From: Myxococcales bacterium
GTDB taxonomy: Bacteria; Myxococcota; Myxococcia; Myxococcales; JAJYLH01
Reading direction: 5' to 3'
Length of the DNA: 57,666 bases
NCBI GenBank assembly: GCA_021787845.1
Contig: JAJYLH010000037.1
Location: forward strand, 1 to 57,666
Shown piece after piece: positions 1-57,666 of this stretch (position 1 is its first letter; the number at the start of each line of letters is the position of its first letter). The position numbers and the translations under genes were made by a program. The notes under the pieces are model-generated. The model saw only the letters and a list, made by a program, of their open reading frames with translations. It was not told the DNA's origin and made no database searches.

Positions 1-3000
1 ATGAAACGGCTCGTGTTCATCGCGTTGCTGTGCGGGTGGTCGGCGATCGCGCTGGCGGACAGCGGGACCCCTCCCGCCTTCGTTCCACAGGGGCTGCCGA
101 CCCAGGGGTTCTTGCTCGACTCGACCAACAAGCCGGTGAGCGGGACGCTCCAGATCACGTTCTCGCTCTACGACGCGGCGACCGGCGGCAACTTGAAGTG
201 GCACGAGCAGCGGCAGGTCGACGTCAACGGCGGCTACTACGGTCTCGTCCTCGGCGACCCGAGCGTTTCCGGAACCACCCCGTTGACTCCGGACGACTTG
301 ACGCCGCCGCTCTACCTCGGCGTCGCGATCGGGTCCGGGCAGGAGCTGCAGCCTCGGCTCGAGGTCGGCACCGTCCCCTACGCGCTGCGGGCGCAGCTCG
401 CGACGAACCTCGCGAACGGGACCATCACCAACGCGACCATCACGAACTCCAGCGTCGACGCGACGAGCGTGTCGATCGGCGGGACGCCGGTGATCGACTC
501 GAGCGGCCAGTTCCTCGGCACCGCCCACGACGCCGAGAACCTCGGCGGGCAGCCCGCGAGCGGCTTCCTCACGAAGACCGGCGACGGCTCGGGCCTGACC
601 AACCTGAACCCGCAGAACATCGCGCAGGGCACGGCGAACATCAGCATCAGCGGCAACGCGGCGACCGCCACCAGCGCCAGCGGCCTCGTCGGGGTGCCCC
701 TCTCGACCACCGCGCCCGCGGCGATGGATGTGCTCCGCTACGACGCGCCGTCGAAGACCTGGGTGCCGAGCGCGGACGTGGCGAGCTTCAACGGACGGAC
801 CGGCGCGGTGAAGCCGCAGAGCGGCGACTACGGATTCCAGGACCTCGCGGGCATGGCTGCCGACACGCAGCTCGCGGGTCCCCTGGTGACGGCGCTGTCG
901 AGCGGCGACGGCCTGAAGGTGACGACGGCGAACCCGAACGCGGTGGGCTCGGCCGAGGTGGATCTCACGCTCGACCCGAACCAGACCCTCGCCGCCAGCG
1001 CCAACGGGCTGAGCGTGAACCTCGCGAACCAGAACACCTGGACCGGCACGCAGACGTTCAACGCCGGCGCTCAGGCCAGCGCCAGCACCGACGAGACGAC
1101 GCTGACGATCAAGCAGACCTCGATCGACAACCCGACCGCGGACGTGTTCGACGTGACGAACCGCAGCGGATCGAAGAAGTACTTCGCGGTGGACTCGGCG
1201 GGGAACGTGTCGTTCTCGGGGACCGTGACGGCCGCGAGCTTGTCCGCAACGATGAGCAAATCGGATCTGACGACCGCGCTGGGAGCGGCTTCGGCGTCGA
1301 ACGACGGCTACTTGAGCCAGGGTGACTGGGCGAAGTTCAATGGCAAGCTCGACTCGGTCATGGCCAGCACGCCGCTCTCGGGCAGCGGTACCACGACGAG
1401 CCCACTGGCGATCGCGAAGGCGACCGGCAGCGCTGATGGCTACTTGAGCTCGGCTGACTGGACAACGTTCAGCGGCAAGCTCGGCTCGGTCACGGCCAGC
1501 ACGCCGCTCTCGGGCAGCGGCACCACGACGAGCCCGCTGGCGATCGCCAAGGCGACCAGCAGCGCTGATGGCTACTTGAGCTCGACCGACTGGACGACGT
1601 TCAGCGGCAAGCTCGCGACGGTGACGACGGCCAACGGGACGCCTCTCTCCGGGAATGGCACCGCTTCGAGTCCGTTGTCGATCGCCAAGGCGACCGGCAG
1701 CGCCGATGGCTACTTGAGCTCGACCGACTGGACGACGTTCAACGGCAAGGTGAACCGAAGCGGCGATACGATCACCGGCGCCCTCGCGATGAGCCCGGCG
1801 ACCGACGTGGTGCCGTTGACGCTGACCGCCTCGACCAGCCAGACCAAGAACCTGACCGAGTGGCACGGTGCGACCGGCAACGTGGTCGGCTCGGTCGGGC
1901 CCACGGGCAACGCGACCTTCGGCAGCGTCACGGCCTCGAGCTTCGACGGGAACGCGAGCACGGTGACGAACGGCGTGTACACGACCGGCAGCTATGCCAA
2001 CCCGAGCTGGCTCACGTCGATCGACGGGTCGACGGTGAAGACCGGAACGGTGGCGGTGGCCAACGGCGGGACCGGAGCGACGACCGCGGCGGGCGCGCGC
2101 ACGAACCTGAGCGCGGCGGTGTCGGGCGCGAACGGCGACATCACCTCGCTCACCGGCCTGACGACGGCGCTGCCGGTCACCGAGGGCGGCACCGGGCTCC
2201 AAGCGGTCAACGCGGGCGACCTGCTCGTCGGCGCCAGCGGCAATACCGTCACCGCGACCGCCGGTCCGGCCGCCGCGCACGAGGTCCTCCGATCGACCGC
2301 CGCCGAAACGTTCGCCTGGGGCGCGCTGTCGACGAGCGATCTGCCGACGGGCATTCCCAACAGCGACCTCGCGAACTCGGCGGTGACCATCGGCACGGCG
2401 GCGGGCTCCGGGCTCACCGGCGGCGGCAGCGTCGACCTCGGGGGGAGCTTGTCACTGTCGATCCCGAACGCCGGGGTGACGAACGCGATGCTCGCCAACC
2501 CGGGGTTGACCGTCGACACGGCGGCGGGCTCCGGGCTCACCGGCGGCGGCAGCGTCGACCTCGGGGGGAGCTTGTCACTGTCGATCCCGAACGCCGGGGT
2601 GACGAACGCGATGCTCGCGGGCCCGGTGGTCTCCAGCCTGAGCACGAGCACGGGCCTCGCCGTCAGCAGTCCGGTGAACGGCGCGGGCGCGGCGACCATC
2701 GACCTCGCGACGAGCGGCGTGACGGCGGGCACCTACACCAAGCTGACGGTGGACCAGTACGGCCGGGCGACGTCGGGAGCGAGCTTGACCGCCCTGGACG
2801 TGACGGATGCCTTGGCCTACGTCCCTCTGAACAACGCGGGCGGCACGATGACCGGCGCGTTCGCGGTCGAGCCGACGAGCACCAGCGCGGTGCCGGTCAC
2901 GGTGAACGCTCCTACCGGCCAAGCGGCGGATCTGACCGACTGGCAGGTGAACAGCACTCCCGTCGCGCGGATGGACCCGTCGGGCGACTTGAGCCTCGCC

Positions 3001-4254
3001 GGCAGCCTTCGCCTCTCCGGCCTGACGATGCCTACCGGCGCCTCGGTCGGGGACGTTTTGACTTCGGACGCTTCCGGCGTCGGCTCCTGGCAGCCCCAGG
3101 TGATGTTCCACGCCATCGACCCGGTCACGAGCGCGGCAGGCGGCACCATTCCGGTGACTTCGGCCGACGAGGGCGTGCTCTTCGAGACCCTGCCTCAAGC
3201 CGGAGTCGCCAACCCGTTCTTCGTCGCGCTCCCGTCCGCCGCCGCGGTGGGCGCGGGCTTCACCGTCTCCTTCAAGTCGGAGGGCTCCGGCGACGTCACC
3301 ATCCAGGCCAACGGAACCGAGCTGATCGACGGGTATCCCGACGCGCTCTTGACGGGAGCGTTTGGCTCGGCCTACCGGAGCGGCACCCTGGTCTCCGACG
3401 GCACCGGGTGGATGATCTTTGGAAACATCGAATCGCCGTGGGGCCAGGTCGAAGTCACGACCACGACGACCACGACGTGGGTGGTTCCGCCCGCGGTGAC
3501 GGACATTTCCGTGGTGGTCATCGGCGGCGGAGGCGGCTCGTGGGTGGCGGGCGGCGGGGGCGGCGGAGCGCTCTGTTACAAGAGCCATATCGCAGTGACG
3601 CCAGGGCAGAGCCTGACCGTCCAGGCCGGCGCCGGCGGCACCAACGGCAGCCACGGTTGGCCCTCGAACTTCAACGGTACGATCTTGGCGGGTGGCGGCT
3701 ACGGCGGCGGCGCCACGGGCGGGGGTGGAGGCACCGGGACGACCAGCATCGGCGGTCTGTGTTTCGACGGAGGCAACGGCGGCGATGGCTTCTTCGACGG
3801 CTCCACCGGCAACTACCTCGGTGGCGGCGGCGGCGGCGCCGCGGGTTACGCCGGCGCCGGTGGCAACGGGGCGAGCGCGTCCGGTAGCAGTTGCAGCTCA
3901 TCAGTAGCGGCCGGCGGCAGCGGAGGCGGTGGCGGCGGGGGCGGCGCCTACGACTACGATACCTCCCCAACGTCTCCCGGCTTCGGCGGAGGCGGTGGAG
4001 GAGTCGGCGATTCGGGCGGGGACGCGAGCATGAGCGGCGTCGGGGGTGTCAACGCCTGCGACGCGCTCGCGAACGGCACTGCGTTCTCCGGCACCGGCGG
4101 GTCCAACGGACAACCCTCCACGAGCACGCAAACCATCGCCGGGGGCCAGTGGGGCGCTGGCGCTGGCGGAGGTCCGGCGGGTGGGCCGGGCACCCAGGGC
4201 GTCATCCGCATCATCTGGGGCGGAGGGCGGTCGTTCCCGAGCAACGCCCAGTAG
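1..4254 (+). CDS. Secreted modular fibre-like surface protein with Gly-rich C-terminus
   Basis: A 1,417-residue protein of unknown function that looks like an exported surface fibre or adhesin. Residues 1-19 form a signal peptide (MKR, hydrophobic core, ALAD cleavage region). Residues about 25-130 make a beta-rich module with PVSGTLQITFSLYD, PLYLGV and VPYALRA, a pattern I associate with myxobacterial exported proteins. The middle resembles phage tail-fibre modules: GDGSGLTNL, SFNGRTGAV, four copies of a unit containing GYLS..DW..F, and VANGGTGATTA. The last ~250 residues are glycine-rich, entering with VVVIGGGGG and leaving with GVIRIIW, like glycine-rich tips of tail adhesins. The ATG is the first base of the window, so its promoter and RBS cannot be seen. 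No phage genes lie nearby, so a cellular surface role is more likely than a prophage tail; that is inference. Confidence 0.8.
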   Translation: MKRLVFIALLCGWSAIALADSGTPPAFVPQGLPTQGFLLDSTNKPVSGTLQITFSLYDAATGGNLKWHEQRQVDVNGGYYGLVLGDPSVSGTTPLTPDDLTPPLYLGVAIGSGQELQPRLEVGTVPYALRAQLATNLANGTITNATITNSSVDATSVSIGGTPVIDSSGQFLGTAHDAENLGGQPASGFLTKTGDGSGLTNLNPQNIAQGTANISISGNAATATSASGLVGVPLSTTAPAAMDVLRYDAPSKTWVPSADVASFNGRTGAVKPQSGDYGFQDLAGMAADTQLAGPLVTALSSGDGLKVTTANPNAVGSAEVDLTLDPNQTLAASANGLSVNLANQNTWTGTQTFNAGAQASASTDETTLTIKQTSIDNPTADVFDVTNRSGSKKYFAVDSAGNVSFSGTVTAASLSATMSKSDLTTALGAASASNDGYLSQGDWAKFNGKLDSVMASTPLSGSGTTTSPLAIAKATGSADGYLSSADWTTFSGKLGSVTASTPLSGSGTTTSPLAIAKATSSADGYLSSTDWTTFSGKLATVTTANGTPLSGNGTASSPLSIAKATGSADGYLSSTDWTTFNGKVNRSGDTITGALAMSPATDVVPLTLTASTSQTKNLTEWHGATGNVVGSVGPTGNATFGSVTASSFDGNASTVTNGVYTTGSYANPSWLTSIDGSTVKTGTVAVANGGTGATTAAGARTNLSAAVSGANGDITSLTGLTTALPVTEGGTGLQAVNAGDLLVGASGNTVTATAGPAAAHEVLRSTAAETFAWGALSTSDLPTGIPNSDLANSAVTIGTAAGSGLTGGGSVDLGGSLSLSIPNAGVTNAMLANPGLTVDTAAGSGLTGGGSVDLGGSLSLSIPNAGVTNAMLAGPVVSSLSTSTGLAVSSPVNGAGAATIDLATSGVTAGTYTKLTVDQYGRATSGASLTALDVTDALAYVPLNNAGGTMTGAFAVEPTSTSAVPVTVNAPTGQAADLTDWQVNSTPVARMDPSGDLSLAGSLRLSGLTMPTGASVGDVLTSDASGVGSWQPQVMFHAIDPVTSAAGGTIPVTSADEGVLFETLPQAGVANPFFVALPSAAAVGAGFTVSFKSEGSGDVTIQANGTELIDGYPDALLTGAFGSAYRSGTLVSDGTGWMIFGNIESPWGQVEVTTTTTTTWVVPPAVTDISVVVIGGGGGSWVAGGGGGGALCYKSHIAVTPGQSLTVQAGAGGTNGSHGWPSNFNGTILAGGGYGGGATGGGGGTGTTSIGGLCFDGGNGGDGFFDGSTGNYLGGGGGGAAGYAGAGGNGASASGSSCSSSVAAGGSGGGGGGGGAYDYDTSPTSPGFGGGGGGVGDSGGDASMSGVGGVNACDALANGTAFSGTGGSNGQPSTSTQTIAGGQWGAGAGGGPAGGPGTQGVIRIIWGGGRSFPSNAQ
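2394..2618 (+). repeat. Exact 102-bp tandem duplication inside the fibre-like gene
   Basis: Bases 2394-2495 and 2517-2618 are identical, offset by 123 bp (41 codons). Third-codon positions are conserved too, which points to a recent duplication or gene conversion and not to selection on protein alone. The encoded unit contains GSGLTGGGSVDLGGSLSLSI. Confidence 0.85.
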
Positions 4255-4367
4255 CCTGGCGTGACCGGCAGTCGTGCCCCTGCCCCGGGGTCCGCCGAGG
4301 CTCGGCATCCATGCATCTCGGGCTATCGCCCACGCCCCCCTCCCCGACCGTTCGCCGCGACGAGCGG

Positions 4368-4512
4368 ATGGAGCCGGACTCTGACGTGTTCGGCTCCATG
4401 AGTGGCGACGGGAGAGGGAGGAGAAGAGGTTCTGCGCTGCTTCGCGTGGGGTGTGGGCGAACGCAAGGATCGTAAGCCGGGGACCTGGAATTTGGAGCCG
4501 GGCACGGGAGCG
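4368..4512. repeat. Divergent copy of the GGAGCCGG palindromic element between convergent genes
   Basis: A 9-bp perfect stem (ATGGAGCCG at 4368-4376, CGGCTCCAT at 4391-4399) is followed about 90 bp later by TTTGGAGCCGGGCACGGGAG. Bases from about 4432 (TCTGCGCTGCTTCGCGTGG) resemble the flank of the better copy near 10200-10290. It lies between the convergent fibre-like gene and the barrel gene and could also act as a transcript-end hairpin. Confidence 0.5.
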
Positions 4513-4532
4513 CCCGACTTCGACCTCCGAGC

Positions 4533-5147
4533 TCAGAACATCAGCCTGTAGCCGACGACGGCTCCCAACGCCGAGGCGGCGACCTTGCCGGTGACGAGCC
4601 CCTGGAGCCCGGCGGCGTTGAGGTCGACCTCGACGAGCGCGGAGCCCGGTCCGACCTTCAGCTCGCCACCCAGCCCGGCGAGGAGTCCGACTTCGGTGTC
4701 GAATTGCTGGTTCTCTCCGAAGCTCTGGCCTCCGCTCGCTCCGTTCACCGAGGTGTGGAGCATGTACAGCTTCGGGCCCAGGCAACCGTAGACGTCCCAT
4801 CCCGACTTCCCAGTGAGGAAGCGGTACCGGCCGACGAGGCCGAGCACGAGGATCTGCTGCTCGAGCGTCCAATCGAAGTCCCCGCCCGTCGCGACCAGGC
4901 GCGGGTCGCTCGCCGACAGCGTCCAACCCGGCTGGTCGTAGGCGAGCGAGAGGGAGACGTCGAGGCGGTCGTGGAGGAGGACGACCCCGCCTTCGATCCC
5001 TCCGCCCACCGTGCTGCCCAGGCCGGAGAAGACCGAGTGGAAGGCCCCGCCCGCCTCGAGCGCCACCGTGACCATGTGGCCGGCGCGCGCGGAGGCGGGA
5101 ACCGCGAGGGCGAGAAGACCGACGATCGTGAGAAGGGTTCGGCGCAT
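4533..5147 (-). CDS. Small outer-membrane beta-barrel-like protein
   Basis: A 204-residue protein with a signal peptide (MRRTLLTIVGLLALAVPASA) followed by alternating hydrophobic/polar segments rich in Gly, Tyr and Leu, such as GGGIEGGVVLLHDRLDVSLS and VLGLVGRYRF. It ends in GYRLMF; a C-terminal Phe is typical of Bam-assembled barrels. The ATG at 5147 is chosen because GGAGG lies just upstream and it begins the signal peptide; an in-frame extension to 5291 has no such features. It starts 13 bp after the stop of the giant IPT/kelch lipoprotein, so the two are probably co-transcribed. Specific function unknown. Confidence 0.75.
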   Translation of the reverse strand: MRRTLLTIVGLLALAVPASARAGHMVTVALEAGGAFHSVFSGLGSTVGGGIEGGVVLLHDRLDVSLSLAYDQPGWTLSASDPRLVATGGDFDWTLEQQILVLGLVGRYRFLTGKSGWDVYGCLGPKLYMLHTSVNGASGGQSFGENQQFDTEVGLLAGLGGELKVGPGSALVEVDLNAAGLQGLVTGKVAASALGAVVGYRLMF

Positions 5148-5160
5148 GGTCGGTCCTCCG

Positions 5161-8100
5161 TTACCGGACGTTGAGCTCGGTGGTCGCCAGGGGTGCCCCA
5201 GTCCCATCCGCACCGCCGACGAGGTAGGCGAAGGCGCCGTCCCGGGCGAAGCCGGCGAGGTAGCGGGCCTGGAGAAGGGAATTCGAGGCATTGCTCCATT
5301 GGTCGAGCGTCGGCTCGGTGCAGGTGCCGCCCGAGCAGAACTGGGCGTCTGTCACCGCGTTCGTCGCCGTGCTGCCGCGCTTCCCGCCCAGGGCGTAGGC
5401 GAAGTCGCCGCTCCAGAAGGCGGCGTAGCCCTGATAGCTCACCGGCGCGTGGGCGTTCATCGCCCCGGAGAAGAGCCCGAGCTCGCCGTCGGACCCCGAG
5501 GCGTCGGTGTAGGTCGCCACCTGGACGTCGGAGACCGAGCCGCTCGCGCCGGCCGCGCCCGGTCCGACGTAGAGGTAGAAGCCGCAGGCCGCGAGGGAGC
5601 TCGCGGAGGAGTTGCTCGGGTCCGCCGCCCAGGCGGAGAGCTCCCGCCGGGCACCGATGGCGCCGGTCGAGGTGCTCGCCGTGTACCGGGTGAACGCGCC
5701 GGGAACGCCGCCGGAGATCGTCGCGACCTCGTAGGTGTCGCTCTCGGTGGCCGAGTCGGTGGCTCCGCCGACGACGTACCAGCGGTGGGCACAGCCACTC
5801 TGGTTCTCCTCGACGAACCCGAACGCGGCCCGCGAGGTGGTCAGGCTCACCCCCGCGCCGTGCCACACCCCGAGCGCTCCCACCTCGAGAGGCTGCTTGT
5901 TGCCGTCGGCCATCGACCGCGTGGCGTCGTCGGTGAAGCTCTGCGTGCCGCTGGCCTCCGCGGGAACCTCGGCGAGAAGCCTCAGGTCGGCCAAGCTTCC
6001 GTTCGCCACCGGCGCGCGATAGATGCGGTAGGCGGACGCCGCGTCCGACGCGGAGCCAGTGACCGTGGACCAGCTCAAGGTGATCTGCACGCCGCCAGGG
6101 ACCGCGGGGGCGTAGACGGTGATCGGGGCGCTGGCGAGGGTCTCGCCTCCGGGATTGTCGGGATCGCTCGCCGGGAGCACCGCGGCGACCTCGTAGGTCC
6201 AGCTTCCCTGCACGAGGCCGCTTCCGGACTGCGCAAAGGCGAGGTCGACGTTGGTCATCGAGGGTGCCGCGAGCGGATCGAGGATCTCCGCGGCGAGGAT
6301 GGCGGCGGTCGGGACAGCGGAAGCGTCCATTCCGCCGACGAGGTAGACGAAGCGGCCCTCCGCCACCGCGGTCGCCTCGGTCGAAGGCCCCGGAAGCCGC
6401 GTCTGGAGCGTGCGGAAGGCACCGGGCACTCCGAACTGATCGAGCGGGGCAGCCTCCACCGACGTCATCGCCGAGCTCGGGTCGCCCGCGTCGCCGCCGA
6501 TGGCATAGAGGAAGCGGGCGGCGGGAGTGGCCTGGCCGACCACGGCCGCGTCGGCGCGCCTTGCGGTGACGAGGCTGCCTCCCTGGGCGAACGCCGCGAG
6601 CTTGCCGGCAGGGTTCGTCACCGAGACGGCGGACCAACTGGCGAAGGTGCTGTTCTGGGTGTCGGTCACCGTCACCACGCAGGCGGCGCCGTTGGCCACC
6701 CCGGAGCCGTCGATGGTCAGGTCGAGCTGGGTGCCGGTAGCGGCGCCGAGGCTCGCCGCCGGTGTCGACCCGTCGCTGCAGGTGAGCGTCACCGAGGGGC
6801 TCGTGAAGTTCGCGCCGGAAACGGTCACCGTCTGGCCGGCCGAGCTGCTGATGCGGCTCGGGTCGACGCTGGAGACCTGCGGCGGAGCGACGGTGGTCGC
6901 CCGATAGGCCGCGGCCCGGAAGCCGACCGAGCCGTCCGGGTTGACCACCACGAGGTCGTAGGTGCCCGCCGGCAAGGGCGGAACCACCGCCGACAGCCGG
7001 CTCGGGGACTCGAAGGCGACCGCGGTCAGGGGCTCGGCGACGCCCAAGGCGGCGCTCGACAGGTAGACCCGCGGGGTGGCCTCGAAGTTCACCTGTCCCG
7101 CGCCGAGGCTCGAGGTGGCCATCGCCTCGATGCTCAGCGGCACGTTCGTCTGCTGCAATCCGAAGGCGGGCACCATCGCCGGCGTGGCGAGGGCGATGGT
7201 GAGCTGGCTCTGGCCCTTGACCGTCAGGCCGTTCGCGAGGAAGGCGTCGCAGCCGCCCACGCCGCGCACGTAGACGTCGTAGGAACCAGCGCCGATGCCC
7301 GCGGGGAGGTCGGCCTGGACGACGTTCGGGTTCTGGCTCGACCAGGTGACGTCGGTGAGCGCGGTCGAGGTGCCCCCGCCCGCCGGGGCGATCTCCACGC
7401 TCCCCGGCGCCTCGCTGACGTTGGAGACGTAGAGCGTGATCCGCAGGGGAACGCCGTTGTAGGCAACCGGCGGATCCACGTAGAAGACCGTCGGTCCGAG
7501 GCTGACCGTGACCGGGGTCGCGAGCACGTCGCTGCACCCGGCAGCGCCTTGAACATGGAGCTGATAGGTCTCGGGCTTGAGACCGGCCCCGAACGCGACG
7601 GTCGCCTGGTCGCCGGCGTCGTTCACGGTCACGCTCGACGCGTTGACGACGCCGCCCTGGGTGTCGACCAGGGTCGCGAAGACGCCGGCGAGGTTCGAGC
7701 CGGTGACGTCGAAGACCCCGCCGCCCGTGCAGATCGCGGCGGGGCTGATGCCAGTGACCGACGGGGGCGGGGTGACCTGGAGCGTCGCCGAGCCGTCGGA
7801 GTGGCAAGCCGCCGGCTCGGGGTTCGTCACCACCACCGGGTAGCTCGCTCCGTCGGCGAGGCTTGCCTGCCCCAGCACGGCGGTGAGCGAAGTGCAGGCG
7901 TTGGTGCTCTGGGTCCCGGCGACCAGCGAGCAGGTCGACGGGTCGACGCTCACCGAGGTCGCGGCCACCGTGCCCACGGTCACCGAGGGCATGGCGGTGC
8001 TGGTCCAGAGGAAGCCGGTGCCGGTGACGGTCACCGAAGCGTCCCCCTGGGCGAGGCAAACCGGATTCGGCGCGACGCTGGTGACCGTCGGCGGCGGCAC

Positions 8101-9507
8101 GACCGAGAGGTCCACCGTCTCGGTGGTCGCACAACCCGCGGGGTCGGGGTTCGTCAGCACCACTGGCGAGAGGCCCGGGCCGACCGAGCCCTCAGGAACC
8201 GTGGCGGTGACCTCGGTGCAGCTCACGCTGTCGGTAGTGCCGGGGACCGGGGTGCACGAGCTCTGGGTGACCGCGACCGAGGTGGCCGAGGCGCTTCCGA
8301 CGGTGACCGACGGGACGGCGCTTCCCACTTGGATGAAACCGGTGCCGGTGAGCGTGACGGCGGTGTCCCCCTGGGCGTCGCACACGGGCTCCGGGCTCAC
8401 CTGGGCGAGGGTCGGGGCGGGAACGACGGCCAGGTTGACGGTCTCGATGGAATGGCAGGCGGCGGGATCGGGGTTCGTCACCACGATCGGCTGGCTGCCG
8501 GGGTCGACCGAGCCGGAGGCGACGGTGACGTCGAGGCCGGTGCAGGTCCCGAGCCCGTCGACGGTGCTGACGGCGGTGCAGCCGGTGGCCGAGGAGACCT
8601 GGGCATCGATGCCGCCGACCGTCACCTTGGGCAGGCTCTGGCCGATCTGGAGGAAGCCGGTTCCGGTCACGGTGAGCGCGCGGTCGCCCTGGGCGTCGCA
8701 GATCGGCTGCGGGTCGATGGAGGTGACGCTCGGCGGCGGGACCACGGTGAGCGTGACCGGATCGGTGGACAGGCAGTTCGCCGGCGCCGGGTTCGTGACG
8801 ACCACCGGCTGCGCTCCCGGCCCCACCGCGTCGACGTCGAGGGTTACGGTCATGGTCGTGCAGCGCTCGACGTCGCCCCGCGGGGTGTCGACGGGGGAGC
8901 AACCGGTCATCGTGTCCGGAGGAAGGCTGACGGTGCCCACCTCGATCGTCGGCTGGGCGCTCCCGATCTGGAGGAACCAGTCGCCGCTCAGGGTGATCGT
9001 GTTCTTGAACTGGGCGGTGCAGACCGGCTGGGGTACGGCGGACTCGAGCACCGGCGGAGGGACCGCGGTGAACGCCTTCGCCAGCGTCCCCGACGCGCCG
9101 GTCGCGTTGTCCACCCGCAGCCGGTAGAGGCCTCGCTCCAGCTCGAGCGCCGGGTCGACGAGGAAGGACATCTGCTCCTCGCTCGTCCATTTGACCCGCG
9201 TCGAGGCGGTGGAGGTGGCGTCCGGGTCGAGCACCACCGGGGTGCCGCTGACCGAAGAGCCGTCGACGTCGGCGGCGCGGGTCACGGTGATCTTCGGGAT
9301 CGAGAGGCGCGGGCTCTTCGCGAGGGCGTCCACCGGCGAAGGCGAGAAGCCCGAGCCGGTGAGGGTCACCCACGTCGAGAGCTGATCCTGGCAAACGACC
9401 TGCGGATCGATCTTGGTCGGACCGGGGGTCGGCCCCTCCACCTTGCGGCCGCAGGCGGAAAGCACAACGGCGACGATCACGACGGCTGCCGAACGGCTCG
9501 AAAGCAT
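5161..9507 (-). CDS. Giant lipoprotein with IPT/TIG-like repeats and a kelch-like C-terminus
   Basis: A 1,448-residue predicted lipoprotein. The signal peptide ends in lipobox LSAC (Cys19). At least seven Ig-like IPT/TIG repeats follow; several begin with a signature such as IDPQPICDAQGD...LTVTGTGF and carry a conserved second Cys, suggesting one disulfide per domain. The C-terminal ~450 residues contain kelch-like blade cores: RFLYAIGG, RFVYLVGG, RWYVVGG, FAYALGG and FAYLVGG, consistent with a beta-propeller. The ATG at 9507 is supported by an AGGAG upstream and by the lipobox; upstream in-frame codons are not needed. The likely role is extracellular binding or adhesion, with the barrel protein immediately downstream as a possible partner. 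Confidence 0.85.
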   Translation of the reverse strand: MLSSRSAAVVIVAVVLSACGRKVEGPTPGPTKIDPQVVCQDQLSTWVTLTGSGFSPSPVDALAKSPRLSIPKITVTRAADVDGSSVSGTPVVLDPDATSTASTRVKWTSEEQMSFLVDPALELERGLYRLRVDNATGASGTLAKAFTAVPPPVLESAVPQPVCTAQFKNTITLSGDWFLQIGSAQPTIEVGTVSLPPDTMTGCSPVDTPRGDVERCTTMTVTLDVDAVGPGAQPVVVTNPAPANCLSTDPVTLTVVPPPSVTSIDPQPICDAQGDRALTVTGTGFLQIGQSLPKVTVGGIDAQVSSATGCTAVSTVDGLGTCTGLDVTVASGSVDPGSQPIVVTNPDPAACHSIETVNLAVVPAPTLAQVSPEPVCDAQGDTAVTLTGTGFIQVGSAVPSVTVGSASATSVAVTQSSCTPVPGTTDSVSCTEVTATVPEGSVGPGLSPVVLTNPDPAGCATTETVDLSVVPPPTVTSVAPNPVCLAQGDASVTVTGTGFLWTSTAMPSVTVGTVAATSVSVDPSTCSLVAGTQSTNACTSLTAVLGQASLADGASYPVVVTNPEPAACHSDGSATLQVTPPPSVTGISPAAICTGGGVFDVTGSNLAGVFATLVDTQGGVVNASSVTVNDAGDQATVAFGAGLKPETYQLHVQGAAGCSDVLATPVTVSLGPTVFYVDPPVAYNGVPLRITLYVSNVSEAPGSVEIAPAGGGTSTALTDVTWSSQNPNVVQADLPAGIGAGSYDVYVRGVGGCDAFLANGLTVKGQSQLTIALATPAMVPAFGLQQTNVPLSIEAMATSSLGAGQVNFEATPRVYLSSAALGVAEPLTAVAFESPSRLSAVVPPLPAGTYDLVVVNPDGSVGFRAAAYRATTVAPPQVSSVDPSRISSSAGQTVTVSGANFTSPSVTLTCSDGSTPAASLGAATGTQLDLTIDGSGVANGAACVVTVTDTQNSTFASWSAVSVTNPAGKLAAFAQGGSLVTARRADAAVVGQATPAARFLYAIGGDAGDPSSAMTSVEAAPLDQFGVPGAFRTLQTRLPGPSTEATAVAEGRFVYLVGGMDASAVPTAAILAAEILDPLAAPSMTNVDLAFAQSGSGLVQGSWTYEVAAVLPASDPDNPGGETLASAPITVYAPAVPGGVQITLSWSTVTGSASDAASAYRIYRAPVANGSLADLRLLAEVPAEASGTQSFTDDATRSMADGNKQPLEVGALGVWHGAGVSLTTSRAAFGFVEENQSGCAHRWYVVGGATDSATESDTYEVATISGGVPGAFTRYTASTSTGAIGARRELSAWAADPSNSSASSLAACGFYLYVGPGAAGASGSVSDVQVATYTDASGSDGELGLFSGAMNAHAPVSYQGYAAFWSGDFAYALGGKRGSTATNAVTDAQFCSGGTCTEPTLDQWSNASNSLLQARYLAGFARDGAFAYLVGGADGTGAPLATTELNVR

Positions 9508-9780
9508 GACGGTCTCTCCTCGGCGAGAGCTTCCTTGCGGAGTGTACAGGGCTCGCGCCCGAGAGCGAAACCGGCGGACAAGTAGAGCGCCGGCAGGCCT
9601 CGACGTCGCCCCGCGGCCGCTGAAGGCGATCGGCGACTCCGAAACGTACGCGCGAGGTCCCCCGACGGTCGCCGGCGGCGGCTTCACGGGCCGTCGCCTC
9701 GGCTCGACGGTCGTGGCGCCCCTCGGGACGGAGGCTCACCCGTTCGTGACGGACGGGAGCCGCCGCCCGGAAGTCGGCTC

Positions 9781-10010
9781 GAGCCGAAACATCGATGGTC
9801 GAGGGTCAAATATACACTACCACCGTCGCCATTACGGACCGCGATGTAGCCAACATACACACGCCCGCCTGAAATACGGATGGCGATGTGGCCGATATAC
9901 TCGGCGCCGATGCTGATATACACGCGAGGTGTCGCCAATATACTCGCGCAAGGCCGAAATATGGATGCGACGAGCTCCAAGATGGACGTCGGGGCCGAAA
10001 ATATCGATCC
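9781..10010. repeat. Degenerate ~21-bp tandem array, about 11 units
   Basis: A core like GCCRAWATAC recurs at spacings of 19-23 bp, with core positions near 9811, 9831, 9854, 9873, 9896, 9917, 9939, 9960, 9981 and 10002; the last four are exactly 21 bp apart. The AT-rich core stands out against the local GC content. Spacing irregularities break any single reading frame. A second 21-bp array lies at 57441-57545. Confidence 0.65.
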
Positions 10011-10131
10011 GCCCCGCGGCCCAGGCGGTCACCCGGCCGGATCGAAGGGTGGGAACCCCGGGCGGAAGGGCGACGACCAGGTCTGATGAGCTTCCCGGTT
10101 CGGTCCATGCCCGTCCGGTTGATGCATCTGC

Positions 10132-10197
10132 CCTGAAAAAGGGTGGGCTCGGGCCGCTGGCCAGGCCGGCGGCCTGACACCACCGTCCTTTTTCAGG
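10132..10197. repeat. Inverted repeat with A5/T5 arms
   Basis: CCTGAAAAAGGGTGG at 10132-10146 pairs with CCACCGTCCTTTTTCAGG at 10180-10197, apart from a 3-nt bulge. The spacer is itself GC-rich and palindromic. It could act as a bidirectional terminator-like structure, but no gene end lies close by. Confidence 0.5.
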
Positions 10198-10268
10198 CTC
10201 TGCGCCGTTTCGCGTGGGTGGCGGGGAACGAGATGACGTTCATGATCATGCTCTTTCTCGGCCGAAAT

Positions 10269-10444
10269 TGGAGCCGGACACGTCAGTGTCCGGGTGCAGG
10301 CACGGCAACGCGAATGAGGATTGTGGGGCGGCGGGCTTGTCCCCCGCCGTTGGGGGCGGCGTCAGCGTGCGGCGGGGGGCAAGCCCCCGCCCTGGGGTTC
10401 TTGAAGTCCCTGCCTGCACCCGGACACTGGCGTGTCCGGCTCCA
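10269..10444. repeat. Nested palindromic element with 34-bp inverted ends
   Basis: Bases 10269-10302 and 10411-10444 are inverted repeats with a single mismatch in 34. Each arm is also a small palindrome (CCGGACAC ... GTGTCCGG). Inside, 10326-10350 and 10371-10393 form a second inverted pair, so the whole 176 bp could fold into one long hairpin. Related elements lie at 31080-31194 and 53353-53510, with a divergent one near 4368. No ORF is inside, so it looks like a non-autonomous or REP-like element. Confidence 0.75.
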
Positions 10445-10500
10445 GCTCCAATTTCGATTCCCATTTGAAACAGCGCGGCGCCCTTTTTCATCGCCCATGC

Positions 10501-10555
10501 TGAGCCATCGGCTCATGACGTCTCCGGATGAGCGGGTGCCCACCCATTCGGTGGG
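10501..10555 (-). terminator. Hairpins downstream of the polysaccharide operon
   Basis: Two short hairpins follow the 3' end of the flippase gene: TGAGCC-ATC-GGCTCA (10501-10515) and CCCACC-CATTC-GGTGGG (10539-10555). Neither has a U-tract on the minus strand, so intrinsic termination is only a possibility. Confidence 0.3.
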
Positions 10556-10600
10556 GTCAACCGGGTGAGCAGCCTGTCTCCGATTCACCCAGGCGGCCGC

Positions 10601-12067
10601 TCACGCCGCCTGCCCTCGGCCCAGGTCTTGGGCTTCCTTCGGCGGCCCGCGGCGGGCACGGCGACGGCGGTCGAGGTAATCCCAAGCGCTAAAGGAAATC
10701 GTCGCCGGTCCCGCCAGGAGGCATGCCAGAAGCGGCTCGTGCACCAACCCGGTCACCGCCGCCCCCAGGGTTCCCCCGGCCATCGCCGCCGCGATGGTCC
10801 TCAGCATCGCCCTGCCTCCGAGCAGGTCCGCCATCCCCACCTCGAGGTCGACCGCGACGATCAGAAGCTGCGCGAGCTTGCTGAGGAGATCGACCCCGAC
10901 GTGCGCCGCGATGACGCCGGTCATGCCATCGAGCGTCCATCCCACCGCCAGCGCCGGCCAGGTGACGGCGAGCTTTCCGGCGTAGGTCAAGAAGAGCGTC
11001 GGCGTGCGCGCCCGGGCCTTGAGCACCGCGTCGACCGGCAAGGACTGCACCGCCACCGCGACCACCGCGATGCGCATCACCGGCGCCGCCGCCGCGTACT
11101 TCGCGCCAAAGAGGATCTCGATGACCGGCCGCGCGGTCGCGATGAGGAGCGCCGACAGCGGCAAGAACGCCGTCGCGAGCTTCTCCACCGCCTCGACGAA
11201 GAGCTGCGCCGACTTCGAAGTCTCGCTCGCCCGGTCGAGCGCCGCGAGCCGCACCTGCAGGGTCTCCGAGACCGGCGAATACAGAAGCGACACCACCGGA
11301 ATCTGCGTGCAGCCGACCGCGTAGAGCGCGAAGAGCGCCGGCGTCGCCCGGGCGGCGATGTAGACCTGATGGAGCTGGAGCTGCTGCTGCCGGAGCAGAA
11401 CCGCGACCCCGAAGGGCAGCGCGTAGGCGAGCTGGACCTTGATCGACGACCAGGTCGGCAGGGATCGGAAGGCGCCGCCGAAAAGGACCAGCGTCGCCAC
11501 CCACCGCGCGAGTGCGGCCAGCGCCGCCGCCCAGACGAGGCCCGTCAGGCCGTGCCCGGTCAGGATCGCCGCCAGCATCGCCGTCACCCGGACCAGGTCC
11601 GACACGACGAGCGCGGTCGCACTCCATTCGGGCTTCCCCTGCGCGGTCAGGCCGATTTCCAAGGGCGCCGAGGCGAGCAGCGACCCGGCGAGCAGCGCCA
11701 CCGGCAGCGTCAGGCGGCCCAGGTCCGGGTTCGAGAAATGGCGGGCGATGAACGGGCCGAAGGCGACGAGACCCGAGCCGGTGAGCACCCCGAGAAGCGA
11801 GAGCGACACCAGCGCCTGGGCGATGAACGGCCGGCGCTCCTCGTCGGTCCGCCCGCGCGGGATGAAGTAGAAGAGGCTCTGCGCGAGGCCGAGTTGGAGC
11901 GAATAGGTCGCGAGGTTCGCGACCAGGTAGACCTGTTTGTAGGTTCCGTACTGGCCGCGGTCGAGCAGGCGCGCCAGCACCGCCGGCAGGGCGAGGCCGA
12001 CCACCGCCGAAATCGCCCGCCCGACGACCAGCGGCCGCGCGCTACGCCAGAGCGACTTCGAGGCCAT
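10601..12067 (-). CDS. Wzx-type polysaccharide flippase (MATE/MVF-like)
   Basis: A 488-residue polytopic membrane protein of the oligosaccharide flippase family, expected to move lipid-linked glycan units across the inner membrane. The N-terminus VVGRAISAVVGLALPAVLAR.. followed by YGTYKQVYLVANLATYSL is typical of the first helices of Wzx proteins, and about 12-14 hydrophobic segments follow. The ATG at 12067 overlaps the end of the upstream ligase gene by 26 bp, which suggests translational coupling. It is the last gene of the six-gene operon. The length suits the family; the transported substrate cannot be read from the sequence. Confidence 0.85.
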   Translation of the reverse strand: MASKSLWRSARPLVVGRAISAVVGLALPAVLARLLDRGQYGTYKQVYLVANLATYSLQLGLAQSLFYFIPRGRTDEERRPFIAQALVSLSLLGVLTGSGLVAFGPFIARHFSNPDLGRLTLPVALLAGSLLASAPLEIGLTAQGKPEWSATALVVSDLVRVTAMLAAILTGHGLTGLVWAAALAALARWVATLVLFGGAFRSLPTWSSIKVQLAYALPFGVAVLLRQQQLQLHQVYIAARATPALFALYAVGCTQIPVVSLLYSPVSETLQVRLAALDRASETSKSAQLFVEAVEKLATAFLPLSALLIATARPVIEILFGAKYAAAAPVMRIAVVAVAVQSLPVDAVLKARARTPTLFLTYAGKLAVTWPALAVGWTLDGMTGVIAAHVGVDLLSKLAQLLIVAVDLEVGMADLLGGRAMLRTIAAAMAGGTLGAAVTGLVHEPLLACLLAGPATISFSAWDYLDRRRRARRGPPKEAQDLGRGQAA

Positions 12068-13277
12068 CGGCGCGCTCCTGCGCCCGCTCGCGCCGCGCGC
12101 CTGCCACCACCGCTCCGGCTATCCCCAGGCCCAGGTAGAAGAACCAATCGAACGCGTACCCGGCCGTGGTCCCGCAGACCATCAGGGCGATGAAGCTCGC
12201 CAAGAGCGCCCGCGCCTCCCACCCGTACCGATCGGACCGGCGCGCCCGCCACAGGCCTTTGAGCATCAGGGCGAACATCGTCGCGAAGAGAAGGAGCCCC
12301 AGCGCCCCCAGCTCGACCAGCACCTGCATCCACATGTTGTGCGAGGCGTAGGCCTTGTCCTTCAGGTTGCGCGGCTCGTAGGCCCAGGCGTTCAGGTATC
12401 CGCCGGCACCGATACCGAGGAGCGGATGGCTCTCGAAGGCGCGCCAGCCCGCGTCCCAGGAGCGGAACCGATCCTGCGCGGAAGCGTCGACCTGGTAGTC
12501 GCCGATGGTCTCGGTCCGTTGCCAGAACGATTTCGGCGCGAAGAGGAGGACGCCTGCCGCCATCGTGCCGACGAGCGCCAGCGCTCGCGCCTTCCTCTCG
12601 GCGAGCAGCGCGAAGGCGACGAGCGCCATCGCCATCCCCAGCGCGCCGCCGCGCGAGTGCGTCACCACCACCGTCGCGCACTGGAGCCCGAGCGTCGCGA
12701 AGAGGGCGAGCCGCAGCAATCTCTTCGTCGAGAGCGCGAGGAGGAGCGTCCACACCATCGTCACCGACATCACCATCGCGAGGTGATTCGGATTCGCGAG
12801 CAAGCCGATCCACGACCCTCGGAAGCCCTCCACCAGACCGATTCCGGCGTCGTAACGCTGGAGGGTGCCGATGGCCGGGACGAGCGAAGAGAGCACGGCG
12901 ACGAAGAGGAGCTTGCGCACCCTGGCCGGGGTGGTCAGAGCGCCGACGATGCCGATGTAGGCGAGCAGGAGCTTCACCGCGCCGAGGAAAAAGCCGATGG
13001 CCTGTTGCGGCTCGAAGGCCCAGAGCGTGCTCAGGCCGGCGAAGCAGAAGAGCAGCACCATCGTGGCGCCGGTCCCGCCGGCCAGCCGTATCGGCGTGCC
13101 GCGCAGGACCCGGCGGAGGACGACGCCGGCCAGCATCATCGCGGCGCCGAGGAGCGCCGGCCGCAGCGGCGCGGTGAAGGGAAGCGAGTAGGCCGGGCTG
13201 GTGTAGAGACAGACCACGAAGAGGCAGGCGCCGCCGAAGGATAGGAGCTCGACGAAGTCGACGCGCCGAGCGTTCAC
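12042..13277 (-). CDS. O-antigen ligase / polymerase family membrane protein
   Basis: A 411-residue protein with about ten hydrophobic segments and a large polar loop near the C-terminal third, containing SWDAGWRAFESHPLLGIGAG and SHNMWMQVLVELGALGL. HxxxLGxGxG followed by HN is the Wzy_C (O-antigen ligase/polymerase) signature. It probably joins or polymerises glycan units on the periplasmic face. The start is GTG at 13277, within GTGA (13274-13277), so it overlaps the stop of the deacetylase gene by 4 bp; the much longer in-frame ORF upstream is a shadow. It overlaps the flippase gene downstream by 26 bp. Confidence 0.85.
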   Translation of the reverse strand: MNARRVDFVELLSFGGACLFVVCLYTSPAYSLPFTAPLRPALLGAAMMLAGVVLRRVLRGTPIRLAGGTGATMVLLFCFAGLSTLWAFEPQQAIGFFLGAVKLLLAYIGIVGALTTPARVRKLLFVAVLSSLVPAIGTLQRYDAGIGLVEGFRGSWIGLLANPNHLAMVMSVTMVWTLLLALSTKRLLRLALFATLGLQCATVVVTHSRGGALGMAMALVAFALLAERKARALALVGTMAAGVLLFAPKSFWQRTETIGDYQVDASAQDRFRSWDAGWRAFESHPLLGIGAGGYLNAWAYEPRNLKDKAYASHNMWMQVLVELGALGLLLFATMFALMLKGLWRARRSDRYGWEARALLASFIALMVCGTTAGYAFDWFFYLGLGIAGAVVAGARRERAQERADGLEVALA

Positions 13278-14407
13278 GCGAGCCTCCGGGTGCCCTGCTG
13301 CGGCGCGGAGAGCGGCACCGGCACCGGCTCCGGCATCCGCCCCGGCTCCGGCCGACGCAGGCCGAAAGCGGTCCAGGCCCCGTCGAGCTGGCAGGCGAGC
13401 ATCGAGCGGCTGGTGCGATCCTGGAGCCCGCGGGCGCTTCCCTCCCAGAGGACGCGGCGGCCGAGACGGAAGGGGTCGTCGCCCAGGCGGTTCAGGCGGT
13501 CCTCGGTGGTCACCGCGCTCTGGTAGCCGGCGCGGACGAGGGCGCGAATCACCGCCTCGTTCCAGAAGCCGTTGCAGTAGGCGAAGTGGCGGACCGGCCG
13601 GCCGACGGCGCGTTCGATGGCCGCCTTGCTCTCCCGAATCTCCCGCTCCACCGCGTCGGGCTCGAGATTCGTCAGCACCGCGTGCGAGACCGTGTGGGCG
13701 CCGATTTCGAAGCCGCCGTCGCACAGGGCGCGCACCCCGTCCCAATCGAGCGCGAGCGAGCGGTGCGGCGGTCTCGCGAGGACGTCGCTGGCGTGCGCGA
13801 GCTCGTGAATCAAGCCTTCCAGCCGGGCGGGCGTCTCGTCGCGGATGAGGTCGTGCAGCCACGCTTTCGCGCCGGCCTGGCCGCGGCGGAGGATGGTCTC
13901 GCGGGTCTCCGCCGGCACCCGCGCGCGCATCGCCGGGCTCTCTTCGAAAGCGCGCAGGAGCGCGAAGAGCCGGTCGTGCGGGAAGTGGCCTCGGCTCGTC
14001 ACCGGCCCGCTCGAAACGTAGATCGTCGCGGGCGCGTCGAACTCGCGCAGGATCGGCAGCGCGTTCTCGAGCACGTCCTGGTAGCCGTCGTCGAACGTGA
14101 TGACCGCGAGGTCACGCCGCGCGCGGGCCCTGCCGGCCAGCACCTCGACCGCGCGCGACATCGTCGAGAGGTCGAAACGGCGGGCGAGGTAGTCCAAGTG
14201 CGCGCGAAAGGTCTCGCGGGAGATGAGGCAGGTCTCGATGCCGCGCTGCCGTTCGCCTTCGAAGTCGGCGCAGACGCGGTGGTAGCCGACGATCACCACC
14301 CGCCGGCCGCCGGCCACCTGCCGCGCGCCGAACGCCACCGCCCACCGCAAGCCGCTCCACTCGATCGCGGTCGCCGAGAGCGCTTTCACCAACCGTCGCG
14401 CGTTCAT
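13274..14407 (-). CDS. Polysaccharide deacetylase (NodB homology domain)
   Basis: A 377-residue carbohydrate esterase family 4-like enzyme that should remove N- or O-acetyl groups from a surface polysaccharide. The NodB motifs are visible: TFDDG at 104-108 (D106 as putative base, D107 as metal ligand) and AHTVSH at 237-242 (H238 and H242 as metal ligands). There is no signal peptide, so the active domain may be cytoplasmic or anchored by partners. The ATG at 14407 follows the upstream acyltransferase stop by 16 bp; the stop overlaps the next gene by 4 bp. Confidence 0.9.
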   Translation of the reverse strand: MNARRLVKALSATAIEWSGLRWAVAFGARQVAGGRRVVIVGYHRVCADFEGERQRGIETCLISRETFRAHLDYLARRFDLSTMSRAVEVLAGRARARRDLAVITFDDGYQDVLENALPILREFDAPATIYVSSGPVTSRGHFPHDRLFALLRAFEESPAMRARVPAETRETILRRGQAGAKAWLHDLIRDETPARLEGLIHELAHASDVLARPPHRSLALDWDGVRALCDGGFEIGAHTVSHAVLTNLEPDAVEREIRESKAAIERAVGRPVRHFAYCNGFWNEAVIRALVRAGYQSAVTTEDRLNRLGDDPFRLGRRVLWEGSARGLQDRTSRSMLACQLDGAWTAFGLRRPEPGRMPEPVPVPLSAPQQGTRRLA

Positions 14408-14423
14408 CGTCCGTCCCCCCGGT

Positions 14424-15551
14424 TCAGCCCGGCGACAGCCGCATCGTCCGGACCGCTCGCGAGATGCGCACCGCCACCGCTTCCGGCAACGCCTGGCGCG
14501 CCACCCGCCGCGCGGCCGCGCGCACTCGCCCGCGCGCGCGCCCGAGAGCCCCCCGCGCCGAGAGGGTCCAGGTGACGCTGACCGTCCGCCGCGCCTCCCG
14601 CGTCCACTCGCGCTTGTACGATTCGCTCCCGCGCAGGAAGTCGATCTCCCGCATCCCCCGGCGAAAGGCGTCCTCGACGACCTTCGCGAGCAGCACGAGC
14701 CCGGCGCTCTTCGCGCCCCAGGCCGGGAGAAAGCCCGATTGGTAGTAGAGCGACCGACCCGCGTCGTCGAAGGTGTACGCCACCGCCACCGCCTCGCCCG
14801 CGACCCACAGGGTCCACAAGCGCAGCCGCCCCTCGTCGGCGAATCGCTCAGCGATGCGGGCGTGGAACCGGACGAGCCGCCCGTCGGCGAAGGCCTGGGT
14901 CCCGCCGGCCTCGTCCCAGCGGGCCCGGTGGAGGCGGTGGAACCGGGCGAGAAACGCCGGCACCGCGCGGGCGTCGGTCGCCACCTCGATGCGGTAGCCG
15001 GGCTGGGCCGCCAGCCACTTTTCCCGCCGGCGCAGGTTCTCCCGGCGGCCCATGGTGCGGAGGTAGGAGACGAAGTCGGTCCGGATCGGCAGGAACGGGC
15101 AGAGGTAGCGGTCCACGATGGCAAGAGCGCTCCGGCGATCCGAGAGCGCGCGGCGGAGGAACGGGATGGTCGGGCTCGCGGAATCGAGGTCGTCCAGCTC
15201 GATTCGGTCCGGCCGCAGCGCCCGCGCCTCGTCGAAGAGCACCTGACGCATCCGGTCGTCGTCCGCCAGCACGTCCAGGTAGTCGCCCCCTCCGCCGGCG
15301 CTGCCGATGAGCGAGAGCGTTCTCGCCCCCAACCGCTCCTCCTCGAAGAGCGGGAGGATGCCCCGCACCTGGCCGCCGTCGTCCGCGACGATGACGCGCA
15401 GCTTCCGCCCGGGTCCGAGCGCCCGCCACCACTCGAACGCCCAGGAGAAGCCGTTGAAGGGACCGAGTCGGCCGCCGCTGTGCGAGAGCGCGTTCCAGGA
15501 CCGCTCGAGGCCGGCGAACCCGCGCACGCCGCTGACCACCCGCGCCCGCAT
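14424..15551 (-). CDS. GNAT-type acyltransferase, CelD/BcsL (FemAB-like) family
   Basis: A 375-residue protein resembling the acetyltransferase family 6 proteins called CelD or BcsL, found in polysaccharide loci. Family-like segments include FNGFSWAFEWWRAL near the N-terminus and, in the C-terminal GNAT fold, LWVAGEAVAVAYTFDDAGRS, YYQSGF and EIDFLRGSESYKREW. It probably transfers an acyl or aminoacyl group to the glycan or its lipid carrier. The start ATG at 15551 immediately abuts the stop (15552) of the preceding gene. It is one of two related acyltransferases in this operon. Confidence 0.8.
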   Translation of the reverse strand: MRARVVSGVRGFAGLERSWNALSHSGGRLGPFNGFSWAFEWWRALGPGRKLRVIVADDGGQVRGILPLFEEERLGARTLSLIGSAGGGGDYLDVLADDDRMRQVLFDEARALRPDRIELDDLDSASPTIPFLRRALSDRRSALAIVDRYLCPFLPIRTDFVSYLRTMGRRENLRRREKWLAAQPGYRIEVATDARAVPAFLARFHRLHRARWDEAGGTQAFADGRLVRFHARIAERFADEGRLRLWTLWVAGEAVAVAYTFDDAGRSLYYQSGFLPAWGAKSAGLVLLAKVVEDAFRRGMREIDFLRGSESYKREWTREARRTVSVTWTLSARGALGRARGRVRAAARRVARQALPEAVAVRISRAVRTMRLSPG

Positions 15552-16721
15552 CTACTCGCCCGCCAGCGCCCGCGCCTTCGGCCGCCTCGTCGCCAGGGCG
15601 CGCTTGACCGTCCGGGCGATGCGCTCGATGTCGCCAAGGTCCAGGTCCTGGTGGATCGGCAGCTCGAGCACGTGCGCGCGCAGCGCCTCGACGTCGGGAA
15701 ACTTGCCGGGGGGGACCAGGGGAGAGCCCTCGCGCCAGAAATCGATGCTCTCGATGCCCTCCTGCGCGAGCGCCTGCTGGAGGGCCCGTTTGTCCTCGGT
15801 CCAGAGCGGATAGAAGAGCGGGCACGCGCCGCTCGGCAGCTCCTGGACCATCGGCGGACACACTTCGCGTAGCCGGGAGAGGAGCGCATAGTAGTTGCGT
15901 CGCCGGGCTTCGACGACGCTCCTGGCCTCCGACCGGACCGCGATGCGCAGGGAAGCAGGAGCGATGCCGAGCTTCTCCTGGCCGGGGACAAACGAGCGGG
16001 TCCCGACCGGCCGGGAGTCGACCGGCAGCGGTCCGACCAGACGCCACCATCGCGCCGTCTTCCGGAGCATCCGCCGGGCGAGGTGGCCGAGCGTTCCGCC
16101 CTGGCGATCGAGGTGCGTCAAGAGGCTCGCGAGAATCTGGTGCGCGGTCGCGAGCACGCCGGGGGGCGAGAGCGCCGGCGGGGGGCCGGGGGCCGGCATC
16201 CACAGCGCCCCTCCGTGCGGCACCGCCAGCGTCTTGTAGAAGCAGAAGATCGCCGCGTCGCCGCGGGAGCCGAGCGGGAAGCGGCCGTCCCGGCTGTAGA
16301 GCGCGAGCGCGCAGTCCTCGATGATTTTCAACCCCCGCGCCCGCGCGAAGGCGACGATCTCCGGCATCGGCTGGGGGAGGCCGACGAAATGGATGACGTA
16401 GATGGCGCGCGTTTCCGGCGTCACCTCGGCGGCGAGGCTCGCAAAGTCGGTCTGGAAATCGCGGGTGACGTTGTAGAAGCGCGGGCGGACGCCGGCGGCG
16501 AGGAGCGCTTCCACCTCCACCCCGTGGTGGTAGGCCGGCACCAGGACCTCGCAGCCCCCAAGGCCCAACCGCTCCACCGCCCGCACCACCGCGCCGCGCC
16601 CGAGATAGAAAGGCTGCGTCCGCGGGTCGGAGAGCGGGAAGGCGCGAGGGGCCCCGAGGGTGGGCAGGAGCGCTATCGGGTGGAGCGCCGGCAGCGCCGC
16701 GATCGGCCGGGGCCGCGTCAC
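15552..16721 (-). CDS. DegT/DnrJ/EryC1/StrS-type PLP aminotransferase-like protein
   Basis: A 389-residue member of the fold-type I PLP sugar aminotransferase family. VLVPAYHHGVEVEALLAAGV and IIEDCAL (Asp136 as the likely pyridine-N partner) fit the family. The lysine motif is FCFYKTLAVPHGG (K163), two residues shorter than the usual FSFxxxK arrangement, which suggests a divergent subfamily. The start is GTG at 16721, inside a GTGA overlap with the upstream acyltransferase stop. It may make an amino sugar for the polysaccharide, or a modified lipid-carrier substrate; the substrate is unknown. Confidence 0.8.
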   Translation of the reverse strand: MTRPRPIAALPALHPIALLPTLGAPRAFPLSDPRTQPFYLGRGAVVRAVERLGLGGCEVLVPAYHHGVEVEALLAAGVRPRFYNVTRDFQTDFASLAAEVTPETRAIYVIHFVGLPQPMPEIVAFARARGLKIIEDCALALYSRDGRFPLGSRGDAAIFCFYKTLAVPHGGALWMPAPGPPPALSPPGVLATAHQILASLLTHLDRQGGTLGHLARRMLRKTARWWRLVGPLPVDSRPVGTRSFVPGQEKLGIAPASLRIAVRSEARSVVEARRRNYYALLSRLREVCPPMVQELPSGACPLFYPLWTEDKRALQQALAQEGIESIDFWREGSPLVPPGKFPDVEALRAHVLELPIHQDLDLGDIERIARTVKRALATRRPKARALAGE

Positions 16722-17899
16722 GAGGCGCTCCGGCGAAGCCTTGCCCGGGCGCCCTTCCACACCGCCGCCGCCGCCGGATGGAGGCGGCAGCGCACCAGCC
16801 AGGCGGCACGACCGGCGAGCGACCGGCGGAAGGCGAGGACGCTCGCGTGCGGGCGCACGAGCGGCGTCCAGTCGCGCTTCCACTCCATCGAGTGGCCGAG
16901 GAACTCGAAGGTCTCCAGCCGCTCCTTGATGCAACGCTGGAGCACCATGGAGGCCAGGAGCTGTCCCGGGGAATCGGTGCGGTACGCCTCCTTGTAACCG
17001 GTCTTGGGGAGGTAGTAGCGGCCGCGGGTCACGTGGCCGAGTTGGAAGGCGATGCGCTCGTCGCCGAGCTTCAGGAAGGAGAGCCTGAGCGCTCCCGCCC
17101 GGGCGAGCGCCCTGGCCCAGCCCGCGTAGAAGCCCACCGTCTGCGGCCTCGCGCGGATGGCCGAGCCTTCCCGTCCCTTCCAGCCCGAGGCCTCGATGTC
17201 GAAGGCGTCCAGGAGCGCGCCGTCGAGGCCGTCGAGCGACTCGACCCGCTCGAGCGACACCTCGCCCTGCTCCTTCAGCCGCCGCATCCGCCGGCGCAGG
17301 TTCTGCTTGAATTTCGCGTCGAGCCGGGCCTCCAGCTCCTCGTACGACGCGGGCAGCGGAAGGGTGGGGCTGTCCATCGGCGACTCGAGGTGGACGAGGA
17401 AGCCCGCCTCCACGAGCGCTCGCACCACTCGGTCGAGCACGCCCCCCTCGCGCGGGACCGCCCGGAGCTGGAGCGCGTCCCACGGCTCCTCGCGCACGGC
17501 GTCGATGAGCGCCGGCACCGCGTCGAGCCCGCCGGGGCCGAGAACGAGGCCGCCGCGCGTCACGTGGCTGTCGCCCAGACTCGACCCGAGACGCACGGAC
17601 ACGCCGTCGAGGGTGGTAGCGCTGAAGATCAGCGGCAGCGCAGCCAGGAGGCGTCCGGCCCTCTTCGCGGTCGCCACCACCGGCTCGCGCGAAGGCTCGA
17701 AGCACTCCAGCCACAGTCGGAGGAAATCCGGCTCCATCGCGGGTGATGGATCCGGTCCCGCGACGAGCGCCGCTTCCCACGCGGGCGCCAGCTTGAGGAA
17801 CGCCTCCCGCCCCCGCACGATCTCGGCGGTGGAAGCTGGCCGGCTGCGGTCCTGCTGCCCGATGGCCCCGGCCGCCACCGCCGCCTCCCGCGCCCGCAT
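16718..17899 (-). CDS. GNAT-type acyltransferase, CelD/BcsL family (first operon gene)
   Basis: A 393-residue protein of the same CelD/BcsL-like family as the gene at 14424-15551. Typical segments are KFKQNLRRRMRRLKEQG, FYAGWARALARAGALRLSFL, YYLPKTGYKEAY and FEFLGHSMEWKRDW. ATG at 17899 is preceded by a strong GGGAGGAG. It begins the six-gene operon and ends in a 4-bp GTGA overlap with the next gene. The upstream 198 bp to the divergent PEBP gene should contain both promoters; I see no unambiguous elements. Confidence 0.8.
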   Translation of the reverse strand: MRAREAAVAAGAIGQQDRSRPASTAEIVRGREAFLKLAPAWEAALVAGPDPSPAMEPDFLRLWLECFEPSREPVVATAKRAGRLLAALPLIFSATTLDGVSVRLGSSLGDSHVTRGGLVLGPGGLDAVPALIDAVREEPWDALQLRAVPREGGVLDRVVRALVEAGFLVHLESPMDSPTLPLPASYEELEARLDAKFKQNLRRRMRRLKEQGEVSLERVESLDGLDGALLDAFDIEASGWKGREGSAIRARPQTVGFYAGWARALARAGALRLSFLKLGDERIAFQLGHVTRGRYYLPKTGYKEAYRTDSPGQLLASMVLQRCIKERLETFEFLGHSMEWKRDWTPLVRPHASVLAFRRSLAGRAAWLVRCRLHPAAAAVWKGARARLRRSAS

Positions 17900-18097
17900 G
17901 CTCCTCCCCCCTTCGACGCGCAGGCGACCGACGCGCGCCCTGGCGGTCGAAGGTAGGGGCCGGTCTCGCGGGCGGCCAAGACGTGTCCGGCGCACGACAA
18001 GGCGGGGGCGGGACTTCCATCGGCTGGGACCGGAAACCTTCCTTGGCTTGCGTCGCGGCGCAGCGAGCGCGAGTCTCCCGTCGACCCGGAGGCCTCG

Positions 18098-18619
18098 ATG
18101 CCGATTCTCTTCGCCGTCTTCCTCGCCGCCGCCGGCGCCCATGGAGGAGCGATGCAGCTCACCTCGACCGCTTTCGCCGACCATCAGCCCATCCCGTCGC
18201 CGTTCACCTGCGAGGGCGAGGACGTGTCGCCGCCGCTCGCGTTCGAGGACCTGCCGGCGGGGACGAAGAGCCTGGCGCTCGTCGTCGACGACCCCGACGC
18301 GCCGGACCCGCGGGCGCCCCGGATGACCTGGGTCCACTGGGTGCTCTACGACCTGCCGGCGTCGACTCCCGGGCTGGCCGAAGGCGCCTCGAAAGCGCTG
18401 CCGAAGGGCACGCGGGAGGGCACCAACAGTTGGGGTCAGACCGGCTGGGGCGGCCCCTGCCCGCCGATCGGCCGGCACCGCTACTTCTTCAAGCTCTACG
18501 CCCTCGACACCGTGCTCGGCGACCTCCGCCATCCGACCCCGGCGAAGCTCGACCAGGCGATGAGGGGCCACGTGCTGGCGAAGGCGGAGCTGGTCGGAAC
18601 GTACGAGAAGGGGCACTAG
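18098..18619 (+). CDS. YbhB/YbcL family (PEBP, Raf-kinase-inhibitor-like) protein
   Basis: A 173-residue phosphatidylethanolamine-binding-protein fold. Family motifs are visible: LALVVDDPDAPDP, WVHWVLYDLP, GWGGPCPP and HRYFFKLYALD, which build the anion-binding pocket. Two starts are plausible. ATG 18098 (GGAGG upstream) gives a short hydrophobic N-terminus (MPILFAVFLAAAGAHG), suggesting export. ATG 18152 has an even closer GGAGGAG and gives a cytoplasmic protein. The bacterial role of this family is poorly defined. It is divergent from the polysaccharide operon and 167 bp upstream of the radical SAM gene. Confidence 0.9.
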   Translation: MPILFAVFLAAAGAHGGAMQLTSTAFADHQPIPSPFTCEGEDVSPPLAFEDLPAGTKSLALVVDDPDAPDPRAPRMTWVHWVLYDLPASTPGLAEGASKALPKGTREGTNSWGQTGWGGPCPPIGRHRYFFKLYALDTVLGDLRHPTPAKLDQAMRGHVLAKAELVGTYEKGH

Positions 18620-18786
18620 GCGCCACCCGGCAGCGCTTTCGGTGACCGGCATCGCCGCCGGAGGGATGGACGGGCGGCTCGGCCGCGCGAGGCGACCGGC
18701 CGCCTCCTCGGCTCCCGGGTTCCGCGGCGAGCGGGCCTCCTCGTCGTGTGGCGCCCGAGGCCCTAGAGACGATACGCTCGGCCGAG

Positions 18787-20952
18787 ATGACCGACCCGGT
18801 CGCGTTCTTCGCGTTGCCGCCTCGCCCCGAGCTGTCGACCCGGCGGTGCGACCTGAGCTGCGACTACTGCCGGCACTGCCAGCCGCGCGAGATTCCAGCG
18901 GCCGACCTGGAACGCGTGCTTGCCCGGCCGACGGGCGGCGAGCCGCGCGCCTTTCGCATCCGCGGCGGCGATCCGTTCCTCCAGGGCGAGATCGATCGCT
19001 TCGTCGGGTGGGCGCGCGGGACGCCGGGGTCGCTCGCGTCGGTCGAGGGACCGGCGGCGACGCTCGCCGGGCCGCGCTCGGATGAGGCGGTGGCGCGCCT
19101 CGTCCACGCCAAGCCAGACGCGGTCGCCGCGGTCCTCCCGACGATCGAGCGATCGCAGACCGCGCGTTTCACCGGCCGGACGTGGGACCCGGCGCGGGCG
19201 CTGGACACGCTCGCAAGGCTCGCCGAGGCGGGGCTCCTCGTCGAGGTCGTCTTTCCCGTCAACGCCCAGACGGTGCCCGGGCTCGCCCAGGTGGTGCTGC
19301 GCGCCGCCGAGCGCCTGGGCTCCCGAGGGAACGTGACCCTGCGGCGGATGCCGGTGGTGCGCCGGGGGAGCGTCGCGCTGCCGCTCATCGGCGCCGAGCG
19401 CGCCTGGGACGAGCTGCCCGCCCTGTCGGCGCAGGTGGAGTCGCTCCCCTCGGGGCTCCCCGGCGGCGCAAGGCTCCACCTCGACAAGCACGCGGGCTAT
19501 GCGCCGTGCATGCTTTCGCCCCAGGCGCGGCGGCCGGACCTCGTCCACCCGCCCGGCCGCTACCACCAGCCTGCGCGGCCGCTCGGCGAGACCTGCGATC
19601 GGTGCGCCTGGAGCGCGAGCTGCACCTTCGAGCCGCTCGTCGGCCGCCCGGCGCCGGAGCTCGTCCGGCCGCTGGCCAACGAGGAAGCGCTGGCGCTCCA
19701 GGAGGATAGCGGCGCTTCCGTTCTCACGCACCGGCCGAAAGCGTTCCGGACCAACAGGAGCGCTCTCGGCCTGCCGGAGCTCTTGTGCCTGGCGCCGTGG
19801 ACCACCCTCTCCACCACCGAGCCCCGGTTCCACCCGGTACCCTGCGCGCTGTCGTGGGTGGACACCCAGCTCTCGGCGGCGGAAATCGTGGCGGAGACCG
19901 GCGAGGACGAGGCGGAGGTCACCCGGCACCTCTTCGAGGCCCAAGAGCGCTTCCGGGGCTTCTGGTACGTGTGGGACAACGAGGCGTTCTCGGTTCTCGA
20001 GCTGTGGAACAGCCCGCTCCTCCGGCGGATGCGGCGGGAGATGGCGGGCGGCGCCAAGAGCTCCCGCTGCCGCGCGATGTGCCGGGTGGTGATGGGCGTC
20101 GAGGAGCGCGGGCTCGAGTACTTCCGGCCCGCCGACCAAGACCTGCCCCGCGCCCTCGCCGGCAACCGGCGGCTCCTGCTCGAGGAAATCCACGCGGGCA
20201 AGGCCGTCCTGACCGCGAAACCGCTCGAGCTGATGGCGAGCGCTTCGGCCAACTGCAACATCGAGTGCGGCTTCTGCGACGGCCCCAAGGGCGCCACCGG
20301 CGACATCTCGGATCGCCGCCGGGACGAGATCGTCGAGCTGCTACCGACCTTGATGAGCCTGGGCGCGAGCGGCCTGGGCGAGCCGTTGATGGGGAAGAAC
20401 TATCTCTTCCTCCTCGGCCACATCGCCGACCACGGCTACCCCGGCCTCTCGGTGAGCTTGACCACCAACGGCACGCTTCTGACGCCGGAGTTCCTCGAGC
20501 GCCACCGGAACGTCCCCTGGTCGCACGTGCGCATCTCGCTCAACGCCGGCAGCGCCGCGACGCACGAGCGGGTGACCGGGAAGCAGCTCTTCGAGCGGGT
20601 GCGGCGAAACCTCGACGCGCTCTGCGCTTTGCGTGACCGCCGGGACAACCGGTTCCAGGTCACGCTCAGCTGCGTCCTGGGCTCGCTCCAGATGGGGGAC
20701 CTCTCCCGCTTCGCGCTTCTCGTCCACGACCACCAGACCGACATCGTCGTCGAGCCGATGTACGGCGACATGCACGAGCTGTCGCCCTGGACCCGACCGG
20801 AGCGGCTCAAAGTCCTCGCCGAGGAGCTCGGGAGCGTCGCCGCCGAGTACGAGCTGAAGAACCCGCCGATTTCCCGCGCCTTCCGGGCGGTGGAAACCTT
20901 CGCCCGCGACCGGCTCGCCGGGACCGACTTCGGCGCCCTCGCGCACCACTGA
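18787..20952 (+). CDS. Two-module radical SAM protein with SPASM-like cysteine regions
   Basis: A 721-residue protein with two separate radical SAM cysteine motifs: CDLSCDYC at residues 21-28 and CNIECGFC at residues 490-497. The region between them contains CDRCAWSASC, LCLAPW (Cys334)...VPCALSW and CRAMC, which look like auxiliary Fe-S (SPASM/twitch) ligands. The C-terminal module has the barrel features SLTTNGTLLTPEFL and VRISLNAGS. The usual CxxxCxxC spacing (3 then 2) is kept in both. Such proteins modify peptides or cofactors, but no precursor peptide or partner is next door. The start at ATG 18787 has no strong Shine-Dalgarno; an in-frame GTG at 18748 is the alternative. Confidence 0.85.
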   Translation: MTDPVAFFALPPRPELSTRRCDLSCDYCRHCQPREIPAADLERVLARPTGGEPRAFRIRGGDPFLQGEIDRFVGWARGTPGSLASVEGPAATLAGPRSDEAVARLVHAKPDAVAAVLPTIERSQTARFTGRTWDPARALDTLARLAEAGLLVEVVFPVNAQTVPGLAQVVLRAAERLGSRGNVTLRRMPVVRRGSVALPLIGAERAWDELPALSAQVESLPSGLPGGARLHLDKHAGYAPCMLSPQARRPDLVHPPGRYHQPARPLGETCDRCAWSASCTFEPLVGRPAPELVRPLANEEALALQEDSGASVLTHRPKAFRTNRSALGLPELLCLAPWTTLSTTEPRFHPVPCALSWVDTQLSAAEIVAETGEDEAEVTRHLFEAQERFRGFWYVWDNEAFSVLELWNSPLLRRMRREMAGGAKSSRCRAMCRVVMGVEERGLEYFRPADQDLPRALAGNRRLLLEEIHAGKAVLTAKPLELMASASANCNIECGFCDGPKGATGDISDRRRDEIVELLPTLMSLGASGLGEPLMGKNYLFLLGHIADHGYPGLSVSLTTNGTLLTPEFLERHRNVPWSHVRISLNAGSAATHERVTGKQLFERVRRNLDALCALRDRRDNRFQVTLSCVLGSLQMGDLSRFALLVHDHQTDIVVEPMYGDMHELSPWTRPERLKVLAEELGSVAAEYELKNPPISRAFRAVETFARDRLAGTDFGALAHH

Positions 20953-21398
20953 ACGTCGCTGGCGCCGTCGCGGGGCAGGCGCGACCCTCCCGAACCGCTT
21001 CCCGGGCTCGGTCGCGCTCACTGCTGTCCGAGACACTTCGGGATGTGCTCGGGATCCGCTCGTCCCGAGGGGAACGAGCGCTCTTTGCGAGCGGACTCGA
21101 AGGACCGGGTGTGCGAGGGCCAGTTCCGCTCTCCCCCCGAGTCCGGCCGACGAAGAGCCATCGGCCTTCCCTCATGATGAGCGGAAATGAGAATCCATCC
21201 GCGTCTTCGACAGCCGGGAGTCGCGCCCTTCGGCAAGCGGTTCGGCTCCCGCGCCCGGTTCACGAGCCCGACGTGAGCCGGGGCGCCAAGGCGCGTCTCC
21301 GCGTCCAGGGGCGAGCGGAAACCCTTCCGTCAGGCGACGCCGCAGCCGGCTTGCTCAAAGCGCTCCCGGTAGGCGGCGTTCCCGGCTGAGCTCGGCGC
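20953..21398. other. Gene-free stretch between convergent genes
   Basis: These 446 bases contain overlapping open frames on both strands, but none has a plausible start, domain or consistent codon use. I see no tRNA, CRISPR or clear terminator. It separates the 3' ends of the radical SAM gene and the small Cys/His protein gene. Confidence 0.5.
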
Positions 21399-21962
21399 TT
21401 ACTTCCCGAGGCCGAGCCAGCGGGCGACGCTCTCGGGGGTGATTTCCGGAGCCGTCGTGGGAGTAGGAGCGCCGTCGGTCTGCGGAAGCTCGGACGCGGT
21501 CGCGTTCGCCGCGGCCGCGGCCGCCGTCACCCGCTTGCGCCGGATGATCGGCGCCACGGGCACCACTGGTTTCTTCTCCTCCACCGCGTCCCCCACCGCG
21601 GAAGTCGTGGCCGCCCGACGCGGCCGCGGAGGCTCGAGACCCTGCCTCTCCTTCCGCTCCTGATAGATTTGGCGCGCGTAGTGCTTCCGGCAAAGCCCCC
21701 GCGCCACCGGGTGGGCGCTGCATCCCGGCGCCGCGCAGTCGCGCAACATCGGCGGGACGATCTCGCTCACGCTCGCTTCGTCCGCCGGCGCCTCCCGTTC
21801 CCTCAGCTTGAAGAGCGCCGCCGTCACCGGCGACAGCTCCTGGTGGAGCTTCTCGAGAGCGCGCTCGATGGCGTCGCGCAGACCGGAGCCGAACGCCTCG
21901 CCCAACGAACGACCGAGCTGCCGTGCTGCGCGCTCTCGTGCCTCGACTTCCCTGCGTCCCAT
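21399..21962 (-). CDS. Small hypothetical protein with a Cys-Cys-Cys-His motif
   Basis: A 187-residue protein I cannot name. The N-terminal half is helical and charged. Residues near 75-100 hold CAAPGCSAHP..GLCRKHYARQ, a likely zinc knuckle (C-x4-C-x8-C-x2-H by my count). The rest is a low-complexity Ala/Pro/Arg-rich tail ending in ITPESVARWLGLGK. GGGAGA lies upstream of the ATG at 21962. The CxxxGC...GLCxxHY pattern occurs in phage-type HNH proteins and in uncharacterised myxobacterial proteins; here no HNH follows. A nucleic-acid-binding role is possible but unproven. Confidence 0.65.
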   Translation of the reverse strand: MGRREVEARERAARQLGRSLGEAFGSGLRDAIERALEKLHQELSPVTAALFKLREREAPADEASVSEIVPPMLRDCAAPGCSAHPVARGLCRKHYARQIYQERKERQGLEPPRPRRAATTSAVGDAVEEKKPVVPVAPIIRRKRVTAAAAAANATASELPQTDGAPTPTTAPEITPESVARWLGLGK

Positions 21963-22485
21963 CCGTCGTCTCCCGTGATGCCGTTCGTGGCTTGGGTCGG
22001 TGTGCGGGTCGTTCCTACGGAACCGTACGATGGCTGCTGCCCGATCGTGGCCGGCGAACGGTCGGACGAGTACCGGGAGCGGTGCTCCCTACCTCGCCCC
22101 TTTGCGTGGCGCTCTGTCTCGCCTTCTAGGAACCGCTCGCTGCCTGAACCGCCAGACGAGCACCGCGATTCAGCATAAGCAGCAATGACGCGATGTCTAC
22201 CAGAGGCACGGCCTTCGAGTCAACGCTCGGGCGCGCGACGCATTCCCTCTGTGCCCCCTCTGTCGCTCGCCCCGCCCGCAGGCGAAGCGACCAAGGCGCG
22301 CGTTCGGCCTGATGGCGAGCGCCGACCCGGGTCGACTTCGCGCTCGCCTTCGCGTCCACGCCGGGCGCCCCCATCGACATCGCCTCCCGCGAGCCCTGCC
22401 CGGAGCCGCCCGCCTGGCGTTTCTCGCTGGCATCCGAGCGTCGCGCTCGCTATGACAGGCGGGAAACGACCGCGCGAGGTTCACC
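21963..22485. other. Gene-free divergent intergenic region upstream of the sspB-like gene
   Basis: These 523 bases lie between divergently transcribed genes and hold no convincing ORF. I see no repeat-family member or RNA gene. They presumably carry promoters for both flanking genes; no confident -35/-10 pair was identified. Confidence 0.5.
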
Positions 22486-23130
22486 ATGACCGAACGCCGA
22501 CGCCCGCCCGACCAAATGCCCTCGACCGAAAGCCCCGCGCCTCCCGCGGCGCCCGTGGAGAAGCTGCCGACGCCGCTCTTGGACGTGCTCGATCAAGACG
22601 CGGTCTGGCGGGACACCGCACAGGCCGCCACCGCGCGGGCCCGGCAGAAGCTGTCGACGCTCGACGAGTCGCTCGCCCGCGGCAAGACACAGGTTCGCTT
22701 GGACGCCCGGCGCGCGGGCGTGCGCGTGCCCGATCATCTGGCGCAGGCGCACGCGCTCGCGCTCAACCTCTCCTGGCGCTTCGCCGACACCGCGATGGTC
22801 CTCAACGACCGCGGCGTCGCCGCCACCCTGACCTTTGGCGGCCGGCCGTTTCGCTGCGTGCTCCCCTGGAGCTCGGTCTGGGGCATCGTCGTCTTCGGGT
22901 CCGACACGGTGAAGGTGTGGCCGCCGGACCTGCCGCCCGAGCTGGGCGGTCCGCCGCGGCCCCCCTCGGAAGCGCTGCCGCCCCTCGTCGAGCCGGGCCG
23001 GCCCTGCCTGACGGTGGTCGAGAGCCCAGCCGAGGAGCGCTCGGAGTCCCTGTGCGAACCGGAAGCGCAGCCGCCGGCCGAAAGCCCTGCGGCAAAGCCG
23101 AGGCCCCCCTGGCTGAAGCTCGTGCGGTGA
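22486..23130 (+). CDS. sspB: SspB-like ClpXP adaptor protein
   Basis: A 214-residue protein resembling the SspB family, whose members deliver ssrA-tagged proteins to the ClpXP protease. The core reads VRVPDHL, ALNLSWRFAD, LNDRGVAATLTFGGRPFRC and LPWSSVWGIV, matching the Sm-like beta-barrel of SspB proteins. The C-terminus is Pro/Glu-rich and ends in PPWLKLVR, which fits the flexible tail and short ClpX-docking end of known SspBs. The ATG at 22486 is preceded by GAGGT. The gene lies 85 bp upstream of ssrA in the same direction, linking adaptor and tag. The E. coli gene symbol is used by family analogy. Confidence 0.8.
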   Translation: MTERRRPPDQMPSTESPAPPAAPVEKLPTPLLDVLDQDAVWRDTAQAATARARQKLSTLDESLARGKTQVRLDARRAGVRVPDHLAQAHALALNLSWRFADTAMVLNDRGVAATLTFGGRPFRCVLPWSSVWGIVVFGSDTVKVWPPDLPPELGGPPRPPSEALPPLVEPGRPCLTVVESPAEERSESLCEPEAQPPAESPAAKPRPPWLKLVR

Positions 23131-23137
23131 CCGGAGG

Positions 23138-23167
23138 TTGACCGGCGGGTGGGTCGGCGGATAGATT
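23138..23167 (+). promoter_or_regulatory. Possible sigma-70-type promoter of ssrA
   Basis: TTGACC (23138-23143) and TAGATT (23162-23167) are separated by 18 bp. The expected start would be near 23174, about 40 nt upstream of the mature tmRNA 5' end, leaving a leader for RNase P to remove. The elements begin just after the sspB-like stop codon. Confidence 0.4.
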
Positions 23168-23215
23168 CGACGAGCGCGGTGTACGAGACCGCCGACCGAA
23201 CGAGATCTTTGACAA

Positions 23216-23587
<372 letters not shown>

Positions 23588-23657
23588 ACCCAAGTGCCCG
23601 AGAGTATTGAGCTTTTTCGAGGGGGCGGATCGCTCGCCCCTGACCAACGCCCCTGAC

Positions 23658-23693
23658 CCGAGCGACGCCTCGGTGACCTGAGCGACACCTCAG
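23658..23693 (+). repeat. Twin hairpins with a compensatory base change downstream of ssrA
   Basis: CCGAG-CGACGC-CTCGG (23658-23673) and CTGAG-CGACAC-CTCAG (23678-23693) are near-copies. The two differences in the stems keep pairing (C-G becomes T-A). A GC stem GGGGCG/CGCCCC sits just upstream at 23622-23640. They may shape the 3' end of the ssrA transcript; there is no U-tract. Confidence 0.5.
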
Positions 23694-23810
23694 CCGCCCG
23701 GGGGACCCCCGAAGAAGGACCCAGCCCGATGGTGGTCCAGCGCTGCGAAGGTGAGCGCGCTCCCTTCCAAAGGATGCCACCGATCTGCGCTCTCCCGCGT
23801 CCGGCGCGCC

Positions 23811-24366
23811 TCACGGGTGCAGGCGGTTGTACGCGACCGCGGCGAGCCCGAGGCTCCCCGCTGCGCCGGCGACCAGCTTCGTTGCCGGCTTCCAGGTCCG
23901 GTGCAGGATCCCGACGTGCGGGAGCCCGCCTTCGGGTAACGTCGCGAGCTTCAGCTCGTCCACGACCTCGCGCACGCCCGGGACGAACCTCATCCCCGCC
24001 ACCAGCGGCAGCTTCTCCCCCCGGCGCGACCCGTCCCCGGAGGGTCACCCGGCCGTCGTTCGCGCTCACCTCGACCTCGTGCGCGTGCCGGACGTATCGC
24101 CCGAGCCGCGCCCGCACGCGTTCCTTGAGCACATCGTCGGGCACGTGGGCGCTCGTCGCGTACGCACGCAGGGTGAGAACGCTCCCGTAGAGCCGGTGCT
24201 CCAGGTCGCGCGCCGCCCGCACGAGCCAGCTTCCAGTCGCCTTGCGAAGGTGGACCGCCTTGTCGCGCACAATCGCCCGCCGCCGCCGGCCGGCCGACGG
24301 ATCGAACAGGTACATGAAGCCCGCCCCGAGCAGGACGCCTCGGGCGAGCGTGCTCTTCGACGCCAT
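23811..24366 (-). pseudogene. BON-domain protein gene with a frameshift at a G6 run
   Basis: The 5' part encodes MASKSTLARGVLLGAGFMYL.FDPSAGRRRR, an N-terminus commonly seen before BON domains, then the first half of a BON domain (DDVLKERVRARLGRYV ... EVSANDGRVTLRGRVAPG). The frame is then lost at a run of six G on the coding strand (24017-24022). Removing one G restores ..APGEKLPLVAGMRF, and the domain continues as VPGVREVVDELKL, with a stop at 23811 and about 185 residues in total. It is either a sequencing or assembly error or a real frameshift mutation; programmed slippage is less likely. BON proteins are periplasmic or membrane-associated stress proteins. Confidence 0.75.
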
Positions 24367-24455
24367 CGCAAGGCCCTCCCTCCGGCGAAACGCCGGGCAC
24401 CGATAGCTTCAACGAAAGTTAGTGCCCGGGAAGGAATTGACTAGACGAGTCAGGT

Positions 24456-24526
24456 CCCGTTCATCCCGAGGAAGTCGAGGGATGGGCGGGAAACCCCGGG
24501 GCCGCTCACCCTGAGCGGCCGGGGGG
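24456..24526 (-). terminator. Two strong hairpins downstream of rapZ
   Basis: CCCGTTCATCCC (24456-24467) pairs with GGGATGGGCGGG (24479-24490) with two G-U pairs. A second stem spans 24494-24526 (CCCCGGGGCCGCTC / GAGCGGCCGGGG). They sit 80-150 bp beyond the rapZ stop and could stop transcription or protect the 3' end. There is no U-tract, so the terminator role is tentative. The GCTCACCCTGAGC core also resembles the inverted repeat at 50321-50400. Confidence 0.4.
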
Positions 24527-24604
24527 ACGGGCGATCCCGGGCTCCACGACCGGTCTACTCGGTTCGTCTCCGCCGTTCTTCTCCGCCACCTACCGTCGCC
24601 CGCG

Positions 24605-25465
24605 TCACTCGCGCTCGACGTCGCGGTGACGCACCCGCGCCTTGACCCCGGCCTCGCCCAGGGCGGCGGCGAGCGCTTCGGTCAGCGCCACCGAGCGGTG
24701 CCGCCCGCCGGTGCATCCCAGGGCCACCGTCAGGTAGCTCTTGCCCTCCTCGCGGTAGCGCGGCAAGAGGAAGAGCAACAGGTCGCGCGCCCGGCCGAGG
24801 AAGTCCCGAGCGATGGGCCGGTCGAGAATCCAGCGGGACACCTCGGGAGCGGTCCCGGCCTGCTCGCGCAGCTCCGGCACGAAATAGGGGTTCGGCAGGA
24901 ACCGCACGTCCAACACGATGTCGGCCTGCGGCGGAAGCCCGTAGCGGTAGCCGAAGGAGGTGACGAAGACGGTCAGGGCGTTCGTCTGGTCGCCGCCGAA
25001 GCGCTCGATCACCATCGCCTTGAGCTGGTGGACCGTGGTGGCGCTGGTGTCGACGACGTCGTCGGCCATCGCGCGCAGCTCGGCCAAGAGCGCCCGCTCC
25101 GCCGCGATGCCCTCGAGAACGGTGCCGCTGGGCGCGAGCGGATGCCTTCTCCTCGTCTCCGAGAAGCGCCGCAGCAGCACCTCGTCCGTCGCCTCCAGGA
25201 ACAAGAGCCCCACGTCGTGGCCCTGCGCCCGCGCCTCGCCGACGATCTTCGGCGCCTCGCCGAGAAACCGGGTCTCGCGGGCGTCGACCACCAGCGCGAG
25301 CTTCGCCACGTCCGCGGCGTGGCCCAAGAGGTCCAAGAGCTTCGGAATCACCGGCACCGGCAGGTTGTCGATGCAGAAGTAGCCGGCGTCCTCCAGCGCC
25401 CGGATCGCGGTCGCCTTCCCGCCCCCCGACAGCCCGGTGACGAAGACGATGCGCTGCGGCCGCAT
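24605..25465 (-). CDS. rapZ: RapZ/YvcJ family nucleotide-binding RNase adaptor
   Basis: A 286-residue P-loop protein of the RapZ/YvcJ family. In enterobacteria RapZ targets sRNAs for RNase E; in other bacteria its role is less clear. The Walker A region is GLSGGGKAT (residues 11-19), where the Ser/Thr after the Lys is Ala18. Other family motifs are [34 protein letters not shown] and the C-terminal RNA-binding element [10 protein letters not shown] near 250-259. The ATG at 25465 shares one base with the stop of hprK (TGATG), so the genes are translationally coupled. The hprK-rapZ order is known in many proteobacteria. Confidence 0.95.
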
Positions 25466-26439
25466 CACTCGACCTCGTCGCCCAGGCCGCGCCGGGTGCG
25501 GGTCTGCGCGATCTCGCGGTTGAGCTGCTCCTGGAACTCCCGCGCCGAGTGGTGGCCCTGTTCCTTCAGGAGGTGGTTTCTCGCCGCCACCTCGATGATC
25601 GTGGTCAGGTTCCGCCCCGGGCGCACCGGAATCACCAGCATCGGCACGTCGACGTCGAGGATGCGGTACTTCTGCTCCTCCAGCCCCAGCCGGTCGTACT
25701 CGACGTTCTCGTCCCACTCCCGGAGCTCGACCACGAGCTCCAGCTTCTTGCGGGCGCGGACCGCGCTGATGCCGAAGAGGTCCTTGATGTTGATGATCCC
25801 GAGGCCCCGGATCTCCATGTGGTGGCCGATGATGTCGCTGCCCGAGCCGTAGATCGGCCCGCCGGGCTTGCGCATGATGTTGACGATGTCGTCCGCGACC
25901 AGCCGGTGCCCGCGGGTGACGAGGTCGAGCGCGCACTCGCTCTTGCCGATGCCGCTCTTCCCCAGAATCAAGACGCCCACCCCGAGCACGTCGACCAGGA
26001 CGCCGTGGAGGCTCGTCGACTGGGTCAGCGCCTCCTGCAGGAACTGCTCGACGTTGTTGATGAACTCGCTCGACAGGTGGCTCGAGCGCATCAGGGGCAT
26101 TTCCCGCCCGCGCGCCGCGCTCACCAGCACCCCGGGGATTTCCAGGTTCTTCGTGACGATGAGACAGGACAGCTCGAGCGCGCACAATTCGTCGCACACC
26201 TTCGCCTGCTGCGCGGGCGGGAGGGTCGCGAGGTAGCTCATCTCGGTGTTGCCGAAGACGGCGAGCCGGTCGGGATGGATGTGCGCGGTGAACCCCGCGA
26301 GCGCGAGCCCCGGCTTCTGGATGCGCGCGGAGACGATCCGCCGCTCGAGCCCGGCCTGGCCCGTGATGAGCTCTAAGCGCAAGTCGAAAGCCGTGTCGTC
26401 GAGAAGCTGGCGAACCTGAATCGAATCGACCTGCGCCAT
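25465..26439 (-). CDS. hprK: HPr kinase/phosphorylase
   Basis: A 324-residue bifunctional enzyme that phosphorylates and dephosphorylates a serine of the PTS protein HPr in the cytoplasm, coupling carbon or energy state to regulation. Visible features are His145 before the nucleotide site (HGVLVDVLG), Walker A GKSGIGKS at 160-167, VADD at 181-184 and the family signature [15 protein letters not shown] at 209-223. The length is normal for the family. The ATG at 26439 has no strong Shine-Dalgarno. It is divergent from the DUF3014 gene; no other PTS genes are in the window. Confidence 0.96.
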
Positions 26440-26561
26440 GACAGCGCAGGATGCTAGCAGGTTCACCTCGTCAAAGGCCCGCCGGGCGCGCGAAGCGCCC
26501 CGCGACTGGTCCGGACATCTCCCGGGCGGCGGGCTCGTGGAGAAGCTCAGCCCGCGCGAGC

Positions 26562-26606
26562 GATCGGACCGATCGGTCGGATCCGTCCGATCGGTCCGAT
26601 CCATCG
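26562..26606. repeat. 9-bp repeat array, GATCSGWCS family, 5 units
   Basis: Five consecutive 9-bp units (GATCGGACC, GATCGGTCG, GATCCGTCC, GATCGGTCC, GATCCATCG). The array is nearly palindromic around GGATCC and could form a hairpin. It lies between the divergent hprK and DUF3014 genes. Sister arrays are at 30964, 49490 and 54248. Confidence 0.85.
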
Positions 26607-26688
26607 ACCCGCCGCCGACGCACCTGTTCGAATCCTCGCAGAAACAGCGGCACGGCCGATGCTGTTCACGAAGGCCAGGAGGTACTCG

Positions 26689-27450
26689 ATGGCAGCTCGT
26701 CGATCGCACGTTCCCTTTGTTCTCGGAGCTCTTGGCGCCGTCCTGCTCGCGGGGGGTGTCGCCGGATGGCTGTACTTTCACCCGCGCCCACCGGCAGCGG
26801 TGCCGACTCCGGTGACACCGGCACCGCTCCCGCCCCCCGTCGCGGCCGAGCCGGCGCTGCCCGACCGGGCCGCGACCGACGCCCAGGTCCGCCGGCTCTT
26901 CGGGCACCTCTCCCGCCAGGCGGCCTGGCGAGCGTGGCTCCGCCAGGACGATCTCGTCACCCGGATCCTCGCCATCGCCGATGGGCTCGCCCGCGGGGTC
27001 GTTCCCCGCGACGAGCTCGGCGCCTTCGCTCCCCGGCGCCCGTTCGCGGCTCTGGTCCGCCGCGGGCACCTCGTCATCGACCCGCGCAGCTTCCACCGCT
27101 ACGACGCCTTCGCTGATCTGGTAAGCTCCCTCGACGCCCACCGCTGCGTAGCGGCCTACCAGACGCTGCTGCCCATCTTGCGGATCGCGTATCACGTCTT
27201 CGGCTATCCGAAAGCCGACTTCGACGTGACGGTCCACCGGGCGCTGGCCACCATCGAAGAGACGCCGGTGCCGGCGGGCACCCCTCGCCTCCAGGACGCA
27301 GAAGGCGCGCTCTACCGGTTCGCCGATCCCAAGCTGGAGGGGCTTGACGCGGTGCAGAAGCAAATTTTGCGCATGGGTTCCGGCAACCAGCTTCGGATTC
27401 AGGACAAGGCCCGGGAGCTCGACGCCCTCCTCCGAGGACCGAACGGATAG
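26689..27450 (+). CDS. DUF3014 domain protein, membrane-anchored
   Basis: A 253-residue protein of the DUF3014 family, function unknown. An N-terminal transmembrane anchor (VPFVLGALGAVLLAGGVAGW) is followed by a Pro-rich linker (PPAAVPTPVTPAPLPPP) and a soluble, probably periplasmic domain with LPDRAATDAQVRRLFG, LVTRILAIADGLARG and SFHRYDAFADLVSSLD. The ATG at 26689 is selected because AGGAGG lies 6 nt upstream; an earlier in-frame ATG at 26659 has no RBS. A 9-bp repeat array lies about 80 bp upstream. Confidence 0.8.
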   Translation: MAARRSHVPFVLGALGAVLLAGGVAGWLYFHPRPPAAVPTPVTPAPLPPPVAAEPALPDRAATDAQVRRLFGHLSRQAAWRAWLRQDDLVTRILAIADGLARGVVPRDELGAFAPRRPFAALVRRGHLVIDPRSFHRYDAFADLVSSLDAHRCVAAYQTLLPILRIAYHVFGYPKADFDVTVHRALATIEETPVPAGTPRLQDAEGALYRFADPKLEGLDAVQKQILRMGSGNQLRIQDKARELDALLRGPNG

Positions 27451-27957
27451 TGGGAAATGCGCCGTGATTTCCGGGGCTTAGCGAGCACCGGGGAATCCGG
27501 AGAGGTCCTGGCGGAGGCCGGGGTCGAGCGCCCTTTCGACCCGTGATTCCCCTTCCATCCGTCGCCTTTGTCCGCTCGACGGCGGCGCTGGACACATGAT
27601 CGCTTCGGACAGGCCGCCGGTTCGCGCAACGCAAAAATCGACGTTGCGCGGGAAAGCGTCGCGCAACAATAGCGCCAGCCGCCAGGAGCCGCGGGTTCTT
27701 GCTTGTCGGCGCAGTTTCCACCCGTTTTCGCGCCGCGCCCCACCCATTCTGGAGCTGCCTGGTCGTGATTCCGGGAACCACGACGCGCAAGGTTTGCGTC
27801 CGTCCGAGGGTCCGGATCGCCGGCGGCTCCTCCGCCGGAAGCCTTTCTGACGGCCTCGGACCGATTTTCGTTCTCGATCCGACGGCAGGCACGCCCTCTG
27901 CACACCGCGCCCGGGGGTCTTTTTCTCGGTCGGCGCGGCTTATCCGCGGAGGGCAAC
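27451..27957. other. 507-bp intergenic region upstream of the cytochrome gene
   Basis: No convincing gene is present. Its notable feature is the GCGCAAC inverted repeat at 27623-27667. The region must hold the promoter of the nonahaem lipoprotein gene, but I cannot assign -35/-10 or -24/-12 elements with confidence. Confidence 0.5.
27623..27667. promoter_or_regulatory. CGCGCAACG inverted repeat plus a third half-site
   Basis: CGCGCAACG (27623-27631) and CGTTGCGCG (27642-27650) form a perfect 9-bp inverted repeat with a 10-bp A-rich spacer. A third direct copy, CGCGCAAC, follows at 27660-27667. The half-sites are one to two helical turns apart, as in a dimeric regulator's operator. It lies about 300 bp upstream of the cytochrome gene. 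The role as operator is inference. Confidence 0.45.
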
Positions 27958-30849
27958 ATGAGCACAAGAAGTTGGAGCACGGCGGCAGCAGTCATCCTGC
28001 TGCTCGGGGGCATCGCCTGCACAGGAGCGCAGGGGCCCAAGGGCGACACCGGACCGGCGGGACCGCAAGGCGCGACAGGCGCTCAGGGCCCCGCTGGCCA
28101 GAACGGGCAGGACGGTCAACCCGGGCAGAACGGGCAGAACGGCAAGGACGCGGTCACCACCGGCACCATCGCCGGCACGGTGACCGACGCGGTGAGCCAT
28201 GCGGCGCTCTCGGGCGTCACGGTCACGCTGCAAGACACCACCGGCACGAGCCTCGGCGTCACGGCCACCACCGACGCCACCGGCGCCTACACCCTGACCG
28301 CGCCCATGGGCACGGCGCAGGTCGCGTTCACCGCGCAGTACTATACCTCGCCCACCCCGACGGTGGTCGGCGTGGTCGCCGGCAAGACGGTGACGATCAA
28401 CGCCGCCCTGAGCCAGTCCAAGACCGGCGCGCCCAGCGTCACTCTCTCCCTCCCGGCTCCGGGCGACGACTTCGGTTACGGCGCGACCACCACCGTCAGC
28501 GCCACCGTGACGGCGGATCCCGACGGCGACAGCCTCACCTACACGTGGAAGGGCGCCACCGTCGACTCCAGCGACTCGACCAAGGCCGCCCTCACCTTTC
28601 CGACGATCGACCAGGCGATGGCGGCGAACACTCCGGACCCGAGCAACACGGTCCCGGACCTGATCAGCGGCTACAACTACAAGGCGGGTCGGTTCGGCAT
28701 CCTCCCGGTGATGAGCGACACCCGCGGCACCGTCAGCGCCAGCCTCACCCTCGACGACGGCCATGGGCAGAAGGTCACCGCCAGCATCAGCGCCGACGCC
28801 GCGAGCATCCTCACCGGCGACCGCAACGTCGCCGTCGGAACCCGCGTCTACATGAACGCCGGACACGACGGAGCCACCACCTGGCACATCACTTCGACGA
28901 CCGATTCGAGCGCGGCGCTCGACGCAGGCTCCTGCGGTGGCGACCTGACCAACTGCCGCACCCCGTCGTTCGTCGCCACCAACATCGGCAAGTACACGGT
29001 GACCGAGGGCTCGAACTCCATCGACATCTACGTCGGCGACTGGGCCGGCGCGATCAGCGGCGTCGGCGCGGCCGGCGGCGAATCTGTGGCCGTCGACTCG
29101 ACCTGCACCGACTGCCACGACGATACCCAGGCCCACGACAACTTCACGCCCTGGACGGGCACCGGCCACGCCGAGATGTTCGCGAAGGACCTGGACGGCC
29201 TGAACTCCAGCCACGCGAGCCCCGGTTGCTACGCCTGCCACACCGTCGGCTACGACGTTGGCGTCAACAACCACGGCTTCGACGACGTCCTGGCCACGAG
29301 CGACTGGCAGTTCCCGACCACCCTCCAGGCTGGCAACTGGCAGGCGATGGTGACCGCCGCGCCGCAGCTCGCTCGGCTCGCCAACATCCAGTGCGAGAAC
29401 TGCCACGGACCGAACGGCAACGGCCAGTCTGGCAACCTCACCGGCGCTCCGGCCCACAAGTTGACCGGCGCGTTGAACAGCGCTACCGCTCCCAACGACT
29501 CGCTCACCGACGAGATCAACTCGCCGCGCATCTCGTTCAGCGCCGAAGTCTGCGGCACCTGCCACGCCGGCGCGACGCACCATCACAACTACTCGGCATG
29601 GAATACGTACCAGCCGGGCGGCAAGAGCAACGGCGCCTACTCGCACTCGAACCGCACCCCGGCGGAGACCTTCGGCGTCAGCATGAAGCAGCACTGCGGC
29701 CGCTGCCACACCGCCCAGGGCTACATGGCCTACCAGAACAACCTCGTCGCGGGCATTCCGGGCCAGCTCTACGCGGCGGGCGCGAATCCTCCGCCCGCGA
29801 ACCTGACCGCTGCCAATGCGCAGCCGGTCACCTGCATCGTCTGCCACGACGCGCACAGCGACGCGTTCCCCAACCAGCTCCGCCAGTACGACGACACGGA
29901 CCTGCTTCCGAGCGGGTTCGAGGTCACCGGCGCCGGCAAGGGCGCGGTGTGCATGACCTGCCACAACAGCCGCAACGGCATGCAGACGGGCAGCGAGACC
30001 GCGACCTACCTGCACGAGGACAGCGAGAGCTACAACAGCGGCAATCCGCTCGATTACTCGGCACCGCACCAGGCCTGCCAGACAGACGTCTTCGCGGGCG
30101 AGAACGCCTACTTCCTGGGCAATTCGCTGCCGATGATCTCCAAACACGCGGCCGTCGAGGACACCTGCGTCGGCTGCCACATGACCAACAACCCGGCCAC
30201 CAAGGCGGAGGGCACGGACGCCAGCCACAACTACTGGATCAGCGACGCCGAGGTCGGCTCGCTCTGCCAGAGCTGCCACGGCAGCGCGGGCGACGTCGAC
30301 GGCAAGGCGATCCAAGCCTCCGTCGAGACCCTGCTCGACCAGTTGGGGACCAAGCTGGGCGCCGCGGTCGTGGATGCGGCCAACAACTCGGCCAACGGCA
30401 TCACCGTCACCGCGTACGACGACGCGACGACCGATGCGACCGGCGCCAGCCGGACGCCGACGGGCGACTACTCGACAACGATGTCCCTCGCGGCCGTGGC
30501 CAGCGGCAACCTGCTCGCCTCGGCGACGATCGAGGAGATCCACGGGCAGATCGGGTTCGAGCTGACCTTCACGAACCCCGTGGACAACATCCAGCTCGTG
30601 GACAGCCACGGCAACAACGTGGGCAGCCCGATTTCGCTCAAGAGCTTCGGGGTCCAGCTCGGCGCGCTCAAGGACGGCTCGGGCTCGCCGGCGCCGCTGT
30701 TCGGCCTCGACGGAACCCTGGTCCGCGGCGGATGGAACTACTTCCTCATCGAGGGCGATCAGAGCAAGGGCATCCACAACCCGACGTTCGTCCGGGACGT
30801 GCTCAACAGCTCGCTCGCTCAGGACTACGCCCTGCCGCACGCGACCTAG
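27958..30849 (+). CDS. Collagen-repeat nonahaem c-type cytochrome lipoprotein
   Basis: A 963-residue predicted lipoprotein. The signal sequence ends near Cys21 (GGIAC, a weak lipobox). Residues 26-64 are 13 collagen-like G-X-Y triplets (GPKGDTGPAGPQGATGAQ...). A carboxypeptidase-regulatory-like beta domain (GTIAGTVTDAVSHAALSGVT) and a PKD/Ig-like region follow. Between residues 383 and about 774 there are nine CXXCH haem-binding motifs: CTDCH, CYACH, CENCH, CGTCH, CGRCH, CIVCH, CMTCH, CVGCH and CQSCH. The C-terminal ~190 residues are haem-free and beta-rich. The likely role is periplasmic or outer-surface electron transfer. GGAGGG precedes the ATG. No cytochrome maturation genes are nearby. 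Confidence 0.92.
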   Translation: MSTRSWSTAAAVILLLGGIACTGAQGPKGDTGPAGPQGATGAQGPAGQNGQDGQPGQNGQNGKDAVTTGTIAGTVTDAVSHAALSGVTVTLQDTTGTSLGVTATTDATGAYTLTAPMGTAQVAFTAQYYTSPTPTVVGVVAGKTVTINAALSQSKTGAPSVTLSLPAPGDDFGYGATTTVSATVTADPDGDSLTYTWKGATVDSSDSTKAALTFPTIDQAMAANTPDPSNTVPDLISGYNYKAGRFGILPVMSDTRGTVSASLTLDDGHGQKVTASISADAASILTGDRNVAVGTRVYMNAGHDGATTWHITSTTDSSAALDAGSCGGDLTNCRTPSFVATNIGKYTVTEGSNSIDIYVGDWAGAISGVGAAGGESVAVDSTCTDCHDDTQAHDNFTPWTGTGHAEMFAKDLDGLNSSHASPGCYACHTVGYDVGVNNHGFDDVLATSDWQFPTTLQAGNWQAMVTAAPQLARLANIQCENCHGPNGNGQSGNLTGAPAHKLTGALNSATAPNDSLTDEINSPRISFSAEVCGTCHAGATHHHNYSAWNTYQPGGKSNGAYSHSNRTPAETFGVSMKQHCGRCHTAQGYMAYQNNLVAGIPGQLYAAGANPPPANLTAANAQPVTCIVCHDAHSDAFPNQLRQYDDTDLLPSGFEVTGAGKGAVCMTCHNSRNGMQTGSETATYLHEDSESYNSGNPLDYSAPHQACQTDVFAGENAYFLGNSLPMISKHAAVEDTCVGCHMTNNPATKAEGTDASHNYWISDAEVGSLCQSCHGSAGDVDGKAIQASVETLLDQLGTKLGAAVVDAANNSANGITVTAYDDATTDATGASRTPTGDYSTTMSLAAVASGNLLASATIEEIHGQIGFELTFTNPVDNIQLVDSHGNNVGSPISLKSFGVQLGALKDGSGSPAPLFGLDGTLVRGGWNYFLIEGDQSKGIHNPTFVRDVLNSSLAQDYALPHAT

Positions 30850-30963
30850 CGCTCACGTCTGTTCGGCAAGGACGACGGGCCGTCGGAGCGCGAAGCTCCG
30901 GCGGCTCGCCGCGCTTCGGGGGTGACCGCCGGCGCGCGACCCGTCGAGACGCAGCCCATCGCC

Positions 30964-30999
30964 GATGGGACCGATCGGTCGGATCGGACGGATCGGTGG
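30964..30999. repeat. 9-bp repeat array, GATCSGWCS family, 4 units
   Basis: Four consecutive units (GATGGGACC, GATCGGTCG, GATCGGACG, GATCGGTGG) lie about 115 bp past the cytochrome stop, between convergent genes and 80 bp before a palindromic element of the GGAGCCGG family. Confidence 0.8.
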
Positions 31000-31079
31000 A
31001 TTTCGCGCTCTTCGTCGAAAGAGGGGAGAGCCGCGAGGGGGAGCGCCGGCCCGGAAGCGCCGGCAGTATCCGATTTCGG

Positions 31080-31194
31080 GGAGCCGGGCACGGGAATGTC
31101 CGGATAGAGCAGTGCCTTCGCGCTGCGCCGCAAGCAGGCTGTCGCCACGCATCGTCGTGCCGTGCCATGTCCGGGCACTCCCGTGCCCGGCTCC
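31080..31194. repeat. Palindromic element with GGAGCCGGGCACGGGA ends
   Basis: Bases 31080-31104 and 31170-31194 are inverted repeats with two mismatches, both tolerated as G-U in RNA. The arm sequence is related to the elements at 10269-10444 and 53353-53510. It lies between the convergent cytochrome and feoA-like genes. The rest of 30850-31297 holds the 9-bp array and no gene. Confidence 0.65.
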
Positions 31195-31297
31195 TTTCGC
31201 TTCCGCGGATTCGACGAAGAGCCGGATCTTGCCCCGACGCGGCCGGTGTCAGCTCGCTCGCGGCGCCAGCCCTTCGGCCAGCCCACGGCCGATGGGC

Positions 31298-31594
31298 TCA
31301 TCCTGCTTTCTCGACCACGATTTTCGCCGCCAGCCGCCGGTCCAGCGCGAACTCCCCGCCCGACCTCGTCCGCACGTGCAACGGCCCCCCAAAGGCCGCC
31401 CGCCGCAACACCAGGAGCCGCTCGCCCTCGAAGATGCCCACCGCCCGGACCCAGTCCAGCTCCGCTTCCTCTAGGCGCAAGGCCTTCACCTGGGCGTCCA
31501 GATCCACGTCGAGCTCATCCAGGGTCAAGAGCCCCACCCCGGCCGCTTCTGGTCGAGCCCCCGACATCCTCGCGTCACGAAACATGCTGGCCAC
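31298..31594 (-). CDS. FeoA-domain protein (stand-alone)
   Basis: A 98-residue protein whose last ~75 residues match the SH3-like FeoA fold: LTLDELDV, LRLEEAELDWVRAVGIFEGE, VLRRAAFGGPLHVRT and AAKIVVEK. FeoA acts with the ferrous-iron transporter FeoB, but no feoB is adjacent. The start is uncertain: GTG 31594, ATG 31585 and ATG 31567 are all possible and none has a good Shine-Dalgarno. It lies downstream of lysA on the same strand, separated by 263 bp containing an inverted repeat. Confidence 0.75.
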   Translation of the reverse strand: MASMFRDARMSGARPEAAGVGLLTLDELDVDLDAQVKALRLEEAELDWVRAVGIFEGERLLVLRRAAFGGPLHVRTRSGGEFALDRRLAAKIVVEKAG

Positions 31595-31718
31595 CGCTGG
31601 AGCGTGATTTTGCGACTCACTCTCAGAAGCGAGGTCTACCCCCGTTCGCCCTCGGTGTCAAGCGGCGGTCGAAGCGTCTGGCGCATCGGCTCCCCGGCGC
31701 CGCGCGTCCCCTGGGGGC

Positions 31719-31842
31719 GGGTCCTCTTTTTTCGCGCGATTTCCTGGGCCAGCACTATGCTGCATGAGCGCGCCAGCATCGGCCGCGCCATGCACCAAAG
31801 TGCCGATCGCGATCGGACGCGCGAAAAAGAGCGCCCGGACCC
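31719..31842. repeat. Inverted repeat with TCTTTTTTCGCGCG arms between lysA and the feoA-like gene
   Basis: GGGTCCTCTTTTTTCGCGCG (31719-31738) is matched by CGCGCGAAAAAGA (31818-31830) and GGACCC (31837-31842), with a 6-nt insertion in one arm. The interior contains GC-rich partial palindromes. It could end the argH-lptM-lysA transcript, or be a small mobile-type repeat. Confidence 0.5.
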
Positions 31843-31857
31843 CGGCGGGACCTCAGG

Positions 31858-33099
31858 CTACGGACGCTCGCCGCGGACGAGGTCCCGATAGCTCTCGCGC
31901 TCGCGCACGATGCGGAAGCGGTCGCCGTCGACCAGCACCTCGGGCGGCCTCGGGCGCGAGTTGTAGTTCGAGGCCATCGAGAAGCCGTACGCGCCGGCGG
32001 AGTGGATGACGACGAGCTCGCCGGCCTCGACGGCCGGCAGCTCCCGATCCTGAGCGAGAAAATCGCCGCTCTCACAGACGGGGCCGACGACGTCGACGGT
32101 CTCGCGGCGCCGGCGCGGACGCTGGACGGGAGCGATTTCGTGGTACGCGCCGTAGAGCGCGGGCCGGAGGAGGTCGTTCATCGCGGCGTCGGTGACGACG
32201 AAGCGCTTCTCGTCGGCGTCCTTGCGGAAGAGGACGCGGGTGAGGAGCACCGCGGCGTTGCCGGCGAGCACGCGGCCGGGTTCGAGCAGGAGGGTCAGGT
32301 CGAGGCCTTCGAGCGCGTCGCAAAGGGCGCGGCCGTAGGTCATCGGGAGCGGCGGTCGTTCGTCGCGGTAGCTGATGCCCAGGCCACCACCGAGGTCGAG
32401 GTAGCGCAAGGCGGCGCCGTCGTCGACGAGCTCGTCGATGAGCGAGCGCAGCTCCCGGACCGCCTCGACGAACGGCGCGACCTCGATGAGCTGGGAGCCG
32501 ACGTGGCAGTCGAGGCCGACGACGTCGAGATGCGGGAGGGCTCTCGCCAACCGGTAGGCCTCCCGGGCTCGCGAGCGGGGGATGCCGAACTTCGACCGCT
32601 TGAGCCCAGTGGCGATGTACGGGTGGGTCCGGGGATCGACATCGGGGTTGATCCGGAGGCTGACCGGTGCCCGGCGGCGCTTCTGGCCGGCGATGCGATC
32701 GAGCAGGCGGAGCTCGGCCTCGCTCTCGACGTTGAAGAGCAGGATGCCAGCGTCGAGGGCTTCGGCCATTTCCCGAGCGGTCTTGCCGACGCCGCTGAAC
32801 ACGACGGATTTCGGATCCGCTCCCGCTTCGAGGGTGCGGTACAGCTCGCCACCGGAAACGATGTCGAATCCGAGCCCTTCTTCCCTCAGGAGCGAGAGGA
32901 TGGCGAGGTTCGAGCAGGCCTTGACCGAGAAGCAGACGAGATGCTCGCGGCCCGCGAAGGGCGCGCGCATCACCCGGGCGTGCCGGCGCAGGGTGGCGGT
33001 CGAGTAGACATACGCCGGGGTGCCGGCCTGGGCGGCGATGGCCTCGAGCGGAACATCCTCGCAATAGAGCTCGCCCGCGCGGCGGCGAAAGTGGTTCAC
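31858..33099 (-). CDS. lysA: Diaminopimelate decarboxylase
   Basis: A 413-residue PLP enzyme of fold type III that converts meso-diaminopimelate to lysine. Visible motifs are the PLP lysine in [15 protein letters not shown], the phosphate-binding [18 protein letters not shown], the [12 protein letters not shown] segment with the catalytic Cys, and the terminal [20 protein letters not shown]. The start is GTG 33099, giving [16 protein letters not shown]; it overlaps the stop of the lptM-like gene by 4 bp (GTGA, 33096-33099). It is the last gene of the argH-lptM-lysA operon; dapA/dapB do not follow. Confidence 0.96.
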
Positions 33100-33296
33100 G
33101 GCGGGCCCGCCGATGGCGACCGGCTGGGGTTCGGCTGAGTGAAACCGCCGTCGCCTGGCGCAGGCGTCCCGGCATCCGGGGACGCGGGCAGCTCCGCCTT
33201 CGGGTTGGGCTGCAAGGGCGGCTCCGGCGGGCCGCGAATGCCGCAGGCGACCGCCGCCAGCATGCCTGCGAGCAAGAGCGCGAGCGCCCACCTCAA
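33096..33296 (-). CDS. lptM: Small LptM-like lipoprotein (TTG start)
   Basis: A 66-residue lipoprotein in the gap between argH and lysA. The signal peptide ([18 protein letters not shown], Leu1 read as Met) ends at Cys18, followed by [12 protein letters not shown], which matches the CGxKGPLYxP start of LptM/YifL proteins that assist LPS translocon maturation. A Pro-rich tail follows. The TTG start at 33296 has a strong GAGGAGG 5 nt upstream and overlaps the argH stop (TTGA); the gene's stop overlaps the lysA start (GTGA). The position before lysA is known for lptM-like genes in other proteobacteria. The length (66 residues) suits the family. Confidence 0.7.
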
Positions 33297-34768
33297 CGCG
33301 GCCTCCTCGGCTTCACCCGCCGCACCAGGTTCAGCTCCTTTTCCCAGCGCGACAGCTCGGCGGCGACTCGGCTGGGCGCGGGGCCTCCGACGACGTCGCG
33401 GCGGCGGAGCGAATCGCGCGCGTCGAGGCGGGCGCGGGCGCTCTCGTCGAACTTCGGGTGCAGCGCCTTGAGCTCTTCTTCGCTCAAATCGGCGGGCTTG
33501 CGCCCGGTGCGCAGGCATTCCTGGACGAGGGCGCCGACCGCGCGGTGCGCCTCGCGAAACGGCACGCCGGCCTCGACCAGCCAGTCGGCGAGGTCGGTGG
33601 AGAAGAGAAAGCCGTCGCTGACCGCCGCGAGCATCCGGTCGGTGCGCACGCGCAGGGTCAGGACGACGCCGGCCATCACGTCGAAGGCGTCGGCGGTGGA
33701 ATCGACCGCGTCGAAGAGCGGCTCCTTGTCCTCCTGCAAGTCCTTGTCGTAGGCGAGCGGCAACCCTTTGACCGTGGTCAGCAGCGAGACCAGGTCGCCC
33801 ACCACGCGGCCGGCCTTGGCGCGAGCGAGCTCGGCGGCGTCGGGGTTGCGCTTGTGGGGCATGATCGAGCTGCCGGTGCAATAGGCGTCGGAGAGCTCGA
33901 CGAACTGGAACTCGGCCGCCGACCAGAGCACCAGCTCTTCCGCCAGGCGGGAGAGCTGCACCATGGCGATAGCGCAGGCGCTCAGCATCTCGAGCGGCGC
34001 GTCGCGGGAAGCGACCGCGTCGATGGAGTTGCGGGTGACGCGGCCAAAGCCCAGCTCTCGCGCCACCCGTTCGCGGTCGATGGGAAACGGGGTCGCGGCC
34101 AAGGCGCCGGCGCCCAGGGGGCATTCGTCCGCGCGCGCGCGGGCCGACTCGAGCCGGCCCAAGTCGCGCGAGAACGACTCGACGTAGGCGAGCAGGTGGT
34201 GCGCGAAGAGCATCGGCTGCGCGCGCTGGAGGTGGGTGTAGCCGGGCAGGAGCGCGCCCTCGTGCGCGCGCGCCTTGGTGACGAGCGCCTTCATCAGCCC
34301 GCGGACGCTGGTCGAAAGCCGCGGCACCGCCTCCTGGGTGAGGTAGAGCTTCAGGTCGGTCGCGACCTGATCGTTGCGCGACCGCGCGGTGTGCAGCCGC
34401 CCTGCCGCTCCCCCGATGCGCTTCTGCAGAGCGCGTTCGACGTGGGTGTGGATGTCCTCCAGGTCGAGGTTCCACTCCATCTCGCCGCGGTCGATCTGCT
34501 TCTCGACCTCGGCCAGGCCCCGGTCGATCGCCTCGGCGTCGGCGGCGCTGATGATGCCCCGCGCGCCGAGCATCCGCGCGTGCGCCCGGGACGCGCGCAC
34601 GTCGTGGCGATAGAGGCGGCGGTCGACGTCGATGGAGGCGTTGAACCGGACGAGCAGCGGGTCGGCCGCGCCCGCCAGGGCCGCCCGAGAGACGGCACCG
34701 GTCTCGGGCGCCGGCTTCGCCGCCGCTCGCCGCGCCCCCCGCTGGGCGGTGCTCTTCGATTTCGCCAC
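33293..34768 (-). CDS. argH: Argininosuccinate lyase
   Basis: A 491-residue enzyme for the last step of arginine synthesis, splitting argininosuccinate into arginine and fumarate. Family motifs are [31 protein letters not shown] and the signature [12 protein letters not shown]. The first ~25 residues form a basic, Ala-rich extension ([20 protein letters not shown]), and the usual N-terminal WGGRF is absent. The start is GTG 34768, backed by GGAGGGG. Its stop overlaps the TTG of the lptM-like gene, so the three genes argH-lptM-lysA form one unit. It is divergent from the giant repeat lipoprotein gene. Confidence 0.96.
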
Positions 34769-35024
34769 GACCCCTCCGGCGCAAAGAACGCGGCCGCGTA
34801 TCGCATCTGACCCCGTCGATGCAAGGATCGGCCGCCACGCGGCCTGCCGGACGCCTCCGACCGCACCCGAGCGCGCGGCTCTGTCGCGACACCGCGGGCG
34901 GCGCCGTCCACCGGCGCGTCGCCGCGCTCATCGGGGTCTTCCCGACGGCCTTGTGACCGCCCTCACAGACGTTGGCGGGGGCGATACCCTTGGATCGACC
35001 TCTCAAACTCGACGGAGCGGGCCG

Positions 35025-38000
35025 ATGCGCGCGGCGCGACTGTTCGTGAGCCTCGGGCTTCTTGCGGCCTGCAGCGGGACACCGACGACCCGGGGCGACG
35101 GCGGAACGGCGCCGCTGAAGATCTCGCCGGAGGCTCACGACTTCGGCTCCGTCGCCGTCGGATCGTCGAGCGCTCCGTTCGCCTTCACCGTCTCCAACAC
35201 CGGCCGGACCGAGACGTCTGCGCTGGTGGTCGAGCTTTCCGGAGCGGCGAGAGCGGACTTCCTCCGCGAGACGGATGGCTGCTCGAATCAGCGCCTGGGT
35301 CCCGGCAAGACCTGCCGGTTGTCGATCGGGTTCGAGCCTTCCGCGTCCGGGGCCCGCTCGGCGACGTTGACGGTGGAGGATGGCAGCGAGAAGGCGACGG
35401 CGGCGCTGAACGGAACGGGCGAAGGAGCGGGCGCCCTCGTCATCACGCCGCCGGCGTGGTCGTTTCCCGCGCAGGAGGTCGGAAGCTCCTCCGACAGCGT
35501 CAACTTCACTGTGAAGAACGCCGGAGCGAGCGCGGCCGAAGGGCCGGTGGCGAGCATCGGCGGCCAGGACGCGAGCGAGTTCCGGGTGGTCGGCGGCGAC
35601 TGCGCGGGAGCGCTCGACCCGGGAGAGACCTGCGGGGTCGACGTGCGCTTCTCGCCGGCGAGCCCTGGCGCGAAGACCGCGGTGCTCGACGTGGCATCCG
35701 GCGGCGCGCTCGCGGAAGCGACGCTCACCGGCACCGCGTCGGCACCGGCCCGGCTCGTGGTGACGCCGGCCTCGTTCGATTACGGCAGCGTCGCGGTCGG
35801 CGGGAGCGCGAGCGAGACGTTCCAGGTCGCCAACGCCGGCGAGGAGGCGAGCGGCGCTGTGGACCTGTCCGTCGACGGGTCCGACGCCATCGACTTCGCC
35901 CTCGGCGCGAGCGGGTGCGGTGCCCCCCTCGCGGCGGGCACGAGTTGCCAGGTCGAGGTCGTGTTCGCGCCCGGCACGTCGGGACCGAAGTCGGCCGAGC
36001 TGAAGCTCAGCGCGGCGCCCGGCGGCACGGCGAGCGTCCTGTTGACCGGCGCGGCGCTGGCCGCGGGAGCTCTCGCCATCGATCCGCCGTCGGCCGACTT
36101 CGGCCAGGTCGCGTCGGGCACCACGAGCCCGCCGATCACGCTCACCGTCACCAACAACGGGGCCGAGAACGCGAACAATCTCGCGGTCTCGATCGGCGGC
36201 AGCGACGCCAGCGAGTTCACGAAGACCGACGACTGCGCGGGCCAGCCGCTCGCCGCGGGCCAGAGCTGCGCCGTCTCGGTCGAGCTTGCGCCGAGCGCGG
36301 CGGCCGGCCCGCGGGAGGCGACGCTGACGGTCACCTCGGATGCGGGCTCCCAGTCCGCGGCGCTGACCGGCAGCGTACCCGCTCCCGGGAGCGTGACGAT
36401 TTCGCCGACCGCGCACGACTTCGGCCCGGTCGCGCTCGGCGGGACGGCCTCGTTCGACTTCACGGTCGAGAACGTCGGCGGAACGAGCATCGCCGCGCTC
36501 GACGCGACGCTTTCCGGATCCGATGCGGACGCGTTCGCGGTCGACCCGAGCGGCTGCCCGTCCGGTCTCGCGCCGCTCGCGACCTGCACGGTGGCGCTGC
36601 GCTTCGCGCCGGCGAAGGTCGGACCGGCCTCGGCCTCGCTCGCGGTCGGTGCTGGCGCTGGCACCTCCTCCGTAGCGTCGGTCGTCGGCGCGGGCGTGAT
36701 GCCGGTCGCGTTCACGATCGCGCCGACCTCGCACGACTACGGTTCGGTCGCGGCGGGCCAGGCGACGGCCCCGTTCTCCTTCGCCCTGACCAACGGCGGC
36801 GTCTCGACGAGCGCGCCGATCCAGTGCTCGATCGGCGGTGTCGACGCCGACGACTTCCAGCTCGGGCCGGCTTCGTCGAGCTGCTGTGGCACGGTGCTGG
36901 GACCGGGCGCGAGCTGCGAGGCAAGCGTTCTGTTCTCGCCCGCGGCCGCCGGGTCGAAGGCGGCGACGCTCGACCTCTCGAGCGGCGAGAGCGGCGGCTT
37001 GGCGAGCGCGACTCTCGCCGGCAACGCGCTCGTGCCCGCGAACGTGACGATCGATCCCACCGGCCAGGACTTCGGCACGGTCGCCGTCGGCGACCAGAGC
37101 GCCGCCGCGACGTTCGAGCTGACCAATACCGGGGAAGCGACGAGCGCGAGCCTCGACCCCACGCTGACCGGCACCGGCGCCGACCAGTTCTCGCTCGTCT
37201 CGAACGGGTGCACCTCGCCGCTCGCCGGCGGCGCGAGCTGCGAGCTGAAGGTCGTCTTCGCTCCCGCCTCGGGCGGCGAGAAGGGCGCGACCTTGAGCGT
37301 GAACGGCGCGACGGCAAGCCTCACCGGCACCGCCGTCCCGCCGGGGAGCCTCACGGTCACGGCGAGCCTGCACGACTTCGGATCGATCGCGGTCGGCGCG
37401 TCGAGCGCGACGGAGACATTCACCGTCGACAACGTCGGAGGCCAGCCCACCGGCGCGATCGACGTGTCGCTCGGCGGCCAGAACCCGACCGATTTCGCCA
37501 TCACCTCCGACGGCTGCTCGCATCAGCCGCTCGACGCCGGCGCCACCTGCGACATCGCCGTCACCTTCAACCCCGCGTCCGCCGGAACGAAGGTCGCGAA
37601 CCTCAGCGCGAGCGCCTTGCCCGGCGGCGCCGCGCGCGCCGCGCTCTCCGGCACCGGTTTCGCCCCCGCCCACCTGAGCCTCACGCCGAGCGCCTTCGAC
37701 TTCGGCGGCGTCGCCATCGGCGCGACGAGCCAGCCCGCCACGTTCACCGTCACCAACGACGGCGGCGCGGCGACGGGAGCGTTGTCCGCCCAGATCCCCG
37801 GCACCAGCGAATTCGAGGTCTCCGGCGGCACGTGCGCGGCTCCCCTCGCCGCCGGCGCGAGCTGCACGGTCGAGGTGATCTTCTCCCCGACGAGCCGCGG
37901 CGCGACGTCGCCGATGCTCACCGTGGGCGACGGGACCATCGGCCAGAGCGCATCGCTCACCGGCGCCGGCCTCGCCCCGGCGAGCCTGACGATCGCGCCG

Positions 38001-41000
38001 CCGAGCCACGACTTCGGTTCGGTGGTCGAGGGCAGCTCCGCGGCCGCGGTCGCGTTCGCCGTCACCAACACGGGCGATCTGCCGAGCGGGAACCTCGCCG
38101 CTGCTCTCGCTGGCGCGAACGCGGGCGACTTCTCGATCGCGAGCACCACTTGCGCGAGCCCGCTCGCCGGCGGCTCGAGCTGCACGGTCGATGTGACGTT
38201 CGCGCCGACAAGCCAGGGAGTGAAGGCGGCGACCCTCGCCGTCGGCGACGGGACCATCGGTGCGAGCGCGTCGCTCTCCGGCACCGGCCTGCCGTCGGGC
38301 ACGCTGTCGATTTCGCCCGCGAGCCACGACTTCGGCGGCCTGGTCATCGGTCAGAACAGCATCTCCTACTTCCAGGTGAAGAACACCGGGAGCGGCTCGA
38401 CCGGCGCGCTCTCGGCGTCGATCACCGGCTCGGACGCCGGCGACTTCTCCGTCCACGAGATGAACTGCCCGAACCCGCTCGCCGCGAACCAGTCGTGCAG
38501 CATCGGCGTCGAGTTCGCCCCCGCTTCCCGCGGCGCGAAGAACGCGAGCCTCACCGTCGACGCCAGCCCCGGCGGCGGCGCGAGCGCCTCGCTCACGGGC
38601 ACCGGCGGCGCTCCTGCACTGCTCAGGCTCACGCCGGCCGCGCACGACTTCGGGACGATCGCCGACGACACCCAGTCGAGCGCGTTCGCCTTCAAGGTGA
38701 GCAACACCGGCGACGAGGATAGCGGCTCGATCTCGCCCACGCTCTCCGGCGATTCGAGCTCGTTCACCATTTCCAGCTCAACGTGCGCGACGCTCCCCGC
38801 GGGCGGAAGCTGCAAGGTCGACGTCTCCTTCACGCCCATCGACACCGGCGCGATGAGCGCGACGCTCACCGTCTCCGCGGCGCCCGGCGGCTCGGCGACG
38901 GCGTCGCTGACGGGCACCTCGGTCACGCCGCCGAACCTGACCATCTCGCCATCGAGCAACAGCTTCGGGGCCATCGGCGTCGGCTCTTCGACCGCGGCCG
39001 CGACGTTCACGGTGACGAACCAGGGCCAGGCGACGACCTCCGCGCTCTCGACCGCGCTCGCCGGAGCCGACGCCGCCGATTTCACGAAGTCGAGCGCGAC
39101 CGACGGCTGCACTGGCAAGACGCTCGCGGCCTACGCCTCCTGCACGATCCAGGTCGCCTTCGCTCCGAATTCCGCAGGCACCAAGAGCGCGACGCTCACT
39201 GTCTCCGCCACCGGCGCGAGCACCAGCGCCACGCTGACCGGCAACGCCCAGACCGCGGCGAGCTTGACGATTTCTCCCGCCAGCGACGACTTCGGCTCGG
39301 TGTCCGTCGGGCAGACGAGCTCGTCGTTCGACTTCACCGTGACGAACCAAGGCCAGGCGACGAGCGGCGCGATCTCGCTCGCGCTCAGCGGCACCGATGC
39401 TGGCCAGTTCCGAGCCACCGGCTGCGCCGGCTCGACCATCATGGGCGGCGGCTCCTGCACCGTCTCGGTCAGCTTCGCCCCCACCTCCGGCGGCGAGAAG
39501 AGCGCGACGTTCACCGTCTCCTCGTCGCCCGGCGGCAGCGCTGCCGCCACCTTGGCCGGAACCGGGCCGCGTCCGGCGAAGCTCTCGATCACCCCGGCGA
39601 GCCACGACTTCGGCTCGGTCGCGGAGGGCGCGGCGTCGGCGGCGCAGACGTTCACCGTCACCAACACCGGCGACCTGACCAGCGGGAGCGTCACCGCCTA
39701 CCTCGCCGGCACGAACTGGACCGACTTCACCATCACGGGCAACGGCTGCGGCTCGTCCCTCGCCAGCGGCGCGAGCTGCGCCATCGAGGTCGAGCTCACC
39801 CCGAGCCACGCGGGCGCCTTGAGCGCGACGCTCACCGTCGGCAACCCGATCGCCACGGCCTCGCTCTCGGGCACCGGCCTGACGCCGGCCAACCTGACCG
39901 TCAACCCGAGCTCGAACGACTTCGGCACCGTCATCGTCGGCTCCTCGAGCACCGCCACCTTCACCCTGACGAACACGGGCGGCCAGGACTCGGGCACGCT
40001 CTCGCACTCCACCTCGGGCGGAAACGCGGCCGACTTCGCCGTCACCGGCGGCGATTGCGGCACCACGCTCGCCGGCGGCGCGAGCTGCACGGTCCAGGTG
40101 ACCTTCACCCCCAGCGCGAACGGCGCGGAGTCGACGACCTTGAGCTACACGGCCACGCCCGGGGGCAAGGCCACCACGTGGATCTCCGGCACCGGCCAGA
40201 CCGCCGCGAGCCTCTCGGTCAGCCCGACCTCGAAGGACTTCGGCTCGGTCCTCGACGGCCAGACCTCGCAAGCGAGCTTCACCTTCACGAACGACGGCGG
40301 GCAAGACACCGGGACGCTCACCGCCGCGCTCTCCGGAGCCGATGCGTCCGACTTCAAGATCGTCACCGACTTCGACCATTGCACCGGCCAGACAATCCCG
40401 GGCGGGTTCACCTGCGACGTCGAGGTCGACTTCGTGCCGACTTCGGGCGGCGCCAAGAGCGCCACGCTCACCGTCTCGGGCAGCCCCGGCGCGAGCGCGA
40501 GCGCGACGCTCACCGGCACGGCGCTGAAGCCGGCGACGCTGTCCGTCACCCCGAACGCCCACGACTTCGGGCAGGCCGTGACGGGCACGACCTCGAGCGC
40601 GGTCACCTTCACCGTCACCAACACCGGCGACCAGGGGACCGGCGTCCTCTCGGCGGCGCTCGGCGGCACGAGCCCGAACCAGTTCGCGATCGTCGCGGGC
40701 AGCGACACCTGCACCAACGCGAGCCTCCTCGCGGGCGCGGCCTGCACGGTCGAGGTCGAGTTCGCGCCCACGGGCACCGGCTCGATCAGCGCAACCCTGA
40801 CGGTGAGCGGATCGCCCGGCGGCAGCGCTGTCGCCACCTTGAGCGGCACCGGCGACTCGCCAGGCTTCTTGACGCTCGACCCCGCCTACCACGACTTCGG
40901 CTGGGTCGGCGCCGGCACCGCGAGCGCGCCCGTCGCCTTCACGGTCACCAACTCTGGCGACGCGACGAGCGGGACGATCTCCAGCGCCGCGATCACCGGC

Positions 41001-43427
41001 ACCCACGCGGCGGACTTCACGGTCCTTGGCGACGGCTGCGCGGGCAAGACGCTCGCGGGCCACGCGAGCTGCAGCGTCGACGTCGAGTTCGCCCCCGCGA
41101 GCAAGCTCGGGGACGAGACGGCCTCGCTCGCGGTCGGCGCCTCGCCTGGCGGCAGCGCTACCGCTTCACTCGAGGGCTCCAGCGTCGCTCCCGCCCAGCT
41201 CACGGTCACCCCGGCCTCGAACGACTTCGGGTCGGTCGGCGAGGGCACGTCGTCGAGCGACGTCGCCTTCGCCTTCCAGAATACCGGCGAGGTGGACACG
41301 GGCAAGCTGCCGGCGGCATCTCTTTCCGGCACCGACGTGGACCAGTTCGCCATCGACACCGATGGCTGCCAGGGCCTGACGCTGCAGCCGAACTGGAGCT
41401 GCAACGTCACCGTCAGGTTCGCGCCGACCTCGACGGGCGCGAAGAGCGCGACCCTCACCGAAAGCGCCAGCCCGGGCGGGAGCGCCAGCGCCTCCCTGGC
41501 CGGGAGCGGCTACGTCCCCCCGCACCTGACCATCTCCCCGACCACCCACGACTTCGGGACGGTGCAGGCGGGCACGGCCAGCGCGGAGCAGTCGTTCACC
41601 ATCACCAACACCGGCGCCGGCGCGAGCTGGACCCTGTCGAGCACGCTCTCCGGCACCGCTGCGGGCGAGTTCACGATCGTCGCCGGGAGCGATACCTGCT
41701 CGGGGACCACGCTCGCCAGTGGGGCGAGTTGCACGGTCGGGGTGGAGCTGAAACCGACGTCCGAGGGCTCCAAGTCGGCGACGCTGACGGTGGCCGACGC
41801 CGGCGCCGGCACGACGAGCGCGACCTTGAGCGGCGCGGCGAAGCAGCTCGCCATCACGCCGACCTCGAACGGCTTCGGTAGCATCCGCGTCGGCGCCACG
41901 AGCACGACGGTCGCCTTCGCTGTGACCAACACCGGCTCGACCCCGACGGCGGGAGCGCTCACCGTCGCGCTCTCGGGGACCGGCGCCTCCGAGTTCACGA
42001 CGACGAGCGACACCTGCTCGGGCGCGGGCCTCGGCGCGGGACAGCGCTGCTCGGTCGCCATCGATTTCGCGCCGTCGGCCGTCGGCAGCCAGAGCGCGAC
42101 GCTCACCGTCGAGGACGCGCCGGACGACGCGGCCACCGCGAGCCTGGCCGGAACGGGAACGGCGCTCTCCATCACGCCGGCGACGGACGCGTTCGGCAAG
42201 GTGGCCGTCGGCTCGGCGCAGTCGACGACCTTCACCGTGCAGAACGTCGGGAGCGGGTCGAGCGGCCCCTTGACGACGACCCTCACCTCGTCGAGCGGCG
42301 CCTTCACCGCGACGACCGACGGCTGCAACTCGCAGACGCTCGCCGGAGGGGCGACCTGCACCGTCACCGTGAAATTCGCTCCGGCGAACGCGGGGACGGC
42401 GGACTCGGCGACGCTCGCGGTGTCGAGCACGCAGGCGGGCACGGCCTCCGCATCGCTTTCCGGCACCGGCGTCGACCTGACGCTCTCCTACCCGACGCTC
42501 ACGTTCCAGGCGTTCGTCGGCAAGCCTCAGAGCGAGACCGAAACCTTGACGAACCCCTCGGACTACGCCGTCACCCTCGACACCACCCTTCTCGGCATCT
42601 ACGTCGACCAGACCGGGAACGCCTTCGACACCGATCGCGGGGCTTGCGGCTCGAGCCTCGCCGCCGGGGCCTCCTGCGGCGTGACCGTCACCTTCGATCC
42701 GTCCGAGGTCGGCACCTACACCGGCACGCTGGTCGTCAAGGGGTACTCCCCGACCGCCGCGCTCACCGGCCAGGCGTTGATGCTCACCATCCTCCCGAGT
42801 CCGCTGGACTTCGGCAGGCACGCCGCGCCGTGGACCGACACGGTCACCATCGAGAACAACGGCGGCGTTCCGACCGGCACCTTCTATCCGGCCGAGATCG
42901 TCGATTACGACGCCTCGAGCTTCAGCACCTCCCAGGACACCTGCGCCGGCACGCGCCTCGCCGCGGGCGCGAGCTGCACCGTCGCGGTCACCTTCGCTCC
43001 GACGGCGGAAGGCGCGCTCACGAGCAAGCTCTCCCTGACCGTCCAGGGCGACGGCCCCGGCGGAATCGGCAACGACGACACGCTCACCGGCACGGGCATG
43101 GCGCTCGACCTCTCGCCGGCGAGCGCGACCTTTCCCGGGACGACGCCAGTCGGAAACGACGGCGGCACCGCGACCTTCACCCTCAGCAACGTCACCGGTC
43201 AGGCGACGAGCCAGCTCACCATCGCCGAAGGGGGCGCGGACCCGTACGACTTCGTCTTCCAGCCGGGCACCACGTGCCAGAGCGGCCACACGCTCGCAGC
43301 AAACTCGAGCTGCGCGATGGTGGTCGAGTTCCTTCCCCGCCAGAGCGGCACGCGCACGGCGACGATCACCATCAGCGGCAACAGCTACGAATCCGCGAGC
43401 GCCACCCTCTCCGGCACCGGCCAGTGA
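35025..43427 (+). CDS. Giant lipoprotein of ~26 choice-of-anchor-D (ASH/HYDIN-like) repeats
   Basis: A 2,800-residue lipoprotein with lipobox LAAC (Cys16), a short linker with DGGTAP, then about 26 immunoglobulin-like repeats of roughly 100-110 residues. Most open with a variant of P..HDFGSVAVG and continue with FTVTNTG, then a Cys pair in the pattern DxC....L..G.SC.V.V.F.P, and close with A.LTVS....A.L.GTG. Each repeat probably has one disulfide. The last three repeats are the most divergent. There is no other domain or C-terminal anchor. The ATG at 35025 has GGAG upstream. It probably forms a long surface rod for adhesion or matrix contact; function is inferred from architecture only. Confidence 0.92.
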   Translation: MRAARLFVSLGLLAACSGTPTTRGDGGTAPLKISPEAHDFGSVAVGSSSAPFAFTVSNTGRTETSALVVELSGAARADFLRETDGCSNQRLGPGKTCRLSIGFEPSASGARSATLTVEDGSEKATAALNGTGEGAGALVITPPAWSFPAQEVGSSSDSVNFTVKNAGASAAEGPVASIGGQDASEFRVVGGDCAGALDPGETCGVDVRFSPASPGAKTAVLDVASGGALAEATLTGTASAPARLVVTPASFDYGSVAVGGSASETFQVANAGEEASGAVDLSVDGSDAIDFALGASGCGAPLAAGTSCQVEVVFAPGTSGPKSAELKLSAAPGGTASVLLTGAALAAGALAIDPPSADFGQVASGTTSPPITLTVTNNGAENANNLAVSIGGSDASEFTKTDDCAGQPLAAGQSCAVSVELAPSAAAGPREATLTVTSDAGSQSAALTGSVPAPGSVTISPTAHDFGPVALGGTASFDFTVENVGGTSIAALDATLSGSDADAFAVDPSGCPSGLAPLATCTVALRFAPAKVGPASASLAVGAGAGTSSVASVVGAGVMPVAFTIAPTSHDYGSVAAGQATAPFSFALTNGGVSTSAPIQCSIGGVDADDFQLGPASSSCCGTVLGPGASCEASVLFSPAAAGSKAATLDLSSGESGGLASATLAGNALVPANVTIDPTGQDFGTVAVGDQSAAATFELTNTGEATSASLDPTLTGTGADQFSLVSNGCTSPLAGGASCELKVVFAPASGGEKGATLSVNGATASLTGTAVPPGSLTVTASLHDFGSIAVGASSATETFTVDNVGGQPTGAIDVSLGGQNPTDFAITSDGCSHQPLDAGATCDIAVTFNPASAGTKVANLSASALPGGAARAALSGTGFAPAHLSLTPSAFDFGGVAIGATSQPATFTVTNDGGAATGALSAQIPGTSEFEVSGGTCAAPLAAGASCTVEVIFSPTSRGATSPMLTVGDGTIGQSASLTGAGLAPASLTIAPPSHDFGSVVEGSSAAAVAFAVTNTGDLPSGNLAAALAGANAGDFSIASTTCASPLAGGSSCTVDVTFAPTSQGVKAATLAVGDGTIGASASLSGTGLPSGTLSISPASHDFGGLVIGQNSISYFQVKNTGSGSTGALSASITGSDAGDFSVHEMNCPNPLAANQSCSIGVEFAPASRGAKNASLTVDASPGGGASASLTGTGGAPALLRLTPAAHDFGTIADDTQSSAFAFKVSNTGDEDSGSISPTLSGDSSSFTISSSTCATLPAGGSCKVDVSFTPIDTGAMSATLTVSAAPGGSATASLTGTSVTPPNLTISPSSNSFGAIGVGSSTAAATFTVTNQGQATTSALSTALAGADAADFTKSSATDGCTGKTLAAYASCTIQVAFAPNSAGTKSATLTVSATGASTSATLTGNAQTAASLTISPASDDFGSVSVGQTSSSFDFTVTNQGQATSGAISLALSGTDAGQFRATGCAGSTIMGGGSCTVSVSFAPTSGGEKSATFTVSSSPGGSAAATLAGTGPRPAKLSITPASHDFGSVAEGAASAAQTFTVTNTGDLTSGSVTAYLAGTNWTDFTITGNGCGSSLASGASCAIEVELTPSHAGALSATLTVGNPIATASLSGTGLTPANLTVNPSSNDFGTVIVGSSSTATFTLTNTGGQDSGTLSHSTSGGNAADFAVTGGDCGTTLAGGASCTVQVTFTPSANGAESTTLSYTATPGGKATTWISGTGQTAASLSVSPTSKDFGSVLDGQTSQASFTFTNDGGQDTGTLTAALSGADASDFKIVTDFDHCTGQTIPGGFTCDVEVDFVPTSGGAKSATLTVSGSPGASASATLTGTALKPATLSVTPNAHDFGQAVTGTTSSAVTFTVTNTGDQGTGVLSAALGGTSPNQFAIVAGSDTCTNASLLAGAACTVEVEFAPTGTGSISATLTVSGSPGGSAVATLSGTGDSPGFLTLDPAYHDFGWVGAGTASAPVAFTVTNSGDATSGTISSAAITGTHAADFTVLGDGCAGKTLAGHASCSVDVEFAPASKLGDETASLAVGASPGGSATASLEGSSVAPAQLTVTPASNDFGSVGEGTSSSDVAFAFQNTGEVDTGKLPAASLSGTDVDQFAIDTDGCQGLTLQPNWSCNVTVRFAPTSTGAKSATLTESASPGGSASASLAGSGYVPPHLTISPTTHDFGTVQAGTASAEQSFTITNTGAGASWTLSSTLSGTAAGEFTIVAGSDTCSGTTLASGASCTVGVELKPTSEGSKSATLTVADAGAGTTSATLSGAAKQLAITPTSNGFGSIRVGATSTTVAFAVTNTGSTPTAGALTVALSGTGASEFTTTSDTCSGAGLGAGQRCSVAIDFAPSAVGSQSATLTVEDAPDDAATASLAGTGTALSITPATDAFGKVAVGSAQSTTFTVQNVGSGSSGPLTTTLTSSSGAFTATTDGCNSQTLAGGATCTVTVKFAPANAGTADSATLAVSSTQAGTASASLSGTGVDLTLSYPTLTFQAFVGKPQSETETLTNPSDYAVTLDTTLLGIYVDQTGNAFDTDRGACGSSLAAGASCGVTVTFDPSEVGTYTGTLVVKGYSPTAALTGQALMLTILPSPLDFGRHAAPWTDTVTIENNGGVPTGTFYPAEIVDYDASSFSTSQDTCAGTRLAAGASCTVAVTFAPTAEGALTSKLSLTVQGDGPGGIGNDDTLTGTGMALDLSPASATFPGTTPVGNDGGTATFTLSNVTGQATSQLTIAEGGADPYDFVFQPGTTCQSGHTLAANSSCAMVVEFLPRQSGTRTATITISGNSYESASATLSGTGQ

Positions 43428-43520
43428 GGTCCCTTCGATAGCTTCATCGATGGATCATGCCGTCGGCGGTCGAGGCTGGGCTGCGCCAGGCGCCCGCGGC
43501 TGACTATTCTCCTTCGGGCG

Positions 43521-44261
43521 ATGAACCCGCACGGGCCAGAGCGGAAGCCGCTCTTCGTTTCGCACCGCTTGGCGGGACCGCCGCTGCCGGCCGTGGTGCT
43601 CGAGCGGGCCAACCGTTTTCTCGCCCGCTGCCGGCTCGACGACGGCCGCGAGGTCTTTGCGCACGTGCCCGACCGCGGCCGGCTGACGAACGTGCTGGTC
43701 CCCGGCGCGCGCGCGTACCTCTTCGCCGCCCAGGGCCCGACGCGCCGGACTTCGTTCAGCCTCCTCGTCTGCGAGGAGCCGCGGTCGAGCGTGCTCGTCG
43801 CGATCGATCCCGCCGGGGCGAACCTGCGCACGCGCGCGCTCCTCGACCGCGGGCTCGTCCCCGGAATCCCGCCCGGCGTTTCGGTGCGCCCGGAGGCGCG
43901 CCTCGGCGAATCGCGGATCGACTTTCTGCTCACCCGCGGCGCCGAGCGCGTCGCGCTGGAGGTGAAGAGCGTCGGCGTCACCCGAGCGGGGATCGCCACC
44001 TTCCCCGACGCGCCGACCGAGCGGGGCGTGCGCCACCTCGAGGAGCTCGCGCGTTTCGTCCGCGGAGGCGAAGGGGAAGCGCTGGTGCTCTTCGTCGTGC
44101 AGCGAGGCGACGCGACGGCGGTCCGCCCCGACGGCGAAATCGATCCGCTCTTCGCCCGCACGATGCGCCGGCTCGCGAAGACCCTGCGCTACGCGGCGGT
44201 CGGCTTCGAGGTCGCCCCCGCCGGCCTGACGTTTCGAGGCGAGTTGCCGGTCCTCCTCTAG
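43521..44261 (+). CDS. sfsA: SfsA family DNA/RNA nuclease (sugar fermentation stimulation protein)
   Basis: A 246-residue SfsA protein. Family motifs are RANRFLARCRLDDGREV, AHVPDRGRL, YRRTSFSLL-type segment TRRTSFSLLVCEE, ESRIDFLL and the PD-(D/E)xK-like VALEVKSVGV. Family members bind DNA and at least some have nuclease activity; the old name refers to maltose metabolism in E. coli. The ATG at 43521 has no strong Shine-Dalgarno. It lies 93 bp after the giant lipoprotein gene and 87 bp before the ABC transporter genes. Confidence 0.92.
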   Translation: MNPHGPERKPLFVSHRLAGPPLPAVVLERANRFLARCRLDDGREVFAHVPDRGRLTNVLVPGARAYLFAAQGPTRRTSFSLLVCEEPRSSVLVAIDPAGANLRTRALLDRGLVPGIPPGVSVRPEARLGESRIDFLLTRGAERVALEVKSVGVTRAGIATFPDAPTERGVRHLEELARFVRGGEGEALVLFVVQRGDATAVRPDGEIDPLFARTMRRLAKTLRYAAVGFEVAPAGLTFRGELPVLL

Positions 44262-44348
44262 CGGGACAGCCGGCGCCAGGCGGAGGGCAGTGGGAGCCGA
44301 AACCGGAAGGCTCGGGCGGTGGCCGCGTGTTAGCCTCCCGCGGCGCTC

Positions 44349-45272
44349 ATGCCCGCTCTCGCGATTCGCTGTCACCGTCTCGTCAAGCGCTACTCGCCGG
44401 AGGTGCTAGCGGTCGACGGGCTCGACCTGGAAGTCGAGCGCGGCGAGTGCTTCGGCCTCCTGGGTCCGAACGGCGCCGGAAAGACGACCACCATCGAAGT
44501 CCTGGAGGGCTTGCTCCCGCCGACCAGCGGCGATGTCGAGGTGCTCGGCCAGCGTTGGGCCCACGACGCGCGGTCGCTCCGGGAGAAGCTCGGCATCACC
44601 CTGCAGGAGACGCACCTGCCCGAGCGGCTGACGGTGCTGGAGGTGGTGCGGCTCTTCCGGGCGCTCTACCGGAGCGGACGCCGACCGGAAGAGGTGCTGG
44701 ACCTCGTGTCGCTGGGCGAGAAGGCCCGCGCCTACCAGCGCACGCTCTCGGGCGGTCAGAAGCAGCGGCTGGCGGTCGCCTGCGCGCTGGTCGGCGACCC
44801 GGAGCTGTTGTTCCTGGACGAGCCGACGACCGGGCTCGACCCGCAGTCCCGGCGGCAGCTCTGGGAGGTCATCGCGAGCTTCCGGCGAGACGGGCGGACG
44901 GTGCTCTTGACGACGCACTACATGGACGAGGCGGAGCGGCTCTGCGACCGGGTGGCGATCGTCGATCGCGGGAAGCTCATCGCCCTGGGCACGCCGAAGG
45001 AGCTCATCGCCCGGGTCGCCGGGGCCGAGGTGGTGGAGCTCGCCCCGGCTGACGGGCTTAGTTTGAGCGCTCTCGGAGAGCTGCCGGGCGTCCAGGGCGC
45101 GCGGCGGGAGGCGGACGGCATCCATCTGACCGTCGACCGGGCTCACGTGGCGATTCCGGCGCTCCTGGCGTTCGTCGAAGCGCGCGGCAAAGCGCTGACG
45201 CGGCTCGCCACCCATTCGGCGACGCTGGAGGACGTGTTCGTCACCCTGACCGGCCGGCATCTGCGCGACTGA
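44349..45272 (+). CDS. ABC transporter ATP-binding protein (ABC-2 exporter type)
   Basis: A 307-residue ATPase subunit. Walker A is GPNGAGKTT, the Q-loop is in LGITLQETHLPE, the ABC signature is LSGGQKQR, Walker B is LLFLDEPTTGLD, and the switch His is in TTHYMDEAERLCD. A C-terminal ~80-residue extension with a DUF4162-like fold follows, ending in ATLEDVFVTLTGRHLRD, typical of drug, polysaccharide or antibiotic exporters. It is followed 11 bp later by its permease. The substrate is unknown. Confidence 0.95.
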   Translation: MPALAIRCHRLVKRYSPEVLAVDGLDLEVERGECFGLLGPNGAGKTTTIEVLEGLLPPTSGDVEVLGQRWAHDARSLREKLGITLQETHLPERLTVLEVVRLFRALYRSGRRPEEVLDLVSLGEKARAYQRTLSGGQKQRLAVACALVGDPELLFLDEPTTGLDPQSRRQLWEVIASFRRDGRTVLLTTHYMDEAERLCDRVAIVDRGKLIALGTPKELIARVAGAEVVELAPADGLSLSALGELPGVQGARREADGIHLTVDRAHVAIPALLAFVEARGKALTRLATHSATLEDVFVTLTGRHLRD

Positions 45273-45283
45273 CGAGGACTCTC

Positions 45284-46324
45284 GTGAAAGTGGTCGGCGA
45301 CTCGCCGCTCTACCAGCTCACCCTCGCGCGCCTGAAGCTCCTTTTTCGCGAGCCGGGCGCGATGTTCTGGACGTTCGGCTTCCCGATGGTGCTCGCCATC
45401 GCGCTGGGCATCGCCTTTCGCAACCAGCCGCCGGAGCCGGTTCGGGCAGCGGTGCAGGATGGCTCTGGCGCTGCCGCCATGCTCAGCGCCCTGGCGAAGA
45501 GCGCGCGGGTCAAGCCGGAGCTCCTGTCCGCCGCGAGCGCGCGCCAGGCGCTGCGGGACGGCGCGGTCGCCATCGTCGTCGCGCCGGGGGATCCGGTCAC
45601 CTACGTGTTCGACCCGACCCGGCCCGACAGCCGCCTCGCGCGCCTCGTGGTGAACGACGTGCTCCAGCGCGCGCTCGGCCGCAAGGACGTCACCCGGGCC
45701 CGGGACGAGATGGTGACCGAGCCGGGCGCCCGCTACATCGATTTTCTGATTCCCGGGCTCCTCGGCCTCATCCTGATGTCGAGCGGGCTGTGGGGCATCG
45801 GCTACACCATCGTCGAGACGAGGACCAAGAACCTCCTGAAGAGGATGCTCGCGACGCCGATGAGGCGGGGCGATTTCCTCTTGTCGTTCGTCTTGATGCG
45901 GGTGGTGTTCCTCTTCGCCGAGGTACCGGTGCTGGTCGGCTTCGGCCACTTCGTCTTCGGAGTCCCGGTGCGGGGTTCGCTTGCGCTCTTGCTCCTCGTC
46001 TCGTTGCTCGGGGCGCTGTCTTTCGGCGGCATCGGCCTGTTGCTCGCGAGCCGCGCGCAGAACATCCAGACCGTCAGCGGGCTGATGAACCTGGTGATGA
46101 TGCCGATGTACGTCGGCTCCGGCGTGTTCTTCTCGATTTCCAAATTCCCGAAAGCGGTGCAGCCCTACTTGAAAGCGCTTCCGCTCACCGCGTTGAACGA
46201 CGCCCTGCGGGCGATCATGAACGAGGGCGCCGGGCTCGCCGGGGTCCTCCCGCAGCTCGCGATTCTGACGGGCATCACCGTGGTCTCCTTCGCGGTGGCC
46301 GTGAAGCTCTTTCGCTGGTCGTAG
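45284..46324 (+). CDS. ABC-2 type transporter permease
   Basis: A 346-residue membrane protein with six hydrophobic segments. One lies near the N-terminus (FWTFGFPMVLAIALGIAF), followed by an extracytoplasmic domain of ~140 residues, then five more after PGLLGLILMSSGLWGIGYTI. The ABC-2 pattern TRTKNLLKRMLATPM is clear. The start is GTG at 45284 with GAGGA upstream, 11 bp after the ATPase gene, so both form an exporter of unknown substrate. Confidence 0.92.
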   Translation: MKVVGDSPLYQLTLARLKLLFREPGAMFWTFGFPMVLAIALGIAFRNQPPEPVRAAVQDGSGAAAMLSALAKSARVKPELLSAASARQALRDGAVAIVVAPGDPVTYVFDPTRPDSRLARLVVNDVLQRALGRKDVTRARDEMVTEPGARYIDFLIPGLLGLILMSSGLWGIGYTIVETRTKNLLKRMLATPMRRGDFLLSFVLMRVVFLFAEVPVLVGFGHFVFGVPVRGSLALLLLVSLLGALSFGGIGLLLASRAQNIQTVSGLMNLVMMPMYVGSGVFFSISKFPKAVQPYLKALPLTALNDALRAIMNEGAGLAGVLPQLAILTGITVVSFAVAVKLFRWS

Positions 46325-46392
46325 GATGGGCGGCGCGTCGCCCATGCACGGACGTTCGCAAGGGATCGATGCCCTTCGACCGAGGAGAATCG

Positions 46393-47061
46393 ATGCGCGA
46401 CCCGGTGGCGCTCGCCTGGAGCGGACGCATTCCAGAAGCTCGCGCGCTGGCGGTGGAGCAGGCCGAGAGCGCTGATCCTCTGCTCGCCGGCCAGGGGCTG
46501 GAGGCGCTGGGCGTCTTGGGGCGGGAGCATGGCGTGCGGGCGGACGAGCGAATCGAGCGGTTGCTGATCGATCGCGCGCGGGAAGAGGGGCCGCTGGCGC
46601 GGCGGGCGTTCGAGGCGGCGATGGAGCTCGATTCGCGGGCGCTCGAGCCGCTGGTGACCGAGCTGTTCCGGCGGGGGAGGTCCCGGTGGGAGGTGCTGCG
46701 CTATGCGGGAGAGCTGCCGAGTTACGGCATCGCTCGCGCACTGGCGGAGGGCTGGGGCTCGATTCCCGGCGATCTGCGGGACGAGGCGCTCTTGACCTCG
46801 TGCGCGATGCCGGCGGCGAATCCGGCCGAGTGCGACGACTGGGGGGCGAAGGCGCTCCTGGCGACCAGCGACCCGCGGGAGTCGGTGCGGGTGGCGGCGT
46901 TCACGGCGCTGCGGGTCTGGGCCTACGTGCCGGCGGGCGAAGCCTGCGCTGCGGCGATGATGGACGAGAGCCCTGCCGTTCGGCGCGAGGTGGAGCGCGC
47001 CCTCGCGGAGATCGACGCCGACCGCCTCGCGAAGGCTCGGGAGCAGCTCGCCCGGCGCTGA
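46393..47061 (+). CDS. HEAT-repeat-like helical protein
   Basis: A 222-residue all-helical, Ala/Glu/Arg-rich protein with short repeats such as EGPLARRAFEAAMELDSRAL and SPAVRREVERALAEIDADRL, resembling HEAT/PBS-lyase repeats. There is no signal peptide. The ATG at 46393 is chosen because GAGGAG lies 6 nt upstream; an ATG at 46369 is possible. It follows the ABC permease by 68 bp and may be co-transcribed. A protein-protein interaction role is likely but unspecified. Confidence 0.7.
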   Translation: MRDPVALAWSGRIPEARALAVEQAESADPLLAGQGLEALGVLGREHGVRADERIERLLIDRAREEGPLARRAFEAAMELDSRALEPLVTELFRRGRSRWEVLRYAGELPSYGIARALAEGWGSIPGDLRDEALLTSCAMPAANPAECDDWGAKALLATSDPRESVRVAAFTALRVWAYVPAGEACAAAMMDESPAVRREVERALAEIDADRLAKAREQLARR

Positions 47062-47097
47062 AGCACGTGCCAGAGGCGGGCTGCGGGGGCCGCGCGC

Positions 47098-48828
47098 TCA
47101 CCGGAACCGGTGCGCAATGGGGAAGCGCCAGCCCTCGCCGAAAGCCCGGGGGGTCACCCGCAGCACCGGCGCGGCCTGGCGGCGCTTGTACTCGCTCGCG
47201 CGGACGAGCAAGAGCACCCGGTCGATGGTCTGACGGTCGATCGCCGGCTCGTCGCGGGCGATGTCCGCCGCCGACTCGCGCGCCTCCACGTACCGCCGCA
47301 GAATCCGGTCGAGCTCCTCGTAGGGCGGCAGCGAGTCCTGGTCGGTCTGGTCGGCCTTCAGCTCCGCGCTCGGCGGCCGGGTCAGAATCCTCTCGGGGAC
47401 GAGGCCCGGCGACAGCGCGTTCACCCGCCGGACGAGCGCGTACACCAAGGTCTTCGGAAGGTCGCCGATCACCGCGAGCCCGCCGGCCATGTCGCCGTAG
47501 AGCGTGCAGTAGCCGGTCGCGAGCTCGCTCTTGTTGCCGGTCGTCAGCAGCAGCGTCCCGAACTTGTTCGACATCGCCATCAGGAGCGCGCCGCGCACGC
47601 GGGCCTGGAGGTTCTCTTCCGCGGTGTCCGACGCGCGGCCCTGGAACGGCTCTCGCAAGAGCTCGAGGTAGCTCGCGAACGGCCGCTCGATGGGGAGCAC
47701 GAGGTGGTGGACGCCGAGGTTGCGGGCCAGGGAAGCGGCGTCGTCGTTCGACATCGCTGCCGTATAGCGGGAGGGCATCGACAGGGTCGTCACCTGCTCG
47801 GCCCCGAGCGCCCGCGCGGCGATCACCGCGACGAGGGCGGAGTCGATGCCGCCCGACAGCCCCAGCACCGCGCCGTGGAACCCGGTCTTGCGCGCGTAGT
47901 CGCGGGTCCCGAGAACCAGGGCTTGGAGCAGCTCGTCCAGGTCGGTCGCGGACAGGTCCTCGGCGAGCGGCGTCATGATCAGCGTCGCCTCGCCGATGGT
48001 CTGGGCGGTCTTGGTCGCGAGAAGCGGCTCCGACTCGGCGTGGGTGAGCGCCCCGGGCGACGGCTCGAGGTCGACGACCGTCAGCGCTTCTTCGAACGCC
48101 GGCCCCCGCGCGAGCAGATGCCCGCCAGCATCGACCGCGAACGACTGGCCGTCGAAGACGAGCGCGTCGTTTCCGCCGACCAGGTTCGCCATCGCCACCG
48201 GCAAACCGTGGTGGCGCGCGGCGGCGGCGATCATCGTCTGGCGCAGGGCGGGCTTGCCGACCGCGTAGGGCGAGGCCGAGAGGTTGACGACGAGCTGCGC
48301 GCCCCTTTCGGCGACCTCGACCATCGGGTCCTGGTGATAGCGGCGGCGGCGCCAGAACTGCTTGTCGTTCCAGAGGTCCTCGCAGATGGTGATCCCGAGG
48401 CGGATGCCGTCCAGCAGGGCGACAGCGGTCTCGGGGGCCGGGTCGAAATAGCGGCCCTCGTCGAAGACGTCGTAGGTCGGCAGGAGGCTCTTGCGCCCCC
48501 GGGCGACGACGCGGCCGCCGTCGATGAGCACCGCGGCGTTGTAGAGGCCCGCGCCCTCGCCGCCGTGGGCTTCGATGGTGCCGACGAGGAGCGCCACGCC
48601 CTCCGGCAGCGGTCCTGAGACCAGCTCCTCCAGCGCCCGGTCGGCGCCGGCGACGAAGGCGGGCAGCTCGAGGAAGTCGCGGGGCGGATAGCCGGTCAGC
48701 GCCAGCTCGGGGCCGACGACGAGCCGGGCGCCCCTGCGCGCGGATTCACCGGCGGCCTGCCGGACGCGGGCCACGTTTCCGGCGAAATCGCCGACCACGG
48801 TGTCGACTTGCGCGAGAGCGATGCGCAT
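47098..48828 (-). CDS. nadE: Glutamine-dependent NAD+ synthetase
   Basis: A 576-residue two-domain enzyme that makes NAD+ from deamido-NAD+ using glutamine. The N-terminal nitrilase-type glutaminase has the catalytic triad Glu41 (PELALTGYPP), Lys113 (GRKSLLPTYDVFDE) and Cys149 (ICEDLWND). The C-terminal ATP-pyrophosphatase domain has the P-loop LSGGIDSA, then TTGNKSELATGYCTLYGDMA and PPSAELKADQTDQDSLPPY. The length suits the ~540-580-residue bacterial form. It is convergent with the HEAT-like gene, with a 36-bp gap, and divergent from hsp20. Confidence 0.97.
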   Translation of the reverse strand: MRIALAQVDTVVGDFAGNVARVRQAAGESARRGARLVVGPELALTGYPPRDFLELPAFVAGADRALEELVSGPLPEGVALLVGTIEAHGGEGAGLYNAAVLIDGGRVVARGRKSLLPTYDVFDEGRYFDPAPETAVALLDGIRLGITICEDLWNDKQFWRRRRYHQDPMVEVAERGAQLVVNLSASPYAVGKPALRQTMIAAAARHHGLPVAMANLVGGNDALVFDGQSFAVDAGGHLLARGPAFEEALTVVDLEPSPGALTHAESEPLLATKTAQTIGEATLIMTPLAEDLSATDLDELLQALVLGTRDYARKTGFHGAVLGLSGGIDSALVAVIAARALGAEQVTTLSMPSRYTAAMSNDDAASLARNLGVHHLVLPIERPFASYLELLREPFQGRASDTAEENLQARVRGALLMAMSNKFGTLLLTTGNKSELATGYCTLYGDMAGGLAVIGDLPKTLVYALVRRVNALSPGLVPERILTRPPSAELKADQTDQDSLPPYEELDRILRRYVEARESAADIARDEPAIDRQTIDRVLLLVRASEYKRRQAAPVLRVTPRAFGEGWRFPIAHRFR

Positions 48829-48988
48829 GGCGCGCGCATGGTAGCGCCGCTTCGGGACTCGCCCGCGGGATGCGTCCTTTCATCTGGAACCGCGCCGGCT
48901 CGGCGCATTGCGTCGCCCGCTCGCCCGCCGCAACGTAGGACCTAGGGAGCGGGCGTCGCGCGACGGGGCGCACGCAAAGGGGGCTGGC

Positions 48989-49453
48989 GTGGGCCAGTGG
49001 GATCCGTTCGCGGACGTGTTTCACATCACCGAGCGCTTCGGAGGGCGATTCAAGGACGGATGGCCCGCGGAAGCACTGCTAGCCGGCGACGGGGGTGCCG
49101 CTACCCCTTGCGCCGACGTGTTCGACGACCGGGAAGGGGTGACCGTCGAGGTGGAGCTGCCGGGCGTGGCCGCGCAGGACCTCGCGGTGACCGTTGCCGG
49201 CGACACGGTGGTGGTGGAGGCGGAGCGGAGGCTCTCGAATGCCAATGGGCGCCGGGTGCGGTCGCTGGAAGGCCGCTACGGGCGGATGCGCCGCGAGTTC
49301 GTGCTGCCGGTGCGCACCGAGACGGAGCACGCGCTGGCGGAGCTGTGTCGAGGGGTGCTGCGGATCTTCGTCCCCCGCGCGCAAGCACGATCGACGGCGA
49401 CCTTCACCCTGCCCGTGCGCGACGAAGAGCCGGTGGAAGTGCCGGTGGGCTGA
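48989..49453 (+). CDS. Hsp20-family small heat-shock protein
   Basis: A 154-residue alpha-crystallin-domain chaperone that would bind unfolding proteins in the cytoplasm. The domain runs from about residue 40: CADVFDDREGVTVEVELPGV, DLAVTVAGDTVVVEAER, and the strand motif GRYGRMRREFVLP. The short N-terminal arm is MGQWDPFADVF. The C-terminus lacks a clear IxI motif. The start GTG at 48989 has AAGGGGG upstream; the in-frame ORF extends further upstream without support. A heat-shock promoter is expected in 48829-48988, but I could not define one. Confidence 0.88.
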   Translation: MGQWDPFADVFHITERFGGRFKDGWPAEALLAGDGGAATPCADVFDDREGVTVEVELPGVAAQDLAVTVAGDTVVVEAERRLSNANGRRVRSLEGRYGRMRREFVLPVRTETEHALAELCRGVLRIFVPRAQARSTATFTLPVRDEEPVEVPVG

Positions 49454-49489
49454 ACGGCGCTCAGCCACCAGCATCGCCGGCCAACGTCC

Positions 49490-49525
49490 GATCGGACCGA
49501 TCGGACCGATCCGACCGATCGGTCA
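49490..49525. repeat. 9-bp repeat array, GATCSGWCS family, 4 units
   Basis: Units GATCGGACC, GATCGGACC, GATCCGACC and GATCGGTCA lie between the convergent hsp20 and pyrF genes and occupy most of the 104-bp gap. The array may form a hairpin and end both transcripts. Confidence 0.85.
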
Positions 49526-49557
49526 TGTCGGGCGGCGGCGAGTCCCGCGCCTTTCGC

Positions 49558-50265
49558 CTAACCAATCTCCTCCGCGATGCGCCGGGCGGCTTGTGCGGGG
49601 TCCGCCGCCTCCCGGAGCGGCCGGCCGACGACAAGGTAGTCGGCACCGGCGTCGAGGGCCGCTCGCGGGGTCGCCGCCCGCGCCTGGTCACCGGGAGCGC
49701 TCCCGGCTGGCCGAATTCCCGGGACCACCAGAACTGGCGCCGCACCCAGCGCCGCCCGTATCGCCGCCACCTCGTGCGGCGAGCAGACGAGCCCGTCGGC
49801 GCCGGCCTCCACCGCGAGACGCGCGAGCCTCACGACGTGCTCCTCCACCGAGCCGTCGATCGATTGCGCCGCGAGGTCGGCCGGCGCGAGGCTCGTCAGC
49901 ACGGTCACCGCCAGGAGCAACGGGCGCTCTCCAGCAGCGCTTTCGAGGCCAGCTCGCGCCGCGCCGATCATCTTGCGCCCGCCGGCGGCGTGGACGGTGA
50001 GCATCCGGATGCCGAGCCGTGCCGCGCTCCTCGCCGCGCCTTCGACCGTGTTCGGGATGTCGTGCAGCTTCAGGTCGAGGAACACCGGCAGCCCGGCATC
50101 CTGGGCGACCCGCACCGCTCTTGCCCCCTCCGCGACGAACAGCTCCAGCCCGACCTTGGCGAGCCCCACGTGGCCGGCGAGCTGACGGCAGAGAGAGCGC
50201 GCTTCGTCGAGGGCTGGCACGTCGAGCGCGGCGATGAGGCGGTCTTTCGGAGCGAGGTCACGCAC
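49558..50265 (-). CDS. pyrF: Orotidine 5'-phosphate decarboxylase
   Basis: A 235-residue TIM-barrel enzyme that forms UMP in pyrimidine synthesis. The catalytic segment [13 protein letters not shown] carries the Asp-Lys-Asp array. LIAALDVP at the N-terminus, [17 protein letters not shown] and [10 protein letters not shown] (phosphate-binding Arg) also fit the family. The start is GTG at 50265. It lies 152 bp downstream of proS on the same strand, separated by a strong inverted repeat, so co-transcription is uncertain. Confidence 0.96.
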
Positions 50266-50320
50266 GATTGATGCCCAGAACTCTGCGCCCGCACAATCCG
50301 CTCATCGTGAGCGATTCCCC

Positions 50321-50400
50321 CCGCTCATCCTGAGCGCAGTCGAAGGATGAGCGCCCCGAGAGAAGCCCGCTGGTCCCTCGACTGCGCTCGGGATGAGCGG
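50321..50400. repeat. Inverted repeat CCGCTCATCCTGAGCGCAGT between proS and pyrF
   Basis: Bases 50321-50346 and 50375-50400 are inverted copies with two mismatches in 26. A related small hairpin CGCTCA-TCG-TGAGCG lies at 50300-50314. Motifs of this type (CTCATCCTGAGCG.AGTCGAAGG) recur in intergenic DNA of many bacterial genomes. It can act as a transcript-end hairpin for proS. Confidence 0.7.
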
Positions 50401-50417
50401 TCTCTCGCAGGCCGAGC

Positions 50418-52136
50418 TCAGCGTCCCCGGCCAGCCAGGGCACCGAGTACCGCGAACTCGCGCTGCAGATCGTCGAGGGACTTGAGCTCGATCTCCTTCG
50501 AGTCGCGCTTCTTCCACTCGACCTTGCCCTGAGCGAGAGCCTTCTTGCCCACCGCGACGCGCACCGGCAGCCCGATGAGGTCGGCGTCCTTGAACTTCAC
50601 CCCCGGCCGCTCGTCGCGGTCGTCGAGCAGCACCTCCACGCCCGCCGCGGTCAGTTGCTGGTAGAGCTTCTCGGTCGTCTCCTTCACCTGCGGGTCGTTC
50701 GGCTGGAGCGGCAGGAGCGCCACCTGGAACGGCGCGATCGACATCGGCCAGAGGATGCCGTCGTCGTCGTGGTGCAGCTCGACGCTCGCGGCGAGGATGC
50801 GCTCGACGCCGATGCCGTAGCTGCCCATGACGATGGGCGACTCTTTCCCGTCGGGGCCGAGGACCGTCGCACCCATCGTCTGCGAGTAGCGCAGGCCCAG
50901 CTTGAAGATGTGGCCGAGCTCCAGCGCTTTCGCCACCTGCAAGGGCCGCTGCCCCTTCGGGTCGAGCTCGCCTTCCTTCACCAGCCTGAGGTCGACCCAC
51001 TCCGGCGTGAAGTCGCGGCCGGGCACGACGCCGCGCAGGTGGAAGCCGTCCTCGTTGGCGCCGGTGACCATGTTGGTGCGGCCCTGGAGCGCGTGGTCGG
51101 CGAGGATCTTGAGCCCGCGCACGCCGACGGCGCCCAAGGACCCCGGCAGCGCTCCTAACGCCGAACGAATCTCCTCCGGATGCGCGGGACGGTGGTCGGT
51201 CGAGCCGGCCGCGGCGGCGAGCTTCGCTTCCACCAGCTCGTGATCGCCCCGCAGGAGCGCCAGCACCAGGTTGCCGTTCACCATGTAGACGAGCGTCTTG
51301 ATCTGCCGCTTGGCGCTGACCTCGAACGGCGGCTGCTCCAGGTCCTCGATCGTGCGCACGCCGGGCGTCGGGAACTTCTCCGGCTTCTCGGGACCGGTCT
51401 CGTCCTCTTCGGCGGGGATGACGCTCGTCGCCTTCTCCACGTTGGCCGCGTAGCCGCTCTCGACGTTGAACGCGATCAGGTCCTCGCCGGCGTCGGTCTT
51501 GACCATGAACTCGGTCGAGGCCTTGCCGCCCATCGCGCCGGTGTCGGCGTCGACCTGGACGAAGGTGAGCCCGCAGCGCTCGAAGATGCGCTCGTAGGCG
51601 TGCCGGTGCGCCTCGTAGGAGCGGTCCAGCCCCTCCCAGTCGAAGTCGAAGGAGTACGAGTCCTTCATCGTGAACTGGCGCACCCGCAGGAGGCCCGACT
51701 TCGGCCGCGGCTCGTCGCGGAACTTGGTCTGGATCTGGTACCAGAACTGGGGGAGCTGCTTGTACGAGCGCACCTCGCCGCGGGCGATGGCGGTGAAGAC
51801 TTCCTCGTGGGTCATCGCCAGGCACAAGTCGGCGCCCTTGCGGTCCTTCAAGCGGAACATGTTCTCGCCCATGCCGGTCCAACGGCCGCTCTCCTCCCAC
51901 AGCTCGCGCGGGCTCAGCGCCGGCAGGTGGAACTCCTGCCCGCCGATGGCGTTCATCTCGTCGCGGATGATCGCCTGGATCTTGTTGAGCGAGCGTTGCG
52001 CGAGCGGGAGGACCGAGTAGATGCCGGCGGAGAGCTGGCGGATGAATCCCGCGCGCACGAGCAGCTTGTGGCTCGGCACCTGCGCGTCGGCGGGCGCCTC
52101 CTTCAGGGTCGGGATGAACATCTGCGAGTAGCGCAT
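50418..52136 (-). CDS. proS: Prolyl-tRNA synthetase (bacterial type, with editing domain)
   Basis: A 572-residue class II aminoacyl-tRNA synthetase charging tRNA-Pro. Motif 2 lies around RYKQ-like [26 protein letters not shown] (split here as [13 protein letters not shown] and [10 protein letters not shown]), motif 3 in [13 protein letters not shown]. The insertion editing domain occupies about 220-400 (for example [30 protein letters not shown]). The anticodon-binding domain is C-terminal ([33 protein letters not shown]). The ATG at 52136, giving [15 protein letters not shown], is the family's normal start; longer in-frame extensions are not used. Confidence 0.97.
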
Positions 52137-52368
52137 CCTTGAGCACCTCAGAAAAAGGGGAGGCGGAAAATAGCACCCATCCGGTGACGCCGTAGGGCGG
52201 GTACTCGCCCGCCGCCGTAGCGTCACGGCAGGGGACGAGCCCCTCCCTACGACGACCGATCGGACGCGAACCCGCTGAATCGTCGCGGATTTCCCAGGCG
52301 CGTGGAGCCGGCGAAGCTTCTCGCGCGCCTTGGTCGCGACCGTGTTATACGCGCTCGCGCGATGAGCA

Positions 52369-52443
52369 GGGCCCGTAGCTCAGCGGTAGAGCTCTCGGCT
52401 CATAACCGAATCGGCCCAGGTTCGAATCCTGGCGGGCCCACCA
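52369..52443 (+). tRNA. tRNA with CAU anticodon (elongator Met, or Ile2)
   Basis: The acceptor stem GGGCCCG (52369-52375) pairs with CGGGCCC (52433-52439), followed by A and an encoded CCA (52441-52443). D arm GCTCAGCGGTAGAGC, anticodon loop CTCATAA and T arm CAGGTTCGAATCCTG are normal. The perfect 1-72 pair and the lack of three G-C pairs next to the anticodon loop exclude initiator tRNA. I cannot decide between elongator Met and the lysidine-modified Ile2 type from sequence alone. Confidence 0.95.
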
Positions 52444-52489
52444 GGATGACTTAGGGCTCGAGGCGGGGAACAGCAGAGGAGAAGAGACG

Positions 52490-53218
52490 TTGCGCAACAG
52501 GTTGGCGGCTCTCGAACGGCTCCAGGCCGTGGACTCGGAGCTGGACGGGCTCGCGGCGCGAGCGGCGCGGTTCCCCGCTCAGCGGGCGGCGCTCCAAGCG
52601 GAGGTCACGAAAGCCCAAGAGGAGGCTGACCAGGAGCGGGGCCGGCTGGCCGACAACGAGCGGGCGAGGCGGACGCTGTCGACCCAGCTCGAGGCCGACC
52701 GCGACAAGGTGAAGAAGTGGGAGACCCGGCTGCCGAACCTCAAGCACCCGCGCGAGTTCGCGGCGCTGCAGCGCGAGGTCGAGGGCCAGAAGCGCACGAA
52801 CCTGCAGAGCGAGGAGGAGCTCAAGCGCCTCAGCCAGGAGGCCGGCGAAATCAAGGCGGCGCTCGCGGCGAAGGAGGCGGAGGCGGCGGCGCGCCAGGCG
52901 GCGCTCGCCGACGAGACTCACGGCACCGCTTCCCAGGAGCAGGAGCTCGAGGAGGGCATCGCCCGGCTGACCAGGAGCCGCGAGGAAGCGAAGACGCAGG
53001 TCGACCCGCAGCTCTTGAAGACCTACGAGCGCATCCGCCAGCGCAAGCCGGGACCGGCGCTGATCCCCGCCTCGGGCGGGAGCTGCTCGGCGTGCCACCG
53101 GCGGCTGCCGCCACAGACGATGAACCGCCTCTACGTCGCGGGCGCCATCGAGCCTTGCCCGAGCTGCCAGCGGCTCGTCTACGTGCCGCCCGAACCGGAA
53201 GGCGCGCACCCGGGCTAG
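52490..53218 (+). CDS. Coiled-coil protein with C-terminal C4 zinc ribbon
   Basis: A 242-residue protein: a long coiled coil (about residues 5-160, rich in Glu, Arg, Leu and Ala) followed by a C4 zinc ribbon with SCSACHRRL and EPCPSCQRLVY. This is the CT398/zf-RING_7-like family, common in bacteria and sometimes linked to flagellar or RNA-related functions, with no firm role. The start appears to be TTG at 52490, with GAGGAG upstream, giving MRNRLAALERLQAVD. It begins 47 bp after the tRNA and may share its transcript. Confidence 0.85.
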   Translation: MRNRLAALERLQAVDSELDGLAARAARFPAQRAALQAEVTKAQEEADQERGRLADNERARRTLSTQLEADRDKVKKWETRLPNLKHPREFAALQREVEGQKRTNLQSEEELKRLSQEAGEIKAALAAKEAEAAARQAALADETHGTASQEQELEEGIARLTRSREEAKTQVDPQLLKTYERIRQRKPGPALIPASGGSCSACHRRLPPQTMNRLYVAGAIEPCPSCQRLVYVPPEPEGAHPG

Positions 53219-53352
53219 GCCCTCGCCGAAAGCCTCGTGGCTCGACGGCGCTCGCCATGAGCGGTCGACGCTTCGCGCGGACTTGCACCGCTCATCCCAT
53301 GCCTATCCGGTCGGCGCGCTGGTCGGATGTAGCATCCTATCCAGTTGACACA

Positions 53353-53510
53353 CTTGGAGCCGGACACGCCAGTGTCCGGGTACATGCACGGCCTAGAATG
53401 CTATCGGTAGTGCTGGGCCGCGGGCCCGGCGCCCGGCCAGCGGCGTGGCACCATGGGGGATCAATCGATCGCGTCGCCTGCACCCGGACTCTGGCGTGTC
53501 CGGGTCCAAG
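53353..53510. repeat. Palindromic element of the GGAGCCGG family
   Basis: Bases 53353-53387 and 53476-53510 are inverted repeats matching at 31 of 35 positions. The arms are close copies of those at 10269-10444 (shared GGAGCCGGACACG and AGTGTCCGGGT), while the interiors differ. The 362-bp gap between the zinc-ribbon and RNase H genes holds only this element; I see no gene there. Confidence 0.75.
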
Positions 53511-53580
53511 TGCATCGACCCGCTCACCTCGAGCGCCCATCGATGGATGGCGGCAACCGTTTCCGGCGAGGATCGAACCG

Positions 53581-54207
53581 ATGGCCCATCCGACGCTCGC
53601 CCAGGTGGTCGAGGCGATCGCCTCGGAGGAGCCGCTCGAGCGCGCGGCGGTGAAGCTCGGCGTGACGCGCGAGGAGCTGGTGAGCGTTCTGCGCGAGGCC
53701 GTCGCGACCCCGGTCTTTCGAGCGCCGGCGAAAGTGCGCGAGCGGCTTCTCCGAGCGCGAGAGGCGGCGCCGCCTGATGCCGGGCAGGAGCCCTCTCCCC
53801 GGGCCGCGCGTCGCGCGGTGCTCTACGTCGACGGCGCCTCGCGGGGGAACCCCGGTCCGGCGGGGGCAGGAGCGGTCCTGACGCTTCCCGGCGGGGAGAG
53901 CCACCGGCTGGGGCGCTTCCTCGGGGTGCGGACCAACAACCACGCCGAGTACCAGGGGGTGCTCCTGGGCCTCGCGAAAGCGCTCGAGCTCGGCGTGAAG
54001 GAGCTGGACGTCCGGGGCGACTCGATGCTGACGATGATGCAGCTCAAGGGCGAGTGGAAGCTGCGCAACGAGGGGCTCCGGCCGCTCTACGACGAGGCGC
54101 GCTCGCTCGCCCGAAGGTTCGCGGCGATCACGTTCCGCCACATCCCGCGGGAGGAGAACCAGGCCGCCGACGAGATGTCCAACCGCGCCATCGACGAGCG
54201 GATGTAG
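53581..54207 (+). CDS. RNase HI family protein with N-terminal extension
   Basis: A 208-residue protein whose residues ~78-208 form an RNase H fold. The active-site carboxylates are present: Asp84 (LYVDGASRGNPGPAG), Glu123 (TNNHAEYQG), Asp147 (VRGDSMLTMMQLKGEWK) and Asp197 (ENQAADEMSN). It should cut the RNA strand of RNA-DNA hybrids. The first ~70 residues form a helical region (LAQVVEAIASEEPLERAAVK) not found in classical RnhA. It lacks the basic protrusion of E. coli RNase HI, as in the archaeal-type/YpdQ-like subfamily. GAGGA precedes the ATG at 53581. Confidence 0.88.
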   Translation: MAHPTLAQVVEAIASEEPLERAAVKLGVTREELVSVLREAVATPVFRAPAKVRERLLRAREAAPPDAGQEPSPRAARRAVLYVDGASRGNPGPAGAGAVLTLPGGESHRLGRFLGVRTNNHAEYQGVLLGLAKALELGVKELDVRGDSMLTMMQLKGEWKLRNEGLRPLYDEARSLARRFAAITFRHIPREENQAADEMSNRAIDERM

Positions 54208-54247
54208 CGGCGGGTCGGGACGCGCTCACCGGTTCGCGCCGATGTCC

Positions 54248-54292
54248 GATCGGACCGATCGGACCGATCGGTCGGATCGGTCCGATCCGACG
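54248..54292. repeat. 9-bp repeat array, GATCSGWCS family, 5 units
   Basis: Units GATCGGACC, GATCGGACC, GATCGGTCG, GATCGGTCC and GATCCGACG lie between two same-strand genes, starting 40 bp after the RNase H stop. The array is nearly self-complementary around its middle. Confidence 0.85.
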
Positions 54293-54446
54293 GGCAAGAG
54301 GCGGTGAGGCCCATCGTGCCCGCGACGCGCGACCGGAACCTCGGGCCCGCCCTCGAGGAAGGCTCTCGAGCACCCTGGAAATGGCTGTCTCTTCGTGCGA
54401 CGCTTCCGACCTTGGCGATTGAAAAGGTCGCCGAAGGTGACGTCTC

Positions 54447-56045
54447 ATGCGCATCGGGAGCTTCGTTCTGGGGCTGGTCGCGCTCGTCGGGGTCGCCGGC
54501 TGTTCGGGCGGCAAGCATCCCCCGCCGCCGCCGCACCCCGACGGCGGTACGGCGCCCAAGCTCACCTTCTCCCTCTCGCTCCAGCAATCGGACCTCGGTC
54601 TCCGGCAGGGCACCAGCGCCGTCGTCAACTTCAGCCTCTCCGCCGCGAACGGGGTGCGCAAGTCCGACGCGACGGTGAAGGTGACCGGGGCCGGCTCCGG
54701 GGTGACGGCGTCGGCCGGGCCGGTCGGCCTCTCGGGCTGGGGTTCGGTCGACTTCACCGCCTCGGGGGACGCGCCCGCGACGACCCGCACGGTGACGATC
54801 GCCGTCTCGGGTGACGGCGCGAGCGCGGCCGCGACGCTCCCGTTGACGGTGACGGCCTTCTCCGATGTCGAGGGAATGGTGGAAGACCAGTCCGGCGCCG
54901 GCGTCGGCAACGCGATGGTCCGCAGCGGCTCCGCGCAAGCGCACACCGGGGGCGACGGCAGCTTCCGCCTGCCCAACGTGCCGCTCCCGTACGACCTGGA
55001 CATCGTGACCCCGGACGGCCGCCGGGGATACCGGTTCGCCGGGGTCGACCGCCGCGACCCGACGTTCGCCGTCGAGGGCGGGCAGGCGAACCAGGGGGTG
55101 TGGACGGTCGATGGCACCCTCGCGGGCGCCTGGGTGCCGCCGCCCCAAGACGGCAAGGTGGCCATCGCGCTCGACGCGCCGGGAACCAACCCCCTCGCCC
55201 AGCCCGTCACCCTCGACGGCAACGCTTTCGAGACGCTGACCTTCCCGGTCCCGGGCCCGGGCGCGCTCGCCGTCGGCAACCTGGTCGCGCTGGAGACCAA
55301 GGTCGATGCCGACGGAAACCTGGCGGGCTACTACGCGTCGGGAAGCCATCCGGTCGAGGTGATGAGCGGCAAGCACCTGTCGGGCGCGAGCATCCGGCTG
55401 GCCCTGCTGCGCGCGGGCACCTTCGGCGCCAACGTGACGGTTCCGGACGGCTACCAGCTCACCCATCGCGAGAGCGCCCTCCTCCCGGTCGGCGGCAACG
55501 CGATCTTCCCGCTCGGCGACGACACCTCCGGCGCGGCGAGCTTCCTGATCCCGGCCCCGGACAACTCGAGCGGCTTCACCCTGCGCGTCACGCTGGTCGC
55601 CGAGAAGGGCTCGCAGCGCGCGCTGCTCCAGCAGAGCGGCCTCGTCGCGAGCGACTCGCCCCTGCCGCTGGCCGTTCCTGCGGCGCCGGCGATCACGCCG
55701 CCGGCCACGCCGGTCACCACCGACACCGATTTCGCCTGGACCGACACGCAAAAGCGCGTCTACCTCGCCGCCTGGGAAGACCAGGACCCCGGCGGGTCGA
55801 TGCTCTTCGTCGTCACCACCGCCCAGCACGCGACGATCCCGGACCTGACCGACATCGGCTTCCTCCCTCCCGCCTCGCGCCAGATCACCTTCGGCGTCCT
55901 GGGGCAGGCGGTGACGACGATGCAGGAGGCCACCAGTCCCGGCGGGCTGCGGTACGGGCTCATCGTCCCGGGCGCGCAGGATGGCACCGTCGACGATGGC
56001 GCGGTCGGCGCGGACACGCTCGACGTCACTTTCTCAGGACAATAG
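54447..56045 (+). CDS. Lipoprotein with Ig-like and carboxypeptidase-regulatory-like domains
   Basis: A 532-residue predicted lipoprotein with lipobox VAGC (Cys19), a Pro-rich linker (KHPPPPPHPDGGTAP) and beta-rich domains. An N-terminal Ig-like part (about 40-140) is followed by a carboxypeptidase-regulatory-like unit (VEGMVEDQSGAGVGNAMVRS ... GSFRLPNVPLPYDLDI). The rest is beta-rich with no recognised enzyme motif. The DGGTAP linker also occurs in the giant lipoprotein at 35025. The ATG at 54447 has AAGGTGA upstream. The next gene starts 2 bp after its stop, so the two are one operon. Confidence 0.82.
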   Translation: MRIGSFVLGLVALVGVAGCSGGKHPPPPPHPDGGTAPKLTFSLSLQQSDLGLRQGTSAVVNFSLSAANGVRKSDATVKVTGAGSGVTASAGPVGLSGWGSVDFTASGDAPATTRTVTIAVSGDGASAAATLPLTVTAFSDVEGMVEDQSGAGVGNAMVRSGSAQAHTGGDGSFRLPNVPLPYDLDIVTPDGRRGYRFAGVDRRDPTFAVEGGQANQGVWTVDGTLAGAWVPPPQDGKVAIALDAPGTNPLAQPVTLDGNAFETLTFPVPGPGALAVGNLVALETKVDADGNLAGYYASGSHPVEVMSGKHLSGASIRLALLRAGTFGANVTVPDGYQLTHRESALLPVGGNAIFPLGDDTSGAASFLIPAPDNSSGFTLRVTLVAEKGSQRALLQQSGLVASDSPLPLAVPAAPAITPPATPVTTDTDFAWTDTQKRVYLAAWEDQDPGGSMLFVVTTAQHATIPDLTDIGFLPPASRQITFGVLGQAVTTMQEATSPGGLRYGLIVPGAQDGTVDDGAVGADTLDVTFSGQ

Positions 56046-56047
56046 CG

Positions 56048-56782
56048 ATGCGACATTTCGGTCATCGATGGGTCTTCTGCTCCGCGCTGGCGCTTTCGGC
56101 CTGCTCGCGGTGCATCGGGCCTGCGGTCCGCGGCAACGGCGTCGAGCGAACCGAGGCGCGGAAGATCGCGCAGCCGTTCGACCAGGTCGCGCTCGAGACC
56201 GACGCCGTGGTCGACGTCGCCGTGGGCAGCCCGGCGGCGGTGACGGTGACTTGCGATGCGAACCTCGTCCCGTACATCGGCACGCTGGTGCACTCGGGCT
56301 CGCTCTTGATCGGGCGGCAGAAGAACCACCGCGGCGTCTGGCTGCGGCCGACCAAGTCGTGTGAGGTCCAGGTGACGACCCCGACGCTGACGAAGGTGAC
56401 CAACAGCGGCGCCGGCATCCTCACGCTCGCGGGCGTGCGCGCGCCGGCGTTCGACATCGTCGAGTCGGGCGCGGGCAAGATCGAGGCGACGGCGCTGGAC
56501 GTCGAGCACTTGCGGCTCGTCCTCTCGGGGGCGGGATCGCTCACGGTCTCGGGGAAGGCGCACGCGGAGGAGATCACCCTGAGCGGCACCGGGCTCGTGG
56601 CGGCCAAGGGATTGATCGCGGAGCAGGCGGGCGCGGACCTGAGCGGAGCGGGAGCGATCGAGCTGACCGCGACCAAGGACTTCGAGGGCAAGCTCACCGG
56701 CCTCGGCAAGGTCTCGGTCGCCGGCAACCCCAAGGACCGCCACGTCACCCAGAGCGGCCTCGGCACCGTCGCGTACGAGTAG
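56048..56782 (+). CDS. Lipoprotein with DUF2807/GIN (adhesin-head-like) domain
   Basis: A 244-residue lipoprotein (lipobox LSAC, Cys19) with a parallel beta-helix-like GIN/DUF2807 domain. The opening RKIAQPFDQVALETDAVVDV and repeating short strands such as VTNSGAGILTLAG, VESGAGKIEATAL, LSGAGSLTVSG and LSGAGAIELTA are typical of the family. It is predicted to sit in the outer membrane facing the periplasm or surface; the function of the family is unknown. Its ATG follows the stop of the upstream lipoprotein gene by 2 bp. Confidence 0.88.
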   Translation: MRHFGHRWVFCSALALSACSRCIGPAVRGNGVERTEARKIAQPFDQVALETDAVVDVAVGSPAAVTVTCDANLVPYIGTLVHSGSLLIGRQKNHRGVWLRPTKSCEVQVTTPTLTKVTNSGAGILTLAGVRAPAFDIVESGAGKIEATALDVEHLRLVLSGAGSLTVSGKAHAEEITLSGTGLVAAKGLIAEQAGADLSGAGAIELTATKDFEGKLTGLGKVSVAGNPKDRHVTQSGLGTVAYE

Positions 56783-56799
56783 GGGCGGGGGCTCGTCCC

Positions 56800-57000
56800 C
56801 TGCCGCGATGGGCGGTCGACCAGAACGGCAAGCCGATGGCGGGCGTCAGCTTGACCTACGCAACGTCCAACGCGCGGGTCGCCACGGTCGACGCCACCGG
56901 GAAGGTGACGGCGGTCAAGAGCGGAGCCGCTACCGTCACGGTCTCGAGCGGCGCGGTCAGCCAGATGGTCGGCGTCAACGTGACGATTCCGGCGATGCTG
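56800..57000 (+). pseudogene. Fragment of a Big_2 (bacterial Ig-like) domain
   Basis: An open frame reads AVDQNGKPMAGVSLTYATSN followed by ARVATVDATGKVTAVKSGAA and TVTVSSGAVSQMVGVNVTIP, one nearly complete Big_2 domain. It has no signal peptide or credible start upstream, and after about position 57000 the frame turns into Arg/Ala-rich noise. It is probably the remnant of a larger surface protein truncated on both sides. Confidence 0.6.
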
Positions 57001-57440
57001 ATGCTGCGGCCGACGGCGCGACCGGTCGATGCCTCCGCCCGGCGTCGCCGGCACGCCCCCTGTGATGTCTTCCTGGCACCGATTTCGTCGCGATGCGCAC
57101 TGGCATCGGACCCGGGAGGTCGAGCGCCGCGGGCAGGCGTTGGTCGGCGAGCATCGCGCGCATGGTCGAGTGGTCGAGCGCGATGGCACGTTGGTAACGC
57201 AAATGCCGGAGCGCGCGCATCTCGGATCGTCGGCCGTCGCGGAGGCGTGCGCATCGGCTCACGAGCGGCGGCATCGGGCCCCTCGGCCGACTCCCGCCTC
57301 AAGTCTGGTTCGCCCTGCCGGCAGGCCGGCTCCTCGCCGAGGCGACGGCGATCGACTCGAACGCTGACGTGCGCGCCGATGCAACTCACCCGCGGGTGAA
57401 TTCGCAGCGCTACGCCCGGCGCGATCACCGGGTCCGACCC
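57001..57440. other. Stretch with no recognisable gene
   Basis: Open frames exist on both strands but lack domains or plausible starts. The minus-strand frame retains a loose 7-residue periodicity (..VALRI, ..VSCI, ..VSVRV) near 57370-57440, continuous with the 21-bp array to its right. Confidence 0.4.
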
Positions 57441-57545
57441 GACCAACACCGTGTTCCGGACGACCGACACCGTGTTCCGGACGACCGACACCGTGTTCCG
57501 GATGACCAACACCTTGTCGGAGATGATCAACACCTTGTCGGAGAC
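57441..57545. repeat. 21-bp tandem array, five units
   Basis: Five consecutive 21-bp units start at 57441, 57462, 57483, 57504 and 57525. The first three are GACCRACACCGTGTTCCGGA-type and nearly identical; the last two are GAYCAACACCTTGTCGGAGA-type. On the minus strand they read as heptads (SDKVLVI, RNTVSVV). A hairpin AGACACC-TCA-GGTGTCT follows at 57555-57571. Confidence 0.9.
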
Positions 57546-57666
57546 TGGGTATCCAGACACCTCAGGTGTCTTGGTCCCCGATCCGCTCACCCTGAGGTGC
57601 CCGCGCCCACGGAGCATGAATGGAGCACGGCAAGCATGCGCGGGCCTCGAAGGGCGAGCGCGAGGG

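Follow-up and report, generated by a model that had tools for sequence, protein, structure and literature searches.

The gene lies at 27958..30849 (+) of the analysed window, which is the whole 57,666-nt stretch of DNA, and encodes a nonahaem c-type cytochrome lipoprotein of 963 amino acids, as judged from the list of open reading frames, the translation and nine CXXCH motifs. Its start codon is ATG, and a GGAGG ribosome-binding site (27948..27952, +) is readable five bases upstream of the reading frame. Residues 1–20 (27958..28017, +) form a signal peptide, MSTRSWSTAAAVILLLGGIA, with the lipobox GGIA/C. The next residue, Cys21 (28018..28020, +), is the putative lipid acceptor: it is invariant and ends the hydrophobic segment in 15 of 15 aligned relatives. 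The protein is probably held on the cell surface by its lipid.

The anchor is followed by a collagen-like segment of G-X-Y triplets (residues 23–64; 28024..28149, +), which fills the entire stretch up to the first folded domain. This is a CarboxypepD_reg domain (residues 70–151; 28165..28410, +; PF13620, 44.5 bits, above the cut-off), modelled as a beta-sandwich with pLDDT near 90. A second beta-rich region (residues ~155–360; 28420..29037, +) is Ig/PKD-like by the topology of its predicted strands, mostly with pLDDT 65–83; the Pfam search found no family above the cut-off there. The nonahaem core spans residues 383–774 (29104..30279, +), with CXXCH motifs starting at residues 383, 424, 479, 532, 580, 626, 665, 737, and 770, and was delimited using Pfam cytochrome families, the OcwA profile, the model, and Foldseek. 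Finally, residues 782–954 (30301..30819, +) comprise, according to the model and the OcwA alignment, a C-terminal helix, a beta insert, and NrfA/OcwA-type helices with the signature WNY...HNPxF. The original prediction, a CarboxypepD_reg domain and nine CXXCH motifs downstream of the repeat, was borne out by the Pfam score and the motif count.

The upstream neighbour of the gene encodes a DUF3014 protein, and the downstream ones, identified by eye, encode diaminopimelate decarboxylase and argininosuccinate lyase; no electron-transfer genes were found among the neighbours. A promoter and terminator scan around the gene gave no useful result. Elsewhere in the window, a 2931-aa ORF (34632-43427, +) carries many HYDIN/ASH/Cep192-like Ig repeats and probably encodes a lipoprotein starting near 35013, and a 1417-aa ORF (1-4254, +), which matches no Pfam family, is very rich in Gly at its C-terminal end. 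In several genomes of the Anaeromyxobacter family (L060, L062, L065), a gene with the same N-terminus adjoins the nonahaem gene. In L065 this adjoining gene encodes a histidine kinase by Pfam and is followed by an apparent response regulator, a possible regulatory link.

A profile of 15 relatives was compared with PDB sequences. It matched OcwA (6i5b) with E 2.8e-22 over most of the haem region. The motif THHHNYSAW, containing His541-His542-His543 (29578..29586, +), aligns with SHHLQYPEW of the OcwA haem-2 pocket, so that His541-His542 face the distal His-His pair (281/282) of haem 2. The second His-His motif of OcwA, at haem 5, has no counterpart: a single His704 stands at the aligned place, where the alignment is weak. 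The AlphaFold model of the haem domain built from 81 sequences had pLDDT 83 and pTM 0.87, while the 15-sequence model was poor in this region. The best PDB match of the haem model in Foldseek was again 6i5b (probability 1.00, E 9.4e-5, TM 0.33/0.40); TM-scores this low are what one would expect of a haem-free model, and the fold evidence by itself is not decisive. Taken together, alignment and model indicate that the haem core is a homologue of OcwA within the NrfA superfamily, although the name OcwA is not warranted.

The repeat consists of 14 uninterrupted triplets, GAQ GPK GDT GPA GPQ GAT GAQ GPA GQN GQD GQP GQN GQN GKD, and not of 13 as originally counted. It had also been placed directly after the lipidated Cys; the position at the anchor holds, but a single Thr separates Cys21 from the first repeat Gly. 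Every one of the 14 Gly in the segment is in phase, a number reached by 0 of 50,000 shuffles of the 45-residue stretch (longest run, 9). The Collagen family PF01391 scored 26.8 bits on the protein (cut-off 27.2) and 33.2 bits in a whole-genome frame search. TRF reported 4.9 copies of a 9-mer, confined to the C-terminal third of the repeat, and the remainder uses diverse codons. A chance or low-complexity origin is ruled out by the shuffles, the codon diversity, and the conservation described below, and DNA slippage as the sole origin is ruled out by the presence of the 9-mer copies at one end only.

We searched for relatives in 60 genomes of the same order and found them in 13. In all cases with a readable N-terminus, the signal peptide ends in Cys and is followed by a G-X-Y run of 8–36 triplets, 36 being found in G007. 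A paralogue on another contig of the same genome (C46) has 49% identity and 13 triplets. A wider scan, with one genome per species, yielded 79 loci in many phyla; thus, the core of the OcwA type, which is known from a Gram-positive organism, has a wide distribution. At the anchor site, G-X-Y runs occur in Myxococcota and in a member of Chloroflexota (L072, about 9 triplets), and short runs of 2–4 triplets in Nitrospirota, one other deltaproteobacterial member, and one member of Dehalococcoidales. Moreover, a nonahaem relative from a Thaumarchaeota MAG (JACPRH010000014.1, L136:4863-7337) has 25 triplets immediately behind an N-terminal membrane helix. As the same contig encodes the large subunit of archaeal DNA polymerase D, adjoining this gene, it is truly archaeal and not bacterial contamination.

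Among 85 relatives that could be classified, runs of at least three triplets were present in 26 of 30 anchored proteins, including one (L148) cut by the contig end before the anchor, and in 0 of 55 unanchored ones (Fisher 5e-18, kinship ignored). The latter come from Ignavibacteria, Verrucomicrobia, Bacteroidota, Acidobacteria, and other groups. Homologues without the segment at equivalent positions had been named as what would refute the proposed design; the outcome mostly favours it, most anchored homologues keeping the segment, but a few have only 3–4 triplets, and one further relative has two. A tree-aware test of anchor against G-X-Y gave three independent pairs on well supported branches, so that the sign test was underpowered and not significant. 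Hence, the association is a clear pattern, but it is not significant after correction for kinship, because the tree provides only three independent contrasts.

Similar segments are found behind the anchor of other cytochromes. The nonahaem protein itself is not a member of the OmcA/MtrC family, as TIGR03507 did not match it at E up to 1. In the same genome, a decahaem protein on contig C83 is a clear match to TIGR03507 (409 bits), and its Cys is followed by 17 triplets; contig C69 encodes an 8-haem protein with 15 triplets. In our census of haem lipoproteins in this genome, done by family searches, at least two other haem-rich lipoproteins (C83, C95) were without a G-X-Y segment. Two non-haem lipoproteins with G-X-Y are encoded on contig C80. 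PF01391 matches on C14, C141, C104, and C1 looked like simple-sequence repeats and were excluded from the collagen-like lipoproteins.

The C83 decahaem gene stands in a cytochrome cluster (L194:4355-15552) that resembles an extracellular electron transfer cluster. In addition to the OmcA/MtrC-family decahaem, it encodes a mono-haem cytochrome c, an 11-haem GSu_C4xC lipoprotein, a 429-aa protein that belongs to no known family, a NapC/NirT-like 6-haem protein, and another 11-haem protein.

Many OmcA/MtrC-family members from Myxococcota have 5–32 triplets after the Cys. By our own reading of 30 such loci, at least five triplets are present in about 20 of the 27 with a readable lipobox; the remainder are four Anaeromyxobacter copies with poly-Gly and three with short or other repeats. 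In the Anaeromyxobacter decahaems (L214, L218, L221, L223) poly-Gly takes the place of G-X-Y and in three of them is preceded by Ser/Asn/Asp runs. In other members of the family (L225, L227, L230), Cys-containing modules (CTVKDNGNG..TITCPDGS) together with NGT/NGQ repeats lie in the stretch from the anchor to the first domain. For Shewanella OmcA, GSDGKDGEDGKPGVVG, and MtrF, GSDGDDGSPGEPGKP, the sequences in the PDB contain five to six triplets. Thus, a G-X-Y module next to the anchor recurs among surface multihaem cytochromes. The original prediction held that such a design had not been described. Indeed, in the literature searched we came across no account of multihaem cytochromes with collagen-like segments, but short versions were already within the well-known OmcA and MtrF sequences.

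We compared three orthologues from the Anaeromyxobacter family (L064, L066, L067), whose identity to one of their number, taken outside the segment, is 82–89%. Gly positions had 0 of 33 amino-acid changes, with 20 silent ones, compared to 13 of 33 for the X positions and 9 of 36 for the Y positions. These counts come from three pairwise comparisons that are not mutually independent, but the contrast is large. Pooling 254 triplets from 19 relatives, we found 73 Pro at X and 24 at Y (29% and 9%), and 19 Thr at X and 71 at Y (7% and 28%). The values published for all bacteria are 19% Pro and 31.6% Thr (PMC8968730), and the bias towards Pro at X and Thr at Y agrees with the composition reported there for bacterial collagens. 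Purifying selection specific to Gly, together with the composition of X and Y, fits a genuine collagen-type sequence.

These data bear on the possibility that the segment is a disordered leash, in which G-X-Y would be a habit that surface lipoproteins acquired in evolution, with no structural necessity behind it. The segment is disordered in the single-chain model (pLDDT about 30–46), as a lone collagen chain would be too. The repeat number varies between 2 and 36 triplets, some OmcA/MtrC homologues have poly-Gly or Cys-rich NGT repeats instead, and simple repeats such as GATGAN (L056) could stem from DNA slippage. Still, a leash does not need Gly at every third residue, and in the three orthologues Gly is constant while X and Y vary; nor does it call for asymmetric use of X and Y. 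A mere flexible linker accounts for neither the Gly conservation nor the X/Y bias, and we give this explanation somewhat less than an even chance.

The strict Gly period under selection and the collagen-type asymmetry of X and Y are also what one would expect if the G-X-Y segments of three lipidated chains wound around one another as a collagen triple helix, as originally proposed. The resulting trimer would hold 27 haems ~12 nm above the membrane, the length of the fully extended repeat (42 residues x 0.286 nm). Three N-termini could share one membrane, the chains being anchored at the same end, and long runs do exist, as in the archaeal relative and in G007. Moreover, the extracellular part of Bucl8, with about 20 GAS triplets, is a triple helix by circular dichroism (PMC7682875). 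On the other hand, no trimerisation domain or coiled coil was recognised beside the repeat by Pfam or in the model, its neighbour being the CarboxypepD_reg domain. OcwA is a monomer/dimer (PMC6703420). The second half of the segment (GQN GQD GQP GQN GQN GKD) is Pro-poor, and a helix of 14 triplets that has no hydroxyproline may have a low melting temperature. The runs of 2–4 triplets in some relatives and the poly-Gly at the same place in some OmcA/MtrC homologues also speak against a triple helix, and we regard it as possible but rather doubtful. Its extension to unrelated families, in which anchored multihaem cytochromes would repeatedly trimerise via a lipid-proximal collagen triple helix and so keep their haems away from the outer membrane, seems unlikely; it would cover the OcwA-like nonahaem proteins, the OmcA/MtrC decahaems, and the archaeal relative with its repeat after a membrane helix.

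It is much less probable that the segment mainly serves adhesion, binding mineral, polysaccharide or a partner protein like other bacterial collagen-like proteins. Bacterial collagen-like regions do bind ligands (PMC7682875), and the two non-haem lipoproteins on C80 would be in line with such a function. However, the segment is membrane-proximal, the least exposed place, and an alignment of 15 relatives contains no conserved X/Y motif.

We favour, with a probability of about 0.72, the interpretation that the protein is a lipid-anchored nonahaem cytochrome of the outer surface with an OcwA-homologous core, in which G-X-Y is a collagen-type spacer and which has a role in electron transfer. The segment is conserved in anchored relatives and absent from unanchored ones, its Gly residues are under selection, and the core is OcwA-like; lipidation, the location at the surface, and the roles in spacing and electron transfer are inferred. 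The 14 triplets would form an extended collagen-type (polyproline-II) spacer by which both beta domains and the haem core are raised above the membrane. The core might then dock to an outer-membrane cytochrome, e.g. the OmcA/MtrC-type decahaem from C83, take up electrons, and deliver them to minerals, soluble acceptors or partner proteins. Further support comes from G-X-Y at the same place in OmcA/MtrC-family decahaems, including the one of this genome, and in OmcA and MtrF from the PDB, and from the electron-transfer-like cytochrome cluster on C83. Against this, the contrast between anchored and unanchored proteins rests on few independent events, and the gene itself has no electron-transfer neighbours. 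In addition, 12 nm would put the haems far beyond the tunnelling distance of any membrane conduit, so that docking, bending or carriers would be needed. This favours a spacer with which the head can reach its partners over a rigid pillar.

Spacing and oligomerisation of surface cytochromes bear on the route of electrons to minerals and electrodes. In recombinant constructs and crystal structures, anchor-proximal segments are usually either omitted or not resolved. A collagen-type spacer that recurs behind the anchor in two cytochrome families unrelated to each other, and also occurs in an archaeal homologue, would be a simple, testable feature.

Of the systems already known, the nonahaem surface terminal reductase OcwA (Thermincola potens, PDB 6i5b) is related through its core. 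It shares the nine CXXCH motifs, the homologous core, the haem-2 His-His motif, and the C-terminal HNP helix, but its haem-5 His-His pair has no match. It has 526 residues against 963 here; only the haem region of the profile matches the OcwA chain, and nothing in it aligns to the collagen-like or CarboxypepD_reg segments. OmcA, MtrC, and MtrF (TIGR03507) are also lipid-anchored multihaem proteins, of which Shewanella OmcA and MtrF have a short G-X-Y run behind the Cys, but they carry ten haems in another arrangement. Similarly, Bucl8 of Burkholderia is an outer-membrane lipoprotein with a short G-X-Y region of variable repeat number (6–38); however, it is a TolC-like trimer without haem, and its collagen region is extracellular and C-terminal, not beside the lipid (PMC7682875). 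The streptococcal Scl1 and Scl2 have G-X-Y without hydroxyproline, and their NCBIfam models match the nonahaem repeat locally, but they have 50–79 triplets, cell-wall anchoring, their own trimerisation domain, and no haem (PMC8968730). The anchor-proximal G-X-Y segment of multihaem cytochromes is a real, conserved, and under-described feature built from known parts.
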